Assembly: GCF_017873555.1 (NCBI RefSeq)
Contig: NZ_JAGGKE010000005.1
Coordinates: 1 to 64,000, forward strand
Direction: 5' to 3'
From: Halorubrum trapanicum
Lineage (GTDB): Archaea > Halobacteriota > Halobacteria > Halobacteriales > Haloferacaceae
Length of the DNA stretch: 64,000 nt
The notes below the pieces were generated by a model. That model saw only the letters and a list, made by a program, of their open reading frames with translations, made no database searches and was not told the DNA's origin. Made by a program: the position numbers and the translations under genes. How positions within the stretch are numbered: the first letter of the stretch is position 1; every line of letters starts with the position of its first letter. Below, one piece after another: positions 1-64,000 of this stretch.

Positions 1-290
1 GGTTGTCGGGGGCGGCTCGCGCCGCCAGCGACGAGGCTGGGGAGGCGTGAGGTGCGGTCGCTGTGCGGGGCGGGACTCAAAGGGGCAGCCGGGAGGGTGG
101 CGTAGGCGACGCAAGCACCGTAGGGAGCGAACGGAGTGAGCGACCGAGGAGCACAGCGAGCGTACGCCACCCTCCCGGCTGGGGCTTTGGAGGTGTTCGC
201 CGTCGATCTACAATCAGTCATTTATAAGCGAGCGTCTGGGGCTTTGGGGATGCTCACCACCGGCCTGCTGACTACCATTTATATGAGAAC
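1..290 (+). repeat. Dispersed repeat family, copy 1 (cut by window start)
   Basis: This stretch has no convincing gene. It matches 16640-16890 over most of its length: a GACGAGGCTGGGGAGGCGTG block, a GC-rich block, a long inverted repeat, and then units beginning CTGGGGCTTTGG. The inverted repeat arms at 86-104 and 163-181 are perfectly complementary over 19 bp. A small hairpin sits at 11-26. TATA-like boxes at 219-228 and 276-285 are exactly 57 bases apart. The short open frame through it (136-462) follows repeat sequence and is probably not a protein gene. The remaining bases to 450 show nothing clear. The function is unknown. Confidence 0.75.
86..181 (+). repeat. 19-bp perfect long-range inverted repeat in repeat copy 1
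   Basis: The left arm CAGCCGGGAGGGTGGCGTA (86-104) is the exact reverse complement of 163-181, enclosing 58 bases. The equivalent stem in copy 2 (16691-16703 with 16774-16786) differs at two paired positions, and in each case the partner base changed too. This supports selection for pairing, as in a structured RNA or a cruciform. Confidence 0.7.
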
Positions 291-450
291 AGCCGTTTCG
301 AGCGGAAGCTCTCGGAAAAAGCGGCGTGCGAAGGCCGAAGAGAGAGAAAGAGGCCGCCGCGGCTGCCCACAGTCCCGCTCCGTCGCCGGCGGCCGGGCGC
401 GAGGAGCGTGGAACCGGCGTCTCGGACGCGTGACGCGTCCGATTACCCGA

Positions 451-1050
451 TTACTCGAATAGCTCGACGGCCTGCTCGAAGCGGGCGGACGGCTCCTCCC
501 AGTCGACGACCTCGAAGAAGTTGTCGACGAACTCGCCGCGGGCCGGGCCGTAGTCGTGGTAGTAGGAGTGCTCCCAGACGTCCAGCGCGAGCACCGGGTG
601 CCCGCCCCAGATAGCGCCCTGGTCGTGCTTGTCGACCACGACGTTACGGAGCTGGTTCGAGAACGTGTCGTACACCAGAAGCGCCCACCCGCTCGCCGCG
701 GAGGCCGCCGCCTCGAACTCGCCCTTCCAGGCCTCGTACGAGCCGAAGTCCTCCTCGATGCGGTCCGCGAGGGCGCCTTCCGGCTCGGCGCCGCCCTCGG
801 GCGACATGCTCTGCCAGAACAGGTCGTGGAGGATGTGGCCCGAGGAGTTGTGGGTCACGTTGCGGATGGCGCCGCCCGACGACGAGAAGTCGCCCGCGTC
901 GCGGTTCGCTTCGAGCGTCTCTTCGGCCGAGTTCCAGCCGTTGACGTACCCCTGATGGTGGGTGTCGTGATGCCATTCGAGCACCTGCTCGGAGAGGTGC
1001 GGTTCCAGCGCGTCGTACTCGTACGGAAGCGGATCGAGTTCGTAGCTCAT
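451..1050 (-). CDS. sod: Superoxide dismutase (Fe/Mn family)
   Basis: This 199-residue protein has the usual length for the family. It dismutes superoxide to oxygen and hydrogen peroxide in the cytoplasm. The metal-binding residues are visible: the HHDTHH run at 27-32, H75 in HILHDLFW, and D157 and H161 in DVWEHSYYHDYG. The protein is acidic, as expected in a halophile. Manganese is usual in haloarchaeal enzymes, but the metal cannot be fixed from this reading alone. It is divergent from the pirin gene, and the shared upstream region contains a 7-bp inverted repeat at 1149-1170. Its 3' end faces a dispersed repeat. Confidence 0.97.
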   Translation of the reverse strand: MSYELDPLPYEYDALEPHLSEQVLEWHHDTHHQGYVNGWNSAEETLEANRDAGDFSSSGGAIRNVTHNSSGHILHDLFWQSMSPEGGAEPEGALADRIEEDFGSYEAWKGEFEAAASAASGWALLVYDTFSNQLRNVVVDKHDQGAIWGGHPVLALDVWEHSYYHDYGPARGEFVDNFFEVVDWEEPSARFEQAVELFE

Positions 1051-1148
1051 TGTTGCGTCTCACCGTACTCGCGCCACGGGTAAGAAGATTCTCTGTAACG
1101 CGTTCCAGTAAACTATCTGTATGGTCTGTAGTACCGTAGAAACGTATG

Positions 1149-1170
1149 GAAAGACTACCAAACGTCTTTC
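1149..1170. promoter_or_regulatory. Inverted repeat between sod and pirin genes
   Basis: GAAAGAC and GTCTTTC form a perfect 7-bp inverted repeat with 8 bases between, in the AT-rich intergenic region of two divergent genes whose products relate to oxidative stress. It may be an operator; no regulator is identified. Confidence 0.3.
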
Positions 1171-1252
1171 TCTGAAAATACAGTACAGAAAGTGATTATT
1201 TCTTAGTTCCGTAATCGTGATGCTTATCGGCTGTGGTCGGCTCCGTTCGAAC

Positions 1253-2056
1253 GTGACTGAAAACGAGTCGAGCGCGACCCGGACGGCGCCCCGCTCGGGC
1301 CAGACCGTCCGCCACGGCACCGGGGTGAACTCGAATCGAGCGTTCCCGACCGAGGCGCACCCGCAGCACCTCGATCCGTTCGTCCTCTTCGAGCGGTTCT
1401 ACATCGAGCCGAACGAGGGGTTCCCGATGCACCCGCACCGCGGGTTCGAGATCGTCTCGTACATGATCGAGGGCGGCATGGACCACGAGGACAGCCTCGG
1501 CGTGACGAACACCGCCCGCGAGAACGAGGCGATGCACATCACGACCGGCGGCGGGATCCGGCACTCCGAGTTCCCTGCCGACGGCGCCGGCTGTAACGGA
1601 CTCCAGCTCTGGGTGAACCTGCCGCGCGAGGACAAGGAGATGGATCCCGACTACACGGACGCCGCGGCCGACGAGCTTCCGACCGAGGCGGTCGACGGCG
1701 CGACGGTCACCACGGTCGTCGGAGAGAGATCGCCGCTGTCGACGCACACGCCGCTGGAGTACCTCGACGTCGAGGTCACCGACTCGTGGCGGTGGTCGAT
1801 TCCGGACGGCTGGACCGGCTTCCTCTACGCCGTGGACGGCGCGGGGACGGTGAGCACCGGTGGGGCGGCGAACGGCGACGGAACGGAGCACGTCGGGAGG
1901 ACCGACCGCGGAGACCCGATCGCCGAAGGCGACGTGCTTCCGGTGACGGAGACCGAGACCGTCGACGTCAGCACCGATGACTCGCTCCGCGCGGTCGCGG
2001 TCTCGGGGCGTCCCCACGGCGAGCCGATCGATCAGCGCGGCCCGTTCGTCCGCTGA
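1253..2056 (+). CDS. Pirin family protein
   Basis: This is a cupin-fold pirin homologue. The N-terminal cupin is recognisable from FERFYIEPNEGFPMHPHRGFEIVSYMIEG and the following HITTGGGIRHSEF segment, whose histidines and glutamate normally bind one metal. Some pirins have quercetin dioxygenase activity, and the substrate here is unknown. The frame opens at GTG 1217, but the GTG at 1253 (MTENESS) gives a more natural acidic N-terminus and is preferred; this is uncertain. The gene is divergent from sod and ends shortly before an acetyltransferase gene. Confidence 0.9.
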   Translation: MTENESSATRTAPRSGQTVRHGTGVNSNRAFPTEAHPQHLDPFVLFERFYIEPNEGFPMHPHRGFEIVSYMIEGGMDHEDSLGVTNTARENEAMHITTGGGIRHSEFPADGAGCNGLQLWVNLPREDKEMDPDYTDAAADELPTEAVDGATVTTVVGERSPLSTHTPLEYLDVEVTDSWRWSIPDGWTGFLYAVDGAGTVSTGGAANGDGTEHVGRTDRGDPIAEGDVLPVTETETVDVSTDDSLRAVAVSGRPHGEPIDQRGPFVR

Positions 2057-2120
2057 GACTCGCCGGGTCGCGGCGAGAACGCCGACCGAGTTTTTTGTAG
2101 TCGGGGTGAGATCTACCCGC

Positions 2121-2870
2121 ATGGATCTACGCGCCGCAACAGCCGCGGACATCGACGCGGTCCGCTCGGTCGCCCGCGAGTCGCTCGTGGCCTCGTACGG
2201 ACACGCCGTCGACGAGGAACTGTTGGACGAGGCCGTCGAGGAGTGGTACGACGCCGGCGACCTCGGCGAGGACGTCAACGACGACGACGCGGTGTTCCCC
2301 GTCGCCCTCGTGGACGGGGTCGTCGTCGGCTTCGCGGAGAGCTACGTGGTCGGGCGCCGCGAGCGCGTCGGCGAGATCGACTGGCTCCACGTCCACCCCG
2401 ACCACAGGGGGTCGGGAATCGGCTCCGCCTTACTCGAACGCGTCGAGTCCGCCCTCCGCTCGGCGGACGTCGACCGGATCGAGGCGCGCGTCCTCGCCGA
2501 CAACGAGGCGGGGACGGAGTTCTACGAGCGCGAGGGGTACGAGCTCGCGGGCGAGCGCGACGTCGACATCGTCGGCGAGACGTTCGCTGAACGAGAGTAC
2601 CGGAAGCAGGTCGGGCGGCTCAGGGGCATCTCCGAGGCGACGTACCAGACCGAGGAGGGTGAGACGGTCCACGTCGCGTTCGACGAGAGCGACCGCGGGT
2701 CGCAGGCGCCGTTCTACGTCGCGTACGCCGACCCGGACCACGAGCGGCGGTACGGCTACCTCTGTGGCAACTGCGAGGGAACCGACGTCGCGATCGACAC
2801 GATGGACCGGATGGAGTGTCGCGGCTGCGGGAACCGACGGAAGCCGGCGCGGTGGGACGCGGCGTACTGA
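2121..2870 (+). CDS. GNAT acetyltransferase with C-terminal DUF5816-type domain
   Basis: This 249-residue protein has two domains. Residues 1-165 form a GNAT fold whose acetyl-CoA loop is visible as HPDHRGSGIG near 92-101, followed by DNEAGTEFYEREGYE. Residues about 175-249 form a Halobacteria-type domain ending in two Cys pairs (CGNC and CRGC), which resemble a zinc ribbon; I recall this as DUF5816. The ATG at 2121 is chosen because the GNAT domain starts there and an AT-rich promoter-like stretch precedes it. The acetyl acceptor is unknown. The fusion suggests the ribbon domain recognises the substrate. Confidence 0.9.
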   Translation: MDLRAATAADIDAVRSVARESLVASYGHAVDEELLDEAVEEWYDAGDLGEDVNDDDAVFPVALVDGVVVGFAESYVVGRRERVGEIDWLHVHPDHRGSGIGSALLERVESALRSADVDRIEARVLADNEAGTEFYEREGYELAGERDVDIVGETFAEREYRKQVGRLRGISEATYQTEEGETVHVAFDESDRGSQAPFYVAYADPDHERRYGYLCGNCEGTDVAIDTMDRMECRGCGNRRKPARWDAAY

Positions 2871-2901
2871 CGCGAACCGACCGCCGGGGGAACGCCCCTT
2901 C

Positions 2902-3894
2902 TCAGAGCGTTTCTTTCACGCCGATAACGCGTTCCTCGGCCTCGCGGCCGGGGTCCCACTCGCTCCCGTCGCGGTCCGACTCTCGGTGTTCCTCGACGGT
3001 CCGCGCCATCGCCTCGTCGACCGGCGTGGACTCCCAGCCGAGGTCGGCGAGCGCACAGGTGTCGAGCAGGTGCGGATACTCGCGGTAGAGGGTGAACTCG
3101 TCGGGTTCGAGTCCGCCGGCCGCGAGCGCGTCGTCGCTCGCCGGGACGATCTCGCAGTCGACCCCGCCTGCGTCGGCGATCGCCTCCAGCGTCTCCCGGA
3201 GGGTGAGCGCGCGCCGGTCGCCGACGTTGTACGCCGTCCCCGGTTCGCCGCGCTCGGCGACGATCCGCAGCGCGCTCGCGACGTCCTCGACGTACGCCCG
3301 GTGCCAGAGGTTCTGTCCGTCGCCCGGGACCACCACGCGGTCGTAGGTGAGCACGCGGTCGATCCAGTAGTCGAGCCGCTCCGTGTAGTCGTGCGGCCCG
3401 TAGACGATACACGGGCGGACCGCCATCGCCGAAACGCCCTCCTCGGCGGCCGCGAACACCGCGCGGTCGCCCTCGGCCTTGCGGTTGCCGTACGTCTCGT
3501 GGGAGTCGTCGGTCGCCTGCGCGTCGGTACACGGCTCCAGCGGCGTCTCCCCCTCCCGTTTGGGGATCTCCTCGGCGGCGTAGCTGGACCCCGACGAGAT
3601 GTACACGTAGCCGTCGACGTCGGCGAATACCTCCGTGGCGGTCTCCACGTCGGCCGGCTGGTAGGCGACGCAGTCGATCACGACGTCGGGTTCGACCGAC
3701 AGCTTCGCGGCGCGTAACGCGGTCTCGTCGTTCCGGTCGCCCTCGACGTGAGTGACCCGGTCGTCGTCAGCGAAGGGGTTCTCGTGGTTTCCTCGGTTGA
3801 ATATCGCGACCGCGTAGTCGTGTGCCAGCAGTTCCTCGACCGTGTGTCGGCCGATAAAGCGCGTGCCGCCGACGACGAGCGCAGTGTCTGTCAT
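2902..3894 (-). CDS. NAD-dependent epimerase/dehydratase family protein
   Basis: This is a 330-residue short-chain dehydrogenase of the extended type. The nucleotide-binding glycine motif GGTRFIG lies at residues 9-15, and the catalytic YxxxK appears as YGNRK near residue 140. Such proteins act on nucleotide sugars or related carbonyl substrates. The sequence also resembles the mRNA-binding/isomerase-like subgroup common in haloarchaea, so the substrate is left open. It is convergent with the acetyltransferase gene and is followed upstream by a tiny membrane protein gene. Confidence 0.9.
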   Translation of the reverse strand: MTDTALVVGGTRFIGRHTVEELLAHDYAVAIFNRGNHENPFADDDRVTHVEGDRNDETALRAAKLSVEPDVVIDCVAYQPADVETATEVFADVDGYVYISSGSSYAAEEIPKREGETPLEPCTDAQATDDSHETYGNRKAEGDRAVFAAAEEGVSAMAVRPCIVYGPHDYTERLDYWIDRVLTYDRVVVPGDGQNLWHRAYVEDVASALRIVAERGEPGTAYNVGDRRALTLRETLEAIADAGGVDCEIVPASDDALAAGGLEPDEFTLYREYPHLLDTCALADLGWESTPVDEAMARTVEEHRESDRDGSEWDPGREAEERVIGVKETL

Positions 3895-3975
3895 ACCCGA
3901 GATCGAACGAGCGAGGTGAAAAGCGTGGCCGAATCGGAAGGCGAGTCGGTCGCTGACGACGCGGACGGCCGCCGC

Positions 3976-4116
3976 CTACTCGTCGTCCCGCGGCCCGTCG
4001 CCGCGCCACCGCCGGTACAGGAGGTACGCGACGCCGAGACCGATACCCCAGGTTCCGACGCCGAACACCGCGATCGCGACTCCGCCGAGGAACTCGCCGG
4101 TCGGCAGGCCGAACAT
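3976..4116 (-). CDS. Small membrane protein, 46 residues
   Basis: A short frame begins MFGLPTGEFLGG, continues with one long hydrophobic segment (about residues 11-34) and ends in a charged tail RRWRGDGPRDDE. That architecture, the halophile-like codon use and the position between two normal genes support a real single-pass membrane protein. The frame extends much further upstream without a better start, so ATG 4116 is chosen. Function is unknown. Confidence 0.6.
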   Translation of the reverse strand: MFGLPTGEFLGGVAIAVFGVGTWGIGLGVAYLLYRRWRGDGPRDDE

Positions 4117-4195
4117 ACCCGAGTTGGGTGCGTCCGCCACATAAACGCTCCGAGAGAGGGGTAGCTTCTCGGGGCGTGAGACCGTACGGTCGGCC

Positions 4196-4678
4196 ATGGC
4201 AGACCGCTCCCTGCGGCGACCCTGGCTCGCCGCCCTGCTCGCGCTCGTCGTCTCCGGACTCGGCCACGCGTACCTCCGTCGGTGGGCCCGCGCGCTCGGC
4301 TGGTACCTGGCGGTCACCGCGGCGGTCGTCGTGTTCGTTCCCGACGCCGCGATCTCCGCCGCGTTCACCGGGAACCCCCCGCCGCTCCGCGATATCGCGC
4401 CCGCCGCGGCGGTCGTCGGGGCCAGCGTGATCGACGCGTACGTCGTGGCCCGCCGGAACAACCGGGAGTACGAGCGGGAACGCGACGCGGCGCGCGCGAC
4501 CGACCCGGCGGACGCGGGCGTCGATCCCGACGCCGCGTCCGCGGAAACGTCGGCGGACGAAGGAACTCCGGCGGCCGCGGAGACGATCCGCTGTCCGGAG
4601 TGCGGCAAAGAGACCGATCCGACGTTCGACTTCTGTCAGTGGTGCGCGGAGCCGCTCGGAGAGGACGACGCGTCGTAA
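4196..4678 (+). CDS. Membrane protein with C-terminal zinc ribbon
   Basis: This 160-residue protein has about three hydrophobic segments in residues 1-82, beginning with the LVVSGLGHAYLRRWARALGWYLA pattern often seen in small TM2-like domains. A charged linker follows, and then a zinc ribbon of the CPECGKE...FCQWC type at the C terminus. Similar ribbon-tailed membrane proteins are common in haloarchaea and have no assigned role. It is convergent with the oxidase operon. Function is unknown. Confidence 0.85.
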   Translation: MADRSLRRPWLAALLALVVSGLGHAYLRRWARALGWYLAVTAAVVVFVPDAAISAAFTGNPPPLRDIAPAAAVVGASVIDAYVVARRNNREYERERDAARATDPADAGVDPDAASAETSADEGTPAAAETIRCPECGKETDPTFDFCQWCAEPLGEDDAS

Positions 4679-4711
4679 GTGCGAAACAAAAGATCCGGGC
4701 CGCGAACCGCC

Positions 4712-7210
4712 TCAGAAGAGGTAGAACAGCGGGAAGATGAACACCCAGACGATGTCCACGAAGTGCCAGTAGAGACCGAAGTACTCGATCGGCCGCTCGT
4801 CGTCGAGGTAGTGGCCCTGGTACGCCCTGACGAACAGGAAGATGGCGATCACGAGACCCAGCAGCACGTGGATCCCGTGAAGCCCGGTCGTGACGTAGTA
4901 GATCGACGCCTGGATCGGGTCGCCGTGGGCGTTCGCCGAGATGGTCACGCCGCGGTCGAATATCTCGTGGTTCCACTCCCACAGCTTGATCGCCATGAAC
5001 GTGAACCCGAGCAGGATTGTCGCGCCGAGCGTCGCGAGGAGTCCCTGCCGGCTCTTGCGGCGGGCGGCGACCAGCGCTAAGATCACGGTGAACGAGGACG
5101 TGATCAGCACGAAGGTGTTGATGAGTCCCGGCAGCGACTCGGTCAGCGGCGACCAGCTCATCCAGCCCGCGTTGTAGCGGACGAAGACCGCGGCCGAGAT
5201 GAACGCCCCGAAGACGATCACGTCGGAGGCCAGGAAGAACCACATCCCCAGCTTCACCTTCTCGACGCCGTTGAACGGCCAACGCTCGGCGAACTCGGAC
5301 GGGGGCGCGTAGAAGTCTTCGAGACCCCACTTCACGCCGGTGTAGAGCAGACCGACGATACCGAGGAGTATCGCGATCGGGTACAACGCGTTCGAGACGG
5401 TGACGGCGCTCTGCGCCGCCGTCTCGCCCAGCTGGACGGTGACCGAGTCGGCGAAGCCGGAGAAGCCGAACAGCGTGACGCCGAGCGCCAGCGAGAGCGC
5501 GAACGGCCAGATGCTCGCGTGGCTCGGGTGTTTGTCCCAGTAGGGGTACTCCGAGATGTGCGCCGAGTGGCTGTCGCCGCCGTCAGTGGCGACGTCGCCG
5601 TTGTCGTCGGTCTTCATCGCGGGACCGCCGTCCGGCACGTAGTCTTTCACGAACTCCAGCTTCCCGGAGGCGTACGACGGCCGGTTCGGCCAGTTCTCGA
5701 GCGGTGGGGGCGAGGAGATCGCCCACTCCGCCGTCCGCGAGTAGTCCCACGGGTTGTCGCCGGCCGGCTCGCCGGAGACGTAGGACTTCGCGAAGTTGTA
5801 GAACATGATGAAGAAGGACAAGCCGAGCACGAAGGCGCCGATCGTCCCGAACTGGTGGTAGATCTGGAACTCGGGGTTGTACTCGAACACCCGACGGGGG
5901 GTCTCCCAGCCGAGGAACATCGAGAAGTAGACGGCGTTGAAGCCGATGAAGAACACCACGAAGTGGAGCTTCCCGAGCAGCTCGTCGTACATCTTCCCCG
6001 TGATCTTCGGGAACCAGTAGTAGGCCCCGCCGAACAGCGCCGTCGCGCCGCCGAACATCACGTAGTGGAAGTGCGCGACCACCCAGTAGGTGCCGCGGAA
6101 CTCGTAGTCGAGCACGATGGCGCCGAGGAAGACGCCCGTGATGCCGCCGAGGATGAACAGCAGCAGCGCGCCGAACGCGAACAGGAACGGCGTGGTGAAC
6201 TGTATCCGCCCCTTGATCAGCGTGTAGATCAGCGCGAAGACGACCAGGTCGAAGGGGAGCGATATCCCGATGGTCGTCGCCATCATCAGCGTCTTGATCT
6301 CCAGGTTGATCGTCGTCAGGAACATGTGGTGCATCCACACGAGGAACGACTGGACGGCGATCAGACAGATGGCGATGATCACCCACTTCCGGCCGACGAG
6401 CCGCCGCCCGGAGAACGTCTGGAACAGCTCCAGCATGACGCCGAGCGCCGGGAAGAAGACGATGTACACCTCCGGGTGACCGAAGAACCAGAACAGGTGA
6501 CCCCACAGCAGGGACCCGCCTTCGGTCGCGGAGAAGTAGACGCTCCCGAGGACGCGGTCGGCCGCGAGGATGAGTCCGACCGCGAGCAGCGCGGCGAACG
6601 CGAACAGCATCATCCACACGGTCGCGAGCATCGACCACGTGAACATCGGCATGTCCATGATCCCCATCCCCTCCGCGCGGGAGTGGTGGATGGAGGTGAG
6701 GAAGTTCACCGTCGACGCCGTCGTACCGGTGACGAACATCGCGAGCGCGAGCACCGCGCCGGTCGACCCGATGCTCGGCGTGTACATCGGCACGTTGAGC
6801 GGGGCGTATATCGTCCACCCCGCCGAGAGCGTGCCGCCCTGGAAGAAGCTGATCGCGAGCAGGACGCCCGAGAACAGGTACAGCCAGTAGGACAAGGCGT
6901 TGAGCCGCGGGAACGCGAGGTCGTCCGCGCCGATCTGAAGCGGCACGAAGTAGTTCGCGAACCCGAACGCGAACGGCGAGAGGAACCAGAACACCATGAT
7001 CAGCCCGTGGGCGGTGACGGCCTCGTTGTACGCCAGTCCGGAGAGGATCTGGCTCGTCGGGTCCCACAGCTGGAGGCGGATGAGCAGCGCCATCACGCCG
7101 CCGAACAGCAGGAAGAACAGCGCGGTGATCGTGTACAGGATGCCGATGTCCTTGTGATTGGTCGTGACGAACCACCGCTTGACGGAGGTCGTCGGCGGGA
7201 GTCCGCTCAT
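4712..7210 (-). CDS. coxA: Cytochrome c oxidase, fused subunits I and III
   Basis: This 832-residue protein is the catalytic core of an aa3-type haem-copper oxidase, reducing oxygen to water while pumping protons. Residues 1 to about 540 form subunit I: the haem a ligand H68 is in AHGLIMVFWF, the CuB and cross-linked tyrosine site in GHPEVY, the CuB histidine pair in WMHHMF, and the distal haem ligands in HFHYVMFGG. The glutamate in GHPEVY marks the A1 group. After a hydrophilic linker, residues about 570-832 form subunit III (WPFNGVEKVKLGMWFFLASD). This I+III fusion is known in other prokaryotes. Its start overlaps the stop of subunit II by ATGA, indicating one operon. Confidence 0.97.
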   Translation of the reverse strand: MSGLPPTTSVKRWFVTTNHKDIGILYTITALFFLLFGGVMALLIRLQLWDPTSQILSGLAYNEAVTAHGLIMVFWFLSPFAFGFANYFVPLQIGADDLAFPRLNALSYWLYLFSGVLLAISFFQGGTLSAGWTIYAPLNVPMYTPSIGSTGAVLALAMFVTGTTASTVNFLTSIHHSRAEGMGIMDMPMFTWSMLATVWMMLFAFAALLAVGLILAADRVLGSVYFSATEGGSLLWGHLFWFFGHPEVYIVFFPALGVMLELFQTFSGRRLVGRKWVIIAICLIAVQSFLVWMHHMFLTTINLEIKTLMMATTIGISLPFDLVVFALIYTLIKGRIQFTTPFLFAFGALLLFILGGITGVFLGAIVLDYEFRGTYWVVAHFHYVMFGGATALFGGAYYWFPKITGKMYDELLGKLHFVVFFIGFNAVYFSMFLGWETPRRVFEYNPEFQIYHQFGTIGAFVLGLSFFIMFYNFAKSYVSGEPAGDNPWDYSRTAEWAISSPPPLENWPNRPSYASGKLEFVKDYVPDGGPAMKTDDNGDVATDGGDSHSAHISEYPYWDKHPSHASIWPFALSLALGVTLFGFSGFADSVTVQLGETAAQSAVTVSNALYPIAILLGIVGLLYTGVKWGLEDFYAPPSEFAERWPFNGVEKVKLGMWFFLASDVIVFGAFISAAVFVRYNAGWMSWSPLTESLPGLINTFVLITSSFTVILALVAARRKSRQGLLATLGATILLGFTFMAIKLWEWNHEIFDRGVTISANAHGDPIQASIYYVTTGLHGIHVLLGLVIAIFLFVRAYQGHYLDDERPIEYFGLYWHFVDIVWVFIFPLFYLF

Positions 7211-7983
7211 GCGCTCACCCCGCTCGCAGCGGTGAGTCCGGCACCGGGAGCCTCGATACTGGCGCTCTCGGAGCTGTTACCGGTGCTGTTGTACCACTCT
7301 TGCCACTCGTCTTCCGGGATGACCGTGATCTGTCCCTCCATTGCGGAGTGACCCGAACCGCACAACTCGAAGCACTCGACGCGGTACGTCGCCTCCCCGC
7401 CTTGTGCCTCGACATCCTCGGAGCTCACCGTGAACCAGGTCTCGCTGTGATCTCCGGGGATGGCGTCGGACTTTATCCGTAAGTCCGACGAGCCGAAGTT
7501 GTGCCACACGTCTCTCGACGTGATGTTGAGGTCGACCCGCTGGTCGGCCGGCACGATCAGTTCACCCCGTTCGGTGTGCCCGTTCGGGTACTCGTAGGCC
7601 CACCCGTACTGGTAGCCTTCGACCATGATCTCGATGTCGCCCTCGTCGCCGGTGTCCGGTCCCTGCTCGACGTAGAGGAGCAGCCCGTACGCGTACACGA
7701 CGAGGCTGATGACGACGATCGCGCTCAACCCGAACGAGAGGAAGAGCTTCTTCGCTTTCGGACCGCCCTGTCCCGTCGGGAGCTCGCCCACGACCGGCGC
7801 GTCGAACTCCTCGTCCGACCGATTGCCGTCGTCGCGGTACTTGTACACGTTCCACAGCGTGTACGACACGACGATGGTGCCGACGAGGGTACCGAGCGCG
7901 AGGAAGACGAAGAAAATCTCGTCGAAGATCTCCGCCTGTGCGCGCCAGTCGTTCCCCTGTTGTAGGATAACTGGATCTATCAT
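7207..7983 (-). CDS. coxB: Cytochrome c oxidase subunit II
   Basis: This 258-residue protein accepts electrons at its CuA centre from a soluble copper or haem carrier. Two N-terminal transmembrane helices (about residues 20-45 and 85-105) are followed by an extracellular cupredoxin domain. The CuA site is complete: CFELCGSGHSAM near residue 205 supplies the cysteines, His and Met, with the upstream His in DVWHNFGS. It is the first gene of the operon, with an ATGA overlap into the fused subunit I+III gene. A short hydrophilic tail follows the cupredoxin domain. Confidence 0.97.
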   Translation of the reverse strand: MIDPVILQQGNDWRAQAEIFDEIFFVFLALGTLVGTIVVSYTLWNVYKYRDDGNRSDEEFDAPVVGELPTGQGGPKAKKLFLSFGLSAIVVISLVVYAYGLLLYVEQGPDTGDEGDIEIMVEGYQYGWAYEYPNGHTERGELIVPADQRVDLNITSRDVWHNFGSSDLRIKSDAIPGDHSETWFTVSSEDVEAQGGEATYRVECFELCGSGHSAMEGQITVIPEDEWQEWYNSTGNSSESASIEAPGAGLTAASGVSA

Positions 7984-8202
7984 GTTCGTCTGTCTGCTCT
8001 TGTACCTCCCTTAGCGATGGCACACTTATCTCTTGTGTAGCGGGGCGAACGATCGGGAGTCGAGGACCCGATTTCCCCACCCGAACCAGCTCCCGCGAGT
8101 CGCCTCCCGGAACCCGGAGCCGGGAGCGCCGAAAGCGGGGCGAAGCACGGCGCGTCGAAGGGTATTTGTACGCGCGAACGGAGGCCCTAACAACGGATAT
8201 CC

Positions 8203-8658
8203 ATGACATCACTCAGCCTCTTGAGCACGGGTCTGATGGGCCTACTCGTCGCCGCCACGTTCATCGCAGTCGCCGAGATCGGGGGAAAGCGGTCCGCCCC
8301 CGGGGGTACCGAGGCGGACGGACGCTACGAGGCGACCGTCGCGACGCTCGGCGAGATCGTTCGGACGCCGGTCGTGTGGGCGATTTCGTTCGTCGGCGTC
8401 ACCGTACTGGTCGGCGGGAGCATCCTCCTCGGCGTCGGCAGCTTCGGCCTCCCCGAGGGGCTCGCCGGCACGCTGGTGACCGTCGCGTACCTGCTCGTCG
8501 GGCTGCTGCTCGTCGGCTTCGTCTTCCTCGGCGCGTACTTCGCGACGCGGAGCCGCGGACTCGGGAACGCGCACGGCGTCGCCGCCGGGACCCTCGCGAC
8601 CGGCGCCGCGTTCCTCGTCCTCGTCAGCGCTCAGCTGCTCGTCGGCGTCGTCGGCTGA
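8203..8658 (+). CDS. Four-helix membrane protein of unknown function
   Basis: This 151-residue protein has four hydrophobic stretches (about residues 3-23, 53-75, 88-110 and 125-150) and a short hydrophilic loop rich in charge near 25-45. It is divergent from the cytochrome oxidase operon. Genes of this type often sit beside oxidase genes in haloarchaea, so a role in respiratory complex assembly is possible, but that is inference from position only. Confidence 0.85.
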   Translation: MTSLSLLSTGLMGLLVAATFIAVAEIGGKRSAPGGTEADGRYEATVATLGEIVRTPVVWAISFVGVTVLVGGSILLGVGSFGLPEGLAGTLVTVAYLLVGLLLVGFVFLGAYFATRSRGLGNAHGVAAGTLATGAAFLVLVSAQLLVGVVG

Positions 8659-8716
8659 ACCGACCCGTCGCCTTTTCCTCGACGACTGCTACAGAGAGCC
8701 GAACATAGTGCCGCCG

Positions 8717-11215
8717 TCAGCGCCCGCTCTCGGCGCCGGATCCCCGGAGTCCGTCGTCGAGACCGAGTCCGACCAGCCCGCCGTACCGGTCCCACACGAC
8801 GACGAGCGACGGGACGAGCAGGATCGAACAGAGGTAGGCGTAGAACACGCCCAGCGCGAGCAGGACCCCGAAGTCCCGAAGCAGGGGGATCACCGCGAGC
8901 CACAGGACCCCCAGCCCGGAGACCGTCGTGAGCATGCTGCCGGTGAGCGCGCCGCCCGTCCCGGCGATGGTGACGTCGAGCGCCTCGTCAATGGGAAGGC
9001 CCGACTTGTACTCGTCGACGAACCGGTGGACGAAGTGGACGGTGTAGTCGACGCCGAGTCCGATGGAGACGGAGAGTATCGGCGCGTTGATCGGCGTCAG
9101 CGGAATCGAGAACAGCCGCATCGATCCGACGAGCAACCCGACCGTGACGAGGACGGGAACGAGGTTCAGGAGGCCGTACACCGCCTTCCCTTCGAGGTAC
9201 GCGTACGACAGCGCTAAGAACAGCGCCGTGAGTCCGAAGGCGGCGAACAGGCTCCGGATCGCCGACTCCGTCAACAGGTCGATCACCGCCTCGTTGACGA
9301 CGAGGGAGCCGGTCGGCACGGCTTCGAGCGGGGTGCGCTCGGCGAGGCCGCGCACGTCGGCGACCGCCTCGGAGTTGTCGACGCCCGGCTCGATCGTGTA
9401 GTCGATCCGCGCGCTGCCGCGGTCGGCGGCCACGTAGCCGCGCGCCTGCCCCCCCGCGGAAGAGTCGAGCAGCGCGTCGTACACCTCGTCGACGTTCCGG
9501 TCCGGCACGCCGTTGCCGAGGCGGTCGTTGCGCTCGACCAGCGCCGCGAACTCGGGGTCCTGCGCCGCCCGGTCGTCGATCACGGTGACGACGCTCGTCG
9601 CCTGCGCGCGCCGCTCGTCGGTCGTCGCGAAGGTGTCCGGCGGGTTCCGCGTCGTCCGGTCGATCAGCTCCAAGGCGTCGTCGTCTCTGACCGACTGGTC
9701 GATATACAGCGTCACCGACCCCACGAAGTCCTGTTCGAACTCCTCTTCGAAGAGGTTCAACACGTCGAGGAACGTGTAGTCGGTCGGCGCGAACGGCTCC
9801 GGGAGGTCGGCGTACGTCTCCAGTCGGTCTTGGTCGGGGAAGAACGCCTCCTCCGAGAACTCCGTGTTCACGCCGGTGCCGTAGGCGCCGCCGACCGCGC
9901 CGCCGACGAGGAGGAGGGCGACGACGGCGACCGGGGCGATCCGCGAGAGGTCGACGCCGACGCGGAGGACGCGGGCGAGCCGCGACCCGCCCGACCCGAG
10001 CGCGCTCGTGCCGAACTCGGGGATCGGGAGCCCCTCCCGCCACCGGTCGGAGAGCACCTTCGCCGCCGGGAGGTAGACGCCGAATATCACCAGCGTGAAG
10101 ACGATCCCGGCGGCCGCGACGATCCCGAAGTCGCGGTTGGGGTCGAACGGGCTCACCACGTTGGAGACCAGCCCGAACACCGTGGTGATCGTCACGAGCA
10201 GGAAGGCGATGAGCAGCTGATCGGTCGTGGTCCGCATCGACGTCTCGATCCCCGTCCCAGTCGCTCGCTCCTCGCGATAGCGGTTGACGATGTGGATCCC
10301 GAAGTCGATCCCGACCGCGAGCAGGAGCGGGAAGACGGTCACGAGCGAGTCCGAGAACGGGATCCCGGCGTAGCCCATGAAGCCGAACGTCCACAGGAGC
10401 GACAGGAGCAGCGCCGAGAGTCCGATCGCCATGTCGAACGGATCGCGGTACGAGAAGATCAGGAATCCGACGATCAGGATTAGCGCCGCCGGGAAGACGA
10501 TGATCGCGGTGTCGGTCAACAGCGAGGTGATCTCCGACTGGAGGACGCCGTCGCCGAAGAGGATCGCGTTCTCGCCGGCCTCGTTGCCCGGGACGGAGTC
10601 GACGACGTCGACGCTGCGGGTCTGAAGCTCAGTGACCCGCGCCGTCGTCGCCGCGTCCGGCAGGTCGTAGGAGATCCCCACGATGGCCGTGTCGGCCGCC
10701 TGCGCGGTGGGGTTGTAGTCGACGGACACCTGCGCCGCGATCGCCCCGGCCGCGTCGGCCTCGGAGATGGCCGTCCGCAGTTCGGCGGGCGTCGCCTCCG
10801 CCACGGCGTCGCGCCGCTCGGCCGCGTTCGCCGCGTCCGGATCCAGCTGTCGCGCGATCGCGTCCGCGTGGCTCGACGTCGACGCGACCCGGAGCGTCGA
10901 GCGCGACTCCAGCCGGTGTTGGGTCTCCAAGGTCCGGATCAGCGCGTCGCGAGCGAGCACGTTGTCGTCGGAGACGATCACCTGCGCCGACGTCGCGGAG
11001 CCGCCGATCGACGTCTCGAACTCCTCGTCGATCTCGTCGAGCGCCTGCTGTGCGGGGATGTCCTGGGTGAACTGGTCCGCGCCCGCGCTCGTCTCGATAC
11101 CCGTCAGGCCGCCCGCGAAGGCGACGGTGACGAGCAGGAAGACCGCGATCACCGCCAGCGGCCGCTCCGTGACGACGCGGTCGATCCGCTCGATGACGCG
11201 GTCGGCCGCGGTCAC
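8717..11215 (-). CDS. RND superfamily exporter (MMPL type)
   Basis: This 832-residue protein has the duplicated RND plan: one helix near 20-40, a large extracellular loop to about 210, a five-helix bundle to about 365, another helix near 415-440, a second large loop to about 640, and a final five-helix bundle. The first bundle carries the VFPLLLAVGIDFGIHIVNRYREE motif and the second ILSVSIGLGVDYTVHFVHRFVDE, both typical of the MMPL/SSD-like RND group. Such proteins use the proton gradient to move lipids or hydrophobic compounds. It lies 60 bases downstream of the secreted CARDB-type protein gene and probably shares its transcript. The cargo is unknown. Confidence 0.93.
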   Translation of the reverse strand: MTAADRVIERIDRVVTERPLAVIAVFLLVTVAFAGGLTGIETSAGADQFTQDIPAQQALDEIDEEFETSIGGSATSAQVIVSDDNVLARDALIRTLETQHRLESRSTLRVASTSSHADAIARQLDPDAANAAERRDAVAEATPAELRTAISEADAAGAIAAQVSVDYNPTAQAADTAIVGISYDLPDAATTARVTELQTRSVDVVDSVPGNEAGENAILFGDGVLQSEITSLLTDTAIIVFPAALILIVGFLIFSYRDPFDMAIGLSALLLSLLWTFGFMGYAGIPFSDSLVTVFPLLLAVGIDFGIHIVNRYREERATGTGIETSMRTTTDQLLIAFLLVTITTVFGLVSNVVSPFDPNRDFGIVAAAGIVFTLVIFGVYLPAAKVLSDRWREGLPIPEFGTSALGSGGSRLARVLRVGVDLSRIAPVAVVALLLVGGAVGGAYGTGVNTEFSEEAFFPDQDRLETYADLPEPFAPTDYTFLDVLNLFEEEFEQDFVGSVTLYIDQSVRDDDALELIDRTTRNPPDTFATTDERRAQATSVVTVIDDRAAQDPEFAALVERNDRLGNGVPDRNVDEVYDALLDSSAGGQARGYVAADRGSARIDYTIEPGVDNSEAVADVRGLAERTPLEAVPTGSLVVNEAVIDLLTESAIRSLFAAFGLTALFLALSYAYLEGKAVYGLLNLVPVLVTVGLLVGSMRLFSIPLTPINAPILSVSIGLGVDYTVHFVHRFVDEYKSGLPIDEALDVTIAGTGGALTGSMLTTVSGLGVLWLAVIPLLRDFGVLLALGVFYAYLCSILLVPSLVVVWDRYGGLVGLGLDDGLRGSGAESGR

Positions 11216-11275
11216 CGGCGCCCCGCTGTCCGGCGTGCCGTCGCTCGGCGTTCAGTGGCGTGTCCCGTCATCTGA

Positions 11276-12988
11276 TCACCGCCGTCGGTACCAGACGGCG
11301 CCGCCGACCGCGGCGACAACGAGCAGGACGACGACGGCGATCAGTCCGGTCGGCGCGCCCCCGTCGTCGACGGCGGCGGTCACGGACACCGGGACCTGCG
11401 TGACGTCCGAGATGCGGTCGTTGCCCCGCTCGTCGTCGTACCGGAAGTCGAGTTCGATCGGGTGGTCCTCGACGCTCGCGCCCGGCGCGGCCGACACCTC
11501 GAACCAGATCTCCTCGGACTCGCCGGGCTCCAGCTCGTCGACGAACGCCTCGTCGTTGACCGCCGTCAGCGGGCTGTCGGCGTAGAGACCGGCGTTGATC
11601 GACGACAGCGTCTCCGGCCGCCGGTTCGTGATCTCCACGTCGATCCGCGTGGTCTCGCCGGCCGAGACCGTGGCGTTGTCGACGGCGAGATCGAACTCGG
11701 GCTGTCGCGGCGCGACCTCGACGCGGCGGGTCTCTTCGACGGCGACCGTCGCGTCGCCGCTGTCGTACTCGGTCGTGAAGCGGAACTGCCGCGGCCCGGG
11801 GTCCGCGCTCCCGCTCACGTCGGCGTCGAACGAGAACTCCGCGGACTCGCCCGCCGGGATCGTCGGGAGCGCGTACCGGCTCTCGCCGAGGCTCACGCGG
11901 TTGCTCCCGGAGTCGGCGACGAGGACCGCGTTCTCGACGTCGAGCGGTCCCTCGTTGGTGATCGTGCCGGAGACCGTCCCGGAGTAGCCGACTTCGAGCG
12001 TCCCGGAGACATCGTCCAGGGAGAACGCCTGCTCGCGGATCGGGACGACGCCGGCGCGCGCGGCGGCCGCGGTCGCGTCGACCCCGTTCGGGTCGCGGTA
12101 GTCGACGGTCGAGGAGAGCGCGTACGCGCCGCCGCCGAACGCCTCGCCGACCGACGAGTCGAACGTCACCGTCCGGTTCTCGCCGGGCGACCAGTCGCCG
12201 ACGAACGACTGACCGCCGCCCTCGCCGGACCCGAGCCGGACCCCCGGGCTGGTCGTCGTTCCGGAGACGACTGCGTCGCGGGCGGTCTCATCGCCGACGT
12301 TCGACATCGTGACGGTCACGTCGCCGCCGCCGCCGACCTGCGCGTCGGTGTCGGTCTCCAGCACCGCGAAGCGCGCGCCGTCGTCGACGACGATGGTCAG
12401 GTCGAAGTCGTCGATCCCCCGGCGGTCCTTGTGGTCGTTGAACTCGGGGATGACCTCGAAGGTGTACCGGTAGCGGGCCGTCGCCTCCACCTCGTACCTG
12501 CCGTCGGGCACGTCGTCGGGCACGGTCACGTCGAGGGGGACGGAGACGGGGCTCGCGGAGGTCGGCACGTCGCCGACCGGTATCTTGCCGTCCTCAACGT
12601 CGACCGGTACGTCGCCGTCGTCGACTTCGAGGGTGAGCCCGCGGGCGGTGGTCACCCGGGAGTCAAGCTGGTTGCCGATCTCCATCTCGCCGGTGTTGAT
12701 GATGTCGACGGTCACCGTCGACTCGGCGCCGCTGGGCACCGACCGCTGCGAGACGAACAGATCCAGCACCGGCGACCCGCGGATCTGTCTGGGGGTCGGG
12801 TCGGACTCCGTCTGCGCGACGGCGCCGTCTGCGATCGGGCCGTCGACCCCCGAGAGCGCGGCGGAGCCGCCGCCGGAGGCGCCCCCAGCGCTCGGCGCCG
12901 CGGCGCCGGCGAGCGAGACGCCGACGAGGAGCGCGCTCGCGGCGACGACGGCGAGCGCGACGGTCGCGAGCCGCGTCGACCGACTCAT
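11276..12988 (-). CDS. Secreted, membrane-anchored CARDB/COG1361-type protein
   Basis: This 570-residue protein has an N-terminal signal peptide (MSRSTRLATVALAVVAASALL), a long series of beta-rich, Ig-like segments with repeated NxGxxxxxxV and xxAGESxxxxF patterns typical of CARDB/S-layer-associated domains, and a C-terminal helix (about 545-565) followed by RRR. The chain should therefore be outside the cell and anchored at its C terminus. ATG 12988 is chosen because it begins the signal peptide; the longer frame to 13117 adds non-signal sequence. It is directly upstream of the RND exporter, which suggests it is its extracellular partner. Confidence 0.88.
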   Translation of the reverse strand: MSRSTRLATVALAVVAASALLVGVSLAGAAAPSAGGASGGGSAALSGVDGPIADGAVAQTESDPTPRQIRGSPVLDLFVSQRSVPSGAESTVTVDIINTGEMEIGNQLDSRVTTARGLTLEVDDGDVPVDVEDGKIPVGDVPTSASPVSVPLDVTVPDDVPDGRYEVEATARYRYTFEVIPEFNDHKDRRGIDDFDLTIVVDDGARFAVLETDTDAQVGGGGDVTVTMSNVGDETARDAVVSGTTTSPGVRLGSGEGGGQSFVGDWSPGENRTVTFDSSVGEAFGGGAYALSSTVDYRDPNGVDATAAAARAGVVPIREQAFSLDDVSGTLEVGYSGTVSGTITNEGPLDVENAVLVADSGSNRVSLGESRYALPTIPAGESAEFSFDADVSGSADPGPRQFRFTTEYDSGDATVAVEETRRVEVAPRQPEFDLAVDNATVSAGETTRIDVEITNRRPETLSSINAGLYADSPLTAVNDEAFVDELEPGESEEIWFEVSAAPGASVEDHPIELDFRYDDERGNDRISDVTQVPVSVTAAVDDGGAPTGLIAVVVLLVVAAVGGAVWYRRR

Positions 12989-13102
12989 CGATCCCCTCCA
13001 GCGGTCCCGCGGGCGGAGCTGGTCGGCGGCGCCGACCGGCCGTACCGTGACGCGTCGAAACGAGTCATACGGTCCGCTCGGTCTCCCGAGGAATAAGCGT
13101 GT

Positions 13103-13120
13103 TGAATGAACGTTCAATCA
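13103..13120. promoter_or_regulatory. Palindromic operator upstream of TetR gene
   Basis: TGAATGAACGTTCAATCA is an 18-bp palindrome with a single mismatched pair and a perfect 10-bp core (TGAACGTTCA). It lies between the divergent TetR and CARDB/RND genes, about 5 bases upstream of the TetR TATA box. Size and position fit a TetR-family dimer site controlling both directions. Confidence 0.65.
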
Positions 13121-13125
13121 GGGGC

Positions 13126-13134
13126 CATATATAG
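13126..13134 (+). promoter_or_regulatory. TATA box of TetR gene
   Basis: CATATATAG is centred about 25 bases before the ATG at 13155, which predicts a leaderless transcript. Confidence 0.6.
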
Positions 13135-13154
13135 CGCACTCGTCTACGCGACGT

Positions 13155-13886
13155 ATGAACGACCCGTTCGCGGAGCCGTCGGACACCCGACAGGCGATCC
13201 TCGGCGCGGCGTTCCGCGCGCTCTGTGAACACGGGTACGCGAACGTCACGATCCAGCGGATCGGCGACGAGTTCGACAAGAGTCCCTCGCTGGTGTATCA
13301 CCACTACGACGGGAAAGACGACCTGCTGATCGATCTGTTGGGGTTCCTGCTCGACGAGTTCGAGGCGTCCATCGCCGACGGGGCCGTCGCAGAGCCGTCG
13401 GAAGGAGACGACGCGGCCGCGAGGGTGGGGACCGAGATAGCCCCGGAGGAGGCGTTCGATCGCTCGGCGCGCGACCAGCTCGACGGCTACCTCACGGCCG
13501 CGGTCGATCCCGCGTCGCTCGACGAGGAGTACGCCCCCGACGCGCGGTTCGTCACGGTGATGACCGAACTCCGGTCGCAGGCCGGCAGCGACGAGGCGTA
13601 CCGCGAACACTTCGACCGCAGCGACCGCGTCTTCGGCGAGTACCTCAAGCGACTCGTCCGCGAGGCGGCGGCCGACGCGTCCCGCGACGGCGCCGAGGGG
13701 ACGAACGGCGACCGCTCCGTCGCCGCGTCGGAAGTCGCGTCGACGCTCCAGACGTTCGCCACCGGAGCGATGTTCCGGTGGACGACGACGAACGAGAAGT
13801 CGTGGGTCGCGGAGTCGCGGGGCGGGATCGACCGATACCTGGAAGCGATGCTGCCGCTCGTCGAGACGACCGGTTCGGGGGAGTAG
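13155..13886 (+). CDS. TetR/AcrR family transcriptional regulator
   Basis: This 243-residue regulator has its helix-turn-helix at about residues 10-55: TRQAILGAAFRALCEHGYANVTIQRIGDEFDKSPSLVYHHYDGKDDLL, with the family's YxHYxxKxxL ending. The remainder is a ligand-binding domain with an acidic insertion near 75-110. It is divergent from the CARDB-RND operon, and a palindromic operator lies between them. By analogy with TetR-RND pairs elsewhere, it probably represses the exporter operon and itself until a transported compound binds. The ligand is unknown. Confidence 0.93.
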   Translation: MNDPFAEPSDTRQAILGAAFRALCEHGYANVTIQRIGDEFDKSPSLVYHHYDGKDDLLIDLLGFLLDEFEASIADGAVAEPSEGDDAAARVGTEIAPEEAFDRSARDQLDGYLTAAVDPASLDEEYAPDARFVTVMTELRSQAGSDEAYREHFDRSDRVFGEYLKRLVREAAADASRDGAEGTNGDRSVAASEVASTLQTFATGAMFRWTTTNEKSWVAESRGGIDRYLEAMLPLVETTGSGE

Positions 13887-13901
13887 CGGGCCGAGGCGCC
13901 G

Positions 13902-14603
13902 TCAGCGGTCCGTGACGCCCTCGGCGTCCATCCGGGAGACCTCCTCTTCGAGCCACTCGCGGAGCCACTTCACGCGCTTGATGCGCTGGTGGGCGATGCC
14001 CTCGGCGGTGTCGGAGACGACGCGATCCGTGTGGTCGTACGCGCGCTGGAGCACGCGGTCGACCATCTTCGCGGCGTCCATGTGCGTGCGCGACTCGTAG
14101 CCCATCCGCAACAGCATGAGGACGGCGCCGTTGGCGCCGACCTTGTCGAGCACGTCGGCCTCGATCAGACACCGGCTTTCGAGGGGCACGTCGGCGAGGT
14201 CGCCGGTGTAGGAGTGATCGACGACCGCCCCGCACACCTCCTCGATGAACGACTCCGGGTAGTTGCCGCGGCTCTGGAGGTACTCGCGGGTGACGCGCGC
14301 GCCGGCCTCCGCGTGAACGTCCTGTTCGGCCTCCAGCTTGGCGACGTCGTGGAAGACGGCGGCGACGCGGACCACGTCGACGTCGGCGCCCTCGGCCTCG
14401 GCGATTTCGGTCGCGAGGTCGACGACGTTGAGGATGTGGTTGAAGCGGTACGACGACGAGTGCCAGGGGTACCAGCGCATGCGTCCGCCGTCGTCCTCGC
14501 CCTCGACGCTGGCCGCGAGGTAGTCGCGGACGAACCCCTTCATCTCCTCGAAATCCTCGTCGCTCACCTCCGTTTCCTTAATTTCGACGCCCACCGGGAC
14601 CAC
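13902..14603 (-). CDS. HD domain hydrolase
   Basis: This 233-residue protein has the HD metal-binding set: an upstream histidine in YRFNHILNVV, the HD pair in AVFHDVAKLE near residue 85, and a later histidine/aspartate set around VVDHSY and EADVLDK. HD proteins hydrolyse phosphomonoesters or phosphodiesters such as nucleotides. The start is GTG at 14603 (or GTG 14594), and an AT-rich promoter-like stretch lies about 27 bases before it. It is divergent from the cation transporter gene. The substrate is unknown. Confidence 0.9.
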   Translation of the reverse strand: MVPVGVEIKETEVSDEDFEEMKGFVRDYLAASVEGEDDGGRMRWYPWHSSSYRFNHILNVVDLATEIAEAEGADVDVVRVAAVFHDVAKLEAEQDVHAEAGARVTREYLQSRGNYPESFIEEVCGAVVDHSYTGDLADVPLESRCLIEADVLDKVGANGAVLMLLRMGYESRTHMDAAKMVDRVLQRAYDHTDRVVSDTAEGIAHQRIKRVKWLREWLEEEVSRMDAEGVTDR

Positions 14604-14741
14604 CTCGGGCGAAAAGATCGTGATTCATTACCGTAGCCGAGGAGCGTTTCGGTCTTAGGCGTTACGACGGAGTCTCCCGCCGGAGACGGCCGGCGGGGAC
14701 GGTCGCCGTCGGGCGGCGAGGCGAGATTCGACGCGACGCGA

Positions 14742-14757
14742 GACCCTTAACAGGGTC
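14742..14757. promoter_or_regulatory. Palindrome over promoter of cation diffusion facilitator gene
   Basis: GACCCT and AGGGTC form an inverted repeat around TTAAC, which sits about 27 bases before the ATG at 14776 where the TATA box is expected. A metal-sensing repressor could bind here; none is identified. Confidence 0.35.
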
Positions 14758-14775
14758 CGGGGCGCACCGAACTCT

Positions 14776-15696
14776 ATGTTGAGCCCCTTCGGGGACGGCG
14801 ACCGCGCCCGGTTCCAGCGGGCGGCGGCGGTGAACGTCGCCGGCAACGCGGTGAAGATCGCGGTCGAGGGGGCGGCGGGGCTCGCGTTCGGCAGCGTCGC
14901 GCTGGTGGCCGACGCCGCCCACTCCGTCGCCGACCTCGTCGCCAGCGCGGTCGTGTTCGTCTGGGGGGGATCGCGGTACGAGAGCGCCGACGAGACGCAT
15001 CCGCACGGCCACCAGCGGATCGAGCCGCTGACGGCGCTGCTCGTCGGCGCGACCATCGTCGTCCTCGGGCTCCTCCTGTTGCGCGAGTCGGTCCTCGGGC
15101 TGCTCGGGACGCACAGTCCGCCTCAGAAGAGCCTCCTCCTCGTCGCCGCGCTGCTGTTCGCGATGGCGGACATGTACCTGCTGTACTGGTACACGGAGCT
15201 GGTGAACGCCGACCTCGGCTCGACGGCGCTCGCCGCGCTCGCGGTCGACTGCCTCAACGATATCTACACCACGATCGCGGCGCTCGTCGGCGTGTTCGGC
15301 GTGTTCCTCGACGTCCCGATCCTCGACCCGATCGCCGGCGCGCTCGTCAGCGTCCTCGTCGTCTATCAGGGGATCGAGATCGGCCGCGAGAACGTCACCT
15401 ACCTCGTCGGGGGCGCCCCGCCGGCGGGCGACCGCGAGCGCGTCGTCGCCGCGCTCCGCGAGAACCCCGCGGTCGAGGGGGTCCACGACCTCACCGTGTT
15501 CTACGACGGGACCGACCTGGAGGTCGAGGTCCACGTCGAGGTCGACGGGGAGATGACGCTCCGGGAGGCCCACGACGTAGAGACGGAGCTCGTCACGAGC
15601 CTCCGCGCACTGGAGGACGTCGGCGACGTCCACGTCCACCTCGACCCCTCCGGACTCGGCGAGTGGAAGGACGCCGAAGACCGGGGCGGCGAGTAG
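14776..15696 (+). CDS. Cation diffusion facilitator transporter
   Basis: This 306-residue protein has six transmembrane helices in residues 15-205 and a cytoplasmic ferredoxin-like C-terminal domain (about 210-300) ending in a DVHVHLD segment with metal-site histidines. It exchanges divalent metal for protons at the membrane. The transport site reads H49-x3-D53 in helix 2 and D158-x3-D162 (DCLND) in helix 5. The usual zinc form has His in helix 5, so Mn, Fe or another metal is possible. A palindrome overlaps its promoter. Confidence 0.93.
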   Translation: MLSPFGDGDRARFQRAAAVNVAGNAVKIAVEGAAGLAFGSVALVADAAHSVADLVASAVVFVWGGSRYESADETHPHGHQRIEPLTALLVGATIVVLGLLLLRESVLGLLGTHSPPQKSLLLVAALLFAMADMYLLYWYTELVNADLGSTALAALAVDCLNDIYTTIAALVGVFGVFLDVPILDPIAGALVSVLVVYQGIEIGRENVTYLVGGAPPAGDRERVVAALRENPAVEGVHDLTVFYDGTDLEVEVHVEVDGEMTLREAHDVETELVTSLRALEDVGDVHVHLDPSGLGEWKDAEDRGGE

Positions 15697-15786
15697 AACG
15701 GAGAGATCCGTGCGAGCGAGGAGACGGAGACGAACGAGGGAGTCGCCCGGCGTGCGGGTTAACTCGCCGGCGCCCCTACCGATGGC

Positions 15787-16497
15787 ATGTTCAAGCGGGG
15801 CTGGCTGAAGATGACGTGGCGCGACGCGCTGTTCTGTCACTGGCCCGTCGATCCCGCCGTCGTCTCCGCCACGCTCCCCGACCGGCTCTCGGTCGCCACC
15901 CACCGAGACGACGCGTACCTGAGCGTCGTCGCCTTCGTGATGGACGACATCCGTCCGCGCGGGGCGCCCGTCGGGCTCTCGTTCCCGGAGCTCAACCTCC
16001 GGACCTACGTCGAGGGGCCCGACGGTCCGGGCATCTACTTCTACAACCTCGACGCGGACGACCGGATCGGCGTCGCGGCCGCGCGGCGACTGTTCGCGCT
16101 CCCGTACTACCGCGCGGCGATGGACGTGTCTCGCCCCGAGACCACCGATCGTTCGGCAAGCGCGGGCGGCCCCGTTCGGTTCACCAGCCGCCGGACCCAC
16201 CCCGGCGTTCCCCACGTGCGGTTCGACGCGACCTACGAGCCGACGGGCGAGGCGTTCGCCGCCGAGCCGGGGTCGCTCGACGCGTTTCTCGCCGAGAACT
16301 ACCGGTTCTACGCCGCGGGGAACCAGCTGTACTGCGGGGAGATCACCCACGACCCGTGGAGGCTCCGGGAGGCGACCGTCGACCTCCGGGCGAACACCCT
16401 GTTCGAGGCGAACGGGTTCGACCGGCCCGACGGCGACCCGCTCGCCCGCTACGCGGAGCCGATCGAGGTGGGCGCGGACCGGATTCGATCGGTCTGA
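15787..16497 (+). CDS. DUF2071 family protein
   Basis: This 236-residue protein matches the YqjF/DUF2071 pattern: an N-terminal MTWRDALFCHWPVDP, then VVAFVMDDIRPRG, FPELNLRTYV and YFYNLDADDRIGVAAARRLFALPYYRA. The family resembles an acetoacetate decarboxylase-like fold, but its activity is not established. The gene stands alone. Its 3' end faces a dispersed repeat and then the convergent glutamate dehydrogenase gene. Confidence 0.92.
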   Translation: MFKRGWLKMTWRDALFCHWPVDPAVVSATLPDRLSVATHRDDAYLSVVAFVMDDIRPRGAPVGLSFPELNLRTYVEGPDGPGIYFYNLDADDRIGVAAARRLFALPYYRAAMDVSRPETTDRSASAGGPVRFTSRRTHPGVPHVRFDATYEPTGEAFAAEPGSLDAFLAENYRFYAAGNQLYCGEITHDPWRLREATVDLRANTLFEANGFDRPDGDPLARYAEPIEVGADRIRSV

Positions 16498-16536
16498 CGA
16501 ACGGTATTTAAACGATTGCGAGCGACTGCGACGATG

Positions 16537-16980
16537 ACTTATAAAGAGCGGTGCGGTGGCGCGCCCCGGTGAGCGGCCCGGAGGGCCGCGAACCGACGGT
16601 GCGAGGGAGTCGGTCGCCCGGAGCGAAGCGGAGGGCGACCGACGAGGCTGGGGAGGCGTGAGGTGCTGTGCGGGGCGGGACTCAAAGGGGCAGCCGCGAG
16701 GGCGAAGGCGCGCGACGTAAGCACCGAGGGAGCGAACGGAGTGAGCGACCGAGGCGCGCAGCGAGCGCACCGAGCCCTCGCGGCTGGGGCTTTGGAGGTG
16801 TTCGCCGTCGATCTCCGGTCAATCATTTATACCCGAGCGGCTGGGGCTTTGGAGGTGTTCGCCGTCGATCCGAGGCCGTTCATTCATAAGTGAGGGGCTA
16901 GGGATTTGGAGGTCCGCACCGCTTCGTCTGTCACTTATAAATAGCCGGCACCGGCACCAAGATTTCACTTATAAACAACC
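16537..16980 (+). repeat. Dispersed repeat family, copy 2
   Basis: No gene is credible in this 530-base gap between two convergent 3' ends. In order it holds: a TATA-like box (16537-16546), a triloop hairpin GCGGCCC-GGA-GGGCCGC (16573-16589), an 11-bp hairpin (16609-16643), the shared GACGAGGCTGGGGAGGCGTG block, a long stem (16691-16786), two CGGCTGGGGCTTTGG units and two degenerate ones. TATA-like boxes occur at 16824, 16881, 16932 and 16966. Over about 16640-16830 it closely resembles copy 1. The short frames 16663-16893 repeat the peptide AAGALEVFAVD and are probably not translated. Confidence 0.78.
16691..16786 (+). repeat. Long-range stem in repeat copy 2
   Basis: CAGCCGCGAGGGC (16691-16703) is perfectly complementary to 16774-16786, and after a small internal loop 16707-16713 pairs with 16765-16771 at six of seven positions. 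Compared with copy 1, a G-C pair became C-G and a T-A pair became C-G, so the pairing is kept while the sequence changes. Confidence 0.65.
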
Positions 16981-17030
16981 GCTCAGTCGTCTAGATAAAC
17001 GCACTCCCGCGATCGCTCGTCGCTCGCCGT

Positions 17031-18320
17031 CTACGGGAACAGCCCGCGGTACTCGTGGGCCTTCGCCGTGCGCTCCAAGGCGAGCGTGTACGCGGCGGTC
17101 CGCAGGTCGGGGAGCTGCTTGGCGTCGTACTGCTCGATGGTCTTGTCGAACGCGTCGCCGATGCGGCGCTCCAACTCGGCGTTGACCGTCTCCAGCGGCC
17201 ACGAGAACTCCTGGGCGTTCTGGACCCACTCCAGGTACGAGACGATGACCCCGCCCGCGTTCGCGAGGATGTCCGGCACGACCTGGATGTCGCGCTCGGT
17301 GAGCGCCTTGTCGGCGGCGACCGTCGTCGGGCCGTTGGCGGCCTCGACGATCGCGGACGCTCGGAGGTCGTCGACGTTGTCCGCGGTGATCACGCCCTCG
17401 ACGGCGGCCGGGATGAGCACGTCGACGTCGAGGGTCAAAAGCTCCGCGTTGGTGATCGCATCCGGGTCGTCCCAGCTGGAGCCGTCCGCGTTCCCCCGGT
17501 ACTCGCCCGCGACGTACTCCTCGATCAGCCCGCCGGCGTCGACGTGGGCGCCGAGCGCCGCCACGTCGAGTCCGTCGGGATCGTAGGCCGCGCCCGACAC
17601 GTCGGAGGTCGCGACCACGTTGGCGCCCGACTCGTCGAGGAGCCGGGCCGCGTTCGACCCGACGTTTCCGAATCCCTGGATCGCGATCGACGCGTCCGAG
17701 AGGTCGCGGTCGAGGTACTCGAAGAGCCGCTCGGTCACGAGCGAGACGCCGCGACCCGTGGCCTCGACGCGGCCGGGCGTCCCGCCGATCTCCAGCGGCT
17801 TGCCCGTGACGACCTGCGGGATGGAGTGCCCCTCGTACATCGAATAGGTGTCCATCATCCACGCCATCGTCTGCGGGTTCGTGTTCATGTCCGGCGCGGG
17901 CACGTCGGTCTCGGGACCGATCATCCGGCGGATCCCTTCGGTGTACCGACGAGTGAGGCTCTCCAGGTCGTTCTGGGTGAGCTCCTTCGGCTCGCAGATC
18001 ACGCCGCCCTTCGCGCCGCCGTACGGGAGATCGACCAGCGCGGTCTTCCAGGTCATCCACCCGGCGAGCGCCTCGACCTCGCGCTGGGTGACCGACGGGT
18101 GGAACCGGACGCCGCCCTTGAACGGTCCGCGGGCGCTGTCGAACTGACAGCGGTACCCCTCGAACACCTCGACCTCGCCGGAGTCCAACTCGACCGGGAG
18201 CGTGACCTTGAGCGTGCGCTCCGGGTGTTTGAGCCGCTCGAAGATACTGTGGTCCACGTCTGCGTACTCCTCGGCGCGGTCCATCTGGGCGAGCATGTTC
18301 TCGAACGGATCGTCGGTCAT
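17031..18320 (-). CDS. gdhB: Glutamate dehydrogenase
   Basis: This 429-residue NAD(P)-dependent enzyme interconverts glutamate and 2-oxoglutarate plus ammonia. The N-terminal catalytic domain has the substrate motif GPFKGGVRFHP and the active-site lysine in PYGGAKGGV. The Rossmann domain shows IAIQGFGNVGSNAA near residue 210, and the C terminus has PDILANAGGVIVSYLEWVQN. The frame extends to 18371, but a TATA-like GTATATT at about 18380-18386 would then be too close, so ATG 18320 (MTDDPFENM) is preferred. Haloarchaea often have several such genes; the symbol is by similarity. Confidence 0.93.
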   Translation of the reverse strand: MTDDPFENMLAQMDRAEEYADVDHSIFERLKHPERTLKVTLPVELDSGEVEVFEGYRCQFDSARGPFKGGVRFHPSVTQREVEALAGWMTWKTALVDLPYGGAKGGVICEPKELTQNDLESLTRRYTEGIRRMIGPETDVPAPDMNTNPQTMAWMMDTYSMYEGHSIPQVVTGKPLEIGGTPGRVEATGRGVSLVTERLFEYLDRDLSDASIAIQGFGNVGSNAARLLDESGANVVATSDVSGAAYDPDGLDVAALGAHVDAGGLIEEYVAGEYRGNADGSSWDDPDAITNAELLTLDVDVLIPAAVEGVITADNVDDLRASAIVEAANGPTTVAADKALTERDIQVVPDILANAGGVIVSYLEWVQNAQEFSWPLETVNAELERRIGDAFDKTIEQYDAKQLPDLRTAAYTLALERTAKAHEYRGLFP

Positions 18321-18489
18321 GGCCGGCACGACTCGACCACGGGTGATATCGGTTTCGGCAAGTATCGCCATCGGGAGACAATATACATCATGATTTTTTC
18401 TCTTTTTCTCGACCGTTTCCGGCCGGACTTATACGTCGGGACCGTCAATCGCCGTTCATGACACACGGACGCGCGACGGGGGACCGTCG

Positions 18490-18954
18490 ATGACGGCACA
18501 GACGCTCCACCCCCGAGTCCAGATCGTGTGGGTCCTCCGCGCGGTGCTCCTCTCGGCGCTGATCACCGCCCCGTTCGTCGGCGGCGTGTACCTCGAGTAC
18601 CTCCCGCAGTGGGCGCCGGTCGCCGTGGGGGCCGTGGTCCTGACGCTCACGATCGCGCACGCGCTGCTCCGCTACCGGCGCTGGAGCTACGAGATCCGCG
18701 AGGACGCGATCTACCTCGACCGCGGCGTGATCACGCAGGTGAGGACCACGGTGCCGCTGGTGCGGATCCAGCACGTCGACTCCCGGCGCGGCCCGATCGA
18801 GCGGACCGCCGGACTCGCCTCCTGCGTGGTGTACACGGCGGGATCGCGGGGCGCGGACGTGCGGATTCCGGGACTCACGCCGGACGGCGCGAGCGACCTC
18901 CGCGAGGAGCTGAAGCGGCTGGCGATCCGCGCCGACGGGGAGGACGCGGTGTGA
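18490..18954 (+). CDS. PH domain membrane protein (YdbS-like)
   Basis: This 154-residue protein has two N-terminal transmembrane helices (about residues 13-55) followed by one bacterial PH-type domain: YEIREDAIYLDRGVITQVRTTVPLVRIQHVDSRRGPIERTAGLASCVVYTAG. Such domains are found in paired YdbS/YdbT-type membrane proteins of unknown biochemical role. The stop overlaps the GTG start of the next, three-PH-domain gene (GTGA), so the two are translated together and probably form a complex. Confidence 0.9.
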   Translation: MTAQTLHPRVQIVWVLRAVLLSALITAPFVGGVYLEYLPQWAPVAVGAVVLTLTIAHALLRYRRWSYEIREDAIYLDRGVITQVRTTVPLVRIQHVDSRRGPIERTAGLASCVVYTAGSRGADVRIPGLTPDGASDLREELKRLAIRADGEDAV

Positions 18955-20933
18955 AGCTAGCGCCGCAGTCGGTCCCGTACCGCGCGCTCCAGAAGGCGGC
19001 CGGGACCGCCGTCGCGCTGTTCGTCATCGTGAACAGCGGCGGGTTCGGACTCCCGCTGGCGGTCGGCGGAGGCGCCGCGATCCTCGTCGCGATGTTCGCC
19101 TACGAGGCCGCGTACTACCGCCGGTTCGAGTACGTCCTCACCGAGGACACGCTCGACATCTCCTCCGGCGTCATCTCTCGGCGCGAGCGGGAGATCCCGT
19201 ACCGCCGGATCCAGAACGTCGACGTGAGCCGGGGGGTGATCCAGCGCGCGATCGGCGTCGCCGCGGTCGACTTAGAGACCGCCGGCGGCTCCAGCACGGA
19301 GGGGTCGATCCGATACGTCACGCCCGACGAGGCGACCCGGATCCAGCGGGAGGTCCAGCGCCGGAAGTCCGACGCGAACCGCCCGGACGACGCCGGCGAG
19401 GGGACGGCGACCAGCGTCGACGCGGTCGACCGCGGCCGCGAGGACGCGTTCGCTCCGGACGAAGAGGAGCTGTTCGCCATCTCGCCCGGCGAACTCGCCC
19501 TGGTCGGGGCGCTGTCGTTCGACGGGCGCCTGATCGGACTCCTGGCGTTCCTCAGCTCCGGGTCGTTCCCGGTGCTGTCGAGCTTCCTGCCGGAGACGTC
19601 GGCCGCCGCGCTGACCGCGACGGCGATCGTCGGGGTCGCCGCCCTCTTCCTCGCGTCGTGGCTCATCGGCGCGGGCGTCGCCTTCTCGAACTACTACGGG
19701 TTCCGGCTCTCCCGTGCCGGCGACGAACTGCGCTACGAGCGCGGCCTGTTCCGCCGGTACAGCGGGTCGATCCCGACCGAGAAGGTCCAGACGCTGCGGA
19801 TCACGGACAACCCGGCAAAGCGGGCGCTCGGGTACGCGAGCCTCTCCATCGAGACCGCGGGCTACGCCCCCGGGCAAGGTGGCGAGTCCGGCAACCAGTC
19901 CGCCGTGCCGATCGCGGCGACCGACCGGGTCTACCGGCTCGCACACGAGATCGAGTCGTTCGGGACGCCCGAGTTCGAACGCCCGCCAAAGCGGATCCGG
20001 TGGCGGTACGTCGTCCGGTACGCGATGGTCGTCGGCGCCCTCACGGGGATCGCGTACGCCGTGAACTGGTACGTCGCGGCGCCGCTCCCCTGGTACGGGG
20101 TCGCCGCGCTCCTCCTCGCCGTGCCCCCCGCGGCGCACCTGAAGTGGAAACACCGCGGCTACTGGCTCGGCGAGGACCACCTGCTCACGCGGAACGGGTT
20201 CTGGGGTCGGACCGTCGCCGTCGTCCCGTACTACCGGATCCAGAACGTGATCGACAGCCGGACCGTGTTCCAGCGCCGGTGGGGCGTCGCGACGATCGTC
20301 GCCGACACGGCGGGGACCGGGTCGCTGACCGGGAGCGACGCCGCCGCGGTCGACTTCGAAATCGAGGAGGCCGAGGCGCTGAAGGAGACGCTCACCGAGC
20401 GACTCGCGACCGCCGTCGCGGAGCGGCGCAGTGAGGAGAGCGACCGCTTCGAGTGGATCGACGAGGACGGCGGCCGGGACGAGCGCGCCGACCGCGACGA
20501 GAACGTCGACCGCGACGAGAACGTCGACCGCGACGAGAACGTCGACCGCGACGAGGACACCGAGAGCGCCGGAGTCGACGCGGAACCGGACACGACGCCA
20601 GAAGGGACGAGAACCGACGAGGCGTCGACCGACGACGCGACGACCAACGAGGCGTCGACCGACGACGCGGCGCCCGACGACGAGCCCGACATCCCGGACG
20701 ACGGCGTCGTCCGCCCCGACTTCTCGCCGGGCGACCGCGACTACTCGGAGCCGGCGGACCGGATCGACACCGGCGGATACGCGGTCGACCAGAACCCCTC
20801 GGACGCCGACGTCGCTCACGGCCCCGGATTCGACGACGAGAGCGACGGCGGAGCGGCGAACGGCGACCGCGACGAAGACGAGACGAACGGCGACCGCACC
20901 GCCGACAGCGACGACGGCGATCCGAGAGCCTGA
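18951..20933 (+). CDS. Three-PH-domain membrane protein (YdbT-like) with acidic tail
   Basis: This 660-residue protein starts at GTG 18951, inside the stop region of its partner gene. It contains three PH-type segments, each with the RIQNVDxxRxxxQRxxGVA signature: residues about 50-125, 240-310 (SIPTEKVQTLRITDN variant) and 405-475. Pairs of transmembrane helices precede each. The last 160 residues are a very acidic, probably disordered tail containing three 18-base tandem repeats that encode ENVDRD. The pair is common in haloarchaea; membrane lipid or stress roles have been suggested for relatives but none is proven. Confidence 0.88.
   Translation: MKLAPQSVPYRALQKAAGTAVALFVIVNSGGFGLPLAVGGGAAILVAMFAYEAAYYRRFEYVLTEDTLDISSGVISRREREIPYRRIQNVDVSRGVIQRAIGVAAVDLETAGGSSTEGSIRYVTPDEATRIQREVQRRKSDANRPDDAGEGTATSVDAVDRGREDAFAPDEEELFAISPGELALVGALSFDGRLIGLLAFLSSGSFPVLSSFLPETSAAALTATAIVGVAALFLASWLIGAGVAFSNYYGFRLSRAGDELRYERGLFRRYSGSIPTEKVQTLRITDNPAKRALGYASLSIETAGYAPGQGGESGNQSAVPIAATDRVYRLAHEIESFGTPEFERPPKRIRWRYVVRYAMVVGALTGIAYAVNWYVAAPLPWYGVAALLLAVPPAAHLKWKHRGYWLGEDHLLTRNGFWGRTVAVVPYYRIQNVIDSRTVFQRRWGVATIVADTAGTGSLTGSDAAAVDFEIEEAEALKETLTERLATAVAERRSEESDRFEWIDEDGGRDERADRDENVDRDENVDRDENVDRDEDTESAGVDAEPDTTPEGTRTDEASTDDATTNEASTDDAAPDDEPDIPDDGVVRPDFSPGDRDYSEPADRIDTGGYAVDQNPSDADVAHGPGFDDESDGGAANGDRDEDETNGDRTADSDDGDPRA
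20497..20559 (+). repeat. 18-bp tandem coding repeat
   Basis: The unit GACCGCGACGAGAACGTC occurs three times in tandem, with partial units on each side, in the acidic tail of the PH-domain protein. The copies are almost identical, which suggests recent slippage expansion. Confidence 0.8.
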
Positions 20934-20951
20934 CCCCTCCGGGCTGCGGCC

Positions 20952-22142
20952 CTACTCGTCGAGCAGCTGCTGTGCGATCGTGTTGCGCAGCACTTCGCTC
21001 GTTCCCTCGTATATCTCGGAGAGCTTCGCGTCGCGGTAGAAGCGCTCGGCCGGGAAGTCCTTGGTGTAGCCGTAGCCGCCGTGGATCTGGATCCCCTCGT
21101 TGGCGACCTCGCGGGCGATCTCCGAGGCGTACAGCTTCGCCTGCGCGGCCTCCTTGATGTAGTCCTCGTCGCGGATCTTCAGGTCGGCCGCCTCGTGCAT
21201 CAGCAGCTCCGCGGCGCGCGCCTTCGTGTCCATGCCCGCGAGCTTGTGCTGGATCGCCTGGAAGTCGGCGATGGGGCGGTCGAACTGCTCGCGCTCTTGG
21301 GCGTAGTCCTTCGCCTCGTCGAGCGCGGCGCGCGCGATGCCGACCGACCGGGCCGCGATCGTGATCCGCCCGCCGTTGAGCGTCTTGAGGGCTTGGACGA
21401 ACCCCTCGCCCTCCTCGCCGAGCAGCCGATCCTCGGGGATCCACATGTCGTCGAACCGCAGCTCGGCGGTCGGACACCCCTTGTCGCCGAGCTTGTCCTC
21501 GGTCCCCTCGACGACGAACCCGTCGTCCTCCTCGGGGCGCACGACGAACGACGAGATGCCCTTCCGGCCCGCGTCCGGGTCGGTCTTCGCGAAGAGGGTG
21601 ACCGTGTCCGCGACGGAGCCGTTCGAGATCCAGAGCTTCCCACCGTTGACGAGGTAGCCGTCGCCGTCGCGCTCCGCGGCGACGCCGCTCCGTTCCGAGG
21701 CGCTTCGCGCCTCGCGCTCCGCGGCGGTCGACATCGCGGGCACGTCCGAGCCGGCCTCGGCCTCGGAGAGCGCGAACGCGCCGATGTCGTCGGCGGTGTT
21801 CAAGGCGGTGAGGTACTCCTCCTTCTGGGCCTCGTCGCCGAACTCGTACAGCATGTTGCCGGCCAGCGACGTGTGGGCGGCGACGACGGTGCCGAGTCCG
21901 CCGGAGCCGCGAGAGATCTCTTCGAGTCCGATCGCGTAGCTGTGGTAGTCGAGACCGGCGCCCTCGTACTCGACCGGGAACGGCATCCCCATGAGACCGA
22001 GATCGGCCATCTCGTCGACCAGGTCGGCGGGGAACTCGTCGTTCTCGTCGATCTCGGCCGCGCGCGGGACGACCTCCTCGTCGACGAACTCCGCGACGGT
22101 GTCGCGGATCTGGCGCTGCTCTTCGGTGAGCGTGAACTCCAT
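20952..22142 (-). CDS. Acyl-CoA dehydrogenase
   Basis: This 396-residue flavoprotein oxidises acyl-CoA to enoyl-CoA in beta-oxidation or branched amino-acid breakdown. Family signatures are present: ALSEAEAGSDVPAM, GGKLWISNGSVADT, and the C-terminal region with YAQEREQFDRPIADFQAIQHKLA and the PAERFYRDAKLSEIYEGTSEV segment with its nearby catalytic glutamate. Between ALSEAEAGSD and GGKLWISN there is an extra run, EREARSASERSGVAA, encoded by 45 bases flanked by 15-bp direct repeats; it looks like an in-frame insertion. The acyl chain specificity is unknown. Confidence 0.95.
   Translation of the reverse strand: MEFTLTEEQRQIRDTVAEFVDEEVVPRAAEIDENDEFPADLVDEMADLGLMGMPFPVEYEGAGLDYHSYAIGLEEISRGSGGLGTVVAAHTSLAGNMLYEFGDEAQKEEYLTALNTADDIGAFALSEAEAGSDVPAMSTAAEREARSASERSGVAAERDGDGYLVNGGKLWISNGSVADTVTLFAKTDPDAGRKGISSFVVRPEEDDGFVVEGTEDKLGDKGCPTAELRFDDMWIPEDRLLGEEGEGFVQALKTLNGGRITIAARSVGIARAALDEAKDYAQEREQFDRPIADFQAIQHKLAGMDTKARAAELLMHEAADLKIRDEDYIKEAAQAKLYASEIAREVANEGIQIHGGYGYTKDFPAERFYRDAKLSEIYEGTSEVLRNTIAQQLLDE
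21667..21726. mobile_element. In-frame 45-base insertion with direct repeats inside acyl-CoA dehydrogenase gene
   Basis: TCGCGCTCCGCGGCG occurs at 21667-21681 and again at 21712-21726, 45 bases apart. Between them lies the hairpin GAGGCGC-TTC-GCGCCTC (21697-21713). The stem is identical to one in the hairpin array at 57204-57220. The result is a 15-residue in-frame extension. It resembles a small palindromic element with a target duplication, or a microduplication. Confidence 0.5.
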
Positions 22143-22319
22143 ATCGGGACGTTCGACCGGGCCGACTTAGCCGTTTTCACACGGTTGTACACGGGTCTCC
22201 GGTTCGTCGGCGCGAGCGGCGACGGGGTCGCCCGGTTTCGACGTCCCGACCGACGAGGAACGGCCGGCCGGCGTTCCACGAGGCTTTTTATGCGTTGTGC
22301 CGTAACGTCTGGCAACTGA

Positions 22320-23381
22320 ATGAGCGGACGAGAACACGCCCCCGGCGAGGCCGACCTCGCGTGGTGTCACGAGGCGGTCCAAGGGGTCTCGCGGACCTTC
22401 GCGCTGACCGTCGACGTGCTGGAGGAACCGATGGCCTCCCAGATCTGCGTCGGCTACCTCCTCTGTCGCGTCGCCGACACGGTGGAGGACGCCGGCCACA
22501 TCCCACCGGAAGCCCAGAGCGACGTGCTACGAACGTATCGGCGAGCGATCGACCCGGACGACGAGACCGACATCGGCGAGTTCCGCGAGGCGGTCGACGA
22601 GTGGCTGCCGGCGGAGCGCGACGACGACTGGACCGTGGTCGCGGAGGCGCCCACGATCGCCGCGACGTTCACGGAACTCGATCCGGAGGCGCAGGAGGCA
22701 ATCGTCCCGCCGGTGTTGGAGATGGTCGACGGGATGGCGATGTTCGTCGACCGCCACGCCACCGAGGGCGGGCTCCGAATCGACGACCGCGACGAGTTAG
22801 AGCAGTACTGCTACTACGCGGCCGGCACCGTCGGCAACCTCATCACGAACCTGCTCACCCGCGGCGACATCGGCGAGGAGCGCGCGGAGCAGCTGCGCGA
22901 GACCGCGGAGGAGTTCGGTCTCCTCTTACAGCTGGTGAACGTCTCGAAGGACGTCTACGACGACTACACCGAGGAGAACAACGTCTACCTGCCTGCGGAG
23001 TGGCTCGAAGCGGAGGGCGTCGACCAGGAGCGCGTCGTCCACCCCGAGAACCGCGAGTCGTCCGCGCGCGTCGTCGACCGCACCGCCGACTACGCCCGGT
23101 CGTTCCTCGACGACGCGCAGGCGTACTTAGAGACGATGCCGCTCTCGAACGGGAACACGATGGAGGCGTGGACGGTGCCGTACCTGCTCGCGGTCGGCAC
23201 CCTCCGCGAACTCGGGAGCCGCCCGGAGGACGCGCTCACCGAGACCGGCGTGAAGGTGTCCAGACAGGAGGTGTTCGCGGTGATGTCCGCCGCGAGCGAC
23301 GTGGGCCGCGACTCGCTCGCGGAGCTGCGGCAGACGATCGCCCGGACCCCGTTCCACCGCGCGGTCGGTTCGGCCGACTGA
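22320..23381 (+). CDS. Squalene/phytoene synthase family protein
   Basis: This 353-residue prenyltransferase joins two prenyl diphosphates head to head. The first aspartate-rich site is DTVEDAG near residue 57, and the second is DVYDDYTEENN near residue 215, which fits the squalene synthase subgroup better than the CrtB phytoene subgroup. Squalene is a normal haloarchaeal membrane lipid. The ATG at 22320 follows a TATA-like CTTTTTATG by about 30 bases. It is convergent with the helicase gene. The exact product is inferred. Confidence 0.88.
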   Translation: MSGREHAPGEADLAWCHEAVQGVSRTFALTVDVLEEPMASQICVGYLLCRVADTVEDAGHIPPEAQSDVLRTYRRAIDPDDETDIGEFREAVDEWLPAERDDDWTVVAEAPTIAATFTELDPEAQEAIVPPVLEMVDGMAMFVDRHATEGGLRIDDRDELEQYCYYAAGTVGNLITNLLTRGDIGEERAEQLRETAEEFGLLLQLVNVSKDVYDDYTEENNVYLPAEWLEAEGVDQERVVHPENRESSARVVDRTADYARSFLDDAQAYLETMPLSNGNTMEAWTVPYLLAVGTLRELGSRPEDALTETGVKVSRQEVFAVMSAASDVGRDSLAELRQTIARTPFHRAVGSAD

Positions 23382-23402
23382 GCCGGCACTGGTCGCCGTC
23401 CC

Positions 23403-23407
23403 TTTTT
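23403..23407 (+). terminator. Possible T-tract terminator
   Basis: A run of five T lies 22 bases past the stop of the prenyltransferase gene, in a short gap between convergent genes. Archaeal RNA polymerase can stop at such tracts, but the run is short. Confidence 0.25.
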
Positions 23408-23434
23408 CCCGGCCCGGCTTTGCGGCCCCGCCGC

Positions 23435-25435
23435 TCACAGCCGCGACCGCGCCCGCGACACGGCCGGGACGCGCACGTCGATCGTCTCCCCGAGCGCCTC
23501 GGCCGCGCTCAGGAGCCACTCCGCGCGCTCGACCCGCGAATCGAGGTCGCCGGGACCGATCCGGTAGCGCTCGACCAGCTCCTCGACGGTCGCGCCGCCG
23601 ATCCACTCGTCGAGGATGCGCGCCGTCTTCACGGACTCCAGCCACCCCTCGAAGTCGTCCGGCTCGGTCATGTCCGTGGTCAGGTGGGCGGCGTTGTTCC
23701 GCGCGAACCGGTAGATGTCGGCGCGCTCGGCGTTGCCGAGGTAGGTGTCTTGCATGTCCGGCGTGTCGCAGATCACCTCGAAGGCGGTGAGCGTCGTCGC
23801 GTCCGAGAGGTCCGCCGCCGCCCGGAGCCCGGCGACGATCGACTCGCCCGTCTCGGGGCGGACGTACTGCTTCGAGGTCGTCTCGCCGACCGCCGTCGCG
23901 ACGAGCCGGTAGTCCTCGACCCCGCCCGTCTCCCGCGCGACCATGCCGGCCGCGACGAGGTCGTCGACCGCGACGGCGACCGCGTCGGCGAGGCCGCCGG
24001 CGCCCGTCTCCCGGGCGTAGAACGTCCCCTCGAAGACGTCGAGGATCTCGGTTTCGGTCGCCGCGAACCCGGTCGCGATCGCCGCGAGGACGTGCGTCCG
24101 GAGCGCGCCCGGGTCGGCGAGCTGCGACTCGACGGCCTCCGGCTCGCCCTCGACGTACCGCTCGCGCACCTCCTCCCGCGTGTCGGCGTCGGCGACGAGG
24201 ACGGCTTCCCCGTGCGGGTCGAGTCCGGGGCGCCCCGCTCGGCCGCACATCTGGTGGACCTCGAGCGTCGGGATCCACGACATTCCACTCTCTCCGTAGC
24301 GTCGTTGGTCGCGGACGACGACGCGCCGCGCCGGGACGTTGACGCCGGCCGCCAGGGTAGGCGTGGCGCAGATACAGGCGACGTCGCGCTCGCGGAACGC
24401 CGACTCGACGACCGAGCGGTGGCCGGAGCGGAGCCCGGCGTGGTGGAACGCGACGCCGGCGCGCAGGCAGTCCGCGAGCTGTCGCCCGGTGAGCGTGCCG
24501 TCCACGTCGGTGACCTCGTCCGCCGCAGCCGCGGCCGCGTCCTCGATCCCGAGGTCCGCCGCGAGTCCGTCGTCCGCGAGCCGCTCCGCGAGGTCGACCG
24601 CCTCGCGACGGGAGCGGACGAACGCGAGACACTGGCCGCCGTCCGCGACCGCGTCGGCGACCAGCGCGGCCGTGACCTCGGTGGAGTCGGTCTCGTCGTC
24701 GACCCCACCGTCGGCCTCCGTCTCGTCGCGGTCGACGTCGCCGGCGGGATCCGAATCATTGGCGGCCGCGACGTCGACCGACAGAGCCGTTCCGTCGTCG
24801 AACGCGACCTCCCCGCCGACGGCGACGCCGGTCCGTAGCTCGACGGGACGCCAGCCGGACTCGACGAGGGCGGCGTCGAGCCAGTCTGCGATCGCCTCGG
24901 GGTTGTCGACGGTCGCCGACAGCGCGACCGTCTGGAGGTCGGGGTTCCGGCGCCGGAGCGTCGCCAGCGTCACTTCGAGGGTCGGCCCGCGGCGCTTCGC
25001 GCCGAGCAGGTGGACCTCGTCGACGACGACGCAGGCCAGATCGTCGACCCACGAGGCGCCGTTTCGGATCGCCGAGTCGACCTTCTCGCTCGTGGCGACG
25101 ACGACGTCGTTGCCCGCGAACTCCTCGCCCGTCGCGTCGAAGTCGCCGGTGGAGATTCCGACCTCGACGCCGGGTAACGCCGCGAACGTCTCGTACTTCT
25201 CGCGGGCGAGCGCGCGGAGCGGACAGACGTACAGCCCGGGACCGTCCGCGGTCAACAGCGCCAGTTGGGCGACGAGCGTCTTCCCCGACGCGGTCGGCAC
25301 CGCGGCGACGACGTCGGCGCCGTCGCAGACCCCCGCGTCGACCGCCGCGCGCTGCGGCGGGTACAGCTCGCGCACGCCGCGCTCGGCGAAGTGGTCGATA
25401 ACTGACGGCGAAAGCGGCAGATCCCGGACGCGCAT
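23435..25435 (-). CDS. Hel308-like DNA helicase
   Basis: This 666-residue superfamily 2 helicase has the motifs AVPTASGKT (motif I, near 45), DEVHLLG (II), ALSATVDN (III), ATPTLAAGVNVPAR (V) and HQMCGRAGRPG (VI). The C-terminal part has the winged-helix and ratchet-like character of Hel308/Ski2 proteins, which unwind forked DNA at stalled replication forks. It is a little shorter than typical Hel308 and carries a halophile-type acidic insertion near residues 230-250. Haloarchaea usually also have a longer Hel308, so this may be a second paralogue. ATG 25435 is used. Confidence 0.88.
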   Translation of the reverse strand: MRVRDLPLSPSVIDHFAERGVRELYPPQRAAVDAGVCDGADVVAAVPTASGKTLVAQLALLTADGPGLYVCPLRALAREKYETFAALPGVEVGISTGDFDATGEEFAGNDVVVATSEKVDSAIRNGASWVDDLACVVVDEVHLLGAKRRGPTLEVTLATLRRRNPDLQTVALSATVDNPEAIADWLDAALVESGWRPVELRTGVAVGGEVAFDDGTALSVDVAAANDSDPAGDVDRDETEADGGVDDETDSTEVTAALVADAVADGGQCLAFVRSRREAVDLAERLADDGLAADLGIEDAAAAAADEVTDVDGTLTGRQLADCLRAGVAFHHAGLRSGHRSVVESAFRERDVACICATPTLAAGVNVPARRVVVRDQRRYGESGMSWIPTLEVHQMCGRAGRPGLDPHGEAVLVADADTREEVRERYVEGEPEAVESQLADPGALRTHVLAAIATGFAATETEILDVFEGTFYARETGAGGLADAVAVAVDDLVAAGMVARETGGVEDYRLVATAVGETTSKQYVRPETGESIVAGLRAAADLSDATTLTAFEVICDTPDMQDTYLGNAERADIYRFARNNAAHLTTDMTEPDDFEGWLESVKTARILDEWIGGATVEELVERYRIGPGDLDSRVERAEWLLSAAEALGETIDVRVPAVSRARSRL

Positions 25436-25524
25436 GTACCGCTCGTTCGGCTCGACCGGTGATAAAGAGTCGGCGATTACCCCCTCGAATTCCGGAACGC
25501 GCGCGCGTCGCGCAGCGGCGATCG

Positions 25525-26112
25525 CTACGCGTCGGTGTCGAAGTCCTGAAAGAGCTTCTCGTAGTCCTCGTCGTTAGTCGCGACCGCGTCGCGCGACTCG
25601 TCGGCCTGCTCGCGGAGCTCGGTAATCCGGTCGGTGAGCCGCTGGTACTCCTCGTTGTCCGCCAGATCGCTCGCGCTCTTCTCGGACTCCAACATCGCCT
25701 TCTTCGAGGTCAACGAGAACAGCTCTTGGACCTCCGAGTCGTACTCGCCGCGTCGCAGCAGCCCCTCGACCGTCTCTCGAAGGGTATCGCTCGTAACGGG
25801 CTTGACGAGGTAGTCGTCGAAGCCCATCTCCAGGATGTCGAAGTCCGGCTCGACGGCGGTGACCATCGCGACCCGGCAGTCGATACCGCGGTCGCGGACG
25901 GCCGTGAGGACCTCGTCGCCGGAGAGACCGGGCATCCGTCGATCGAGGAGGATCGCGTCGACCTCGTCGTCGGCCTCGTCCAGTTGATCGAGCGCCTCGT
26001 GGCCGCCGTACGCGGTTCGAACGCGGTACTCGTCGCCGAGCCAGGCGGCGTACAGATCGGCCAGATCGGGTTCGTCCTCGACCACGAGGACCAGCGGCGG
26101 TTGCTCACTCAT
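25525..26112 (-). CDS. Response regulator with HalX domain
   Basis: This 195-residue protein has an N-terminal receiver domain: the acidic pair in VVEDEPD, the phosphoacceptor aspartate in ILLDRRMPGLSG near residue 58, and the conserved lysine in DDYLVKPV. The C-terminal part (about 125-195) is a charged, coiled-coil-prone region that matches the haloarchaeal HalX domain. There is no DNA-binding domain, so output is probably by protein contact. No histidine kinase is adjacent. An AT-rich stretch (26161-26176) precedes it. Confidence 0.92.
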   Translation of the reverse strand: MSEQPPLVLVVEDEPDLADLYAAWLGDEYRVRTAYGGHEALDQLDEADDEVDAILLDRRMPGLSGDEVLTAVRDRGIDCRVAMVTAVEPDFDILEMGFDDYLVKPVTSDTLRETVEGLLRRGEYDSEVQELFSLTSKKAMLESEKSASDLADNEEYQRLTDRITELREQADESRDAVATNDEDYEKLFQDFDTDA

Positions 26113-26203
26113 GGATGACGGGAGCGAGGGGGTGTTCGCTCACACGTTTCGTCTCGCCGCTGGCTATATTAAAATACCTCTTCGGCGCTCCGGCCGACCG
26201 GTA

Positions 26204-27688
26204 TCACTCGTCCGGGCTGTAGTTGGGCGCCTCGTCCGTGATCATCACGTCGTGCGGGTGACTCTCGCTCTGTCCCGCGGTCGAGACGCGGACGAACTCC
26301 GCGCGCTCGTGGAGGTCGGGAACGGTCTCCGCGCCGACGTAACCCATCCCGGAGCGCATCCCGCCCGTGAGCTGGTGGAGTTCGGAGGCGAGGCTCCCCT
26401 TGTACGGGGTCGCGGCCTCGACGCCCTCGGGAACGAACTCCTCGTCTTCGTCCTCCTCCTTGAGGTAGCGGTCGCCGCCGCCGGACTTCATCGCGCCGAC
26501 CGACCCCATCCCGCGATACTGCTTGTACTTCTTCCCGTTCATCGTGATGACGCGGCCCGGGGCCTCGTCGGTGCCGGCGAAGTAGGAGCCGAGCATCACC
26601 GCGTCCGCGCCCGCCGCGAGCGCCTTGATCGCGTCGCCCGAGTAGCGGATTCCGCCGTCGGCGATCACCGGCACGCCGTGGTCGGCGGCCACGTCCGCGA
26701 CCTCCGCGACCGCGGTCATCTGGGGCATCCCCGCGCCGCTGACGACGCGCGTGGTACAGATCGAACCCGGGCCGATGCCGACCTTCAGCCCGTCGGCGAA
26801 GTCGACCGCGGCCTCGGCGGCCTCGAGCGTCCCGACGTTGCCGACGACGACGTCGGCGTCGACGGTCGCTTTGATCGCCTCCGCGGAATCGAGGACGTTG
26901 AGGTTGTGGGCGTGCGCGCAGTCGATGAAGATCACGTCGACGTCGGCCTCGTCGGCCGCGACGGCGCGCTCCTCCTCGAAGGGACCGACCGCGACGCCGG
27001 CGAGCAGGCGACCGTCCCCGTCGCGGGCGGCCTCCTCGTGTTCGCGGCGCTGTAAGATTCCCTGCATCGTCACCAGTCCGACGAGGCGGTCGTCGTCGAC
27101 GATGGGAACGCGCTCGATCTTGTGGTCGTACATCAGCTCGAGCGCCTCGCGCGCCTCGACGTCCTCCGGCGCGGTGATGACCTCGTCGGTCATCGCCTCG
27201 CGGACCGCGTCGTCCTCGCCGACCTCCAGGTACGGGCGGATGTCGGTGCCGGAGATGATCCCGAGGACCGTGTCGTCGTCGTCGACGACGGGGGCGCCGG
27301 AGACACCCTGCCGCTCCATCACGGCGTCGGCCTCGCGGACGGTGTCGTCCGGCGAGACGGTGACGACGTTCTCGCGGCGGATGACGAGTTCGTGCGCGCG
27401 CTTGACGCGCTCGACCTCGGCGGCCGTCTCCTCGACGGTCATGTTGCGGTGGAGAACGCCGAGACCGCCCTCGCGGGCCATCGCGATCGCGAGGTCGCTC
27501 TCGGTGACGGTGTCCATCGCCGCCGACAGCACGGGGACGGTCAGTTCGACGTTCTTCGACACGCGGGTGCTCAGGTCCGCGTCGTCCGGCTCAACCCGGC
27601 TCTCCTTCGGGCGGAGCAGCACGTCGTCGAACGTCAGCGCTTCCGGAACGTCGAGCTTCGCCGAGAATCGGCCAGAATCTGTCGCCAT
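26204..27688 (-). CDS. guaB: IMP dehydrogenase
   Basis: This 494-residue enzyme oxidises IMP to XMP, the committed step of GTP synthesis. The barrel begins [15 protein letters not shown], two CBS domains follow (about residues 95-215), the active-site cysteine is in [15 protein letters not shown], and the IMP-binding region reads [27 protein letters not shown]. The C-terminal [18 protein letters not shown] flap is complete. ATG 27688 ([11 protein letters not shown]) is chosen over the in-frame ATG at 27733 because homologues begin there. Confidence 0.97.
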
Positions 27689-28210
27689 ATAATCCGTCAC
27701 GAACGGCCGATGAAAAGCGTTGCGAGACGGCACGGACGTGGAGGTTGATCACATCCGAATCCGTGTTGTATACACGAATATGGTCATTCTCCGGTCGAAA
27801 CGCGGTTGACGCGAGAGCTGTCCGACGAATGTCGCTGCCCGAGAGCGATCGGCGACCAGGAGTTCGGAAGCCGAGAGATGATCGAGGAAGTGCGTCGAGA
27901 TCCGACGGATCGTCGCCGAACCTGTGTGTTCGGCGTCGATCCATCGTGTCGTGCGGACACGTCTCACACAACCTTTAACGCGACCGAAACACGTATATCG
28001 AGTATGGACTCCGACAGTCCCGTGAACGCGCGCATCGCCGGCCAGCCGAACGTCGACCTCGGCGTCCGCTTTACAGCCGGCAATCCGCGCAAACGCTTTA
28101 CATGGGCTCGTCGGACCTCCCGCGGCGTGGACTCCGCGTGCTGGTCCCCCGACCATCGCGAGTCGCACGCATCCCACCGCCTCCCCGTCGGTCAGGGCTA
28201 TCGTCCCTAA
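27689..28210. other. Intergenic region, about 520 bases, no clear gene
   Basis: This gap lies between divergent IMP dehydrogenase and the DUF5794-type gene. A frame from ATG 28004 runs 68 codons to a stop just before 28211 and follows a GTATAT box, but its sequence is not recognisable and it is rich in Arg and His, unlike the acidic neighbours. Two copies of CGCTTTACA (28067-28075 and 28094-28102) lie 27 bases apart, and a CCTTTAACG occurs near 27975. These may be promoter elements. Confidence 0.4.
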
Positions 28211-29233
28211 ATGAGCACTTCACGCCACCCGGTCGCCCTGCGACTCGAACAGCAGGTCGGGAGCGCGACGAAGCTGCTCGCGACCGTGATGGTCCTGCCG
28301 CTCGTCGACGGCATCTTCCCCGCCTTGGTCGTCGCCGGCGTTCTCGGATCGGCCACCGGCGTCGTCGAGACCGGGATCCTGATCTTCGGCGGCTCCGCGA
28401 CCGCCGCGGTGATCCTCGCGGAGATGGCCGGCTCTCGGCGAGAGATGGTCACGTCCGTGCTGCTGATCGGCGCGGTTATCATCCCGGTGGCCGCCGTCGA
28501 GGCCGCCCTCGCGCCGATGCTCCAGGAGCTCCTCGATCTGGTCGTGTTCGAGCGGTTCGCCGGCTTGGTGATCTTGACGATCGCCGCCAAGACCGCAAGC
28601 TCCGAGATCGGCGAGTACCTGCCGAGTCCGGGCGTGATCATCGGTCTCGGTCTCGTCGCGAGCTTCGACCCGTCGGGGTTCGCCCTGGAGACGTCGACCG
28701 AGTACGTGGTCAACGGGACCGCGGCCGCCGCCGTCGGTGTCGGGTTCGCGCTGTCGATCGCGCTGCTGTCGCCGCACCTCCGCGGCCGGGTCGACATCGA
28801 TCGGTTCCGGTTCGGGTCGGCGGTCGCACTCGGCGTGCTCGCGCTGCCGATCCTGCTCGGCCCGTTCGACCTCATGCAGACGGACGCGCCGGTCGCGCTC
28901 GCGGTGCTCGCCGTGACGACGCTGTTCGCGTACGACCCGGACGCGGGCGCGCTGGAGGGGGTCGCCGGCGGCGGCGACGCGCCGGACGACGGCGGACCGG
29001 CGGACGGTTCCGCCGAGGGGGATGACTCGGACGACTCCGCCTCGACCGATCCCGCCGACGAGACCGTCGAGGAGGACGCGCCGAGCGACCCGCCGCTCGA
29101 CGCCCCGCCGGAGGGTCCGTCCCCCATCGTCGACGACGACGTCGCCGTTCTCGCGAACGGCGGCGAGGGGCGTGAGGCCGACGACGGGACGGACCCGTTC
29201 ACCGACGACGACTCCCGGGCGCCGTGGCTGTAG
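28211..29233 (+). CDS. Polytopic membrane protein, DUF5794 type
   Basis: This 340-residue protein has six to eight hydrophobic helices within residues 20-235, including LLATVMVLPLVDGIFPALVVAGVLG and FAGLVILTIAAKTASSEIG, followed by an acidic, probably disordered tail of about 100 residues. I recall this family as the Halobacteria-only DUF5794; no function is known. The ATG at 28211 directly follows a stop in an unrelated frame. The conserved small gene at 29339 lies downstream on the same strand. Confidence 0.85.
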   Translation: MSTSRHPVALRLEQQVGSATKLLATVMVLPLVDGIFPALVVAGVLGSATGVVETGILIFGGSATAAVILAEMAGSRREMVTSVLLIGAVIIPVAAVEAALAPMLQELLDLVVFERFAGLVILTIAAKTASSEIGEYLPSPGVIIGLGLVASFDPSGFALETSTEYVVNGTAAAAVGVGFALSIALLSPHLRGRVDIDRFRFGSAVALGVLALPILLGPFDLMQTDAPVALAVLAVTTLFAYDPDAGALEGVAGGGDAPDDGGPADGSAEGDDSDDSASTDPADETVEEDAPSDPPLDAPPEGPSPIVDDDVAVLANGGEGREADDGTDPFTDDDSRAPWL

Positions 29234-29338
29234 TCCGGACGTAACCGTCGGGAGGCCCGTTCTCTGACGCCGCCTCGGTCGCCGCCCGCGCCCCGGGCGT
29301 GTCGCCGGGGTTTAGGTACCCGACCCCGAACGGCCGGT

Positions 29339-29563
29339 ATGTCGAACCGCGTCGTTCAGGGGCGGATGGTGACGCCCGAAAAGCTCGCAGAGCTGGTCGA
29401 GGGAGAGTCGGTGCTGGAGGCCGAGTCGATTACCGACGCCGACCGCGACTGTCCGGAGTGCGGCGGCGACGTCATCTCGGTCGGCTACATGCCGAGCGTG
29501 ACCGAGTTCGTCACCGGCTACAAGTGCCAAGACTGCGACTGGAGCGACGACGACCGGGAGTAG
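29339..29563 (+). CDS. Small zinc-ribbon protein, DUF5795 type
   Basis: This 74-residue protein has two Cys pairs, CPEC near residue 40 and CQDC near 64, which should bind one zinc. The spacing is that of a rubredoxin-like ribbon found in transcription or RNA-associated proteins. I recall it as Halobacteria-only DUF5795. It follows the DUF5794-type gene and precedes the tRNA-Trp gene. Function is unknown. Confidence 0.85.
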   Translation: MSNRVVQGRMVTPEKLAELVEGESVLEAESITDADRDCPECGGDVISVGYMPSVTEFVTGYKCQDCDWSDDDRE

Positions 29564-29681
29564 CGCCGGTCGGATCGCCGAGGCGTCACGCGCTTTCGGT
29601 CGTCGTCGTCACGTCCCCCGAACGCCTTCGATCGAAACCCCTTTATCCGCGTTTCGGCAACGAACTGATGCGAGATCACGC

Positions 29682-29856
29682 GGGGCTGTGGCCAAGCCAG
29701 GCATGGCGACTGACTCCAGAGGCTTGCGCCCGGGACGACACTCCAGACTGATATACCGAGCGGCCGACTGATCATCGGTCGTGTTGACGACCCTCTGGAG
29801 TTCCGAGGCGCACCGGAGATATCAGTCGATCGGGGGTTCAAATCCCTCCGGCCCCA
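29682..29856 (+). tRNA. tRNA-Trp (CCA) with 101-base intron
   Basis: The acceptor stem GGGGCTG pairs with CGGCCCC before discriminator A at 29856. The anticodon CCA is in the loop CTCCAGA; exon 1 ends after the base following the anticodon (29719) and exon 2 starts at 29821. The intron (29720-29820) separates the two halves of the anticodon arm as usual for archaeal tRNA introns. It contains TCTGGAGT (29794-29801), the reverse complement of the exon sequence ACTCCAGA around the anticodon, as expected for the known haloarchaeal intron that guides methylation of its own tRNA. The 3' end is partly duplicated at 32121. Confidence 0.95.
29720..29820 (+). ncRNA. Intron of tRNA-Trp, probable C/D-box methylation guide
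   Basis: In haloarchaea the tRNA-Trp intron is established as a C/D-box guide for 2'-O-methylation of its own host tRNA in the anticodon arm. Here CTGA- and TGACGA-like boxes are present (for example in GTGTTGACGACC near 29780), and an 8-base guide complementary to the anticodon loop lies at 29794-29801. Confidence 0.75.
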
Positions 29857-29893
29857 CTTCCTGCCGTCGCGAGCAACACCGCGAGCGACGGCG
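29846..29893 (+). repeat. Left attachment-like repeat
   Basis: This is the tRNA-Trp 3' end plus adjoining sequence, matching 32121-32168 in two blocks (14 of 14 and 24 of 25 bases). Confidence 0.65.
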
Positions 29894-29905
29894 ACGTGCT
29901 GAGGA

Positions 29906-29922
29906 GAGATTTGAACCAGGGA
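29906..29922 (-). repeat. Inverted T-arm-like box downstream of tRNA-Trp
   Basis: GAGATTTGAACCAGGGA reads on the other strand as a tRNA T-arm (GGTTCAAATC). The identical 17 bases lie downstream of the initiator tRNA at 48472-48488. A small hairpin GCGGT-AGC-ACCGC follows at 29923-29935. Confidence 0.6.
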
Positions 29923-30164
29923 GCGGTAGCACCGCGATTTATAATTTCTCTATTTCTACTCATAAATTAAATATTTATAGATTTAAGATAAATGTAGGGC
30001 CGAGGATCTCCGATTTCTGCGAATTCGTCAGCGAGAACAACCAGTGGTGTGCTACGCTGAAACGTCTAGGCGGCCACTCTAACAACGACGCTGATGAGGT
30101 TGCCACGGACGGCGGCACGGTCTACCGCGAGATGTCCGAAGAGGTCACGTCGGAGTAGCCGATC

Positions 30165-30341
30165 GTGGTTGATGTCGGCATCGGGGACGACCGGATGCTG
30201 GCAACTGCGGACCGGGACGACATTAGTGTAGTCGTGGAAGTGCCAGCGGGAAGGTCCGAAGAAGAGCTCGCGGAGACGCTCGACGAGGTCCCGGCAAAAA
30301 TTCAAACGGACCGGACCTGTCCGCTAAGGGGTGACCGGTGA
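30165..30341 (+). pseudogene. Small coding remnant, 58 codons
   Basis: From GTG 30165 the frame reads MVDVGIGDDRMLATADRD and continues with an acidic, amphipathic stretch ending GDR. The same frame is open upstream as far as about 30084 but is broken by a TAG at 30156. The composition is that of a halophile protein rather than of the AT-rich gene next door. It may be the end of a gene disrupted by the insertion, or a tiny gene. Not recognised. Confidence 0.3.
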
Positions 30342-30447
30342 TGCCGACCGCGCAATTGGAGACGGAACCCCGGAGCAGGTCAGGAGTAGGATACAATCGC
30401 TGGTGCTCAAAAAACCAGTTTTGAAGGAATAAGGTATCTGTTCCCCA

Positions 30448-31548
30448 TTAGAGCGGCTTCGCGTCATACAAAGAGATATTTTGAAACTCGGGGACGTAAA
30501 CAGTATCCCCACGCCTATCCTCACGCTCATCATAGTGATCAATATATGCAGTAAAAACTGCTTGATATCTATTCACATCTGATGGTATTTTTTGTTCAAT
30601 CTCTCTGATCATTTCCTCATCTGAAAGTGCTTTAGCTACAGCGAGTGTCCCCTCACCATGACAGCCAGCAACGAGAAGATGGATGTTATTATCATACTCT
30701 GTTAGTGGTGAATAATCTTCGTACTTTTCGTATTGTTCCCATCCCTCATGTAACTTCTTGACAACCGCCATTCCATAATCGATTCGGTACTTTGGTCGGT
30801 TAGAATCTCCAAGGGTAGGTTCACCATCCCTTTTTTCCGGTTCAATTGACGTAGGATCTCCATAAGATTTTGTAATAGGCCAGTTCGTTCTTTCACTTCT
30901 TATCTCATCAAGGGACATGCCATAGTATTTTTCTGAAGGTGCCAAGTCAAAAATATACGGCAAACGCCCTTGGTACTCAGCAATCGAGTCTGGATCGTAC
31001 CCCATACTTAACGCTACAAATTCAGAGCCAAGCGGGCCTGTTGTTGTTGCGATATGTCCTGCTTTATTTACATCTAATTCATTAACAGACTGTGGTTCAA
31101 CATCATCAACGGTTTTTAAAACAGCATTAGCAAGTTCTACTTGTGTAAGAAAGTCAATTTCACCAAGATCACTGATTTCAGGCGCACCGCGGCCAGGAGT
31201 TACAAATATATCTCCAGTAAACCACAGTAATCTTGAGTAGATCGACTCATCGACGAAATTAGGCAGGTATGGCTCAAGCGCTTCATCAACCTCCATAGCA
31301 GTTGCTGCCCCACTACCAACGATACCGGTGGCCAGACCACCAATAAATGATATCCCAATATCTTTTAAAACAACACGACGAGACACGCTATTATCCGACT
31401 CATTCGGCTTAGCACGTTCAACTATCGCACTATTGTCATCGAATACCTTCCACTTGATTCTGTCACCTACACTTAGACCCAGTTGATATTGGATACTATC
31501 TGGTATAATTTTTAATTTTTCCTCGCTAATTTCTGTATATTCTGCCAT
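30448..31548 (-). CDS. AbrB-like domain fused to membrane segment and unknown domain
   Basis: This 366-residue protein is in the AT-rich insertion and has AT-rich codon use unlike all neighbours. Residues 1-48 look like an AbrB/SpoVT swapped-hairpin domain (IPDSIQYQLGLSVGDRIKWKVFDDNSAIVERA). Residues 56-62 read SRRVVLK, like a twin-arginine motif, and are followed by a hydrophobic segment (about 63-85). The rest is an unrecognised domain with GCHGEGT near 310. A TATA-like box about 30 bases before the ATG (near 31580) suggests a leaderless transcript. A DNA-binding-type domain before a membrane segment is odd. Function unknown. Confidence 0.8.
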   Translation of the reverse strand: MAEYTEISEEKLKIIPDSIQYQLGLSVGDRIKWKVFDDNSAIVERAKPNESDNSVSRRVVLKDIGISFIGGLATGIVGSGAATAMEVDEALEPYLPNFVDESIYSRLLWFTGDIFVTPGRGAPEISDLGEIDFLTQVELANAVLKTVDDVEPQSVNELDVNKAGHIATTTGPLGSEFVALSMGYDPDSIAEYQGRLPYIFDLAPSEKYYGMSLDEIRSERTNWPITKSYGDPTSIEPEKRDGEPTLGDSNRPKYRIDYGMAVVKKLHEGWEQYEKYEDYSPLTEYDNNIHLLVAGCHGEGTLAVAKALSDEEMIREIEQKIPSDVNRYQAVFTAYIDHYDEREDRRGDTVYVPEFQNISLYDAKPL

Positions 31549-32120
31549 CGTTCATCACACCTACTAATTATGTTCAATATAAAAAAGTTTGATGATTAAT
31601 GTGAGCTATCAAATATATCTCCGATTATCGTGTTATTACACAGGCATGGCTCTACCCAGACGCATTGGGGAGACAAATTATACGCTCACTCCAAGGAGAA
31701 GAATGCTAAAATTCTCAAAGGCGCGTTTGAGAATAATCATCAAAACAGTGATTTCCGACGGCAGACGGTTTCAGGAGTTCCGTGTATTTGCTAACTCTCG
31801 CGTTCCATCAGTAAAATAATAAACTCACACGGGAGCTTTTATGACGATGTGCCGTCGTCATGGTTCCGGTTTTGGAGGGGTAATAGCTCTTCCGCGTAGC
31901 CCCGCTAGCTACGCCTTCACAGAACCGATCTCGGGGTCATACAGCAAAAGACAGCTCCTAACGCTAAAGTGGTTCATTTAGATCGACCGCCTCAAGTCGT
32001 GATTCGGTAGTGACTTAATAAAACGACCGAGTCCACAATGAGCCAGTATAACAAGACGCCAACAGTCGGATCGGTTGGTGGGAAGACCAGAAAAGTCAAA
32101 TCTGTGAATTTGGCTCCCTT
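31549..32120. other. AT-rich non-coding part of the insertion
   Basis: No convincing gene is seen. The frame 31589-31819 is short, basic and lacks recognisable features. A hairpin GCGTAGC/GCTACGC lies at 31894-31914. The segment ends at the second copy of the tRNA 3' end. It presumably carries the promoter of the long AT-rich gene near 31580 and remnants of the element. Confidence 0.5.
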
Positions 32121-32168
32121 CTCCGGCCCCACTTTCCGCTCCTGCGAGCAAGACCGCGAGCGACGGCG
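32121..32168 (+). repeat. Right attachment-like repeat
   Basis: This copies the tRNA-Trp 3' end (14 identical bases) and the following GCGAGCAAGACCGCGAGCG block, matching 29869-29893 with one mismatch. Confidence 0.65.
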
Positions 32169-32192
32169 CTGAAAATTCGATCCGGCCTGCGA

Positions 32193-32393
32193 CTACCGCC
32201 GGGATACGATTCGCCCGGCTAAGATGCCAACGACCGCGATCATCCCCGCCATCGCGAGGTAGATCGCTAGCCCGATCAGCTCGCCGTTCGCGCCGTTCAC
32301 GCCCGCGAGACCCAGGAACACGACGGCGATGACGGCGTGGAGGGCGAACACGCCGGAGGGGACGTTCGCTCCGAGCTCGAATCCGATCTCCAT
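32193..32393 (-). CDS. Small two-helix membrane protein
   Basis: This 66-residue protein starts MEIGFELGANVPSG and has two hydrophobic helices (about 14-33 and 41-62) ending in RRIVSRR-like positive charge. The ATG at 32393 is chosen; the longer frame to 32471 adds sequence with no sign of being coding. It is divergent from the beta-propeller lipoprotein gene. Function is unknown. Confidence 0.75.
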   Translation of the reverse strand: MEIGFELGANVPSGVFALHAVIAVVFLGLAGVNGANGELIGLAIYLAMAGMIAVVGILAGRIVSRR

Positions 32394-32503
32394 ACCGTGA
32401 CTTCGGCCACCGTCGGAAAAAGTCGTCCGGTCGAAACGTGCGACGTCGGCCGCGACCGGCACGGCCGCCACACTAAAGCGACCCCGGCGCGACGGCTATC
32501 CCG

Positions 32504-33805
32504 ATGACCGACGCCCGCTCTCGCCGCGAGTGGCTCGCCGCGGTCGGCGCGGCGACGACCGCTGCCGCGGCCGGCTGCGCCTCCCTCAACAGTCCGCCCG
32601 TGAACGCCGACCGCGAGGCCCCCGACGTGGATCCCGGTGCGGGGGACTCGACGCGGCAGACGATCCCTCCGGGCGTCGCGCAGTTCCGCGGGTCGCTGGA
32701 GCGGTGGGGGTACTACCCGGACGAGACGGTGCCCGACGCGGTCGAGGAGGCGTGGCGGATTCCCGAGGTCAACACCGGCGATCACAGCGCGGCGAAGGCG
32801 AGCGCGGTACCGCTCCCCGGCGGGGGCGTCGTCCTCCCGGGCGACACCGGCGAACTGCTCGCGATAACGGCGGCCGGCGAGGTGCGCTGGCGCGGCGAGA
32901 CGGACGCCGGAGGCCGCGGGATCCACGGCACGCCGGCGGTCGCGGACGGCCGCGCGTACGTCGGCGCGTACGACGGCGTCTGCTACGCGTTCGCGCTCGA
33001 CTCGGGCGACCTGAAGTGGTCGACGAACCTCGGCGGTTCGATCGGGTCCAGCCCGCTGTACTGCGACGGCGAGCTGTACGTCTCGGTCGAGTTCCCGACG
33101 CCCGAGGGGCGGCTGTTCGCGGTCGACGCGGAAACCGGCGACGTCACCTGGGCGGAGCCGGAGCACCGTCCCACCGATCACCCCCACTCCTCGCCGGCCG
33201 TCTCGCTCGACGCCGGGCGGATGGTGTGCGGGTCGAACGACGGCTACTGCTACTGCTGGAGCTTCCCGGACCTGGAGTTCCAGTGGCGGTTCGCGACGGA
33301 CCCGCCCGAGACGAACAACGGCGAGATCAAAGGCCCGATCGCGACGTACGACGGGGCCGCCTTCTTCGGCTCGTGGGACACCAACGTCTACCGGGTGGAC
33401 TTGGCGACCGGCGAGGAGGACTGGCACTTCGAGACGGGCGACCTGTCGATGACGGGACCCGCGATCGACCCCGAGCGCGACGTGGTGTACATGGGGAGCC
33501 ACGACGACCACCTGTACGCGCTCGACGCGTCGACCGGCGACGTGGAGTGGCGCTTCCGAACGGGTCGCCCGTTGACCGGCTGCGCGACCGTCGCCGGCGA
33601 CCGCGTGCTGACGGGGTCGAAGGACGGCACGCTCTACGCGCTGGAGGCCGACTCCGGCGACGAGGTGTGGCGGGTCGACCACGACGGGTGGATCACGAGC
33701 GCGCCCCGCGTCGTCGACGGCGAGATCTACTACGCCGAGCGCGCGCCGGACCCGGCGAGCGGCGACGTCGACGGCGGCGGGTACAAGCTCGTCGCGGCGG
33801 AGTGA
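32504..33805 (+). CDS. Tat-exported lipoprotein with PQQ-like beta-propeller
   Basis: This 433-residue protein begins with a twin-arginine signal (SRREWLAAVGAATTAAAAGC) whose AAGC is a lipobox, so it should be folded before export and then anchored by lipid at the outer face of the membrane. The mature part contains seven or so repeats of the DGxxYALDxxTGDxxWxF type, the signature of PQQ-like (BamB-like) propellers. Several haloarchaeal relatives exist without known ligands. A binding or scaffolding role is likely; quinone binding is not shown. Confidence 0.93.
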   Translation: MTDARSRREWLAAVGAATTAAAAGCASLNSPPVNADREAPDVDPGAGDSTRQTIPPGVAQFRGSLERWGYYPDETVPDAVEEAWRIPEVNTGDHSAAKASAVPLPGGGVVLPGDTGELLAITAAGEVRWRGETDAGGRGIHGTPAVADGRAYVGAYDGVCYAFALDSGDLKWSTNLGGSIGSSPLYCDGELYVSVEFPTPEGRLFAVDAETGDVTWAEPEHRPTDHPHSSPAVSLDAGRMVCGSNDGYCYCWSFPDLEFQWRFATDPPETNNGEIKGPIATYDGAAFFGSWDTNVYRVDLATGEEDWHFETGDLSMTGPAIDPERDVVYMGSHDDHLYALDASTGDVEWRFRTGRPLTGCATVAGDRVLTGSKDGTLYALEADSGDEVWRVDHDGWITSAPRVVDGEIYYAERAPDPASGDVDGGGYKLVAAE

Positions 33806-33860
33806 CCCGGGGCGAAGTGATCCGACCCGGAGTAACCCGGGGCGGAGCGACCGCGCCGCG

Positions 33861-34079
33861 CTACGACTGCGGGTCTGCGGGCAGGTCGAACACGTCCTCG
33901 ACGCGCGCGTCGAACTCCCGCGCGATGCGCCAGGCCAGCTCCAGCGAGGGGTTGTACTCGCCCTTCTCGACGTAGAGGATCGTCTGGCGGGTCACGTCCA
34001 CTCGGTCGGCGAGCTCGGCCTGCGTCAGCCCCGTCTCTTCGCGGAGCTCCCGGATCCGGGTCTCGAACTCCACGGTCAC
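33861..34079 (-). CDS. XRE-type helix-turn-helix regulator
   Basis: This 72-residue protein consists almost wholly of a Cro/C1-type DNA-binding domain: RIRELREETGLTQAELADRVDVTRQTILYVEKGEYNPSLELAWRIAREFDARVEDVF. It belongs to the small YgzD-like group with the RQTIxxxExGxYxPS motif. Its start overlaps the stop of the upstream membrane protein gene (ATGA), so they form a coupled pair. It probably controls that operon through the palindrome near 34553. Confidence 0.93.
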   Translation of the reverse strand: MTVEFETRIRELREETGLTQAELADRVDVTRQTILYVEKGEYNPSLELAWRIAREFDARVEDVFDLPADPQS

Positions 34080-34501
34080 GCCTCCACGCCCCGGCGACGG
34101 GCCCAGGCCCGCGTGCCGTGGGCGACCGAGGAGACGCAGATCGCGACGGCCGCCCAGACGACCACGACCCGCGCCTGCGCGTAGACCGTTTCCGCGACCC
34201 CGCCGAGGCCGCCCGTCGTCTCCAAGGCGGCACCGAGGAGGAAGGCGGAGAACGCGATCCCGAAGAGCAGGAACGCGGCCCTGCTCGCCGCGAGGCGGGT
34301 GAGTTCCCTGGTCCGCTCGTCCGATCGGGTATGGCCGACGCGGTCCGCGAGCAGGCGGCTGAACGGGAAGAACGTGACGAACAACACCCCGCCGCCCGCG
34401 ATGATCGGAGCCGACTCGCGGGCCAGCCCGAAGTTCAACAGCAGCACCGTTGCGAGCATGTGGACGCCCCGTCCGAGACGGTAGCGAGTCTGCGGTCTCA
34501 T
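34076..34501 (-). CDS. Four-helix membrane protein, DUF2178-like
   Basis: This 141-residue protein has four hydrophobic helices and a central DERTRELTRLAASRAAF loop, a pattern of DUF2178-type proteins that often accompany small XRE regulators. It is the first gene of a two-gene operon with the regulator. Its promoter region has a TATA-like ATATATT at 34541-34547. The role of such pairs is unknown; the membrane protein may sense a condition and act on the regulator. Confidence 0.85.
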   Translation of the reverse strand: MRPQTRYRLGRGVHMLATVLLLNFGLARESAPIIAGGGVLFVTFFPFSRLLADRVGHTRSDERTRELTRLAASRAAFLLFGIAFSAFLLGAALETTGGLGGVAETVYAQARVVVVWAAVAICVSSVAHGTRAWARRRGVEA

Positions 34502-34533
34502 GGCGTGGTCACCTCACGGTTGTTAATTCGATC

Positions 34534-34565
34534 TAACGTCATATATTTCTTACGTCAGTCTGACG
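34534..34565. promoter_or_regulatory. Promoter and operator of the DUF2178/XRE pair
   Basis: A TATA-like ATATATT (34541-34547) lies between TAACGTCA and TTACGTCA, and the latter overlaps a perfect inverted repeat CGTCAG-T-CTGACG (34553-34565). The arrangement suits autoregulation by the small XRE protein of this operon. Confidence 0.45.
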
Positions 34566-34686
34566 GAGTCGTCGCCGCTCCGGGTGCGGAGAGTCGGACG
34601 GGAAGGAAGCGCAGGGCGCGACTACCGGCGAAGGAAAAGCGGCAGGCCGCGCCGTCGACGGCGCGAGAAGGTATCCGGACCGAGCG

Positions 34687-34884
34687 TCACAACACGTCGC
34701 CGATCCGGACCGGCTCGCCGTCCAGTTCCGGGTCCTCGGCGACTATCGTCAGGACCTCGTGGTCTGTCACGTCGCGGTACGACTTCCCTGTCGCCTCCTC
34801 GATCAGCGTCTTCTCCAGTTCGAACTCGGTCCCCTCGTAGACGACGTCGACACCGCGGTCGGTGAACGTCAGATCCGTACTCAT
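34687..34884 (-). CDS. Small acidic protein, DUF5800 type
   Basis: This 65-residue protein (MSTDLTFTDRGVDVVYEGTEF) has no membrane segment and no metal motif. I recall the family as Halobacteria-only DUF5800, and length and start agree. It stands alone between other small genes. Function is unknown. Confidence 0.85.
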   Translation of the reverse strand: MSTDLTFTDRGVDVVYEGTEFELEKTLIEEATGKSYRDVTDHEVLTIVAEDPELDGEPVRIGDVL

Positions 34885-34976
34885 GCGTCCGGGTAGGCGG
34901 CGTGTCTGTAAAAGGAGCGCGACACGACCCGCGTCGCTCTCGGAGGGCTACGTGGTGTCGAGCGTTCGTCGGTCGA

Positions 34977-35156
34977 CTACTCGTCGTCGTCGTCGCGCAT
35001 CTCGGAGAGGCGGCCGACGAGGTCGTCGGTATCGGCGTCGCCCTCGATGGAGACGTCGCCGTCGTGATCGTTCTCGTGAACGTTCACCGCGTCGTCCTCG
35101 TCGGTGTCGACGTCCTGATCCTTCTGTTCGCTCTCGTCGTACGATCCAAATCCCAT
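34977..35156 (-). CDS. Small very acidic protein, DUF5786 type
   Basis: This 59-residue protein begins MGFGSYDESEQKDQDVDTDE and is dominated by Asp and Glu, with a short helix-forming DDLVGRLSEMRDD end. The N-terminal MGFGSYDESEQ is characteristic of a Halobacteria-only family I recall as DUF5786. It is too short for usual length cut-offs and was found by reading the minus strand. Function is unknown. Confidence 0.85.
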   Translation of the reverse strand: MGFGSYDESEQKDQDVDTDEDDAVNVHENDHDGDVSIEGDADTDDLVGRLSEMRDDDDE

Positions 35157-35332
35157 GGGTGTTTCTTCGGCGGCGTACGGAAAAGCGCAGCGACCGCGAT
35201 CCAGTTCGGTAGCGATTCACGCGGAAAAGGGGACGCTCGGGCGAAACCGCTCCGGAGCGCGGAGTGTACGCCGCGTCCGACGCGCGTCCGACGCCCCGCA
35301 CCGTTTATACCCGCGGGGCGACTGCTCCCGGT

Positions 35333-36427
35333 GTGTCGCTGCGAGGAGACGGCCCGATCGAGGAGCTCGCGATCCCCTCGGGGACGACCGTCGAGGAGCA
35401 CGACGTCGTCGTCGACGGCGACGTGCTCGTGGGCGGCCAGTCCACGGTCGAGCTGGGCGTCCGCGGCCGCAACGTCGCGATCGGCGAGCGCGTGCGCGTC
35501 GCCAACGACATCGAGGCCGAGGGGGACTGCCGGCTCGACACCTGGTGTTCCGTCGACGGCAACGTGCTGGTCGGCGAGGACGCGTACCTCGGCGAGCGGG
35601 TGACCGTCACCGGCCGCCTGATGGTCTCCGGCGATCTGGACATCGGCGACGACGTGACGATCGAGGAGGGGTTCGAGGCCAACGGCTGGATCGTCATCCG
35701 CAACCCGGTGCCGACGATCGTGTTCTACTTCATCGTCCTCTCGCAGCTGCTGCGCGTCGGCGAGACGGACGCCGCCGACGAGCTGGCGGAGGCGCTCGCC
35801 GACGGCGACGACGTCCGTGACCCGCTGCTCGTTCCGCGGAGCGCCGAGATCTCCGACGACGCCTGGCGCGTGTCGACGCCCGCGACGGTCGGCGACGACT
35901 GCCGGCTCCACGGCAACCTCCGCGCGGAGTCGATCCGCGTCGGCGAGCGAAACGAGGTGTTCGGCTCGCTGCGCGCCCGCGAGGATATCACCGTGGGTGC
36001 CGAGACCGTGATCCACGGGGACGTGACCACCCGCGGCGGGACCGTCACCGTCGAAACCGGCGCTCGCGTGCTCGGCGACGTCTCCGCGGGCGATCTGGTG
36101 GTGTACGACGGCGCGGAGATTCAGGGCACCCTCCGTGCGCGCGGCGAGATGAAACTGGTCCAAGAGACCGAGTCGGACGGTGCGGCCGACGGCGTCGACC
36201 AGGCGGACGAAACCGAGTCCGTCGAGGCTGACGACGCTGACGCAACGGCTGACGCCGATAAAACCGACGAAGCCGAGTCCGGCGAGGCTGACGACCCCGA
36301 CGACTCGGCCGACGACGCCGTCGGAGGCGAGTCCGACGCCGACGACCCGACCGAGGACGAGACCGCGGCGGTGAAGGCCGACGCGGGATCGACGACGGAC
36401 GCGGTCGGATCCGACGGCGACTCCTGA
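35333..36427 (+). CDS. Bactofilin-like polymer-forming protein
   Basis: This 364-residue protein has repeated VxGDVxVGxxxxVxGxV units in two blocks (about residues 10-115 and 175-270), the right-handed beta-helix pattern of bactofilins, which assemble into filaments. Between them lies a hydrophobic stretch (VPTIVFYFIVLSQLLRV) that could be a membrane anchor or core. The last 90 residues are an acidic tail with repeated DETES-like motifs. GTG 35333 is chosen: a TATA-like TTTATAC at 35304-35310 lies about 27 bases upstream. A role in cell shape or envelope organisation is possible. Confidence 0.85.
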   Translation: MSLRGDGPIEELAIPSGTTVEEHDVVVDGDVLVGGQSTVELGVRGRNVAIGERVRVANDIEAEGDCRLDTWCSVDGNVLVGEDAYLGERVTVTGRLMVSGDLDIGDDVTIEEGFEANGWIVIRNPVPTIVFYFIVLSQLLRVGETDAADELAEALADGDDVRDPLLVPRSAEISDDAWRVSTPATVGDDCRLHGNLRAESIRVGERNEVFGSLRAREDITVGAETVIHGDVTTRGGTVTVETGARVLGDVSAGDLVVYDGAEIQGTLRARGEMKLVQETESDGAADGVDQADETESVEADDADATADADKTDEAESGEADDPDDSADDAVGGESDADDPTEDETAAVKADAGSTTDAVGSDGDS

Positions 36428-36642
36428 TCCGTCGGACCGAACCTGTTCGGTCTGATCTGGGATAACTCCGAACGGAAGGTAGAAGCCCCGAAAGAGATAT
36501 TTTCGACCTATAAACGGGTCGATCAACGATGTAAAACGTCGCCGATACGGACGATTAAGCCGATTTTAGCCGAGTTAATTTCGACGATTTCTTGAACTGA
36601 CACAAGATACTTACAACCGGCACAGAAATCCCCGGGTGCGTC

Positions 36643-37596
36643 ATGAGCCGATCACTGACGACGACCCGCCGCGCGACGCTGGCGGGACTGGGTGCGCTCG
36701 TCGCATCGGGAAGCGTGACTACGGTCGCCGCGGCCGCGGAGAGCGAGTGGACCGTCGAGAAGACCGAGACCGACAGCACGCTCCACGACGTGGTGTCGGC
36801 GAACGCCGGTCGCTTCGCGGTCGGCGGCGGCGGCGTCCTCACCGCGCCCGCGACAGAGGGCTGGCAGACGCTCCGCGACGGCGGCCCGACCGGGAACGGG
36901 AACAACCTCTACGGCGCGTCCGTCACCGACGACGGCGAGCGCGTCTGGTTCGTCGGTGCGAGCGGCGCCATCGGCGAGTACATCCCCGCGACGGACACGC
37001 TCGTCGACCACTCCGCGCCGATGGACAACACGAACAACTACAACGACGTCGCGGTCACGGGCGAGGCCGGCGAGGCGAACGTCTACGTCGCCGGCGACTC
37101 CGGGAAGATCTACTACAGCTTCGAGAACGGCGCGGCGGAGACGTGGGACTACGTTACGCCCGGCAGCGGCTCGGCGCTGCCCGCGATCGACTTCCACGGT
37201 CCGCGGAGCGGCCACGCGATCGACACGAACGGCCGCGTGTTCGTCACCGACGACGGCGTCACCTGGAACGCGATCGGCATCGAGAACGCGGACGTGACGT
37301 TCTACGGGCTGGACAGCGACGCCCCCGACGACGTCGCCGTCTCCGGCGGTAACGGCACCGTTCTGACGTACGACGGCGCGGGCTGGACGCCCGACGTGCT
37401 CGGCGACGCCGACCTCGTCGACGTCGAGACGGATGGCGAGGCCGGCTACGTCGTCGGCAGCGGCGGCGTGGTTCAGGAGCTGACGGCCGACGACCGGTTC
37501 GTGCTCGACACGCCGGTCGGCGAGAACCTGAAGGCGGTCGACGTCGACGGTGACGCCGTCGTCGTCGGGTCCAGCGGCACCGTCCTGCGTCGGTAA
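36643..37596 (+). CDS. Tat-exported beta-propeller protein, unknown function
   Basis: This 317-residue protein has a twin-arginine signal (TTRRATLAGLGALVASGSV) without an obvious lipobox, then six or seven repeats of the DDGExVWFVGASGAIGEY / GPRSGHAIDTNGRVFVTDDGVTWNAIG type. The pattern resembles YCF48/BNR-like propellers. It should be secreted to the cell surface. The 200-base AT-rich upstream region contains CTATAAACGGG-type promoter elements, and the gene stands alone. Its ligand is unknown. Confidence 0.85.
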   Translation: MSRSLTTTRRATLAGLGALVASGSVTTVAAAAESEWTVEKTETDSTLHDVVSANAGRFAVGGGGVLTAPATEGWQTLRDGGPTGNGNNLYGASVTDDGERVWFVGASGAIGEYIPATDTLVDHSAPMDNTNNYNDVAVTGEAGEANVYVAGDSGKIYYSFENGAAETWDYVTPGSGSALPAIDFHGPRSGHAIDTNGRVFVTDDGVTWNAIGIENADVTFYGLDSDAPDDVAVSGGNGTVLTYDGAGWTPDVLGDADLVDVETDGEAGYVVGSGGVVQELTADDRFVLDTPVGENLKAVDVDGDAVVVGSSGTVLRR

Positions 37597-37672
37597 CGGC
37601 GTCGACTGTTGTCGTCACGGATTAGCCGTCGCGGCGGTCCATACCCGCCGCCCGCGACCTCTCGGGTCCCTC

Positions 37673-38443
37673 TCAGTCGCCGTCTCCGTCCGGGGCGGCG
37701 ACGAACACTTCCTCGTCGAGCGCGGCACAGACCGCGTCCGCGAGCGCCCTGAGGTTCACGGTGTCCTCGCGGTTGTACGAGACGAGCGTCGCTAAGGCCT
37801 CCTCGTCCCCGCGCTCGTACTCGCGCCAGAGGCGGACCGCGTCGCGGCCGGAGATGTCCGGCCGGTCGCGCTCGATCCCGAGCTGTTTCTCGATCGGTTT
37901 CAGCCCGCCCGAGAGACCGATCCGCTTCGCGGGGTACATCAGGTCGAGGTGGGGCGTGTCGACGTCGACGTCGAAGGAGGTCTCTAAGAAGGGGACGTCG
38001 AAGCGCGCGCCGTTGAACGTCGCGAGCAGGCTCGCGTCCGCGAACTGCTCGCGGAGCCGTCGCGCGGTGAGGTCCTCGCCGGCGACGAGCGTCGTCGTCT
38101 CGCCGCCCTGATGGAAGCTGACCGTCGTCACTCGGTCCCGCCGCTCGTCGAGACCGGTCGTCTCGATGTCGAAGAAGCAGGTCTCCTCGCGGAAGTTCTC
38201 GTAGAGCCGCCAGCGCTCGCCCGAGGGGAACTTCCGGTCGAAGTAGTCCGCGTCGCCGTCGTCGAGCCGCGCGAGCGCGTCCGCGATGAACGACTCGATC
38301 CGGTCCGCGGTCGTCGCCCCCATCCCCGGCACGTCGACCCCGGGATCGAACTCGTCCCACGTCGTGGCCCCTCGCTCCCAGAGGCGTCGTTCGGTCGTCT
38401 CGCCCACCCCCTCGACGGGGATGAAGCTGTTCTCGATGCGCAT
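37673..38443 (-). CDS. RNase H-like 3'-5' exonuclease-type protein
   Basis: This 256-residue protein has an N-terminal helix-hairpin-helix-like region (FIPVEGVGETTERRLWERGATTWDEF, about residues 6-60) followed by a DnaQ/YprB-type nuclease fold. Acidic catalytic residues are visible in CFFDIETTGLDERR (Asp, Glu), FNGARFDVPFLE, and YNREDTVNLRALA. The family processes nucleic acid 3' ends; the exact substrate is unknown. The first Met near the HhH segment (38443) is preferred over the longer frame to 38506. Confidence 0.88.
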   Translation of the reverse strand: MRIENSFIPVEGVGETTERRLWERGATTWDEFDPGVDVPGMGATTADRIESFIADALARLDDGDADYFDRKFPSGERWRLYENFREETCFFDIETTGLDERRDRVTTVSFHQGGETTTLVAGEDLTARRLREQFADASLLATFNGARFDVPFLETSFDVDVDTPHLDLMYPAKRIGLSGGLKPIEKQLGIERDRPDISGRDAVRLWREYERGDEEALATLVSYNREDTVNLRALADAVCAALDEEVFVAAPDGDGD

Positions 38444-38522
38444 GTCCGTCTCCGAGCGACGCGCGGTGAAAAAGTCGGCGGGAGGCGGCCGATCCCCTCC
38501 CGTCATCGAGCGGGTCGTTCCC

Positions 38523-40274
38523 TCAGAGCGGGAGGTGGGTCGCCTGGGAGGCGACGACGAGCCACGTCACGAGCAGCGCGTTGAGGACCGCGCCGACCCA
38601 CACGCGCCCCGTGCGGTGGAAGCTGTACGTCGAGACCGCGCCCACGCCGATCAGCACGCCGACGAACTGGAACGCGATGATCGTCTGGAGCGCCGTGGCC
38701 GGCAGCGGCAGGGCGCCGGTCGCGAACAGCCAGCCGTACTGGACCGCGAGGAACCCGACGAACGGGCCGGCGAGCAGGCCGACGTTCCCCGCGATAGCCC
38801 GACGCAGGGAGTCGGTCGCCGCCCGGGTGCGCAGCCGGCCGTGGAGCAGCAGTTCGAGCGCGAAGAAGAACGCGAGGAACGCCGGGAAGTAGCCGATCCC
38901 GATCCGGACGTGGAGCGCGCTCGGCGGCTTCAGCGCGAGGACCCACGCGCGGAAGTCGAGCGTGAAGACGGCGTCGAACGCGAGAAGCAGCGCGAGCAGC
39001 GCGAGCGCCGTCCCGGCCGCGATCGCGACCGACCGGGCCAGCGTCCCGGCGCCGTCGCCCGCGTCCAGCCCGTACCGGGCGCGCGCCTCGGCGAACGTCC
39101 GATCGCTACGGACGTGCCAGACCCCGAGCAGGAGCGCGATGATCGCCGCGTTCCCCAGGATCCACAGCACGATGCCGTTCGTCTCGTTTTGCGGCGTCAC
39201 CGCGGTCAGCGGCATCACCTGCCCCGCGAGGAGCATCAGCGGGTAGTACGTCGCGACCGGAAGCAACGCCGTCAGGGCGACCGAGAGGCCCCAGCCGAGG
39301 TCGCGCTCGGCGACCGGCTCCGGGACCGACCGCGTCGCCGCGGAGAGCACCCCCGCCTCCGAGAGCGTCCCGATCGTCGGGAAGAGGAACAGGAAGCCGC
39401 CGAGCAGCGCGACGGCGGTCCCCAGCTCCTTCCAGTGCCAGATCTGGTCGCTCGGGTCGAGCGAGGTCTCGCCGCCCGTCGTCCGCTCGATCCACCCGAC
39501 CGCCTGTCCGACGGCGGTCGGCGAGTGGGTCGTTCCGGGATGAGTCGTGCCCGGCTGGTACAGCGCCCGGGCGGTACCCGACTCGAAGTCGCCGTACACC
39601 GTCCCGGTCTCGATCCGCTCGTCGGTGCCGAAGACGGACTGGAGCTTCTCGCTTTCCGGGGCGGCCGGCGCGGTCTCGGTCTCCCACATCAGCCGGTGGA
39701 ACTCGTCGTACTCGGCGTAGACGACCGCGAGGTTCCGCGGGAAGGTCGCGTTGCCCGGCGGCGCGCCGGACGAGCCGGTCGACGAGCCGGCGAGGACCAT
39801 CGACTCGTAGCTGTCCGGGTACGTCGCGGCCGCCGCGACGGACGCCCAGCCGCCCATCGAGTGGCCTTCGAGCGCGATCCGGTCCTCGTCGACGAGCTCG
39901 TGCTCGGAGAGGTAGTCGAGCGCGGGCGGGCCGCCCCACCCCTGCGAGAACGCCGGCGGGTCGGAGTAGCCGTGGCCGGTCTGGTCGATGGCCAACACGA
40001 CGTGGCCGCGTCTGGCCAACTCGATCGCGAACGGCGCTTGCGTCTCCTTGCTGTTGATGTACCCGTGCGTCGCCAGCACGCCCGGCGCCGGGTCGTCGGC
40101 GCTGACTCCGGGCGGGACGTAGAGGTACGCGTCGATCGTTCCTCCTTCGGTCTCGATCTGCGTCTCCTGAACCGTCAAGTCGCCGCCGGCGGTGTGTCCC
40201 CACCACCCGACGGCGCCGCCGATGAGTATCAGCGCGAGCGCGACTCCAAACAGTACGAGCCTTTGTCTGTTCAT
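38523..40274 (-). CDS. Alpha/beta hydrolase fused to polytopic membrane domain
   Basis: This 583-residue protein has one N-terminal helix (residues 7-28), an extracellular-facing alpha/beta hydrolase domain (about 35-270) with the nucleophile elbow GHSMGG near 138 and the oxyanion region LATHGYINSKET, and then about nine hydrophobic helices (290-583). The hydrolase resembles dienelactone/peptidase-type S9 enzymes. A covalent link between a hydrolase and a multi-helix domain suggests action on a membrane-delivered or exported substrate. Substrate unknown. Confidence 0.88.
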   Translation of the reverse strand: MNRQRLVLFGVALALILIGGAVGWWGHTAGGDLTVQETQIETEGGTIDAYLYVPPGVSADDPAPGVLATHGYINSKETQAPFAIELARRGHVVLAIDQTGHGYSDPPAFSQGWGGPPALDYLSEHELVDEDRIALEGHSMGGWASVAAAATYPDSYESMVLAGSSTGSSGAPPGNATFPRNLAVVYAEYDEFHRLMWETETAPAAPESEKLQSVFGTDERIETGTVYGDFESGTARALYQPGTTHPGTTHSPTAVGQAVGWIERTTGGETSLDPSDQIWHWKELGTAVALLGGFLFLFPTIGTLSEAGVLSAATRSVPEPVAERDLGWGLSVALTALLPVATYYPLMLLAGQVMPLTAVTPQNETNGIVLWILGNAAIIALLLGVWHVRSDRTFAEARARYGLDAGDGAGTLARSVAIAAGTALALLALLLAFDAVFTLDFRAWVLALKPPSALHVRIGIGYFPAFLAFFFALELLLHGRLRTRAATDSLRRAIAGNVGLLAGPFVGFLAVQYGWLFATGALPLPATALQTIIAFQFVGVLIGVGAVSTYSFHRTGRVWVGAVLNALLVTWLVVASQATHLPL

Positions 40275-40458
40275 GTTTACCGATGCCGTAAGTCAGTCAT
40301 GAAGATTAGAGGAATATAATGGTGTGCTAAGCGGAAGCGGATCGGTAGCGGGACACAGTTCAGAGCGAGGCGCGTCGGACGAGCGGTGACGATCCGGGAG
40401 GCGGGGGGAATGCCGCCGCCTACGTCGAATTGAAGCCCGTTCGCACCGATGGCAACGT

Positions 40459-41214
40459 ATGTGCGGCCGCTACACGCTCTTCACCCCGACCGCCGACCTC
40501 GAAGATCGGTTCGACGCCGACTTCGGCGACCGCGAGCCGAGCTACAACTGCGCGCCGGGGCAGTCGCTGCCGGTGATCACCGACGAGGCCCCCGAAGAAG
40601 CGATCCGGATGGAGTGGGGGCTGACCCCCTCGTGGGCCGACGAGTCGTTCGACCTCATCAACGCCCGCGCGGAGACGGTCCGCGAGAAGCGGAGCTTCGC
40701 CGACGCCTTCGAGCGCCGGCGCTGTCTCGTCCCCGCCGACGGCTTCTACGAGTGGGTCGGCGGCGGCGGCCCCGACGGGAACCGCGACGGCTCCGGGAAG
40801 ACGCCCTACCGCGTCGCCTTCGAGGACGACCGACCGTTCGCGATGGCCGGGATCTACGAGCGCTGGGAGCCGCCGACGCCGGAGACGAGCCAGACCGGAC
40901 TCGGCGCCTTCGGCGGCGGAGACGGAGGCGGCGGGAGCGACGGAACGGCGGACGACTCCGGCGCCGTCGAGACGTTCGCGGTCCTCACCACCGAGCCGAA
41001 CGACCTCGTCGCGGACCTCCATCACCGGATGGCGGTGATACTCGACCCCGACGCGGGCGAGGAGGAGGCGTGGCTCCGGGGAGATTCCGAGGAGGCGGCC
41101 GCCCTGCTCGACCCGTATCCGAGCGACGGACTCACCGCGCACCCGGTGTCGACGCGGGTGAACTCGCCGGGCGTCGACGCGCCGGAGCTGATCGACCCCG
41201 TCGCGGGCGACTGA
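40459..41214 (+). CDS. SRAP (HMCES/YedK-like) DNA-abasic-site protein
   Basis: This 251-residue protein has the SRAP catalytic set: Cys2 in MCGRYTLF, which becomes N-terminal after Met removal, the asparagine in YNCAPGQ, the glutamate in DGFYEWVG and the histidine in LHHRMAVIL. SRAP proteins form a covalent bond with abasic sites in single-stranded DNA and protect them. A flexible Gly-rich insertion (about residues 150-172) is unusual but is probably a surface loop. ATG 40459 is fixed by the need for Cys2. Confidence 0.95.
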   Translation: MCGRYTLFTPTADLEDRFDADFGDREPSYNCAPGQSLPVITDEAPEEAIRMEWGLTPSWADESFDLINARAETVREKRSFADAFERRRCLVPADGFYEWVGGGGPDGNRDGSGKTPYRVAFEDDRPFAMAGIYERWEPPTPETSQTGLGAFGGGDGGGGSDGTADDSGAVETFAVLTTEPNDLVADLHHRMAVILDPDAGEEEAWLRGDSEEAAALLDPYPSDGLTAHPVSTRVNSPGVDAPELIDPVAGD

Positions 41215-41247
41215 GCGGCGTCGGCCCGGACTGTAATTTCGGCCGAG

Positions 41248-42723
41248 TCAGGGCGCGACCAGGTCGACGACCGTCTCGTCGTCGACGACGACGTTGTACG
41301 CGCCCTCGTCCTCGTTCCAGAGGACCAGCCCGTTCTCGACGAAGACGACCGCGCCGTAGTCGGCCTCCCGGAGGTCGCGGTTCAGCGCGGTCTCGCGGGT
41401 ACAGACGAGGTAGTGGTCGGTCGCCTGCGAGCCGTCGCCGACGCGGTAGAGGGCGTTCTCGCCCTCGCTTAAGTCGTGGCTCAGCTTCACCGCGAGCAGG
41501 TTCACCCGGTCGGTGACGTGGCGCTCCGACTCGGCCATGCGCGCGCACCGCTCCGCGCTGGCCTCGACGTCGACCCGGCGTCTCCCGTCGGGGCGGAGGA
41601 TCGAGTAGGCGAACTGGACGTCGACGTTGACGAACTCGCCCGGCTCGTCGGTCTCGCCGCGCGCCGCCGCCTCGTCGAGCCGGCGCTGGAACGGCGGGAC
41701 CGCGAGGTCGGGCGCGACGTCGAACGACCACCCCGGATCGCTCGGTACCGCGTCGGGCCACAGCCGCAGCGCCGGCGAGTAGATCTCGGCGTCGCGGCCG
41801 GGACCGTCGCCGCCCGGTCCCTCGCCGTCGCCCGCGACGAGCGCGCGCTCGACCCGCCGGAGTCCGGTCGCGGTGTTCCGGTCGGCGGGCGCGAACGCGA
41901 CGAGGCTCCCGTCGGGGGCGAGCGCGTCGAGCGCGGCGTCGGCGACCGAGACGGGGTCGGCCAGCTCCGAGAGGACGTTGCCGAAGAGGAGGAGGTCGAA
42001 GGGTTCGTCCGTCGCGGGGGCGGACCCTTCCTCCTCGTCGAGCCCGAGGAACGCCTCGGCGGTCGTCTCGTGGACCGTCGCGCGGAAGTTACGGCCGGTC
42101 TCCTCCAGCATCCGGTCGAGGACCGCGGTCGCGGCGCTCGGCTCGACGGCGTGGTAGTCGACGACCGCGTCGTCGGGGAGGTAGTCGTGGAGACCGAGCG
42201 CGGGACCGCCGACGCCGGCGCCCACGTCGAGGACGCGGAGCGTCCGGTCGAGCAGGCCGTTCTCGGTGAGGTCGTCGAGGACGTAGCCGACCGTCGCGTA
42301 GTAGGCCGGCAGGTGGTATATCGCGTAGCCGAGCGCCGCGACGCGGTCGTACTCGACCTCGTTCTCGTAGAGGTAGTCGCTCTTCAGCCGGCGGACCCGC
42401 TCGCGGAGTTCGTCGCCGGACTCGCCGCGGTGCCAGTTCGCGCCGTACTCGCGGACCAGCAGGTCCTCCAGGGCGAACGAGTACGCCTCGGGGAGCGCCT
42501 CGGGTCCCCAGCCGGACGGGTCGACGGGCGTCTCCTCGACGGGGACGAAGGCGCCGTCCTCGCGCTCGCGGAGCCGGAGGTCGAACGCCTCCTCGCGGAG
42601 CGTCTCGCGGACGACCGCCGGGTGCGGGGTCCCCTCGATGTACTCGGCGATCTCCTCGGGGTCGATCGGTCTGACGTTGCGCAGGTAGTTCGCGTTGTTC
42701 CGGACCGCGGTTCTGTCGATCAT
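41248..42723 (-). CDS. SAM-dependent methyltransferase
   Basis: This 491-residue protein has a class I methyltransferase core: the SAM-binding motif RVLDVGAGVGGPALGLHDYLP near residue 170, VDYHAVEPS (acidic loop) and DLLLFGNVLSELADP. The N-terminal part has a helical domain (EEIAEYIEGTPHPAVVRETLREEAFDLRLREREDG). The overall plan is like Rsm22-type ribosome-associated methyltransferases, but the usual Cys cluster is not obvious. A GTG at 42750 overlaps the upstream tyrA-like stop; ATG 42723 is preferred, so translational coupling is possible with either start. Confidence 0.85.
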   Translation of the reverse strand: MIDRTAVRNNANYLRNVRPIDPEEIAEYIEGTPHPAVVRETLREEAFDLRLREREDGAFVPVEETPVDPSGWGPEALPEAYSFALEDLLVREYGANWHRGESGDELRERVRRLKSDYLYENEVEYDRVAALGYAIYHLPAYYATVGYVLDDLTENGLLDRTLRVLDVGAGVGGPALGLHDYLPDDAVVDYHAVEPSAATAVLDRMLEETGRNFRATVHETTAEAFLGLDEEEGSAPATDEPFDLLLFGNVLSELADPVSVADAALDALAPDGSLVAFAPADRNTATGLRRVERALVAGDGEGPGGDGPGRDAEIYSPALRLWPDAVPSDPGWSFDVAPDLAVPPFQRRLDEAAARGETDEPGEFVNVDVQFAYSILRPDGRRRVDVEASAERCARMAESERHVTDRVNLLAVKLSHDLSEGENALYRVGDGSQATDHYLVCTRETALNRDLREADYGAVVFVENGLVLWNEDEGAYNVVVDDETVVDLVAP

Positions 42724-42746
42724 TGGTTTCTCGTCTGCCTCGCGTC

Positions 42747-43520
42747 TCACTCCAGTCTGTCACGCCCCTCGCGGTCGCCGCGGGCCCGCTCGTAGAGGGC
42801 GGCGAACGCCTCGGCGTCGGCGTCGGCGATCGCCGCCGCCGCGTCGGCCACGTCCTCGGCGCCGTCGAAGGCGCGCTGGATCTCGGCGTACACCGCGGGC
42901 GATCCCTCCGTGACGGTGTCGGCGACCTCGTCGAGCGCGGCCGAGACGGGCGTGTGGAACTCCTCGCGGACCGGCTCCGCGGCGAGTCGCCACGCGAGTA
43001 TCGCCGCGTGCGCGCCCGCCTGAACCGTCTCCATCGCCTCGTCGTGTTCCGCTGCGGTCGTCTCGAAGACGTCGTTGCCGCCGGCCCCGACGGCCGCCGA
43101 GAGGGAGTCGACCAGCGGGCCGCCCTCGTCGACGACGACCGCGACGTTCCCGGGGACGCGCGGCGGCGCGAACAGCGGGTGGTAGCTCGCGCGTTCGAGG
43201 TCGGGGGCGTGGTCGCGCATCGCGGCGACCGCGTCCGTCATCTCGCCGGAGACGTCGACGATCGCCCGCTCCGCCCGGGGCGCGTACGCCTCGACCGCGG
43301 CGGGCACCGCCGACATCGGCACCGCGAGACAGACCGCGTCGTGGACGGAGTCCCCGTCGGCGTCGACCGTCCGCGCGTCGCGTCCCGCCGCCGCGTCGGC
43401 CGCGACGGACGGGTCGCGGTCGGCGAACGCGACGCTCGCGTCGACCGGCGCGGCGTCGGCGGAGACGGTGTCGGCGACCCAGCGCCCGATCTCACCGGCG
43501 CCGACCACGAGGAGGTCCAT
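42747..43520 (-). CDS. tyrA: Prephenate dehydrogenase (TyrA family)
   Basis: This 257-residue protein starts MDLLVVGAGEIGRWVADTV, a Rossmann GxGxxG motif, and continues with VCLAVPMSAVPAAVEAY, VDVSGEMTDAV and YHPLFAPPRVPGNV, the substrate-site region of TyrA enzymes, with a helical C-terminal domain. It oxidatively decarboxylates prephenate to 4-hydroxyphenylpyruvate in tyrosine synthesis. It lies immediately upstream of the methyltransferase gene, with a GTGA overlap if the longer start is used. Confidence 0.9.
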   Translation of the reverse strand: MDLLVVGAGEIGRWVADTVSADAAPVDASVAFADRDPSVAADAAAGRDARTVDADGDSVHDAVCLAVPMSAVPAAVEAYAPRAERAIVDVSGEMTDAVAAMRDHAPDLERASYHPLFAPPRVPGNVAVVVDEGGPLVDSLSAAVGAGGNDVFETTAAEHDEAMETVQAGAHAAILAWRLAAEPVREEFHTPVSAALDEVADTVTEGSPAVYAEIQRAFDGAEDVADAAAAIADADAEAFAALYERARGDREGRDRLE

Positions 43521-43603
43521 CGGTTACGGGAACCGAGGTGACGCGCCGGTTAAAAGGACTCGCCTCAGGGGCGAGACGCGTCACCGCGCCGGAGCGACCG
43601 CGC

Positions 43604-44938
43604 TCATCCCTCAGCGCCGAGCCGGCCGACGACTCCCGCACCGGGCGAGATCGACCGGACCGCCGGCAGCAGCGCGAGCGCGATTGCCAGCTCCAGCCCG
43701 CCGACCGCGAGGAACGCGGGCGTGTAGCCGAACGCGTCCGTGGCGTTCCCGCCGATGAGGAAGCCCGCGAGGAAGCCGAGCGAGCCGAACACGTTGAACA
43801 GCCCCATCGCCGCGCCGCGCACCTCCGGCTCGACCAGGTCGGTGACGAGCGCCATCGTCGCCGGCGCCATCAGCGCGCCGCAGACGCCGACAAGCACCAT
43901 CAGCGCCGCGGCGATCGGGTACGCCGGCGCGACGCCGACGCCGATCGTGACGACGCCGTACGCGAGCGACCCGGCCACCACGGGGAGGAAGCGACCGATC
44001 CGGTCCGAGAGCGCGCCGAGCGGCGACTGGAGGAGCGCGAAGGGGACGAAAAAGAGCGCGAGCGTCGCGCCCGCGCCGGCCGCCGAGAGACCGAACGTCG
44101 CCGGGTCCTGGAAGTAGTACACGCCGACGAGCGCGAAGAAGCCCGCGGTGAGTCGGTCGACGAAGCCGAACGCGAGCGGCACGAGGAGACCGGGCGTCGT
44201 CCGCGCGCGGGCGAGGACGTCGCGGAAGCCGACGTCGTCGGTCGCCGCGGGGTCGACTCCGTCCGTCTTTGAGGCCGTCGCGGCCCGGTCGTCGACGGTC
44301 GCCGCGAGCAGCCCAGCCGCGGCCAGCACGACCGCGCCGGCGTACACCGGGTACAGCGCGCCGAGGTCGGCGAGCGAGCCGCCGACGACGGAGCCGACCG
44401 CCGCGCCGAGACCGATCGCGAGTCCCGCGGTCCCCATGTTGCGGCCGTTGCCGCCGCGTAAGTCCATCAGCAGGGTGATCGAGAGCGAGAACGCGCCGAT
44501 GGTGAGCGCGCCGCCCACGACCCTGACGAGGAGCGCGACCTCGAAGCCGAGTCCGAGCCCCGGCAGCGACGCCAGCGCGACGTAGGAGGCCGCGCCGCCG
44601 AGCGCGCCGACGACGATGAGGGGGATCCGCGTTCCGAGCGCGTCCGAGACCGCGCCCCAGACGACCGCAAACGTCACGAACGCGCCGAACTCCGCGACGA
44701 GGAACCACATCCCGGCGTCGATGCCGGCGGGCGCGCCGAGCGCGACGACGAGGTCGGGAACGCCCGGGTAGAGGAGGACCTGCGAGATCAGCACCGCGAG
44801 GACGACGCCCCCGAGCCGGCGGCGGTCGCCGGCGTCGGTCTCGACCGCGGGAGACGGGTCGCCGGCGACCGAGGCGTCGACGCCGGCGGGGCCGTCGGCT
44901 TCGGCGGAGGGATCGGCGGACTGGTCGGCGTCGCTCAT
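43604..44938 (-). CDS. Major facilitator superfamily transporter
   Basis: This 444-residue protein has an acidic N-terminal extension (about 45 residues) and then 12 hydrophobic helices in two halves. The first half has AVVWGAVSDALGTRIPLIVVGALGG and the second LLQSPLGALSDRIGRFLPVVAGSL, both matching the MFS GxxxDRxGRR loop motif. The TATA-like TTTATAAG at 44942-44949 is only a few bases before the ATG, too close to be its own promoter in the usual spacing. Substrate is unknown; a drug-type exporter is likely. Confidence 0.92.
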   Translation of the reverse strand: MSDADQSADPSAEADGPAGVDASVAGDPSPAVETDAGDRRRLGGVVLAVLISQVLLYPGVPDLVVALGAPAGIDAGMWFLVAEFGAFVTFAVVWGAVSDALGTRIPLIVVGALGGAASYVALASLPGLGLGFEVALLVRVVGGALTIGAFSLSITLLMDLRGGNGRNMGTAGLAIGLGAAVGSVVGGSLADLGALYPVYAGAVVLAAAGLLAATVDDRAATASKTDGVDPAATDDVGFRDVLARARTTPGLLVPLAFGFVDRLTAGFFALVGVYYFQDPATFGLSAAGAGATLALFFVPFALLQSPLGALSDRIGRFLPVVAGSLAYGVVTIGVGVAPAYPIAAALMVLVGVCGALMAPATMALVTDLVEPEVRGAAMGLFNVFGSLGFLAGFLIGGNATDAFGYTPAFLAVGGLELAIALALLPAVRSISPGAGVVGRLGAEG

Positions 44939-45050
44939 CTACTTATAAAACGGGGCGAACGGCCAAAAGACCGACGTTCCGAGAAGACACGTTCGGCGAC
45001 CGGTGCGACGCCGCACTCGTCTCCGCTCCAGCCGGTTCTCGTCGCGCGCG

Positions 45051-45713
45051 TCAGAGTTCGGCGTCGATCGCCGACGCGACCGTCTCGGCGGCGTACCCGC
45101 CCTCCACCGGGCTCCCGTTCACGAAGATGGTCGGCGTCCCGGAGACGCCCATCGACTCGCCCTCGGACTTGTCGCTCTGGGTGGCCTCCTCGTACGCGGT
45201 GAACTCCGCGTCGGAGAGGACCGCGCAGGGGTCGGCGCCCGCGGTCTCAGCGGCCGCACCGAGCGCCTCGCCGCTGTAGTTCCCCTGGGACTCGTAGGCG
45301 GCAGAGGCGAACTCGAAGAACGCCTCGTCGCCGTGGCGGGCCCCCACGCCGCGGGCCGCGCTGGCGACCGGGACCGCCCACGTCTCGTTGACCGGGATCG
45401 GGAAGTCCCAGTGCTCGTAGTGGACGTCGCCGGTGTCGACGTACTCCTCGCGGATCGTCGGGAAGTGGTCGAGCGTGTAGCTCGCGCAGTGACCGCAGGT
45501 GAAGTCCTCGAACGCCCGAACGGTCACGTCGGCGTCCGGGTTCCCGAGCGTCGGTCGGTAGTCGAGGTTCGGATCCGTCGGCTCCGTCAAGTCGCAGCCG
45601 TACTCGCCGGTGTCGATCCCGCCGCCCCCGCCGCCACCACCGAGGCAACCGGCGACGCCGACGACGCCGACCGTCGCTCCGGCCGCGAGCAGGGACCGCC
45701 GCGTGCGTTCCAT
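45051..45713 (-). CDS. Tat-exported DsbA-like thioredoxin-fold lipoprotein
   Basis: This 220-residue protein has the twin-arginine signal ERTRRSLLAAGATVGVVGVAGC, with lipobox VAGC followed by a Gly run. The mature part is a DsbA-like thioredoxin fold with a CGHC active site (DFTCGHCASY) and the cis-proline loop in GVSGTPTIFVNG. It should form or rearrange disulphides in exported proteins. ATG 45713 is chosen because the signal peptide begins there. It is divergent from the next gene. Confidence 0.93.
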   Translation of the reverse strand: MERTRRSLLAAGATVGVVGVAGCLGGGGGGGGIDTGEYGCDLTEPTDPNLDYRPTLGNPDADVTVRAFEDFTCGHCASYTLDHFPTIREEYVDTGDVHYEHWDFPIPVNETWAVPVASAARGVGARHGDEAFFEFASAAYESQGNYSGEALGAAAETAGADPCAVLSDAEFTAYEEATQSDKSEGESMGVSGTPTIFVNGSPVEGGYAAETVASAIDAEL

Positions 45714-45853
45714 ATCCGCCGGTGAGAGCGGGACGCACTTAACCACACCGTGAAGAGCGGAACCGGTTCGACGCGGAGCGGGGACCGCCGACCGCGCGGT
45801 CGGCGACGGCCCCGCTCCCGAACGCTTTTGCCGCCGCCTGTCGACCCCCACGT

Positions 45854-46216
45854 ATGAGCGACTGGGACCTCGACCTGCGGGACGCCGAGGCGAAGATGGA
45901 CGAGGCGTTCGCCGCCGCCGGCGACGTCGTCCTCGGCGTCTTGGACGGCACCACCGACCCGGAGGAGTGGGTCCGCAGCGTCGACTACGGGAACACGCTG
46001 GTGTTGTCGATCGAGGGGGACCTCAACGAACTCGCCGCCCCCTTCGCGCGCGACGTGAAGGACATGGACGGCGAGCTGATGCACTTCCGCGGCTTCCTCG
46101 TCGTCACCCCGCCGGGCGTGAGCATCGACACCGACCGGCTGAGCGACTCCGGCGTCGACGAAGAGGAGAGCGTCGAGGCGGACGAGTCCGAGGAGAACAG
46201 CGCTGGAGAGGACTGA
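45854..46216 (+). CDS. Hypothetical acidic cytoplasmic protein
   Basis: This 120-residue protein (MSDWDLDLRDAEAKMDEAFAAAGD) has no membrane segment, no metal motif and a very acidic end. It is well within halophile codon use and is preceded by a CGCTTTTGC promoter-like stretch about 30 bases upstream. It overlaps no other gene. I do not recognise a function. Confidence 0.8.
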   Translation: MSDWDLDLRDAEAKMDEAFAAAGDVVLGVLDGTTDPEEWVRSVDYGNTLVLSIEGDLNELAAPFARDVKDMDGELMHFRGFLVVTPPGVSIDTDRLSDSGVDEEESVEADESEENSAGED

Positions 46217-46227
46217 GGCGTTCCCTT

Positions 46228-47847
46228 CTATCCTTCGCCGACCATCCGGTCTTCCTCGTCCCACTCGCGCTCGCGCAGCTCGTACTTCTGGATCTTCCCG
46301 GTCGCGGTCGTCGGGAGTTCATCGACGAACTCCACCTCGCCGGGTGTCTTGTAGTCGGCCACGCGCTCGCGGACGAACGCCTTGAGCTCCTCGGGCGTCG
46401 CGCCCGCGTCGTCCGGGTCGCCGCGCTCGGGGACGACGAACGCCTTCGGGGTCTCGCCCCACCGCTCGTCAGGGGCGGGGATGACGGCGACGTCGGAGAC
46501 GACCTCGTGCTCGAAGAGGGTGTCCTCCAGTTCGATCGAGGAGATGTTCTCGCCGCCGGAGATGATGATGTCCTTCTTGCGGTCCTGGATCGAGACGAAG
46601 CCGTCCTCGTCGACGACGGCCAGGTCGCCCATGTGGTAGTACCCCTCCAGCCGCTCCGAGAACGCCGCCTCGGTGGCCTCGGGCTTGTTCCAGTAGCGGT
46701 CCATCACCTGGTTGCCGCGGACGACGATCTCGCCGATCGTCTCGCCGTCGGCGGCCACGTCCTCCCCGTTCTCGTCGACGACGCGCACGTCGGTGCCGAG
46801 GTAGCCGATCCCCTGCGTCTTCTTCACCGCGAACCGGTCGTCGGAATCGGCGTCGAAGTGGCGCTTCGCGTCCGAGGTGGTGATCAGCGGGCCGGTCTCG
46901 GTCGCGCCGTACACGTGTTTGAGCTCCCAGCCGAACTCCGCTTCGACGGTGCGGATCGTCGCCTCCGGCGGCGCCGCGCCCGCGGTAGCGACCCGGACGT
47001 CGTTGTCGCCGGTCGTCTCGCCGCCGTGTTCGGCGTAGTGGTCGCCGAGCATGTTGAGCACGGTCGGCGCCGCACAGAAGTACGACACGTCCTCCTCGCG
47101 GACCCGGTCGAACGTCTCGGCGACGTCGACCCCGCGGGTACAGACGTGGCGGGCGCCCGCGCCGGTGATCGCGTAGATGTGCCCCCAGCCGTTGACGTGG
47201 AACATCGGCAGCGTCCAGAGGTACACGTCGTCGTCGACGATCTCCTGGTGGATCGAGATGAGATAGGCGTGGAGCGTCTCGGCGCGGTGGGTGCGACAGA
47301 CCCCCTTCGGGTCGCCGGTGGTCCCGGAGGTGTAGTTGATCGTGATCACGTCGTCCTCGTCCATCTCCGGGCGCTCGTAGGCGTCGGGGTCCGCGTCGTC
47401 GAGCGCGGCGTCGAACGACTCCCAGTCGCCCTCGACCGCGTCCGCGTCGTTGGTGAGGAACGTCTCGGTGGGCACCTCCTCGCGGACCGCCTCGACGTTC
47501 GCGGCGTACTCGGCGTCGGCGTAGATGGCGTCGACCCCGGCGTCCGAGAGCATGTACGAGAAGTCGTCAGGCGTGAGCCGGTAGTTCAGCGGCGTGTGGA
47601 CCGCACCGACCTGCATCGCGCCGTAGGCGGCCTCCAGATGGTAGTGCGTGTTCGGGTCCAACACCGCGACCCGGTCGCCCTTCTCGATACCCCGCGCCTG
47701 AAGCGCGGCGGAGAAGCGGTCGGCGCGCTCGCCCAGCTCCGCGTACGTGTATCGCGTCCCGTCGACGGCGAGGACGGCCTCCTCGTCGGCGTAGTGTCGG
47801 CGCGCCCGGTCTAAGAAGTCCGTGGTTAACAGCGGCTTGTGCATCAT
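46228..47847 (-). CDS. Acyl-CoA synthetase (AMP-forming)
   Basis: This 539-residue enzyme activates a carboxylic acid with ATP and joins it to CoA. It has the AMP-binding motif ITINYTSGTTGDPKGV near residue 155, HVYGATETGP near 300, the YYHMGDLAVVDEDGF hinge, and the C-terminal catalytic lysine in TTATGKIQKYELRE. The sequence is like medium/long-chain fatty acyl ligases. The acyl-CoA dehydrogenase gene elsewhere in the window could use its product. The start is one of two adjacent Met codons (47847 or 47844). Confidence 0.95.
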   Translation of the reverse strand: MMHKPLLTTDFLDRARRHYADEEAVLAVDGTRYTYAELGERADRFSAALQARGIEKGDRVAVLDPNTHYHLEAAYGAMQVGAVHTPLNYRLTPDDFSYMLSDAGVDAIYADAEYAANVEAVREEVPTETFLTNDADAVEGDWESFDAALDDADPDAYERPEMDEDDVITINYTSGTTGDPKGVCRTHRAETLHAYLISIHQEIVDDDVYLWTLPMFHVNGWGHIYAITGAGARHVCTRGVDVAETFDRVREEDVSYFCAAPTVLNMLGDHYAEHGGETTGDNDVRVATAGAAPPEATIRTVEAEFGWELKHVYGATETGPLITTSDAKRHFDADSDDRFAVKKTQGIGYLGTDVRVVDENGEDVAADGETIGEIVVRGNQVMDRYWNKPEATEAAFSERLEGYYHMGDLAVVDEDGFVSIQDRKKDIIISGGENISSIELEDTLFEHEVVSDVAVIPAPDERWGETPKAFVVPERGDPDDAGATPEELKAFVRERVADYKTPGEVEFVDELPTTATGKIQKYELREREWDEEDRMVGEG

Positions 47848-47943
47848 CTATCACTATCGATGATGGGTAAAATCGTTTGCGGCCGACGCAAGGGGCGGAC
47901 GGTCGCGGGAGTCTTTTCACGATCGCCCTCGGAGAGGTGGAAA

Positions 47944-48183
47944 ATGAGCGACGAGTCCGGGGGGTCGGCGTTCTCAGAGGGGTACGTGATCCCGATCGCG
48001 GGGCTGGTGGCGTTCGTGTTCGCGCTGATGGCGGGGTTGACCGCGCAGCGGGCGCTCTCGGGCGACCCGGCTGACGTCGGGGTGACGGTCGGCTTCGCCG
48101 CCGTCGCGGTCCTCGCGTTGCGGATACGGATCAAGGCCGTCGCTGCGAGGTCGGAACACGACGAGGGCGCGAGCGAGGAGTGA
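47944..48183 (+). CDS. Small two-helix membrane protein
   Basis: This 79-residue protein begins MSDESGGSAFSEGYVIPIAGLV and has two hydrophobic helices (about 14-33 and 44-60) with a charged end. ATG 47944 is chosen because upstream codons of the longer frame are Arg-rich and unlike coding sequence. It is divergent from the synthetase gene. Function unknown. Confidence 0.75.
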   Translation: MSDESGGSAFSEGYVIPIAGLVAFVFALMAGLTAQRALSGDPADVGVTVGFAAVAVLALRIRIKAVAARSEHDEGASEE

Positions 48184-48324
48184 TCTCCCGATTCGGGACG
48201 TCAACGCGAAGGGCCGATTCGGGACGCCGACACAGGGGGATGGAACCGCCGCGGACGCGTGGACGAATCGCACACCGGCGGCGGGATCAGAACCCTTAAC
48301 AGTCGCACGCGATTTTGTGACGAT

Positions 48325-48399
48325 AGCGGGATGGGATAGCCAGGAGATTCCGCCGGGCTCATAACCCGGAGATCGGTAGTTCAAATCTACCTCCCGCTA
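48325..48399 (+). tRNA. Initiator tRNA-Met (CAT)
   Basis: A 75-base cloverleaf: acceptor AGCGGGA pairs with TCCCGCT, with discriminator A at 48399. The anticodon CAT is at 48360-48362 in GGGCTCATAACCC, and three G-C pairs at the base of the anticodon stem (GGG and CCC), together with the A1-U72 pair, identify it as the initiator rather than the elongator or Ile2 tRNA. There is no intron. A second, altered copy of its 3' end occurs at 48512-48533. Confidence 0.95.
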
Positions 48400-48471
48400 T
48401 CTTTTGTCGACGACAGTGAACGGCGAACGTAGCGAGGCGTGAACGGCGTCGTCGACGAGATAGCCCCGGAG

Positions 48472-48533
48472 GAGATTTGAACCAGGGAACGGAGCAGCGC
48501 GGAGTGACCGTGGTTCAAATCTCCCTCCCGCTA
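48472..48533. repeat. T-arm-like inverted repeat and partial tRNA 3' end copy
   Basis: GAGATTTGAACCA (48472-48484) and TGGTTCAAATCTC (48511-48523) are exact reverse complements. The right half continues CCTCCCGCTA, matching the 3' end of the initiator tRNA except for two bases. The left 17 bases are identical to 29906-29922 next to tRNA-Trp. This looks like the scar of past integration events. Confidence 0.6.
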
Positions 48534-48633
48534 CGTCTGGCAGACCGCTACTCTCCCAGCACCGCCTTTACTTTCCGGAGCCGCCGCCACCGAACCCGGA
48601 AGCGATTTCCGTCGCGCTGTCGTTTCCTCGCGT

Positions 48634-49245
48634 ATGGATTACGAATCGAGCCTCGACCGCGCGATGGAGGAGGTGCCAGATCTGGGCGGCTCCGACGAGC
48701 GGCTGTCGGTTCCGGACCCGGAATGGCAGAAGGACGGGGCGTTCACGCGCCTGACGAACCTCTCCGCGATCGCCGACGCCTTGAGCCGCGACCCCGAACA
48801 CGTCCACTCGAAGATCCAACAGGAGCTCGGCACGGCCGGCCAGTACGAGGACGGCCGCGCGCGCTACAGCGGGAACTTCCGCGAGCGCGACTTCCAGGCC
48901 GCGATCGACTCGTACATCGAGTCGTTCGTCACCTGCTCGGAGTGCGGTCTCCCCGACACGCGACTGGAGACCGAGAACCGGACGCCGATGCTCCGCTGTG
49001 AGGCCTGCGGGGCGTTCCGACCCGTCGCCAAGCAGAACACCTCCAACACTCAGCGGCAGGAGGATGCCGTCGAGTCGGGCAACACGTACGAGCTCGAAAT
49101 CGTCGGTACCGGCCGCAAGGGCGACGGCGTCGCCGAGCGCGGCGAGTACACCATTTTCGTCCCCGGCGCACAGGAGGGCGAGACCGTGACGGCCTACATC
49201 AAGAACGTCTCCGGTAACCTCGCGTTCGCCCGCCGCGAGAACTGA
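48634..49245 (+). CDS. Translation initiation factor aIF2 subunit beta with TRAM domain
   Basis: This 203-residue protein has an N-terminal short helix, an alpha/beta core (residues 35-95), a zinc ribbon (CSECGLPD...LRCEACGAF, about 100-130) and a C-terminal TRAM domain (about 145-200, TYELEIVGTGRKGDGVAERGEYTIFVPGAQEGETVTAYI). aIF2 beta belongs to the complex that delivers Met-tRNAi to the ribosome. TRAM domains bind RNA; the fusion is usual in haloarchaea. It lies 235 bases downstream of the initiator tRNA gene, its functional partner. Confidence 0.93.
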   Translation: MDYESSLDRAMEEVPDLGGSDERLSVPDPEWQKDGAFTRLTNLSAIADALSRDPEHVHSKIQQELGTAGQYEDGRARYSGNFRERDFQAAIDSYIESFVTCSECGLPDTRLETENRTPMLRCEACGAFRPVAKQNTSNTQRQEDAVESGNTYELEIVGTGRKGDGVAERGEYTIFVPGAQEGETVTAYIKNVSGNLAFARREN

Positions 49246-49329
49246 TCCGGGCGAAGCGACCCCCGACGCCGGCACCGGAGGCGTTCCGCTACCCGACCGT
49301 TTATCGGCGCGTTCGCACATCGGTGAGGT

Positions 49330-50505
49330 ATGGCCACACGACTTCCCGAGTCGGCCTTCGAGGACCGGCTCGCCGCGGTCCGCGACCGACTCGCAGAGAC
49401 CGACGCCGACGCCGCGACGTGGGTCGGCGCGACGTCTATCGAATACCTCACCGGCTTCCATCACATCCAGACGGAGCGCCCGGTCGCCCTCGCGGTCACC
49501 GACGACCGCGTCGAGATCACCGTCCCGAGACTGGAGGTCGAGCGCGTCTCGCCGAACCCGCGGATCGACGCCGTCCACGACTACTTCGATTACCCCGGGG
49601 GCGAGCCGGTCGCGGTCGCCGTCGAGATGCTCGACGGTCTCGGTGCCGACGCGATCGCCGCCGACGCCGACGGCCCGCCGGGCGTGATGGGGTACGAAGG
49701 CCCCGCGTTCTCCGAGTCCCTCGACGTCGAGACGCAGTCGTGGGTCGACCGGATGCGCTGGGCGAAGTCCGACGCGGAGGTCGATCTGATCCGCGAGTCC
49801 GCGAAGTGGGCGAACCTCGGCCATCGCTACCTCGCCGACTTCTCCGAGCCGGGCGCGCACCCGGCCACCGTCTCGCAGCGCGCGTCGACGGAGGCGTCCC
49901 GCGCCATGCTCGACACGCTGGGTGACGCCTACAGCGTCCGCGTCCGCGGCGACGGCCCGGTCCACGCCGGCTACATCTCCGGCGAGGAGACCGCGCTCCC
50001 GCACGGCCACACCCCGAACGAGCGGCTCTCCGAGGGCGACGTGCTGGTCACCGGCGCGACCGCGAACGTCGACGGCTACCGCTCGGAGCTGGAGCGGACG
50101 ATGTTCGTCGGCGACTACTCCGACGAGCAGGCGCACTACTTCGAGCTCATGCTGGAGGCGCAGACGCTCGCGATCGACGCGCTCGGGCCGGGCGTGCCGG
50201 TCGCCGAGGTCGACCGCGTCGTCTGGGAGTACTTCGAAGAGCAGGGCGTGACCGACCTCGCACAGCACCACGTCGGCCACAACATCGGTCTCGGCGGCCA
50301 CGAGCCGCCGTACATCGACCGCGGCTGGGGCGAGCGCTACGAGGGCGACGACGCCGTGATGGCGCCCGGCCACGTGTACACGATCGAACCCGGACTCTAC
50401 ACCGACGAGTACGGCTACCGCCACTCGGACACGGTGGCGATCACCGAGTCGGGGACGGAGCGGCTCACGAACTTCCCGCGAGACATCGATTCGAACGTCG
50501 TATAG
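49330..50505 (+). CDS. M24 family peptidase homologue (Xaa-Pro type)
   Basis: This 391-residue protein has a creatinase N-terminal domain (residues 1-125) and a pita-bread fold C-terminal domain. Two conserved residues remain, H in HHVGHNIGLGGHE and E in YTIEPGLY. The first metal aspartate appears replaced by Gly in VTGATANVDG, the second is Glu in YRSELERT, and the final glutamate appears altered in RHSDTVAI. It may therefore be a metal-free creatinase-type hydrolase rather than an aminopeptidase. The zinc or manganese role is doubtful. Confidence 0.88.
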   Translation: MATRLPESAFEDRLAAVRDRLAETDADAATWVGATSIEYLTGFHHIQTERPVALAVTDDRVEITVPRLEVERVSPNPRIDAVHDYFDYPGGEPVAVAVEMLDGLGADAIAADADGPPGVMGYEGPAFSESLDVETQSWVDRMRWAKSDAEVDLIRESAKWANLGHRYLADFSEPGAHPATVSQRASTEASRAMLDTLGDAYSVRVRGDGPVHAGYISGEETALPHGHTPNERLSEGDVLVTGATANVDGYRSELERTMFVGDYSDEQAHYFELMLEAQTLAIDALGPGVPVAEVDRVVWEYFEEQGVTDLAQHHVGHNIGLGGHEPPYIDRGWGERYEGDDAVMAPGHVYTIEPGLYTDEYGYRHSDTVAITESGTERLTNFPRDIDSNVV

Positions 50506-50535
50506 CGGGGGTGTCCGGGCAAATCTCGGTCGGCC

Positions 50536-52929
50536 TCACTCGCTCGCCGCCGGCGGCCGCGATTCGAACCGGTCGAGCGCGACCTCCAGCATGTCCGGAC
50601 TTACGGGCTGGTACTCCTCGCGCTCGTGTTCCGGGAAGTACTCCCGAACCCCGTTCCACGAGTCGCGGGCGTAGCGGGCGTCGAGCAGGACGCGGACGCC
50701 CCGCTCGTCCGGGCCGCGGATGACGCGGCCGACCGCCTGCCGGGCCTTCCGCACGGCGGGGACGGTGAGCGCCGTCTCGAATCCCGACTCGAACCGCCGG
50801 TCGTAGGCGGTGATCACCGCTCGCGTCTGCGGTCGCGCCGTGTTGATGATCGGGACGCCGCAGACGACCGCCGCCGAGAGGCGGTCGCCGCGGTAGTCGA
50901 CGCCCTCGGTGAGGGTCCCGCGGAGGCTCGTCACCAGCACCTTCCCGTCGCCGGCGAAGAAGTCGTCCTTCAGCGACTCCGTCTCGCGGTCGCCGGAGGA
51001 CTCGTCGAGGAGGACCGGCTTGTCGAGTCGCTCCGAGAGCGCCTCGGCCATCCACGTCGCCTCCGCGTAGCTCGGGGTGCCGACGAGGACGTTGCCCTCG
51101 CGGCGCGCGACAGCGGCCGTCGCGTCGAGGTGCGCGAGCCGGGTCGGGTTCTCCTCGCCCGGCGCGCCGCGGTTCTGGTGGGTGAACTTCGGCGCGTCGA
51201 CCGCGAGGCTGGCTCGGTTCTCCTCCGGGAAGGAGAGCCCGTACGTCCGCTCGACGACCGGACGGCCGCGCTCCGACAGGTGATCGAGTCCGGTCACCTC
51301 CCGGAACAGGTCCATCGGCTCCAGCGTCGCGCTCATGAGGACGCCGCCGCCGAACGACGCGAGCCGGTCGCCGATCGGCTCGCTCGGCAGGCAGTTGTGG
51401 AGCGCGAGCCGCGCGTTGTACGCCCGCCGCCACGAGTCCGGCGGCTCCGTCTCGTCGAACGTGCGTTCGAGCTCGATCGCGCGGAAGAAGTCCGTGTGGC
51501 CCTCGCGGTACCAGGCGTTGAGCGTCCGACCGACGCCGGGCGCGGCGCGCTGTTTGTCCTCGTCTTCGAGCGAGTCGAGGACGCGCTTGACGACCGCGCC
51601 GACCTGCTCGGCGCGCGCCCAGACGCGCTCGCCGTACCCCTCGTCGGCCGCCCACGCGGTGATTTCGTCTTCGCCCGGCTCCTCGGGGTCGCGGAGCGGG
51701 ATCTCGGTGTCGTCGAGGTCGCGCATCGACGCCCGCCAGTCGGGGCGCTCGCGGTCGAGGTGCGCGGTCACACGCCGGTCGAGCTCGCCGCGGAGGTCGG
51801 CGTAGAACTCCCGCACCGCCTCTATCTCTTCGACGGTCACGTCCGCGTCCTCCAGTTCGCCGCGGACGAGCGCGGCGTCGTCGGACTCCGCGCCCGCCGT
51901 CTCGAACGAGAGCGGCTGGACGACGCGGGTGAGCTCGTTCTCGGCGTCGCGGAGGCTCGCGTCCGCAACCGCGTCGCTCACGAGGTCCCGCACGCGCGGT
52001 TCGAGCATGTGCGCCTCGTCGCAGACGACGAACGTCGAGTCGTCCAGCAGCGCGCCGGTGAACGTCCCGGTCGTCACGGGGTCGAACGCGTGGTAGTAGT
52101 TGCCGATGACGACCTCGACCTCGGGCACGAGCGCGCCCATGATCGAGTGCGGACAGGAGCCGTGGCCCGCCGCGAGCCGCACCAGTTCGTCGGCGTCGAC
52201 GTGGCCGAGCTCCGTCACGTCGAACGGGACCGCCTCAGCGGGGTCGCCGTCGTCCGGGAGGTCGTCGAGGAACCCGGCGTAGAAGGGGCAGAATTCGACA
52301 TCGTCGTACTCCTCGGTGTCGGGGCGGTACGGGGTCGGCTCGCCGTCGACGGAGAGGTAGTCGGCGGCGGGGGAACCGCCCTCGTCGGACGCGTCGGCCG
52401 GCCCGGACGCCCCGCCCGCGGCGGCCCCGGAGTCCATCAGCCCGACCTGCTGGCTCCGCGCCTCGCTCACGAGGTTCGAGGTGGTCGTCGCCCCCCCGTC
52501 GCCGACGAGGTTGCGGGTGCGCTCGCGGAGCCCCTCGCAGCGCTCGTACACGTTCTCGCGGTCGATTCCGCCGCGGTTCTCGCGGGCGTACGGGCAGACG
52601 TCCGCCTTGCCGACGAGCGTGAGCCCCGAGACGGGGTCGTACCCCTTCGGGAGGTCGTCGTTTATCGTCCGCAGGTCCGTCTCGAACTGGCGGAGCTGCT
52701 GTTTGACGCTGGTGAGGACGAAGACGCGCTCGAAGTCGGAGTCCGGGTCGCGGACGCGGTCGAGTCCGGCGGTGAGCGCGAGCATCGTCTTCCCCGTCCC
52801 GCAGGCGCCCTCCAGCGCGAGGAAGCCGCCGTCCTCGGCGGCGTCGACGGCGGCGTCGATGCCGTCGGCCTGCTCGGGGTAAGGTTCCGGATGGCCGAAG
52901 AAGTCGGCCCACGGGGGCGAGTCGGTCAC
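50536..52929 (-). CDS. XPD/DinG-like ATP-dependent DNA helicase
   Basis: This 797-residue superfamily 2 helicase has motif I EGACGTGKT near residue 45, motif II VCDEAHML near 300 and the motif VI region QAVGRVIRGPDERG near 740. Four cysteines in the region between motifs I and II (ADVCPYA, YERCEGL, EFCPFYA, HGSCPHS) should bind a 4Fe-4S cluster, as in XPD, FancJ and DinG. It unwinds DNA 5'-3'. The spacing of the second and third Cys is widened by a Gly/Asp-rich insertion. It is convergent with the M24 gene. The exact repair or transcription role is uncertain. Confidence 0.93.
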   Translation of the reverse strand: MTDSPPWADFFGHPEPYPEQADGIDAAVDAAEDGGFLALEGACGTGKTMLALTAGLDRVRDPDSDFERVFVLTSVKQQLRQFETDLRTINDDLPKGYDPVSGLTLVGKADVCPYARENRGGIDRENVYERCEGLRERTRNLVGDGGATTTSNLVSEARSQQVGLMDSGAAAGGASGPADASDEGGSPAADYLSVDGEPTPYRPDTEEYDDVEFCPFYAGFLDDLPDDGDPAEAVPFDVTELGHVDADELVRLAAGHGSCPHSIMGALVPEVEVVIGNYYHAFDPVTTGTFTGALLDDSTFVVCDEAHMLEPRVRDLVSDAVADASLRDAENELTRVVQPLSFETAGAESDDAALVRGELEDADVTVEEIEAVREFYADLRGELDRRVTAHLDRERPDWRASMRDLDDTEIPLRDPEEPGEDEITAWAADEGYGERVWARAEQVGAVVKRVLDSLEDEDKQRAAPGVGRTLNAWYREGHTDFFRAIELERTFDETEPPDSWRRAYNARLALHNCLPSEPIGDRLASFGGGVLMSATLEPMDLFREVTGLDHLSERGRPVVERTYGLSFPEENRASLAVDAPKFTHQNRGAPGEENPTRLAHLDATAAVARREGNVLVGTPSYAEATWMAEALSERLDKPVLLDESSGDRETESLKDDFFAGDGKVLVTSLRGTLTEGVDYRGDRLSAAVVCGVPIINTARPQTRAVITAYDRRFESGFETALTVPAVRKARQAVGRVIRGPDERGVRVLLDARYARDSWNGVREYFPEHEREEYQPVSPDMLEVALDRFESRPPAASE

Positions 52930-53043
52930 GAGAGCGAGTTACGCCGCATCCGATTTAAACGCTTCATCGAGCGTCCGCGGTCGGCGGTCTCGTACGCCGA
53001 CGCGCCGCTGCCGGAAGGCGGAACGCACGGGGAGCGTGGCGGC

Positions 53044-53700
53044 TCACTCCACGATGTCGTGGAGGTCGGCCAGCTTCTCTATCTCCCAGGTCGGCCAGAC
53101 GTTCAGCTCCCAGTCGCGGCGGTGGGGACGGCGGATGAACGCCGAGTCGATCCCCGCGTTCTCGGCCGCGCGCACGTCGGACTCGTTGTCGCCGACGAAC
53201 AGGGCGTTACCCGCGTCGAGGTCGCCGAGCGCCTGCTCGATGTAGTGCGGGTTCGGCTTGCGCAGCTGGAGCGAGTGGATCGTCGGCTCGCGGCCGTACG
53301 CGGCGCCCATGCGCTCGAACCCGTCGAAGTGGTCGACGAGGAAGTCGACGGTCGCCTGCTGGTTCGACGAGACGATCCCCATCTCGACGTCGAGGTCCTG
53401 TAGCTCGTCGAGGTCGTCGTAGGGGGTCTTGCGCCCTTCGCGGGCCTCCTGCTGTTGAGCGCGCGAGACCACGTCGTCGCGCGTTCGCCAGAACGACCCC
53501 GGATCGAGGTTGTACGTCTGGCAGACGGTGCCGACGCTGCCGGGGGTCGCACCGATGGTCATCTGCTCTACGTCGTCCGGATCGGGCTCCTCGACGCCGC
53601 ACTCCTCGAACGCGTTCCGGGTCGCATCCCGGAGCACGTCGAAGCGCGTGCGGCCCACGAGGACACCGTCGTTGTCGAACACGACGGTATCGTACGTCAT
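53044..53700 (-). CDS. HAD superfamily hydrolase
   Basis: This 218-residue protein has the HAD nucleophile FDNDGVLVGR near residue 8, the second motif IVSSNQ, and the final acidic pair in LFVGDNESDVRAAENAGI. A helical cap lies between motifs 1 and 2. These enzymes dephosphorylate small metabolites such as phosphoglycolate. Substrate unknown; length is normal. It is divergent from the SLOG gene. Confidence 0.93.
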   Translation of the reverse strand: MTYDTVVFDNDGVLVGRTRFDVLRDATRNAFEECGVEEPDPDDVEQMTIGATPGSVGTVCQTYNLDPGSFWRTRDDVVSRAQQQEAREGRKTPYDDLDELQDLDVEMGIVSSNQQATVDFLVDHFDGFERMGAAYGREPTIHSLQLRKPNPHYIEQALGDLDAGNALFVGDNESDVRAAENAGIDSAFIRRPHRRDWELNVWPTWEIEKLADLHDIVE

Positions 53701-53837
53701 AGCTTTCGTTCGCGGCGGGCAGGGATAAGGGTTTCAGTGACGGTCTCAACGGCGAGAATCGACGCGAAACGACACGCTGTGCCGGGATAAGCGGGATCTC
53801 CGGTCGATTTACCCGCTGGGGCGTCGTGAGTCGATCC

Positions 53838-54302
53838 ATGCGCGTCAGCGTCATCGGCGGCGGTTCGATCGGTCCGGAGACCGCGGCGGTCGCAGAAACC
53901 CTCGGCGAGCGGCTCGCGGAGCGCGGCCACACCGTCGTCTGCGGCGGTCTCGGCGGCGTCATGGCGGCGGTCTGCCGCGGCGCCCGCGCGACCGGCGGCG
54001 AGACGATCGGAATCTTGCCGACGGACGACCGCGAGGACGCGAACCCGCACGTCACGACCCCGATCGCAACCGGCATGGGTCACGCGCGCAACGCGCTCGT
54101 CGTGATGAACGGCGACGCCGCGGTCGCGGTCGACGGCGCGAGCGGGACCCTCTCGGAGATCGGTCTCGCGCTCGCGCAGGGCCGCCCGGTGGCCGGACTC
54201 GACACCCACGTCGTCGACGGGATCGAGACCGTCGACTCTCCCGCGGCGGCGGTCGAGCACGTCGAGCGGGCCGTCGACCGCGACGACACCGGATCGGACT
54301 GA
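53838..54302 (+). CDS. SLOG-fold protein (TIGR00725/LOG-like)
   Basis: This 154-residue protein starts MRVSVIGGGSIGPE with a glycine-rich nucleotide-binding turn and has GGLGGVMAAVCRGA and the NALVVMNGDAAVAVDGASGTLSEIGLALAQGRP region of the SLOG superfamily, to which LOG-type phosphoribohydrolases belong. The usual PGGxGTxxE signature is changed to DGASGTLSE, so phosphoribohydrolase activity is uncertain. ATG 53838 is preferred over the GTG at 53826. Confidence 0.88.
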   Translation: MRVSVIGGGSIGPETAAVAETLGERLAERGHTVVCGGLGGVMAAVCRGARATGGETIGILPTDDREDANPHVTTPIATGMGHARNALVVMNGDAAVAVDGASGTLSEIGLALAQGRPVAGLDTHVVDGIETVDSPAAAVEHVERAVDRDDTGSD

Positions 54303-54341
54303 GTGCCGGCAGCCGGCGCGCCGGCGGGGTTTCGCGTCGGA

Positions 54342-55496
54342 TCAGTCGAGTCGGTCGTTCGCGATCTCGGCGCCCTCGACCATCGCCTCCAGCTTCGCCC
54401 ACGCGATCTCGGGGTCGACCATCCCGATGCCGGCCTGCGTGCCGAAGCCGCAGTCGGGCGCGGCGACGAGGGGGGTCCCGTCGTCGACCGCGTCCGCGAC
54501 GCGCTCCAGCCGGTCGGCGATCGTCTCCGGGTGGTCGATGATGTTCGTCTTCACGTCGACGACGCCGGGGATGAGCGTCCACCCGTCGGGGAGGGGGTGT
54601 TCCGCGAAGGCGCGGTACTCGTGCTGGTGGCGCGGGTTCGCCTGTTCGACGCTGAGTCCGGTGATGTCGGCCTCGTAGATCAGCGGTAGCATCCCGGCGA
54701 GGTCGGTGTCGAAGTGATGGGGTCCCTCGTAGCTGCCCCAGCAGGTGTGGAGCCGGACCTGCTCGGCGGGCACGTTCGCGAGCGCCTCGTTGAGCGCCTC
54801 GACGTGGAGCCGCGTCGCGTCCTTCGCGGCTTCCAGCGGCTCGTCCGCGTACGCCGCGGTGTGGCCGACGGTCAGCAGCTCCGGGGCGTCGATCTGGAGG
54901 GTGAGTCCCGCGTCGGCGACGAGCTCGTACTCCGTCTTCATCGCCTCGGCGACCGCGAACAGGAACTCGTCGTAGTCGTCGTAGTGGTCGTTAACGTGGG
55001 TGGCGGTGACGACGCTCGGCGACGCCGCAGTCATGAACGCGTCGTCGACGTCGCGGTCCGCGGCCGCGAGCGCGTCCGTGAGCGCGTCGACCTCCGCGCG
55101 CGCCTCCTCGCGGCCCGTGTACTCGACCGCCTCGGCGACGACGGGGTGTTTCGAGAGGTCGATCACGTCGGTCTTGAACGTCTCCTCGGCGTAGGAGGGG
55201 AACTCCTGAAGGTCCGCCCACAGCTCCGTCTCGCGCTGTCCGTCGATACCGCTGAGCCGGTCGGCGACGTACCAGTTGAACGAGACGCGGGACTGCTCGC
55301 CGTTGTTGATCGTGTCCAGGCCGGTCTCGACCTGTCGGTCGACGACCTCGCGGGTCGCGTCCGCGACCGTCTCGCCCCACTCGTCGGGGTCGACCGGCTC
55401 GCCGTCCTGACGACGGGTGAGCAGGTCGAGCAGTTCCGGCGGTCGCGGCAGGCTACCGATGTGCGTGGTGGAGATCCGGGCGTCGTTCGTCGTCAT
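54342..55496 (-). CDS. MetE-like cobalamin-independent methyltransferase
   Basis: This 384-residue protein matches the C-terminal zinc barrel of methionine synthase MetE: starting THIGSLPRPPELLDL, with zinc ligands His and Cys in RLHTCWGSY, Glu in SVEQANPRH and Cys in VAAPDCGFGT. The short, single-barrel form occurs in archaea, where the methyl donor is a corrinoid protein or folate rather than triglutamate folate. Epoxyalkane:CoM-type transferases share this fold. ATG 55496 is fixed by homology. It is divergent from the small ribbon-helix-helix gene. Confidence 0.9.
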   Translation of the reverse strand: MTTNDARISTTHIGSLPRPPELLDLLTRRQDGEPVDPDEWGETVADATREVVDRQVETGLDTINNGEQSRVSFNWYVADRLSGIDGQRETELWADLQEFPSYAEETFKTDVIDLSKHPVVAEAVEYTGREEARAEVDALTDALAAADRDVDDAFMTAASPSVVTATHVNDHYDDYDEFLFAVAEAMKTEYELVADAGLTLQIDAPELLTVGHTAAYADEPLEAAKDATRLHVEALNEALANVPAEQVRLHTCWGSYEGPHHFDTDLAGMLPLIYEADITGLSVEQANPRHQHEYRAFAEHPLPDGWTLIPGVVDVKTNIIDHPETIADRLERVADAVDDGTPLVAAPDCGFGTQAGIGMVDPEIAWAKLEAMVEGAEIANDRLD

Positions 55497-55618
55497 CGAT
55501 CGGGACGACGGGACCCGCCCTCAAAAGGGCGGAGGATCCGGCGGGATCGGCGCGATCGAGGGCGCGATTCCCTCCGTCACCGAGCCGAACGAATCCGGGG
55601 GCGCGGGCCGCGACGGCG

Positions 55619-55645
55619 TGTAATTAGATGTAATTAAGATTTATC
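55619..55645 (+). promoter_or_regulatory. Direct repeats and TATA upstream of ribbon-helix-helix gene
   Basis: TGTAATTA occurs at 55619-55626 and 55629-55636, ten bases apart (one helical turn), directly before the TATA-like TTTATC (55640-55645), which is about 29 bases before the ATG. Such spacing suits co-operative binding by the small ribbon-helix-helix protein. Confidence 0.5.
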
Positions 55646-55670
55646 AGTCCGGAGCGAGACGGACTCGTCA

Positions 55671-55871
55671 ATGAGCGACTACACCACGATCTCGCTGCGG
55701 AAGGAGTTCGTCGCGGACGTCGAGGAGTACATCGAGGACGAGCCGTTCGGCTCCGTCAAGGAGTTCGTGAAACACGTCGTCGTCCAGGAGATGGAGTCCG
55801 ACGAAGGGGTCTCGGAGGCGGAGGCGAAACAGATCGCACAGAAACTTCGGGACCTGGGGTACATGGAATGA
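55671..55871 (+). CDS. Ribbon-helix-helix (CopG-like) regulator
   Basis: This 66-residue protein starts MSDYTTISLRKEFVADVEEYI, the beta strand and first helix of a CopG-like fold, followed by FGSVKEFVKHVVVQEM for the second helix. Its length and plan match dimeric DNA-binding proteins that repress their own operon. The stop overlaps the start of the next small membrane protein gene by ATGA. The double repeat upstream is a likely binding site. Confidence 0.85.
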   Translation: MSDYTTISLRKEFVADVEEYIEDEPFGSVKEFVKHVVVQEMESDEGVSEAEAKQIAQKLRDLGYME

Positions 55872-56083
55872 GCGGGCGGCACCCGGGGGCCGAGTCGGCT
55901 AATCTCGGCGGGATCGAGCGCGCCGACCTCATCCTGCTCGCGATCCCGCTCGCGTTCTGCGCCGCGTACGCGGCGGCGTCGCTCGTCGTCCGTGGTTACA
56001 CGCTCCCCGTCGCTGGCGGGTCGCTCGCGGCCGGCGTCCTCGTGGTCGACGGTCTCTTCCTGAACCCGCCGGACGAGGCGTGA
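55868..56083 (+). CDS. Small two-helix membrane protein
   Basis: This 71-residue protein has two hydrophobic helices (about residues 20-41 and 47-64) and is translationally coupled to the ribbon-helix-helix gene through an ATGA overlap. Pairing with a regulator hints at a regulated membrane function, but none is known. Confidence 0.8.
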   Translation: MSGRHPGAESANLGGIERADLILLAIPLAFCAAYAAASLVVRGYTLPVAGGSLAAGVLVVDGLFLNPPDEA

Positions 56084-56231
56084 CGACGCGTTGGGATGGG
56101 ATCAAATCAGAAAGGGGGATCCGGTGAATTCTATTTTCCTAGGTATTATATCGAGTGAAACAGCCGGCAGATGGACTCTGCGAATTGGCCGGTAGATTCA
56201 ACCCCTTGCGTAAGGAATTCTTACACATACA

Positions 56232-56495
56232 ATGTCGTCCGATGAGCCTGAAGTAACCACGGTAACCTCGAAGGGACAGATCACGATCCCGAGTACACTC
56301 AGAGACCAATTCGGACTCGAACAGGGGACGAAGCTCATGGTCGTCCCGACGGAGTACGGTCTCGTGTTGAAGAAAGTCGACCTCCCATCGATCGAAGAGT
56401 TTCAACAGCGTGTTGAAAACCGGACGGACGCGGGCGAAACGTCTCTCGACGAGGTCACTCGACTCGTCCACGAGGCGCGGGGCAGCGACGAATGA
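56232..56495 (+). CDS. AbrB/MazE-type antitoxin
   Basis: This 87-residue protein begins with the AbrB swapped-hairpin motif EVTTVTSKGQITIPSTLRDQFGLEQGTKLMVV (residues 7-39) and ends in a helix likely to bind its toxin. The stop overlaps the start of the PIN gene by ATGA, the classic order of VapB-like antitoxin and VapC-like toxin. It may be part of the accessory content: the upstream region (56100-56230) is AT-rich and contains an inverted-repeat-like CTTGCGTAAGGAATTCTTAC stretch. Confidence 0.88.
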   Translation: MSSDEPEVTTVTSKGQITIPSTLRDQFGLEQGTKLMVVPTEYGLVLKKVDLPSIEEFQQRVENRTDAGETSLDEVTRLVHEARGSDE

Positions 56496-56905
56496 GGGCG
56501 GTGCTGGATACGAACGTCTTCATCTCGGGCGTCATCGCAACCGGTGTGCCACACGAACTTCTCGTCAAGGGATTCGAACGCGAGTACCAGATCGTCGTTT
56601 CGGTGGAAACGCTCACCGAGTTCCGTGAAACGCTGCTCAAGTACCCAGAGCGCTTTCACATGAGCGAACACGAGGTACAACAAGAAGTCGAACTGGTCCG
56701 ATACTGTTCGGAGTTCGTCGATCCGCAGGAAGACATCACGGCTGTTGAGGCGGACCCCGACGACGACAAGTTCCTTGAAGCGGCCGTCGCCGGTGGCGTC
56801 GATTACCTCGTCTCCGGCGACGGACACCTGCTCGATCTCGACTCGTTCCGTGGGATCGATATCGTCGAACCGAGGACGTTCTATGATCGACTCGACGCGT
56901 CGTGA
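56492..56905 (+). CDS. PIN domain toxin
   Basis: This 137-residue protein has the PIN catalytic acids: D6 in MRAVLDTNVFISG, the EFRETLLKY glutamate, the DPDDDKFLEAA aspartate cluster and the final SGDGHLLDL aspartate. It belongs to the PIN_3/COG1569 group. As VapC-like RNases, such proteins cut tRNA or mRNA and are restrained by the antitoxin encoded just upstream. Activity is inferred from the conserved acids only. Its 3' end faces the hairpin array. Confidence 0.9.
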   Translation: MRAVLDTNVFISGVIATGVPHELLVKGFEREYQIVVSVETLTEFRETLLKYPERFHMSEHEVQQEVELVRYCSEFVDPQEDITAVEADPDDDKFLEAAVAGGVDYLVSGDGHLLDLDSFRGIDIVEPRTFYDRLDAS

Positions 56906-57009
56906 ATTTCCAGTACGAGCGATCTGTTCTCAGTCTGTACTGAGCGATTGATGACGGAGAAACATCGTCTCCAGAGAATTGTAACAGAGTCAGATAACCG
57001 ATGGCCCGA

Positions 57010-57320
57010 CGACGACGAACGCCTCCAAATCCCCATCCAGCACCGCAGCCTCGTACCTCCTCAGCCTCGTCAGTCGCCCGTCGCTTCGCTCCGGGCGACT
57101 GACTCCAGCGAGAATCTTCGATTCTCTGGCCGCCGGCGCGTCGCGCCGGCGACAGTGCGAGAGCGAAGCTCTCGCTTGAAACCGGACGGAGTCCGGTGAC
57201 AGCGAGGCGCGACGCGCCTCTGGCAGTCGGGCGAAGCCCGACGACCTCGCGCGTGCGGCTCACGGCCGCCGAGAGCGGCCGCTCGCCGGTACACGCCGCC
57301 GCGCTGGTGTTTATAAGTAA
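57010..57320 (-). repeat. Dispersed repeat family, copy 3 (inverted, deleted form)
   Basis: Between the convergent PIN and Dph2 genes, 470 bases without a gene hold an inverted, shortened copy: read on the minus strand it has GACGAGGCTGAGGAGG, then GGTGCTGGATGGGGATTTGG, so the block with the long stem seen in copies 1 and 2 is absent. The core is followed, on its 5' side on the minus strand, by the hairpin array 57071-57281. A TATA-like GTTTATAAGT lies at 57309-57318 on the plus strand. 56906-57009 shows nothing clear. Confidence 0.65.
57071..57281. repeat. Tandem array of eight perfect stem-loops
   Basis: Eight stem-loops lie end to end. Positions and stems: 57071-57101 (10 bp, 11-base loop), 57110-57126 (7 bp, TTC loop), 57131-57151 (9 bp, GTC), 57157-57175 (8 bp, GAA), 57181-57197 (7 bp, GGA), 57204-57220 (7 bp, GAC), 57226-57242 (7 bp, GAA) and 57263-57281 (7 bp, 5-base loop). 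The stems differ in sequence but all pair perfectly, with linkers of four to eight bases in the central run. Six loops are three bases. Its role is unknown. Confidence 0.85.
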
Positions 57321-57378
57321 TCTCACCGCTGGAAGCGTTCGACGGAGTCTGAAAAAGCGAACCGCGCTTCGCGCCGAC

Positions 57379-58422
57379 TTACCAGGTGTCGTGGAACGTG
57401 TCGAACTCGATCGAGTCGAGCGGCTTCTCGCCGATCGCGGCCTCGTACTCGCCGGGCGTCAGCATCGGCTTGTGGAACCGCGGGCCGTCGTCGGTCGTGA
57501 TCCGCGGACAGCCGGTGTTGACGAACGCGTCCATGTCGAAGTTCCGCAGGCGGTCCGGCGTCACCTCGTCCATCGTGATCAGGTAGGCGTTCTCGTTGTT
57601 GTCGACGATCTCCTGGGCCTTCTCCCAGCGGCCCTGGCCGATCTTGGTACAGAAGATGACGCCCCACTTCTCGGCGTCCATCGCCTTGTGGACCGCGGCG
57701 TAGCGCTGCTTGAGGAACTGGTCGTGTTCGGCGACCGACACGGCGTTGTTGACCGGGTCGGCGATGACGACGCGCTTGTCCGGGTGCTCCATCGCGAGCC
57801 CGACCGGGTGGAACTTCCCGCCGCCGACGTACAGCACCTGCTCGGCGTCGATGTCCGCGGAGGCGTAGTTACAGCCGAGCACCTGCCCCTCCTTCGTGAG
57901 GCGGTCGTCGCCCCGGCGGGTGTGAACCTCGTAGCCGCGCTCCTCCAGCCAGTCCGTCATCTCCTCGAAGCGGTTCATGTGCTGAGCCGTCGTGACGAGG
58001 CCCACGTCGGCGTCCTCCTCCGGCGGGGACAGCTCCTCTTCCAGCGCGTCCTCCATGATCGGGAACGGGTCGACGTTCGAGAACAGGGGGACGTAGACGA
58101 TGCTGTCGGACTCCTTCATCGGCGTGTGACCGAAGTGGACGAACACGTCCGTCCGGCGCATCAGGTACGTGTCGAGGTCGCAGGCGCCGTAGCAGGGCTG
58201 CCCGGAGAGCATGAACGTGACGTCGTCGGGGGCGACCTCGCGGAGGTCGTCGGCGACCTTCGGGCCGCGGCGCTTGAGCCCCTCGGGGAACTGGAGACCG
58301 ACCTTCGAGGCGTCGCGCTCCTCGATGGCCTCGAGGATCCGGTCGAGTTCGTAGTCCCACTCGCGGTCGTGTTTCAGGGCCATCCCCGTTTTCGTGAGAT
58401 CGCCCTCCGTGGAGCCGCTCAT
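57379..58422 (-). CDS. dph2: Diphthamide biosynthesis enzyme Dph2
   Basis: This 347-residue enzyme starts diphthamide formation on elongation factor 2 using an unusual radical-SAM-type 4Fe-4S cluster. The three cluster cysteines are visible: GQPCYGACDLD near residue 77, VLGCNYA near 180 and VNTGCPRIT near 306. Length and N-terminus (RILEAIEERDASKVGLQFPEGL) are as expected for the archaeal homodimeric form. It is convergent with the PIN toxin gene across the repeat region. Confidence 0.94.
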   Translation of the reverse strand: MSGSTEGDLTKTGMALKHDREWDYELDRILEAIEERDASKVGLQFPEGLKRRGPKVADDLREVAPDDVTFMLSGQPCYGACDLDTYLMRRTDVFVHFGHTPMKESDSIVYVPLFSNVDPFPIMEDALEEELSPPEEDADVGLVTTAQHMNRFEEMTDWLEERGYEVHTRRGDDRLTKEGQVLGCNYASADIDAEQVLYVGGGKFHPVGLAMEHPDKRVVIADPVNNAVSVAEHDQFLKQRYAAVHKAMDAEKWGVIFCTKIGQGRWEKAQEIVDNNENAYLITMDEVTPDRLRNFDMDAFVNTGCPRITTDDGPRFHKPMLTPGEYEAAIGEKPLDSIEFDTFHDTW

Positions 58423-58558
58423 ATCGAACGAATTGTGTGGCAGGACGGTTAAACGGCCCGTTCGACCCCGAGTTTCGTCCCAGACGTTCGTGACCGTCGG
58501 CTGCGGCCGTCGGACCGTCGGCGAGCGGCCGCCGCGATCGGCGCACAGTCCCGATGTC

Positions 58559-59260
58559 TCAGAGGCTGTCGTCGGTGAGCAGTCGAGCGAACCACGTCCG
58601 CACGCCGGGCAGCACCGCGCCCGCCTCGACCGCGACCGGGTCCCGGTCGACGTCGAGGGGCACCCGCTGCGCGTCGTCGCGCTCGACCTCTTCGCGGGAC
58701 CAGACCAGACTCCCGTCGGAGTCCGCCGCGGGGGCGTCGCCGCGCACTTCCCATCCGGATCCGCCGCGGACGGTGAGCCGGTCGGCGGCGAGGTACCGCG
58801 ACCCCTCGCCGCCGATCGCGATCGGGTTTCGAGGGGCCGCGGGCGTCAGCGGCGTGAACACCACGGCCCCGAGGTGTCGTTCCGTGGCGTTCGGGTCGCG
58901 GTAGTCGACCACCAGCGCGTCCCCGTCAACCCGCGAGTCGACGTCTCTCGGCTCCGCGATTCCGTCCCGAACGGCGTCCGAGACGACCGCGCGCCGGAGC
59001 GACTCGTTCGCCGCGAGCACGTCGCTTCCGGCCGCGAGGTCGACCCGCGCTTCCCACGTCGTCGACCCGTTCCCGTGGAGCGTGACGGTCAGCGAACTCT
59101 CGCCGGCGGTCACGGAGGGACCGTCCGCCGTCGTTCGATCCAGTTCGCAGACGCCGCAGACGGGCGTCGGCGGTGCGCGCGCGTCGACCGGCGACGCGGC
59201 GACCAGGGCAGTCACGCCGAGGAGCAGTGCGACCAGTAGGAGGAGGGAGCGGGGACGCAT
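58559..59260 (-). CDS. Secreted hypothetical protein
   Basis: This 233-residue protein begins with a signal peptide (RPRSLLLLVALLLGVTALVAASPVDA, about residues 2-27). The mature part is beta-rich and acidic, with a pair of Cys (VCGVCELD) soon after cleavage that could form a disulphide or a thiol motif. No membrane helix is seen near the C terminus. ATG 59260 is chosen because the signal peptide begins there. It is divergent from the esterase gene. I do not recognise a function. Confidence 0.8.
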   Translation of the reverse strand: MRPRSLLLLVALLLGVTALVAASPVDARAPPTPVCGVCELDRTTADGPSVTAGESSLTVTLHGNGSTTWEARVDLAAGSDVLAANESLRRAVVSDAVRDGIAEPRDVDSRVDGDALVVDYRDPNATERHLGAVVFTPLTPAAPRNPIAIGGEGSRYLAADRLTVRGGSGWEVRGDAPAADSDGSLVWSREEVERDDAQRVPLDVDRDPVAVEAGAVLPGVRTWFARLLTDDSL

Positions 59261-59392
59261 ACGCTGACCGTCTGTGCGAGCGAACCATAAAATCACGGCG
59301 TCGACGCCGACCGGACCCCCGGCGGCGGCCGCCGTGACGACGCGCTGCCGCGGCCGACGGACCTAACCGCCGTCCTCGCCAATCGCGCACCG

Positions 59393-60052
59393 ATGACCGA
59401 CATTCCGCTCGAACACGTTCACGTCGCGCCCGAGGACGGATCCGACGGCGAGCCCGCGCCCGCCGTCTTCGTCCTCCACGGCCGCGGCGCCGACGAGGAG
59501 GACCTGCTCCCGGTCGCCGCCGAGCTGCCGGACGACCGCCACGTCGTCAGCCTCCGCGCGCCGGACCCGCTTCAGGGCGGGTACACGTGGTACGAACTCG
59601 ACCTCTCGGCCGGCGGGCTGGAGTCGAGCCAGCCCGACGCCGCCGACTTCCGGCGGAGCCTCGATCTGATAGTCGAGAGTGTCGAGGCCGCGGTCGACGC
59701 CTACGAACTCGACGCCGACCGGATCGGGCTGCTCGGGTTCAGTCAGGGCGCGATCACGAGCCTCTCGCTCCTCTTGGAGGACCCCGACCGCTACGCGTGG
59801 GTCGTCGCGCTACACGGCTACCTCCCGGAGTCACACGCCGACCTCGACCCCGACGGAATCGAGGGGAAACCCGTCTTCGTCGGCGCCGGCGCCGGTGACC
59901 GCGTGATCCCCGACTCGCGGACGAGCGCCGCCGTCGAGCGGCTCGAAGCCGTTGAGGCCGCCGTCACCCACGGGAGCTTCCCCGGCGGCCACGGTATCGG
60001 TCCCCAAGAGCTCGAGGCGGTCGTCGAGTTCGTCGAGTCGCAGGCTCGGTAA
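59393..60052 (+). CDS. Carboxylesterase/phospholipase-type alpha/beta hydrolase
   Basis: This 219-residue protein is an alpha/beta hydrolase: VFVLHGRGADEEDLLPVAAEL (oxyanion turn), the nucleophile elbow GLLGFSQGAITS near residue 118, the acid in GAGDRVIPD and the His in SFPGGHGIGPQE. It is like YpfH/Esterase-D-type enzymes that cut short acyl esters. It lies about 70 bases upstream of the ylbF-like gene on the same strand. Confidence 0.92.
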   Translation: MTDIPLEHVHVAPEDGSDGEPAPAVFVLHGRGADEEDLLPVAAELPDDRHVVSLRAPDPLQGGYTWYELDLSAGGLESSQPDAADFRRSLDLIVESVEAAVDAYELDADRIGLLGFSQGAITSLSLLLEDPDRYAWVVALHGYLPESHADLDPDGIEGKPVFVGAGAGDRVIPDSRTSAAVERLEAVEAAVTHGSFPGGHGIGPQELEAVVEFVESQAR

Positions 60053-60121
60053 CGGGAGTCGGAAGCCGACTCCGACCCCCGGCTCCGGCAGGTTCAAACG
60101 GCTCGGCCACGACGTTCGGAT

Positions 60122-60496
60122 ATGAGCGTCGAACAGGTCTCCATCGAGGACCTCGGCCGAGAGCTCGGCGAGCGGATCGCCGAAACCGCGGAGTACGAGC
60201 GGTTCGAAGAGGCGAGAGCGGCGGTCCAGCGCGACGAGGAAGTCCAAAGCCGGATCGACGAGTTCGAGCAGTTGCGCGCGGAGTTCATGCAGGCCCGTCA
60301 GACCGGGCAGGCGACGAACGACGGGCTTCAGCGCGTCCAAGAGGCGCAGGACGAACTCCACTCGATGCCCGTGATGAGCGAGTACCTCGACGCGCAAGAT
60401 GAGCTCGAAGACACCCTCGAAGCCGTCAATGAAGCCATCTCCGAGCCGCTCGCCGTCGACTTCGGCGGCGAGGCCGGCGGCTGCTGTCAGGACTAA
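60122..60496 (+). CDS. YlbF/YmcA family protein
   Basis: This 124-residue all-helical protein has the YlbF pattern (SIEDLGRELGERIAETAEYERFEEARAAVQRDEEVQSRIDEFEQLRAEF). It ends GGCCQD: adjacent cysteines at the C terminus are characteristic of haloarchaeal homologues. In Bacillus the related Ric proteins bind 4Fe-4S clusters and help RNase Y act; whether these cysteines do likewise here is inference. Only one Ric-like gene is present in this window. Confidence 0.9.
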   Translation: MSVEQVSIEDLGRELGERIAETAEYERFEEARAAVQRDEEVQSRIDEFEQLRAEFMQARQTGQATNDGLQRVQEAQDELHSMPVMSEYLDAQDELEDTLEAVNEAISEPLAVDFGGEAGGCCQD

Positions 60497-60596
60497 ACCG
60501 TCGTCAGCGCTCGCTGGCGTGGCCGTCCGACCGGCCGCCGGTGCCGGACGGCGATCGCGGCTGACTCCTTATAAGCGATACCGACTCACGCCCGCC

Positions 60597-61295
60597 GTGA
60601 TAGCCGTCGCCGGCGGCAAGGGCGGAAGCGGAAAGACCACGACTACCCTCGGGCTCGCCCGCGCGCTCTCGCGGCGCGGCGCTCCCGTAGTCGGCGCGGA
60701 CGCCGACTGGGATCTGCCGAATCTCGCGCGGCTGGCCGCGGAAACCGCGGCGGACTCCGCGTCCGCCGGAACCGGACCGCGGGCCACCGGAGAGGCGGCA
60801 CGAACGATCCTCGACGCGGCTCGCGGAACCGATCGAGTGCGCCCGGATCGCTCCGAGCCGACGATCCTCGCGGCCCCCGACTCGCCGCGGTCCGTCGACG
60901 CGCACGCGACGTTCGACGCGCTCGACGGCGCGACGCCGGACGAAGCGCCGGTGTTGCTCGACTGTCCGGCCGGCGCGTCGCCGGACGTGGCCGCGCCCCT
61001 GCGAGCGGCGGACCGGGCGCTGATCGCGACGCCGCTCAGGCGGGCCGCGCTCCGCGACGCCGCGAAGACGGCGGCGATCGCCCGCCGTCTCGGCTGTCCG
61101 CCGGTCGGCGTGGTCGTGATCGGCGAGGCGAGCGTGCCGGACCGGGTGGCGGCGCTGCTCGACTGTCCCGTCCTCGGCGCGATTCCGGACGGTGGGGCCG
61201 CCCCGCTGTCCGACCCGGGCGTCCGGAGCGCGTACGACGACCTCGCCCGGCGGCTCGGCGAGACCGAGGCGGCGACGGGATGGAAAGTCGCGTGA
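60597..61295 (+). CDS. MinD/ParA-type P-loop ATPase
   Basis: This 232-residue protein starts at GTG 60597 (MIAVAGGKGGSGKTTTTLGLARAL): the deviant Walker A of the MinD/ParA family with its signature lysine. The switch region VLLDCPAGASPDV and a hydrophobic Walker B follow. A TATA-like CTTATAAG lies about 26 bases before the GTG, suggesting a leaderless transcript. Such proteins position cell components on membranes or DNA. The stop is followed by a RecA-like protein gene whose possible starts begin at or just inside the end. Confidence 0.9.
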   Translation: MIAVAGGKGGSGKTTTTLGLARALSRRGAPVVGADADWDLPNLARLAAETAADSASAGTGPRATGEAARTILDAARGTDRVRPDRSEPTILAAPDSPRSVDAHATFDALDGATPDEAPVLLDCPAGASPDVAAPLRAADRALIATPLRRAALRDAAKTAAIARRLGCPPVGVVVIGEASVPDRVAALLDCPVLGAIPDGGAAPLSDPGVRSAYDDLARRLGETEAATGWKVA

Positions 61296-61399
61296 GGATC
61301 GCGGAGGCTGGCGGCTCCGGAACGGCGGACCGCGAGGCCGTCGTCGGCCGAGAGAGCCGTCACCGACAGACCCAAGCGTCCACGGGCGGCAGCGATCGT

Positions 61400-62020
61400 A
61401 TGGAGACGCTTCCGACTGGGATCTCGGTGCTGGATCGACAGTTCGGCGGAGGGCTCCCGAGCGGTAGCGTCGTCGTGTTGAAGGCGAATCCCGACAGTCA
61501 GTCCGAGCTCATCCTGGACCGATTCGCCCGTATTCGCCGGTGTCGATACCTGACGACCGTTCGATCGGCCGGAGCGGTGGAGGCGGCGCTCAGCCTCGAC
61601 GGGGACGAGGAGACGACAGTTGAGACCACGGACGACGCCGGCGACCTCGACGAAGCGGCGGCGTTGACCGACGATCTCCCCGAAGGCGGGACGCTGATCG
61701 TCGACTCCGTGGAGCCGCTTGAGGCGGACGCGTCCCCGTCGACGTACGCCGAGTTCCTCGACGGGGTCCGGTCCCGCGTCGACGACGCCGGCGGCGTCGC
61801 GGTGCTCCACGCGCTTCGCGGCGGCGAGGATCCCCGAACGAGGCGGATCACGGAACAGGTCGCGGACGTCGTGTTCGATCTCCGCACCACCGTCACCGGA
61901 ACCGAAATCGCGAATCGCCTCGTCGTTTCCAAGTTCCGCGGCGGCGCCGCCCTCGAAGAGCCGCTGAAGCTAAAGCTCACCGACGAGGTCGCCGTCGACA
62001 CGAGCCGCGACATCGCCTGA
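61400..62020 (+). CDS. Degenerate RecA/KaiC-fold protein (HTR-like)
   Basis: This 206-residue protein begins METLPTGISVLDRQFGGGLPSGSVVVLKANPDSQSELILDRF. The motif aligns with the Walker A region of KaiC/RadA ATPases, but the GxxGxGKT is replaced by ANPDSQSE, so ATP binding is probably lost. A Walker B-like LIVDSVEPL follows. Many haloarchaeal genes of this type exist. ATG 61400 is chosen; ATG 61280, which overlaps the MinD-like gene, would add 40 residues and is a plausible alternative. The role may be to bind the MinD-like partner. Confidence 0.85.
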   Translation: METLPTGISVLDRQFGGGLPSGSVVVLKANPDSQSELILDRFARIRRCRYLTTVRSAGAVEAALSLDGDEETTVETTDDAGDLDEAAALTDDLPEGGTLIVDSVEPLEADASPSTYAEFLDGVRSRVDDAGGVAVLHALRGGEDPRTRRITEQVADVVFDLRTTVTGTEIANRLVVSKFRGGAALEEPLKLKLTDEVAVDTSRDIA

Positions 62021-62058
62021 ATCGGTCCAACGTCCTCGCGGCTGGCTCAGTTCTCGGG

Positions 62059-62319
62059 TTAGACTACGGCGGAAACGACCAGCACGACGCCACCTACGGC
62101 GGCCGCCACGATCGCCCAGTTTCGCGCGGTGTCGAACGCTCCGTACGGGCCGCCCTTCCGCGAGAAGAGGTACAGCGCGTAGACGGCGAGCGGCGTCAGC
62201 GCCGGGAGCGTCGCGACCGAGACGAGACCGGTGAAACTCGACAGCAGCGCGACCGCGACCGTCGTCGCGCCCGCGGCCGCGGCGACGAGCGCGTCCTCGC
62301 GTGCCCGTTCGATCTCCAT
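62059..62319 (-). CDS. Small two-helix membrane protein
   Basis: This 86-residue protein starts MEIERAREDALVAAAAGATT and has three hydrophobic stretches (about 10-31, 37-52 and 68-86) with a basic FSRKGG loop. ATG 62319 fits; the longer antisense frame reads through the FKBP gene in a different frame and is rejected. It lies between convergent and divergent neighbours. Function unknown. Confidence 0.75.
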   Translation of the reverse strand: MEIERAREDALVAAAAGATTVAVALLSSFTGLVSVATLPALTPLAVYALYLFSRKGGPYGAFDTARNWAIVAAAVGGVVLVVSAVV

Positions 62320-62471
62320 ACCCTGTCTGGACGGGTCGGCGGGCAAAAGGGATCTGTTCGGCGGTCGGATCGACTCGTCGGGCGGAGACGAACGCGGATC
62401 CGACCGAACGCGGTCGCTCCGCGCGACGCGAAAAACGGAAAAATGCGAAGACCGGTAGACGGCGAGGTCGG

Positions 62472-63404
62472 TTACTCCTCGTCGATCTCGTCGACGATCT
62501 CGTCGGCGTCGACGTCGACGTCTTCGAGCGCCTCCTCGATGTCGACGTCGCCGGCGCCGCCGCCCATGCCGCCCATCATGCCGCCGAGACCGCCCATGCC
62601 GCCGCCCTCGATGACCTCCTCGACGACCACGCGGTCGAGGTCGAGGCGGCTCATGAGGTCCTGGGCGATCTGCTGTTTCTGGAACATCCACTGCTGGTTC
62701 ATCTGCATCGCCTGCGTCGCAGTGACGTAGAGGACGTCCTTCTCGACTTCCTCGGTCTCGACGGTCTCCTCGCCGTCGTCGTCCTCGGTGACGGTCTCCT
62801 CCTCCTCGGTGACCGTCTCGATGCGGACCTCCGGCGCCTCCTGGAGGTACATACCGAGCATGCCGGCGGCCTGCTGTTCGCGGTCGTCGATGGCTTCGAG
62901 GATCTCGTACTCGTACTCGAGATCCTCGCCGGCCAGCGGGTGGTTGAAGTCGACGCGGGCGCGGCCGCCGATGATCGTTTCGAGGTGGCCCTGGCGGTTG
63001 TCGATCTGGATCTGCGCGCCGGGGTAGCGGTCGTCCTCGGGGATCTTGTCGGCCTTGACCGTCTCGACCTCGTCGGGGTCGTACTCGCCGAAGGCGTCCT
63101 CGGCGGGGACGTCGACCGTGCCCTCGTCGCCGACGGAGCCGCCGACGAACGCCTCCTCGACGGAGGGGAACACGTGGCCGGCGCCGAGCGCGATGATGCG
63201 CGGCTCGAAGTCGTACTCGTCGACGTCGATCTCGGCCTCCTCGGCCGTCTCCTTGTCGGTCGTGTCGATGACGCGATCGTCGTCGGCCGTTCGGATCGTG
63301 TACGCGACGCGGACGAAGTCGCCGTCTTCGAGTCCGTCTGCGTCGGTCTCGGTCTCGGTCTCCTCGGCCTCGTCGGCCGCGTCCGCTTGCTCCTGATCGC
63401 TCAT
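62472..63404 (-). CDS. FKBP-type peptidyl-prolyl isomerase (SlyD-like)
   Basis: This 310-residue protein has an acidic N-terminus (residues 1-25), an FKBP domain (about 28-185, with DFVRVAYTIRTADD, ALGAGHVFPSVEEAFVGGSVGDEGTV and the inserted chaperone flap before GGRARVDFNHPLAGEDLEY), and a long C-terminal part with the Gly/Met-rich GGGMGGLGGMMGGMGGG segment and an acidic end. It catalyses prolyl isomerisation and acts as a chaperone. It is divergent from the CYTH gene. Confidence 0.94.
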   Translation of the reverse strand: MSDQEQADAADEAEETETETDADGLEDGDFVRVAYTIRTADDDRVIDTTDKETAEEAEIDVDEYDFEPRIIALGAGHVFPSVEEAFVGGSVGDEGTVDVPAEDAFGEYDPDEVETVKADKIPEDDRYPGAQIQIDNRQGHLETIIGGRARVDFNHPLAGEDLEYEYEILEAIDDREQQAAGMLGMYLQEAPEVRIETVTEEEETVTEDDDGEETVETEEVEKDVLYVTATQAMQMNQQWMFQKQQIAQDLMSRLDLDRVVVEEVIEGGGMGGLGGMMGGMGGGAGDVDIEEALEDVDVDADEIVDEIDEE

Positions 63405-63580
63405 ACCTGAAGGTCACCTGTTACACCCTTAAGAAGCACGGTTCGGCCCGAAGGCCGCCGACGAACCGGAGACAGCGGCGGTTGGGCGGTTGACGCGCCG
63501 CCGCGCGGAACTCGGCAGTCCGTTTCCGGTCCACGTGGAGTCCCGCGTCCCTTTTGAACGCGCCGGGCGCACGCCCTGCC

Positions 63581-64000
63581 ATGTACGAAGTCGAGATCAA
63601 AGTTCCGGCCGAACTCGACGCGACGCGGGAGCGCCTCCGCGAGGCCGGCGCCGAGCGCGTCGACGCCCGCCGACAGCGCGACACCTACTACGACGCGCCG
63701 CACCGCGAGTTCGCCGAGACCGACGAGGCGCTCCGGATCCGGCGCGAAACGCCGCTGGCGGAGGGCGTGGAGTCGCCGCCGGAAGACGACTCCGACGCGG
63801 CGGCGACGGTCACCTACAAGGGACCGCTCCTCGACGAGGCCTCGAAGACGCGCGCCGAACACGAGACGGGCGTCGACGACGGTGAGGCCCTCGCGGCGGT
63901 CTTCTCGGGGCTGGGCTTCGAACCGGCCGCGACGGTCGAGAAGCGCCGGGAGTTCTGGTCGTACGACGGGTTCACGGTGACGCTCGACGCCGTCACCGGG
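63581..64000 (+). CDS. cyaB: CYTH domain protein, class IV adenylate cyclase type (partial)
   Basis: Open to the window end; 140 codons are visible. It begins MYEVEIKVPAEL with the signature ExExK (residues 3-7) of the CYTH fold and continues with RQRDTYYDAPHREFAETDEALRIRRE and TVTYKGPLLDEASKTRAEHE, whose Arg/Lys and Glu line the triphosphate tunnel. The family acts on ATP (cyclase) or thiamine triphosphate, and archaeal members are usually called CyaB-like. The C-terminal end lies outside the window. It was read directly from the bases. Confidence 0.85.
   Translation, partial: MYEVEIKVPAELDATRERLREAGAERVDARRQRDTYYDAPHREFAETDEALRIRRETPLAEGVESPPEDDSDAAATVTYKGPLLDEASKTRAEHETGVDDGEALAAVFSGLGFEPAATVEKRREFWSYDGFTVTLDAVTG

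Follow-up and report, generated by a model that had tools for sequence, protein, structure and literature searches.

Pleolipovirus-like proviruses have been described in which attP lies within a coding sequence (CDS) that has the integrase on one side and a CxxC gene on the other (excerpts of PMC7911831), and the att sites of SNJ2 are given as 13 bp in the passages used from PMC8371274, which also cite integrase-less integrated elements on record for haloarchaea and Methanococcales. For Halobaculum, a pleolipovirus-like provirus at the tryptophan tRNA is mentioned in the legend of S9 Fig in PMC10599561. The locus reported here lies at the tRNA-Trp gene in a 64,000-nucleotide stretch of the Halorubrum trapanicum genome (contig NZ_JAGGKE010000005.1, positions 1 to 64,000; hereafter the window). 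I read it, with a probability of roughly 80%, as a defective SNJ2-integrase-type element that has been reduced to its ends and one cargo gene. Its features are listed below; genomes, contigs, and loci used for comparison are denoted by G, C, and L numbers.

29682-29857, + strand: tRNA-Trp gene with intron (ARAGORN intron option), the 3' end of which is the integration target
29846-29859, + strand: att1 core, 3' end of tRNA-Trp
29856-29935, + strand: tRNA-flank unit, a hairpin plus inverted T-arm, outside the element
29936-29958, + strand: att2, a second and decayed tRNA 3'-end copy; the element's left junction
29959-30158, + strand: left part of the att-crossing CDS with a degraded CxxC (SDFCEF), protein match to a CDS of G008
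30132-30320, + strand: broken ORF copy with one TAG, of a family that precedes PCNA in related elements
30321-32031, no strand: AT-rich block, GC 0.433, no counterpart in the genus
30448-31548, - strand: intact 366-codon cargo gene, sole intact ORF of the AT-rich block
32038-32172, + strand: right part (start) of the att-crossing CDS, MSQYNKTPTVGSVGG...LAPFSGPT
32121-32134, + strand: att3, right att core, 14 nt identical to att1
32135-33805, no strand: chromosomal right flank, which in G022 starts directly behind att2
32193-32471, - strand: small membrane-protein-like gene of the right flank
32504-33805, + strand: PQQ-repeat gene of the right flank

The tRNA-Trp gene was missed by a default ARAGORN run and required the intron option, which gave an intron of 101 bases. 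It was matched at E <= 4e-73 in 50 of the 52 genus genomes, with short pieces only in G404 and G002. The direct repeat that starts at its 3' end measures 48 nt (29846-29893 and 32121-32168, 85% identity, spacing 2275). An earlier note, made from the sequence alone, had reported that 14 bases of the tRNA 3' end and a 25-base stretch reappear 2275 bases downstream, which holds in detail: the first 14 nt (CTCCGGCCCCACTT) are exact between the copies, and 24 of the last 25 nt are identical. Querying the 3.08-Mb genome of the strain itself with the tRNA-Trp 3' region recovered the right copy at E 8.7e-9, and the repeat is therefore not a product of chance. The 25-base stretch is chromosomal 3' flank of the tRNA and lies outside the att core. 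The same note had called the interval AT-rich. This is correct for 30321-32031, where GC is 0.433, while 583 windows of 1.7 kb taken elsewhere than in the element average 0.693 (sd 0.027, minimum 0.601), and the AT-rich zone as a whole spans about 29935 to 32030, but the ~80 bases directly after tRNA-Trp are GC-rich and outside the element.

The view that the element starts at the tRNA's own 3' end had to be given up, as its own left att is the decayed copy att2. At +103, att2 was the best among 2264 positions scanned for likeness to the tRNA 3' end, and its differences from that end are almost all C>T and G>A. From att2 on, the window aligns with the sequence found directly behind the tRNA in G008, G026, G028, G034, and G065, and the left junction is placed at att2 because this alignment with the relatives' tRNA-proximal element sequence begins there. 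A second exact core is present +104 to +113 bp behind the first in G009, G016, G022, G023, G025, G027, G029, G185, and G231, and G016 has a third core as well. The segment 29846-29893 was considered as the element's own left end and rejected, as 29856-29935 is repeated after numerous tRNA genes in the genus and the start of the element is at ~29959.

The recurring sequence is a ~100-bp palindromic unit composed of a hairpin, an inverted T-arm (29903-29917 in the window), and a renewed tRNA 3' end, and it is found genus-wide (loci L148, L151-L167, and L002). It was seen behind tRNA-Trp, Lys(TTT), Pro(TGG), Val(TAC), Leu(TAA), and Ala(GGC), at some loci in two or three tandem copies, with the tRNA part fitting the local tRNA. 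Of 20 loci inspected, 18 have a tRNA gene in the fetched stretch; these loci were hand-picked among weaker matches to the tRNA-Trp region and are not a random sample.

Both ends of the element match both ends of a 45-kb island at tRNA-Trp in G008. On the left, the frame through att2 runs into ...KINVGPRISDFCEFVSENNQWCATL, the homologue of which is the att-crossing CxxC CDS of G008 (...VNVEPKICEFCGLYITEYNQPCAAL; 44%, E 1.3e-5 over 29967-30059); the CxxC is degraded to SxxC in the window. On the right, the terminus matches the G008 CDS (MSQRKQTRSVGSVGK...FASPSGPI) at 45% in protein (E 1.1e-4) and at 71% in DNA (E 1.8e-9), and its DNA also matches G065 (E 8.2e-7). Each of the half-CDS matches is short, at about 31 residues and 44-45%. 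The left and right halves lie in a single frame across the core, which fits a CDS that becomes complete only on circularisation, and with both of them seen in the window the layout agrees with an attP inside a CDS of the kind found between integrase and CxxC gene. Copies of the tRNA 3' end stand at both junctions: the 14-nt core occurs at 29846 and again at 32121, and the decayed copy at 29936. At E <= 0.01, eight of 41 genomes have a CxxC CDS near the tRNA end (G000, G008, G026, G028, G032, G034, G065, and G371, the last of which is a weak match with E 0.003). In G025, the bridging query matched at +7.8 kb (E 1e-4), away from any core, and this match was not used; three to four weaker bridging matches (E 0.006-0.009; G004, G030, G032, G050) were set aside.

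In G008, the right-end CDS extends from inside the last part of a gene for a 343-aa integrase into the second core, which lies 44,967 bp away from the tRNA, and integrase and CDS overlap in the same way on contig C18 of G065. The best matches of the G008 integrase in the phage collection were LSV-48N (45%), Humcor2 (43%), HRPV-9 (39%), and SNJ2 (36%), which places the enzyme in the SNJ2 family; its Phage_int_SAM domains score over the cut-off and a Phage_integrase match falls just under its cut-off. G008 and G065 carry an integrase of this family at the corresponding end; it is absent from the window, where no integrase-like sequence was found inside the interval and no integrase residue could be recognised upstream of 32038. 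The earlier note was thus right about the missing integrase, and its idea of an integrated virus- or plasmid-type remnant that has lost this gene agrees with the match of both termini to the ends of the G008 island. Because of the missing integrase, the element was filed as a remnant of an SNJ2-integrase-type element and not as an intact member, and it should be immobile and fixed unless an integrase acts in trans.

The G008 island has low-GC cargo adjoining its integrase and carries a cytosine methylase and an MkoA-like helicase, which I take to correspond to Mokosh. A second recombinase gene lies at 15.7-16.4 kb of the G008 stretch, which may consequently be composite, so that the 45 kb are not necessarily one element. 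The genome of the strain itself encodes a further integrase of the SNJ2 family, 36% to that of G008, at C2:187240-188226; it might conceivably act in trans and probably marks a second integrated element. This gene (L169 8723-9895) is located close to a 1277-aa gene, with a tRNA-Val some 8 kb away. A second copy of the window's element was sought in the same genome and none was found, the sole other match being the flank unit of tRNA-Val.

The locus was compared across 41 genus genomes (G050, from another family of the order, was left out of the count). The conserved right flank was located in 21 of these, its distance to the tRNA ranging between 159 bp and 18.4 kb, and was not found within the stretch available in the other 20; the tRNA-Trp locus is hypervariable in the genus. 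Nearly empty sites occur in G022 (175 bp), G025 (184 bp), and G231 (285 bp). In G022, the match to window positions 29835-29950 runs straight into the match to 32121 onward (72%, E 1e-21), and with these flanks contiguous the site must have existed without the element. Empty sites in relatives had been proposed as a check beforehand, together with larger, integrase-bearing insertions at the same locus, and insertions that have an integrase and are bounded by the same core were likewise found, at 45 kb in G008 and at 1.8-2.6 kb in G014, G015, and G061. The interval is not shared by all relatives: 30300-32180 is absent from the 51 other genus genomes, which matched only at the att and flank ends and in one 23-base stretch (E 9e-4).

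Among the insertions at the tRNA-Trp core are very small elements of 2.4-2.6 kb that consist of one low-GC cargo gene and one integrase (G014, G015, and contig C18 of G065), while the 1.8-kb element of G061 has, besides its integrase, a very small ORF only. The compact elements with an SNJ2-like integrase are located at L061 15968-17968 (G014), L043 484-2526 (G015), L146 6071-8611 (G065), and L125 398-2238 (G061). The cargo of the G015 element is a PDC-S31 (DUF2971) gene, and the gene in the G065 element contains an RNRIMH stretch, which presumably resembles HEPN motifs. Those parts of the literature on haloarchaeal tRNA integration and small integrative elements that were drawn on contain nothing on integrase-plus-one-gene elements at tRNA-Trp, and such elements may be unreported.

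Behind the left terminus of the window's element, 30132-30320 matches a family of ~100-aa ORFs (48%, E 1.2e-10) that is present in 16 of 52 genus genomes, the window's included. This ORF directly precedes a PCNA gene in G008, G065, and G014, where the pair is located about 2-3 kb from the tRNA within a larger element. The loci of the family that were examined lie near tRNA-Trp, Pro, Lys, or Val, often together with a ~203-aa recombinase; no tRNA was called in the stretches of G028 and G026, and the tRNA is ambiguous in G011 and G005 C1. Loci L112-L124 are mostly tRNA-linked elements that share the ~100-aa marker ORF and carry PCNA, HNH, methylase, and ~203-aa tyrosine recombinase genes, and the neighbours in L113 resemble toxin and restriction-modification genes. 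The window retains no virion gene and gave no match to any PHROG family, so that virus and plasmid origin are not separable; the interval likewise yielded no Pleolipoviridae spike, ATPase, or other conserved virion or replication gene.

Beside these broken ORFs stands the intact cargo gene. Its 366 codons exceed the longest ORF obtained in 500 mononucleotide shuffles of the AT-rich block, which had 180. The 366-aa product has a hydrophobic segment at ~59-77 and conserved C-terminal GP, LPYxF, and AGCHGxGT motifs, and the invariant residues of its family cluster in GP, LPYxF, NW, DY, and AGCHGxGT. The N-terminus matches Pfam PF04014 (SpoVT-AbrB/MazE) weakly, with 15.0 bits against a cut-off of 24.7, while the nearest relative, a protein of G092 with 55% over almost the full length, carries a MazE/AbrB domain that passes this cut-off with 34.2 bits. 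Relatives in G077 and G360 match at 25-28% over the C-terminal half, and a protein on a Chloroflexota contig matches the G360 relative at 30%. A profile of the family matched 4 of 391 class genomes, the window's own included; the single-sequence search listed ten class genomes, six of them with short and weak matches (E 3.6e-5 to 1e-3). Phages, plasmids, and IMG/VR contained no relatives; a first GTDB scan returned none, and a second returned two loci, one of which is the G360 contig already seen. No PADLOC family matched the product at E <= 1, nor its relatives at E <= 1 or 0.1. Judged by the phage, plasmid, viral, and defence-family libraries searched, none of which gave a match, the cargo family appears to be undescribed. 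Two AlphaFold2 models had mean pLDDT values of 36.6 and 33.5, too low for a usable structure.

Compared with the G092 relative, the gene shows a pN of 0.256 and a pS of 0.80 with saturated dS, and 121, 62, and 221 differences at the three codon positions in 357 codons, a pattern that indicates coding constraint since the split from G092 and not selection after integration. The most likely role of the product is that of a membrane-associated effector, the N-terminus of which would be DNA-binding or antitoxin-like. It possibly has a role in defence, a guess from gene context: the G092 relative adjoins an Eco57I-type N6 methylase (best PADLOC match a type IIG restriction enzyme-methyltransferase, E 1.3e-46), and to this restriction-modification neighbour are added the methylase and helicase of G008 and the PDC-S31/DUF2971 gene of G015. 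Elsewhere in the window, a second, milder GC dip at 56232-56905 holds an AbrB-type gene and then a PIN-domain-like gene, a pair that by eye looks like a VapBC-like toxin-antitoxin.

In the most likely sequence of events, an SNJ2-family tyrosine integrase inserted the element into att2, the tRNA-Trp 3'-end copy situated ~100 bp downstream of the tRNA gene. An internal deletion, presumably after integration, would then have removed the integrase together with the genes for replication and any for virions, so that both termini and a single cargo gene remained. The AT-rich gene would have come as the element's cargo and not as a later insertion; since nothing in the genus corresponds to the block, its assignment to the element is argued from its position. 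That it instead arrived later on the old scar of a G008-type element, by illegitimate recombination or with another element, is improbable, although of the alternatives weighed here it is the one to be taken most seriously. The block differs in GC from the left remnant 29959-30320 (0.433 vs 0.552) and lacks a counterpart in 52 genus genomes, as a separate arrival would have it; against this, low-GC cargo beside the integrase also occurs in G008 and is hence expected at that end, and no repeats were found that mark a separate insertion.

The very small elements at the same core lend themselves to a more far-reaching proposal, which ranks next and which I consider improbable as well. The tRNA-Trp 3' end would act as an exchange socket of the genus for 1.8-2.6 kb cassettes of an SNJ2-family integrase and one AT-rich defence-like gene, with the window holding an integrase-free cassette and the 366-aa gene founding a new family of membrane-anchored, AbrB-tipped defence effectors, the C-terminal domain of which is shared with the Chloroflexota protein. 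A plainer version, in which the element was compact to begin with (one AT-rich gene followed by an integrase, flanked by att sites; about 2.5 kb) and lost its integrase only, is slightly less probable still: one-cargo-plus-integrase elements do exist at the tRNA-Trp core in G014, G015, and G065, but the window keeps the broken PCNA-adjacent ORF typical of a larger element, and its termini match the G008-type element and not the compact ones. It is hardly conceivable that no insertion took place and that the interval is ordinary intergenic DNA, AT-rich and containing dispersed repeats of the tRNA flank. The flank unit is truly dispersed behind several tRNAs, yet the interval is missing from the 51 other genus genomes and has element termini on both sides, and the empty arrangement of G022 already contradicts this reading.

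Read as a defective element reduced to its ends, the case shows a tRNA-targeting archaeal element shrinking to termini and one cargo gene with the empty site in hand, and such shrinkage would be a route by which foreign orphan genes settle beside tRNA genes. Less ordinary are the cargo family, which appears to be undescribed, and the tiny elements of G014, G015, and G065 that the locus comparison revealed. With its AGCHGxGT motif and its occurrence in few haloarchaea and one Chloroflexota genome, the cargo family is a concrete candidate for defence assays.

Among known systems, the SNJ2-integrase-type elements comprise the betapleolipovirus SNJ2, Humcor2, Halfvol1, and related proviruses, and by its integrase the lemon-shaped LSV-48N. 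The window's element shares with them a 13-14-bp att at a tRNA 3' end, a CDS crossing attP, and a CxxC gene at the far att side, and its relatives share with them an SNJ2-family integrase. It differs from them in having neither integrase nor virion genes, and its relatives carry PCNA, HNH, and methylase genes with no recognised pleolipovirus block. The prophage islands of Haloquadratum, as far as the excerpts of PMC3119063 describe them, resemble it in the duplication of a tRNA 3' end around foreign DNA and in repeat-mediated deletions, but are situated at tRNA-His and others, are larger, and have an integrase. The integrase-less elements of haloarchaea and Methanococcales, as cited in the passages of PMC8371274, are likewise found at tRNA genes with the integrase gene lost; in contrast to what is reported of them there, the window shows both halves of the att-crossing CDS, an empty site, and an intact cargo gene. 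The element thus most likely belongs to a known kind, as a reduced SNJ2-integrase-type element at tRNA-Trp.

Follow-up and report, generated by a model that had tools for sequence, protein, structure and literature searches.

Dispersed double-hairpin elements, in which two short perfect hairpins stand in tandem, occur in the mitochondria of fungi and algae. Among haloarchaea, the SMR-A and SMR-B repeats of Haloquadratum walsbyi are 80-110 bp long (SMR-A about 110 bp and SMR-B down to 80 bp) and have terminal inverted repeats; they insert into palindromes within palindrome-associated transposable elements (PATEs) and IS605-type elements without duplicating the target, and their mode of mobilisation is unknown (PMC3119063). 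In bacteria, Rickettsia palindromic elements (RPEs) of about 150 bp lie in-frame in unrelated protein genes (as reviewed in PMC10969869), and REPINs are inverted REP doublets that form one hairpin, are extragenic and are tied to RAYT genes (PMC3116915).

The window analysed here is a stretch of 64,000 nucleotides of Halorubrum trapanicum (positions 1 to 64,000 of contig NZ_JAGGKE010000005.1). A sequence-only reading of this window had pointed out an array of stem-loops and proposed for it a role as a folded RNA, a recombination site or a barrier to transcription or replication. We consider it probable that the array instead arose where a non-autonomous mobile double-hairpin element of about 45 bp accumulated in three copies, placed head to tail and lodged in a large repeat at the junction between two of its stem-loops, and that this element moves as folded single-stranded DNA and has its arms copied.

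Results

The array and its surroundings

Eight perfect stem-loops, six of them with 3-base loops, are present at 57069-57281 (Table 1), as the sequence-only reading had described. Its range of 7-10 bp for the stems needs correction, because the triloop stems measure 7-9 bp and the first stem 12 bp, but the pairing is indeed perfect. The gap that holds the array, between an AbrB/MazE-PIN gene pair and dph2, is free of genes, as had been noted. The gene pair adjoining the array is likely a toxin-antitoxin pair.

The claim that the array is far beyond chance was borne out by 5000 dinucleotide shuffles of the 240-base region, in which triloop hairpins with stems of at least 7 bp numbered none in 4589 shuffles, one in 390, two in 20 and three in a single shuffle, against six in the region itself. 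Shuffling of the whole window (60 shuffles) gave at most three triloop hairpins per 133 nt. The array region had an RNA fold z-score of -5.2. The words between the hairpins are conserved (agc, tggca and gac) and the pairing stays perfect while the stem sequences differ. A CRISPR array was rejected, as it had been before, on the grounds that identical repeats are absent, the stems differ and the spacers of 4-6 nt are conserved; a CRISPR-DR20 match in Rfam was sub-threshold. The earlier view that the array is not a cluster of terminators was likewise supported. In the Rfam search no family scored above its gathering score, and the window gave sub-threshold matches only.

Table 1. Features of the array and its flanks, in positions of the window.
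Feature	Position	Strand	Sequence or remark
AbrB/MazE-like + PIN-domain gene pair	56232-56905	+	
Large-repeat leader word, degenerate	57023..57038	+	CTCCAAATCCCCATCC (consensus CTCCAAAGCCCCAGCC)
Large-repeat core P2	57056..57103	+	conserved CCTCCTCAGCCTC, then 12-bp stem with 11-nt loop; R2 match 57056-57133
Hairpin 1	57069-57103		12-bp stem, 11-nt loop
Double-hairpin unit 1	57107..57153	+	agc GAGAATC ttc GATTCTC tggcc GCCGGCGC gtc GCGCCGGC gac; R1 51.8 bits, E 2.3e-9
Triloop hairpin TTC	57110-57126		7-bp stem
Triloop hairpin GTC	57131-57151		9-bp stem
Double-hairpin unit 2	57154..57200	+	agt GCGAGAGC gaa GCTCTCGC ttgaa ACCGGAC gga GTCCGGT gac; R1 46.2 bits, E 5.5e-8
Triloop hairpin GAA	57157-57175		8-bp stem
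Triloop hairpin GGA	57181-57197		7-bp stem
Double-hairpin unit 3	57201..57245	+	agc GAGGCGC gac GCGCCTC tggca GTCGGGC gaa GCCCGAC gac; R1 66.8 bits, E 4.5e-13
Triloop hairpin GAC	57204-57220		7-bp stem
Triloop hairpin GAA	57226-57242		7-bp stem
Large-repeat core P3, 3' end of repeat	57246..57302	+	CTCGCGCGTGC ... inner hairpin 57263-57281 ... ACACGCCGCCGC; R2 match 57217-57302
Last hairpin	57263-57281		7-bp stem, 5-nt loop
TTTATAA box	57310..57316	+	just 3' of repeat; found after many other copies too; by eye
dph2	57379-58422	-	

The large repeat that hosts the array

When the array region was searched against its own genome, 79 matches were obtained. Two were nearly full length at 87-88% identity, and the rest had one or both ends in common with the middle partly or wholly missing. 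By reading about 40 of these copies in register, we recognised two layers, a large repeat and a smaller double-hairpin unit. The large repeat runs from leader words (CTCCAAAGCCCCAGCC), sometimes in tandem at a spacing of 54-66 nt, through a long stem P1 and a stem P2 (around GTCAGTCGCC/GGCGACTGAC) to a stem P3 ending in GCACGCGCCACCGCA. P1, which normally comes after the leader word, is missing from the window copy. Both P1 and P2 show strong covariation, and the P2 stem of the window differs in other copies with compensating changes. Between P2 and P3 there are 0 to 6 hairpins; the gap is empty in many copies, holds one double hairpin in many others, and holds three in a row in the window copy and in the two copies closest to it.

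Genome-wide counts here derive from model searches. R2, a covariance model of P2-P3, gave 140 matches at E<=0.01 in this genome of 3.08 Mb, some copies being split in two. In the class-wide sample, R2 matched 16 of 16 Halorubrum genomes and gave four marginal matches only in the other 130; the large palindromic repeat is essentially confined to Halorubrum. Beside dph2, this genome and five of 29 others (L012, L016, L022, L023 and L026) had large-repeat matches, with differing positions or orientations; G010 had an apparent truncated repeat end, and most of the 29 had nothing.

Several copies had features of their own. One to three tandem leader units (about 54-66 nt) lie upstream of the repeat in the own-genome copies L045, L046, L049, L051, L058, L074, L075, L076 and L077, many with a TTTATAA-like box and CTCCAAAGCCCCAGCC, and TTTATAA also occurs within about 30 nt after many large repeats. 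At L063 (188-292), a four-hairpin array with stems of 9-10 bp and triloops ttc, ttc, gga and ttc occupies the P1 loop in a layout resembling that of the window array. By eye, L043, L052, L057 and L066 carry the interior of P1 in the orientation opposite to that of most copies, which resembles a flip of the hairpin. The copies L086, L089 and L096 adjoin long G/C runs resembling assembly artefacts, and two of them are near contig ends.

The double-hairpin unit and its distribution

The unit has the form agc-H1-tggca-H2-gac and is about 45 bp long (45-51 bp). Its stems measure 7-10 bp, and a C-G pair closes its 3-base loops. Its model, R1, was built from a trimmed alignment; a MAFFT alignment of the raw units was set aside because stems of unequal length were misregistered. 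R1 gave 62 matches at E<=1 in this genome, about 54 of which were near or below E 0.001. A recurrence in related genomes, which the sequence-only reading had asked for, was found: R1 matched 50 of 53 Halorubrum genomes, with a maximum of 82 matches per genome. Within this genome, the array itself recurs in the two nearly full-length copies described above. At E<=1e-6, R1 matches extended to 83 of 146 genomes and 36 of 58 genera in the class sample. A pattern scan of GTDB species genomes returned only haloarchaea among the matches listed, and one exact unit pattern had no match in viral contigs.

Within the large repeat, the unit is not limited to the gap between P2 and P3. It also occurs at other places, in one orientation or the other: in the P1 arm (L002 and L041), at the 3' end (L041), inverted within P3 (L049 and L054) and in the P1 loop (L072). 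Comparison of large-repeat junctions with and without the unit revealed no duplicated target. When 223 distinct two-hairpin matches were classified automatically, 183 proved to be near large-repeat words, 25 were coding and 15 belonged to neither group. Related two-hairpin units were present in two of the 13 IS605-type (TnpB) loci of this genome. A second double-hairpin flavour, with longer stems, was seen at two IS605-type TnpB loci, L388 (1888-1940), where it lies within a near-terminal palindrome CCCCACCC...GGGTGGGG, and L395 (3010-3060, the same place as L208). In place of the stand-alone RNA, recombination site or barrier first proposed, the array is read as three tandem dispersed mobile units within a larger dispersed repeat.

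Units inside protein genes

All 25 coding matches were exactly 45 nt long, and 23 of them shared orientation and frame and encoded a peptide close to DSEARSASGSRTQSGD, although the classifier counted one site (L131) twice, once per strand, among the 25. Three genes, which we take from recognition of their translated sequences to be FdhF-like, TiaS-like and LeuC-like, offered filled and empty orthologous sites. In the FdhF-like gene the empty site reads AAG GAG GAC / GGC GAG and two species have 45 nt inserted there, so that the filled site measures 75 nt and the empty one 30 nt. In the TiaS-like gene the loop is 60 nt when filled (10 species) and 15 nt when short (at least 11 species), and the filled inserts are of 45 nt, or of 63-69 nt in three species. 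The LeuC-like gene has 258 nt in three filled cases and 213 nt in about 31 empty ones. No other evidence speaks as strongly for a mobile insertion as these differences of 45 nt between orthologous sites. A 3-bp duplication of GAC is possible at the coding sites, where a gac usually stands before the unit and another forms its end. Some coding copies have decayed (e.g. G018 and G046 at the TiaS site), which indicates that selection for perfect stems is not strong there.

In a histidine-kinase-like gene (L088, 773-862), two tandem units overlap a VEHGST motif, which suggests that a unit already inside a gene can be duplicated on the spot. In the LeuC-like gene, the unit occupies about the same residue in L112, L113 and L357 of Halorubrum and in L135 of another family. 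Such agreement between distant genera could stem from common ancestry, from transfer or from preference for one target.

Comparison with described elements and a possible role of Y1 transposases

Like the SMRs, the unit is haloarchaeal, non-coding by itself, present in tens to more than 100 copies and free of target duplication. However, its 45 bp (45-51 bp) fall short of the 80-110 bp of SMRs; it starts with agc, ends with gac and has different H1 and H2 stems where SMRs have prominent terminal inverted repeats; and it occurs in many genera and in-frame inside protein genes. SMRs target the near-terminal palindromes of PATEs and IS605-type elements; here, related two-hairpin units were found at two of 13 TnpB loci and many units in the large palindromic repeat, with others in genes. 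The lack of target duplication that marks SMRs is shared by the unit at large-repeat junctions, with the GAC ambiguity in genes. The large repeat itself resembles PATEs in being non-coding, palindromic, high-copy and invaded by small repeats (PATEs: PMC3119063), but it has no similarity to IS605-type ends in this genome. These ends were also tried as a source of the large repeat and were rejected: in 14 TnpB/TnpA loci of this genome, R2 matched nowhere with an E below 0.16, and BLASTN returned no long match.

RPEs, compared by description, share with the unit a palindromic nature and in-frame residence in unrelated genes, here represented by the single frame of the coding matches and by the filled and empty orthologues, but they are bacterial and about 150 bp long, whereas the 45-bp unit consists of two triloop hairpins and is also nested in other repeats. 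The mitochondrial double-hairpin elements, again compared by description, likewise have two adjacent hairpins as one dispersed unit, but are organellar. REPINs are similar in being non-autonomous doublets of short palindromes with compensatory changes; the unit differs in having two separate and unlike hairpins, in occurring in genes as well and in lacking a link to a Y1 gene. Since the unit fits neither the length and inverted repeats of SMRs, nor the inverted doublet and transposase of REPINs, nor the length of RPEs, we file it as a variant of short non-autonomous palindromic mobile repeats. No published description of the double-hairpin unit was found in the open-access literature.

The likeness to REPINs raises the alternative that the unit is a REPIN- or IS605-like element whose hairpins are recognised and moved by a Y1 tyrosine transposase. 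The two adjacent hairpins, the absence of a visible target duplication and the insertion into or beside palindromes and IS605-type loci all agree with this, and REPINs, as REP doublets, have been proposed to be moved by RAYTs (PMC3116915). We nevertheless regard it as rather unlikely, because the number of Y1 genes was uncorrelated with the copy number of the unit (rho 0.02) and 11 genomes free of Y1 genes had a median of 32 copies and up to 80. Moreover, the two hairpins of the unit are not inverted copies of each other, and the large repeat was not found at the ends of 13 TnpB loci. The search for a mobilising enzyme by counts of Y1 (IS200/IS605) transposases found none.

Stem pairing and loop sequences

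In 111 units, the stem pairs comprised 1643 Watson-Crick pairs, 9 G.T, 10 A.C and 11 others; the resulting 98% of Watson-Crick pairs refers to matches from a model built on perfect stems. The large-repeat stems, extracted by flanking words only, showed opposite biases, with one G.T against nine A.C mismatches in P1 and 15 against seven in P2.

GNA loops that are closed by C-G, as in d(GCGAAGC), make extraordinarily stable DNA mini-hairpins. The sequence-only reading had drawn attention to such triloops in the array, and across the family 125 GNA loops and 43 of the complementary TNC made up 168 of 222 (76%, against 12.5% by chance). The same stem may carry a loop or its reverse complement: GTCGGGC has gaa nine times and ttc six times, and GCCGGCGC has gta 14 times and tac four times. 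Loops have also flipped at the orthologous TiaS site, with tac in G044 against gta in G032 and G004, and with tgc in G052 against gca in G008.

These data bear on a second alternative, that the large repeat represents a family of structured non-coding RNAs, with the TTTATAA box driving transcription and selection on the RNA fold making the stems covary. The strong covariation of P1 and P2, the TATA-like boxes in the leader and the strong predicted fold would suit an RNA. However, a selected RNA should tolerate G.U on its own strand, which the units, gathered with a model of perfect stems, do not show. The equal numbers of G.T and A.C mismatches in the units, the loop flips and the residence in coding genes favour a structure kept at the level of DNA over selection on a transcript. 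The mismatch bias is inconsistent among P1, P2 and the units, copies differ by inversion of their loops and even of the P1 interior, the number of hairpins between P2 and P3 varies, the same units occupy coding genes in a fixed frame, and no Rfam match was found in the large-repeat loci at E<=0.1. We therefore consider an RNA family improbable. A process acting on DNA, such as cruciform or template-switch inversion, would yield just such inversions of loops and of the P1 interior, and we infer that arm identity is kept by the same process, although single mutations followed by slow compensation could be another source of the covariation.

Local origin, in which template switching during replication perfects short quasi-palindromes in place with no mobility, would account for the perfect stems, the loop inversions and the extra hairpins at one site (the 63-69 nt TiaS variants), but it is very hard to credit, because filled and empty sites differ by exactly 45 nt and because the words agc, tggca and gac and the stem bases common to unrelated genes, genera and intergenic sites require common descent of the unit.

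Discussion

We are highly confident that the element in the array is a mobile double-hairpin repeat, and hold with moderate confidence that a single-stranded-DNA mechanism and self-correction of the hairpins underlie its behaviour. The unit is dispersed; its 45 bp are inserted precisely, and insertions in the large repeat show no duplicated target; its stems are near-perfect and covary, and its loops are inverted between copies. It is nested in other palindromic elements and in IS605-type loci, and resides in-frame in genes. Against this explanation stands the point that no transposition intermediate was seen.

On the mechanism that we propose, the unit would move as a single strand of DNA in which two GNA triloops cap stable hairpins, and an enzyme acting in trans would paste it into single-stranded targets, preferably palindromes. 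Copying of DNA from arm to arm, by template switching within a hairpin, could then keep the stems perfect and would also flip the loops. Intergenic units are probably neutral passengers. In genes, survival may be limited to 45-nt copies in one frame, which would be translated into a hydrophilic loop peptide.

More tentatively, and with somewhat more doubt than belief, we suggest that these units represent an archaeal class of mobile single-stranded-DNA elements of about 45 bp, which consist of no more than two GNA-triloop hairpins kept perfect by self-templated correction, are moved by an enzyme and have repeatedly donated a 15-residue hydrophilic loop to haloarchaeal proteins. If this is true, few known mobile DNA units would be as small. 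It would also be the first archaeal mobile unit seen in-frame in many genes, as far as the open-access literature goes, and would directly change protein loops between species.

In our main reading, the array is the window's view of a class-wide mobile unit and not a one-off folded RNA. Filled and empty sites of the same gene in dozens of Halorubrum species provide a natural experiment on the movement of the unit, on the arm identity of palindromes and on the tolerance of proteins to inserted peptides. For the annotation and proteomics of haloarchaea, the recurrent peptide DSEARSASGSRTQSGD should be treated as an insert and not as a conserved motif.
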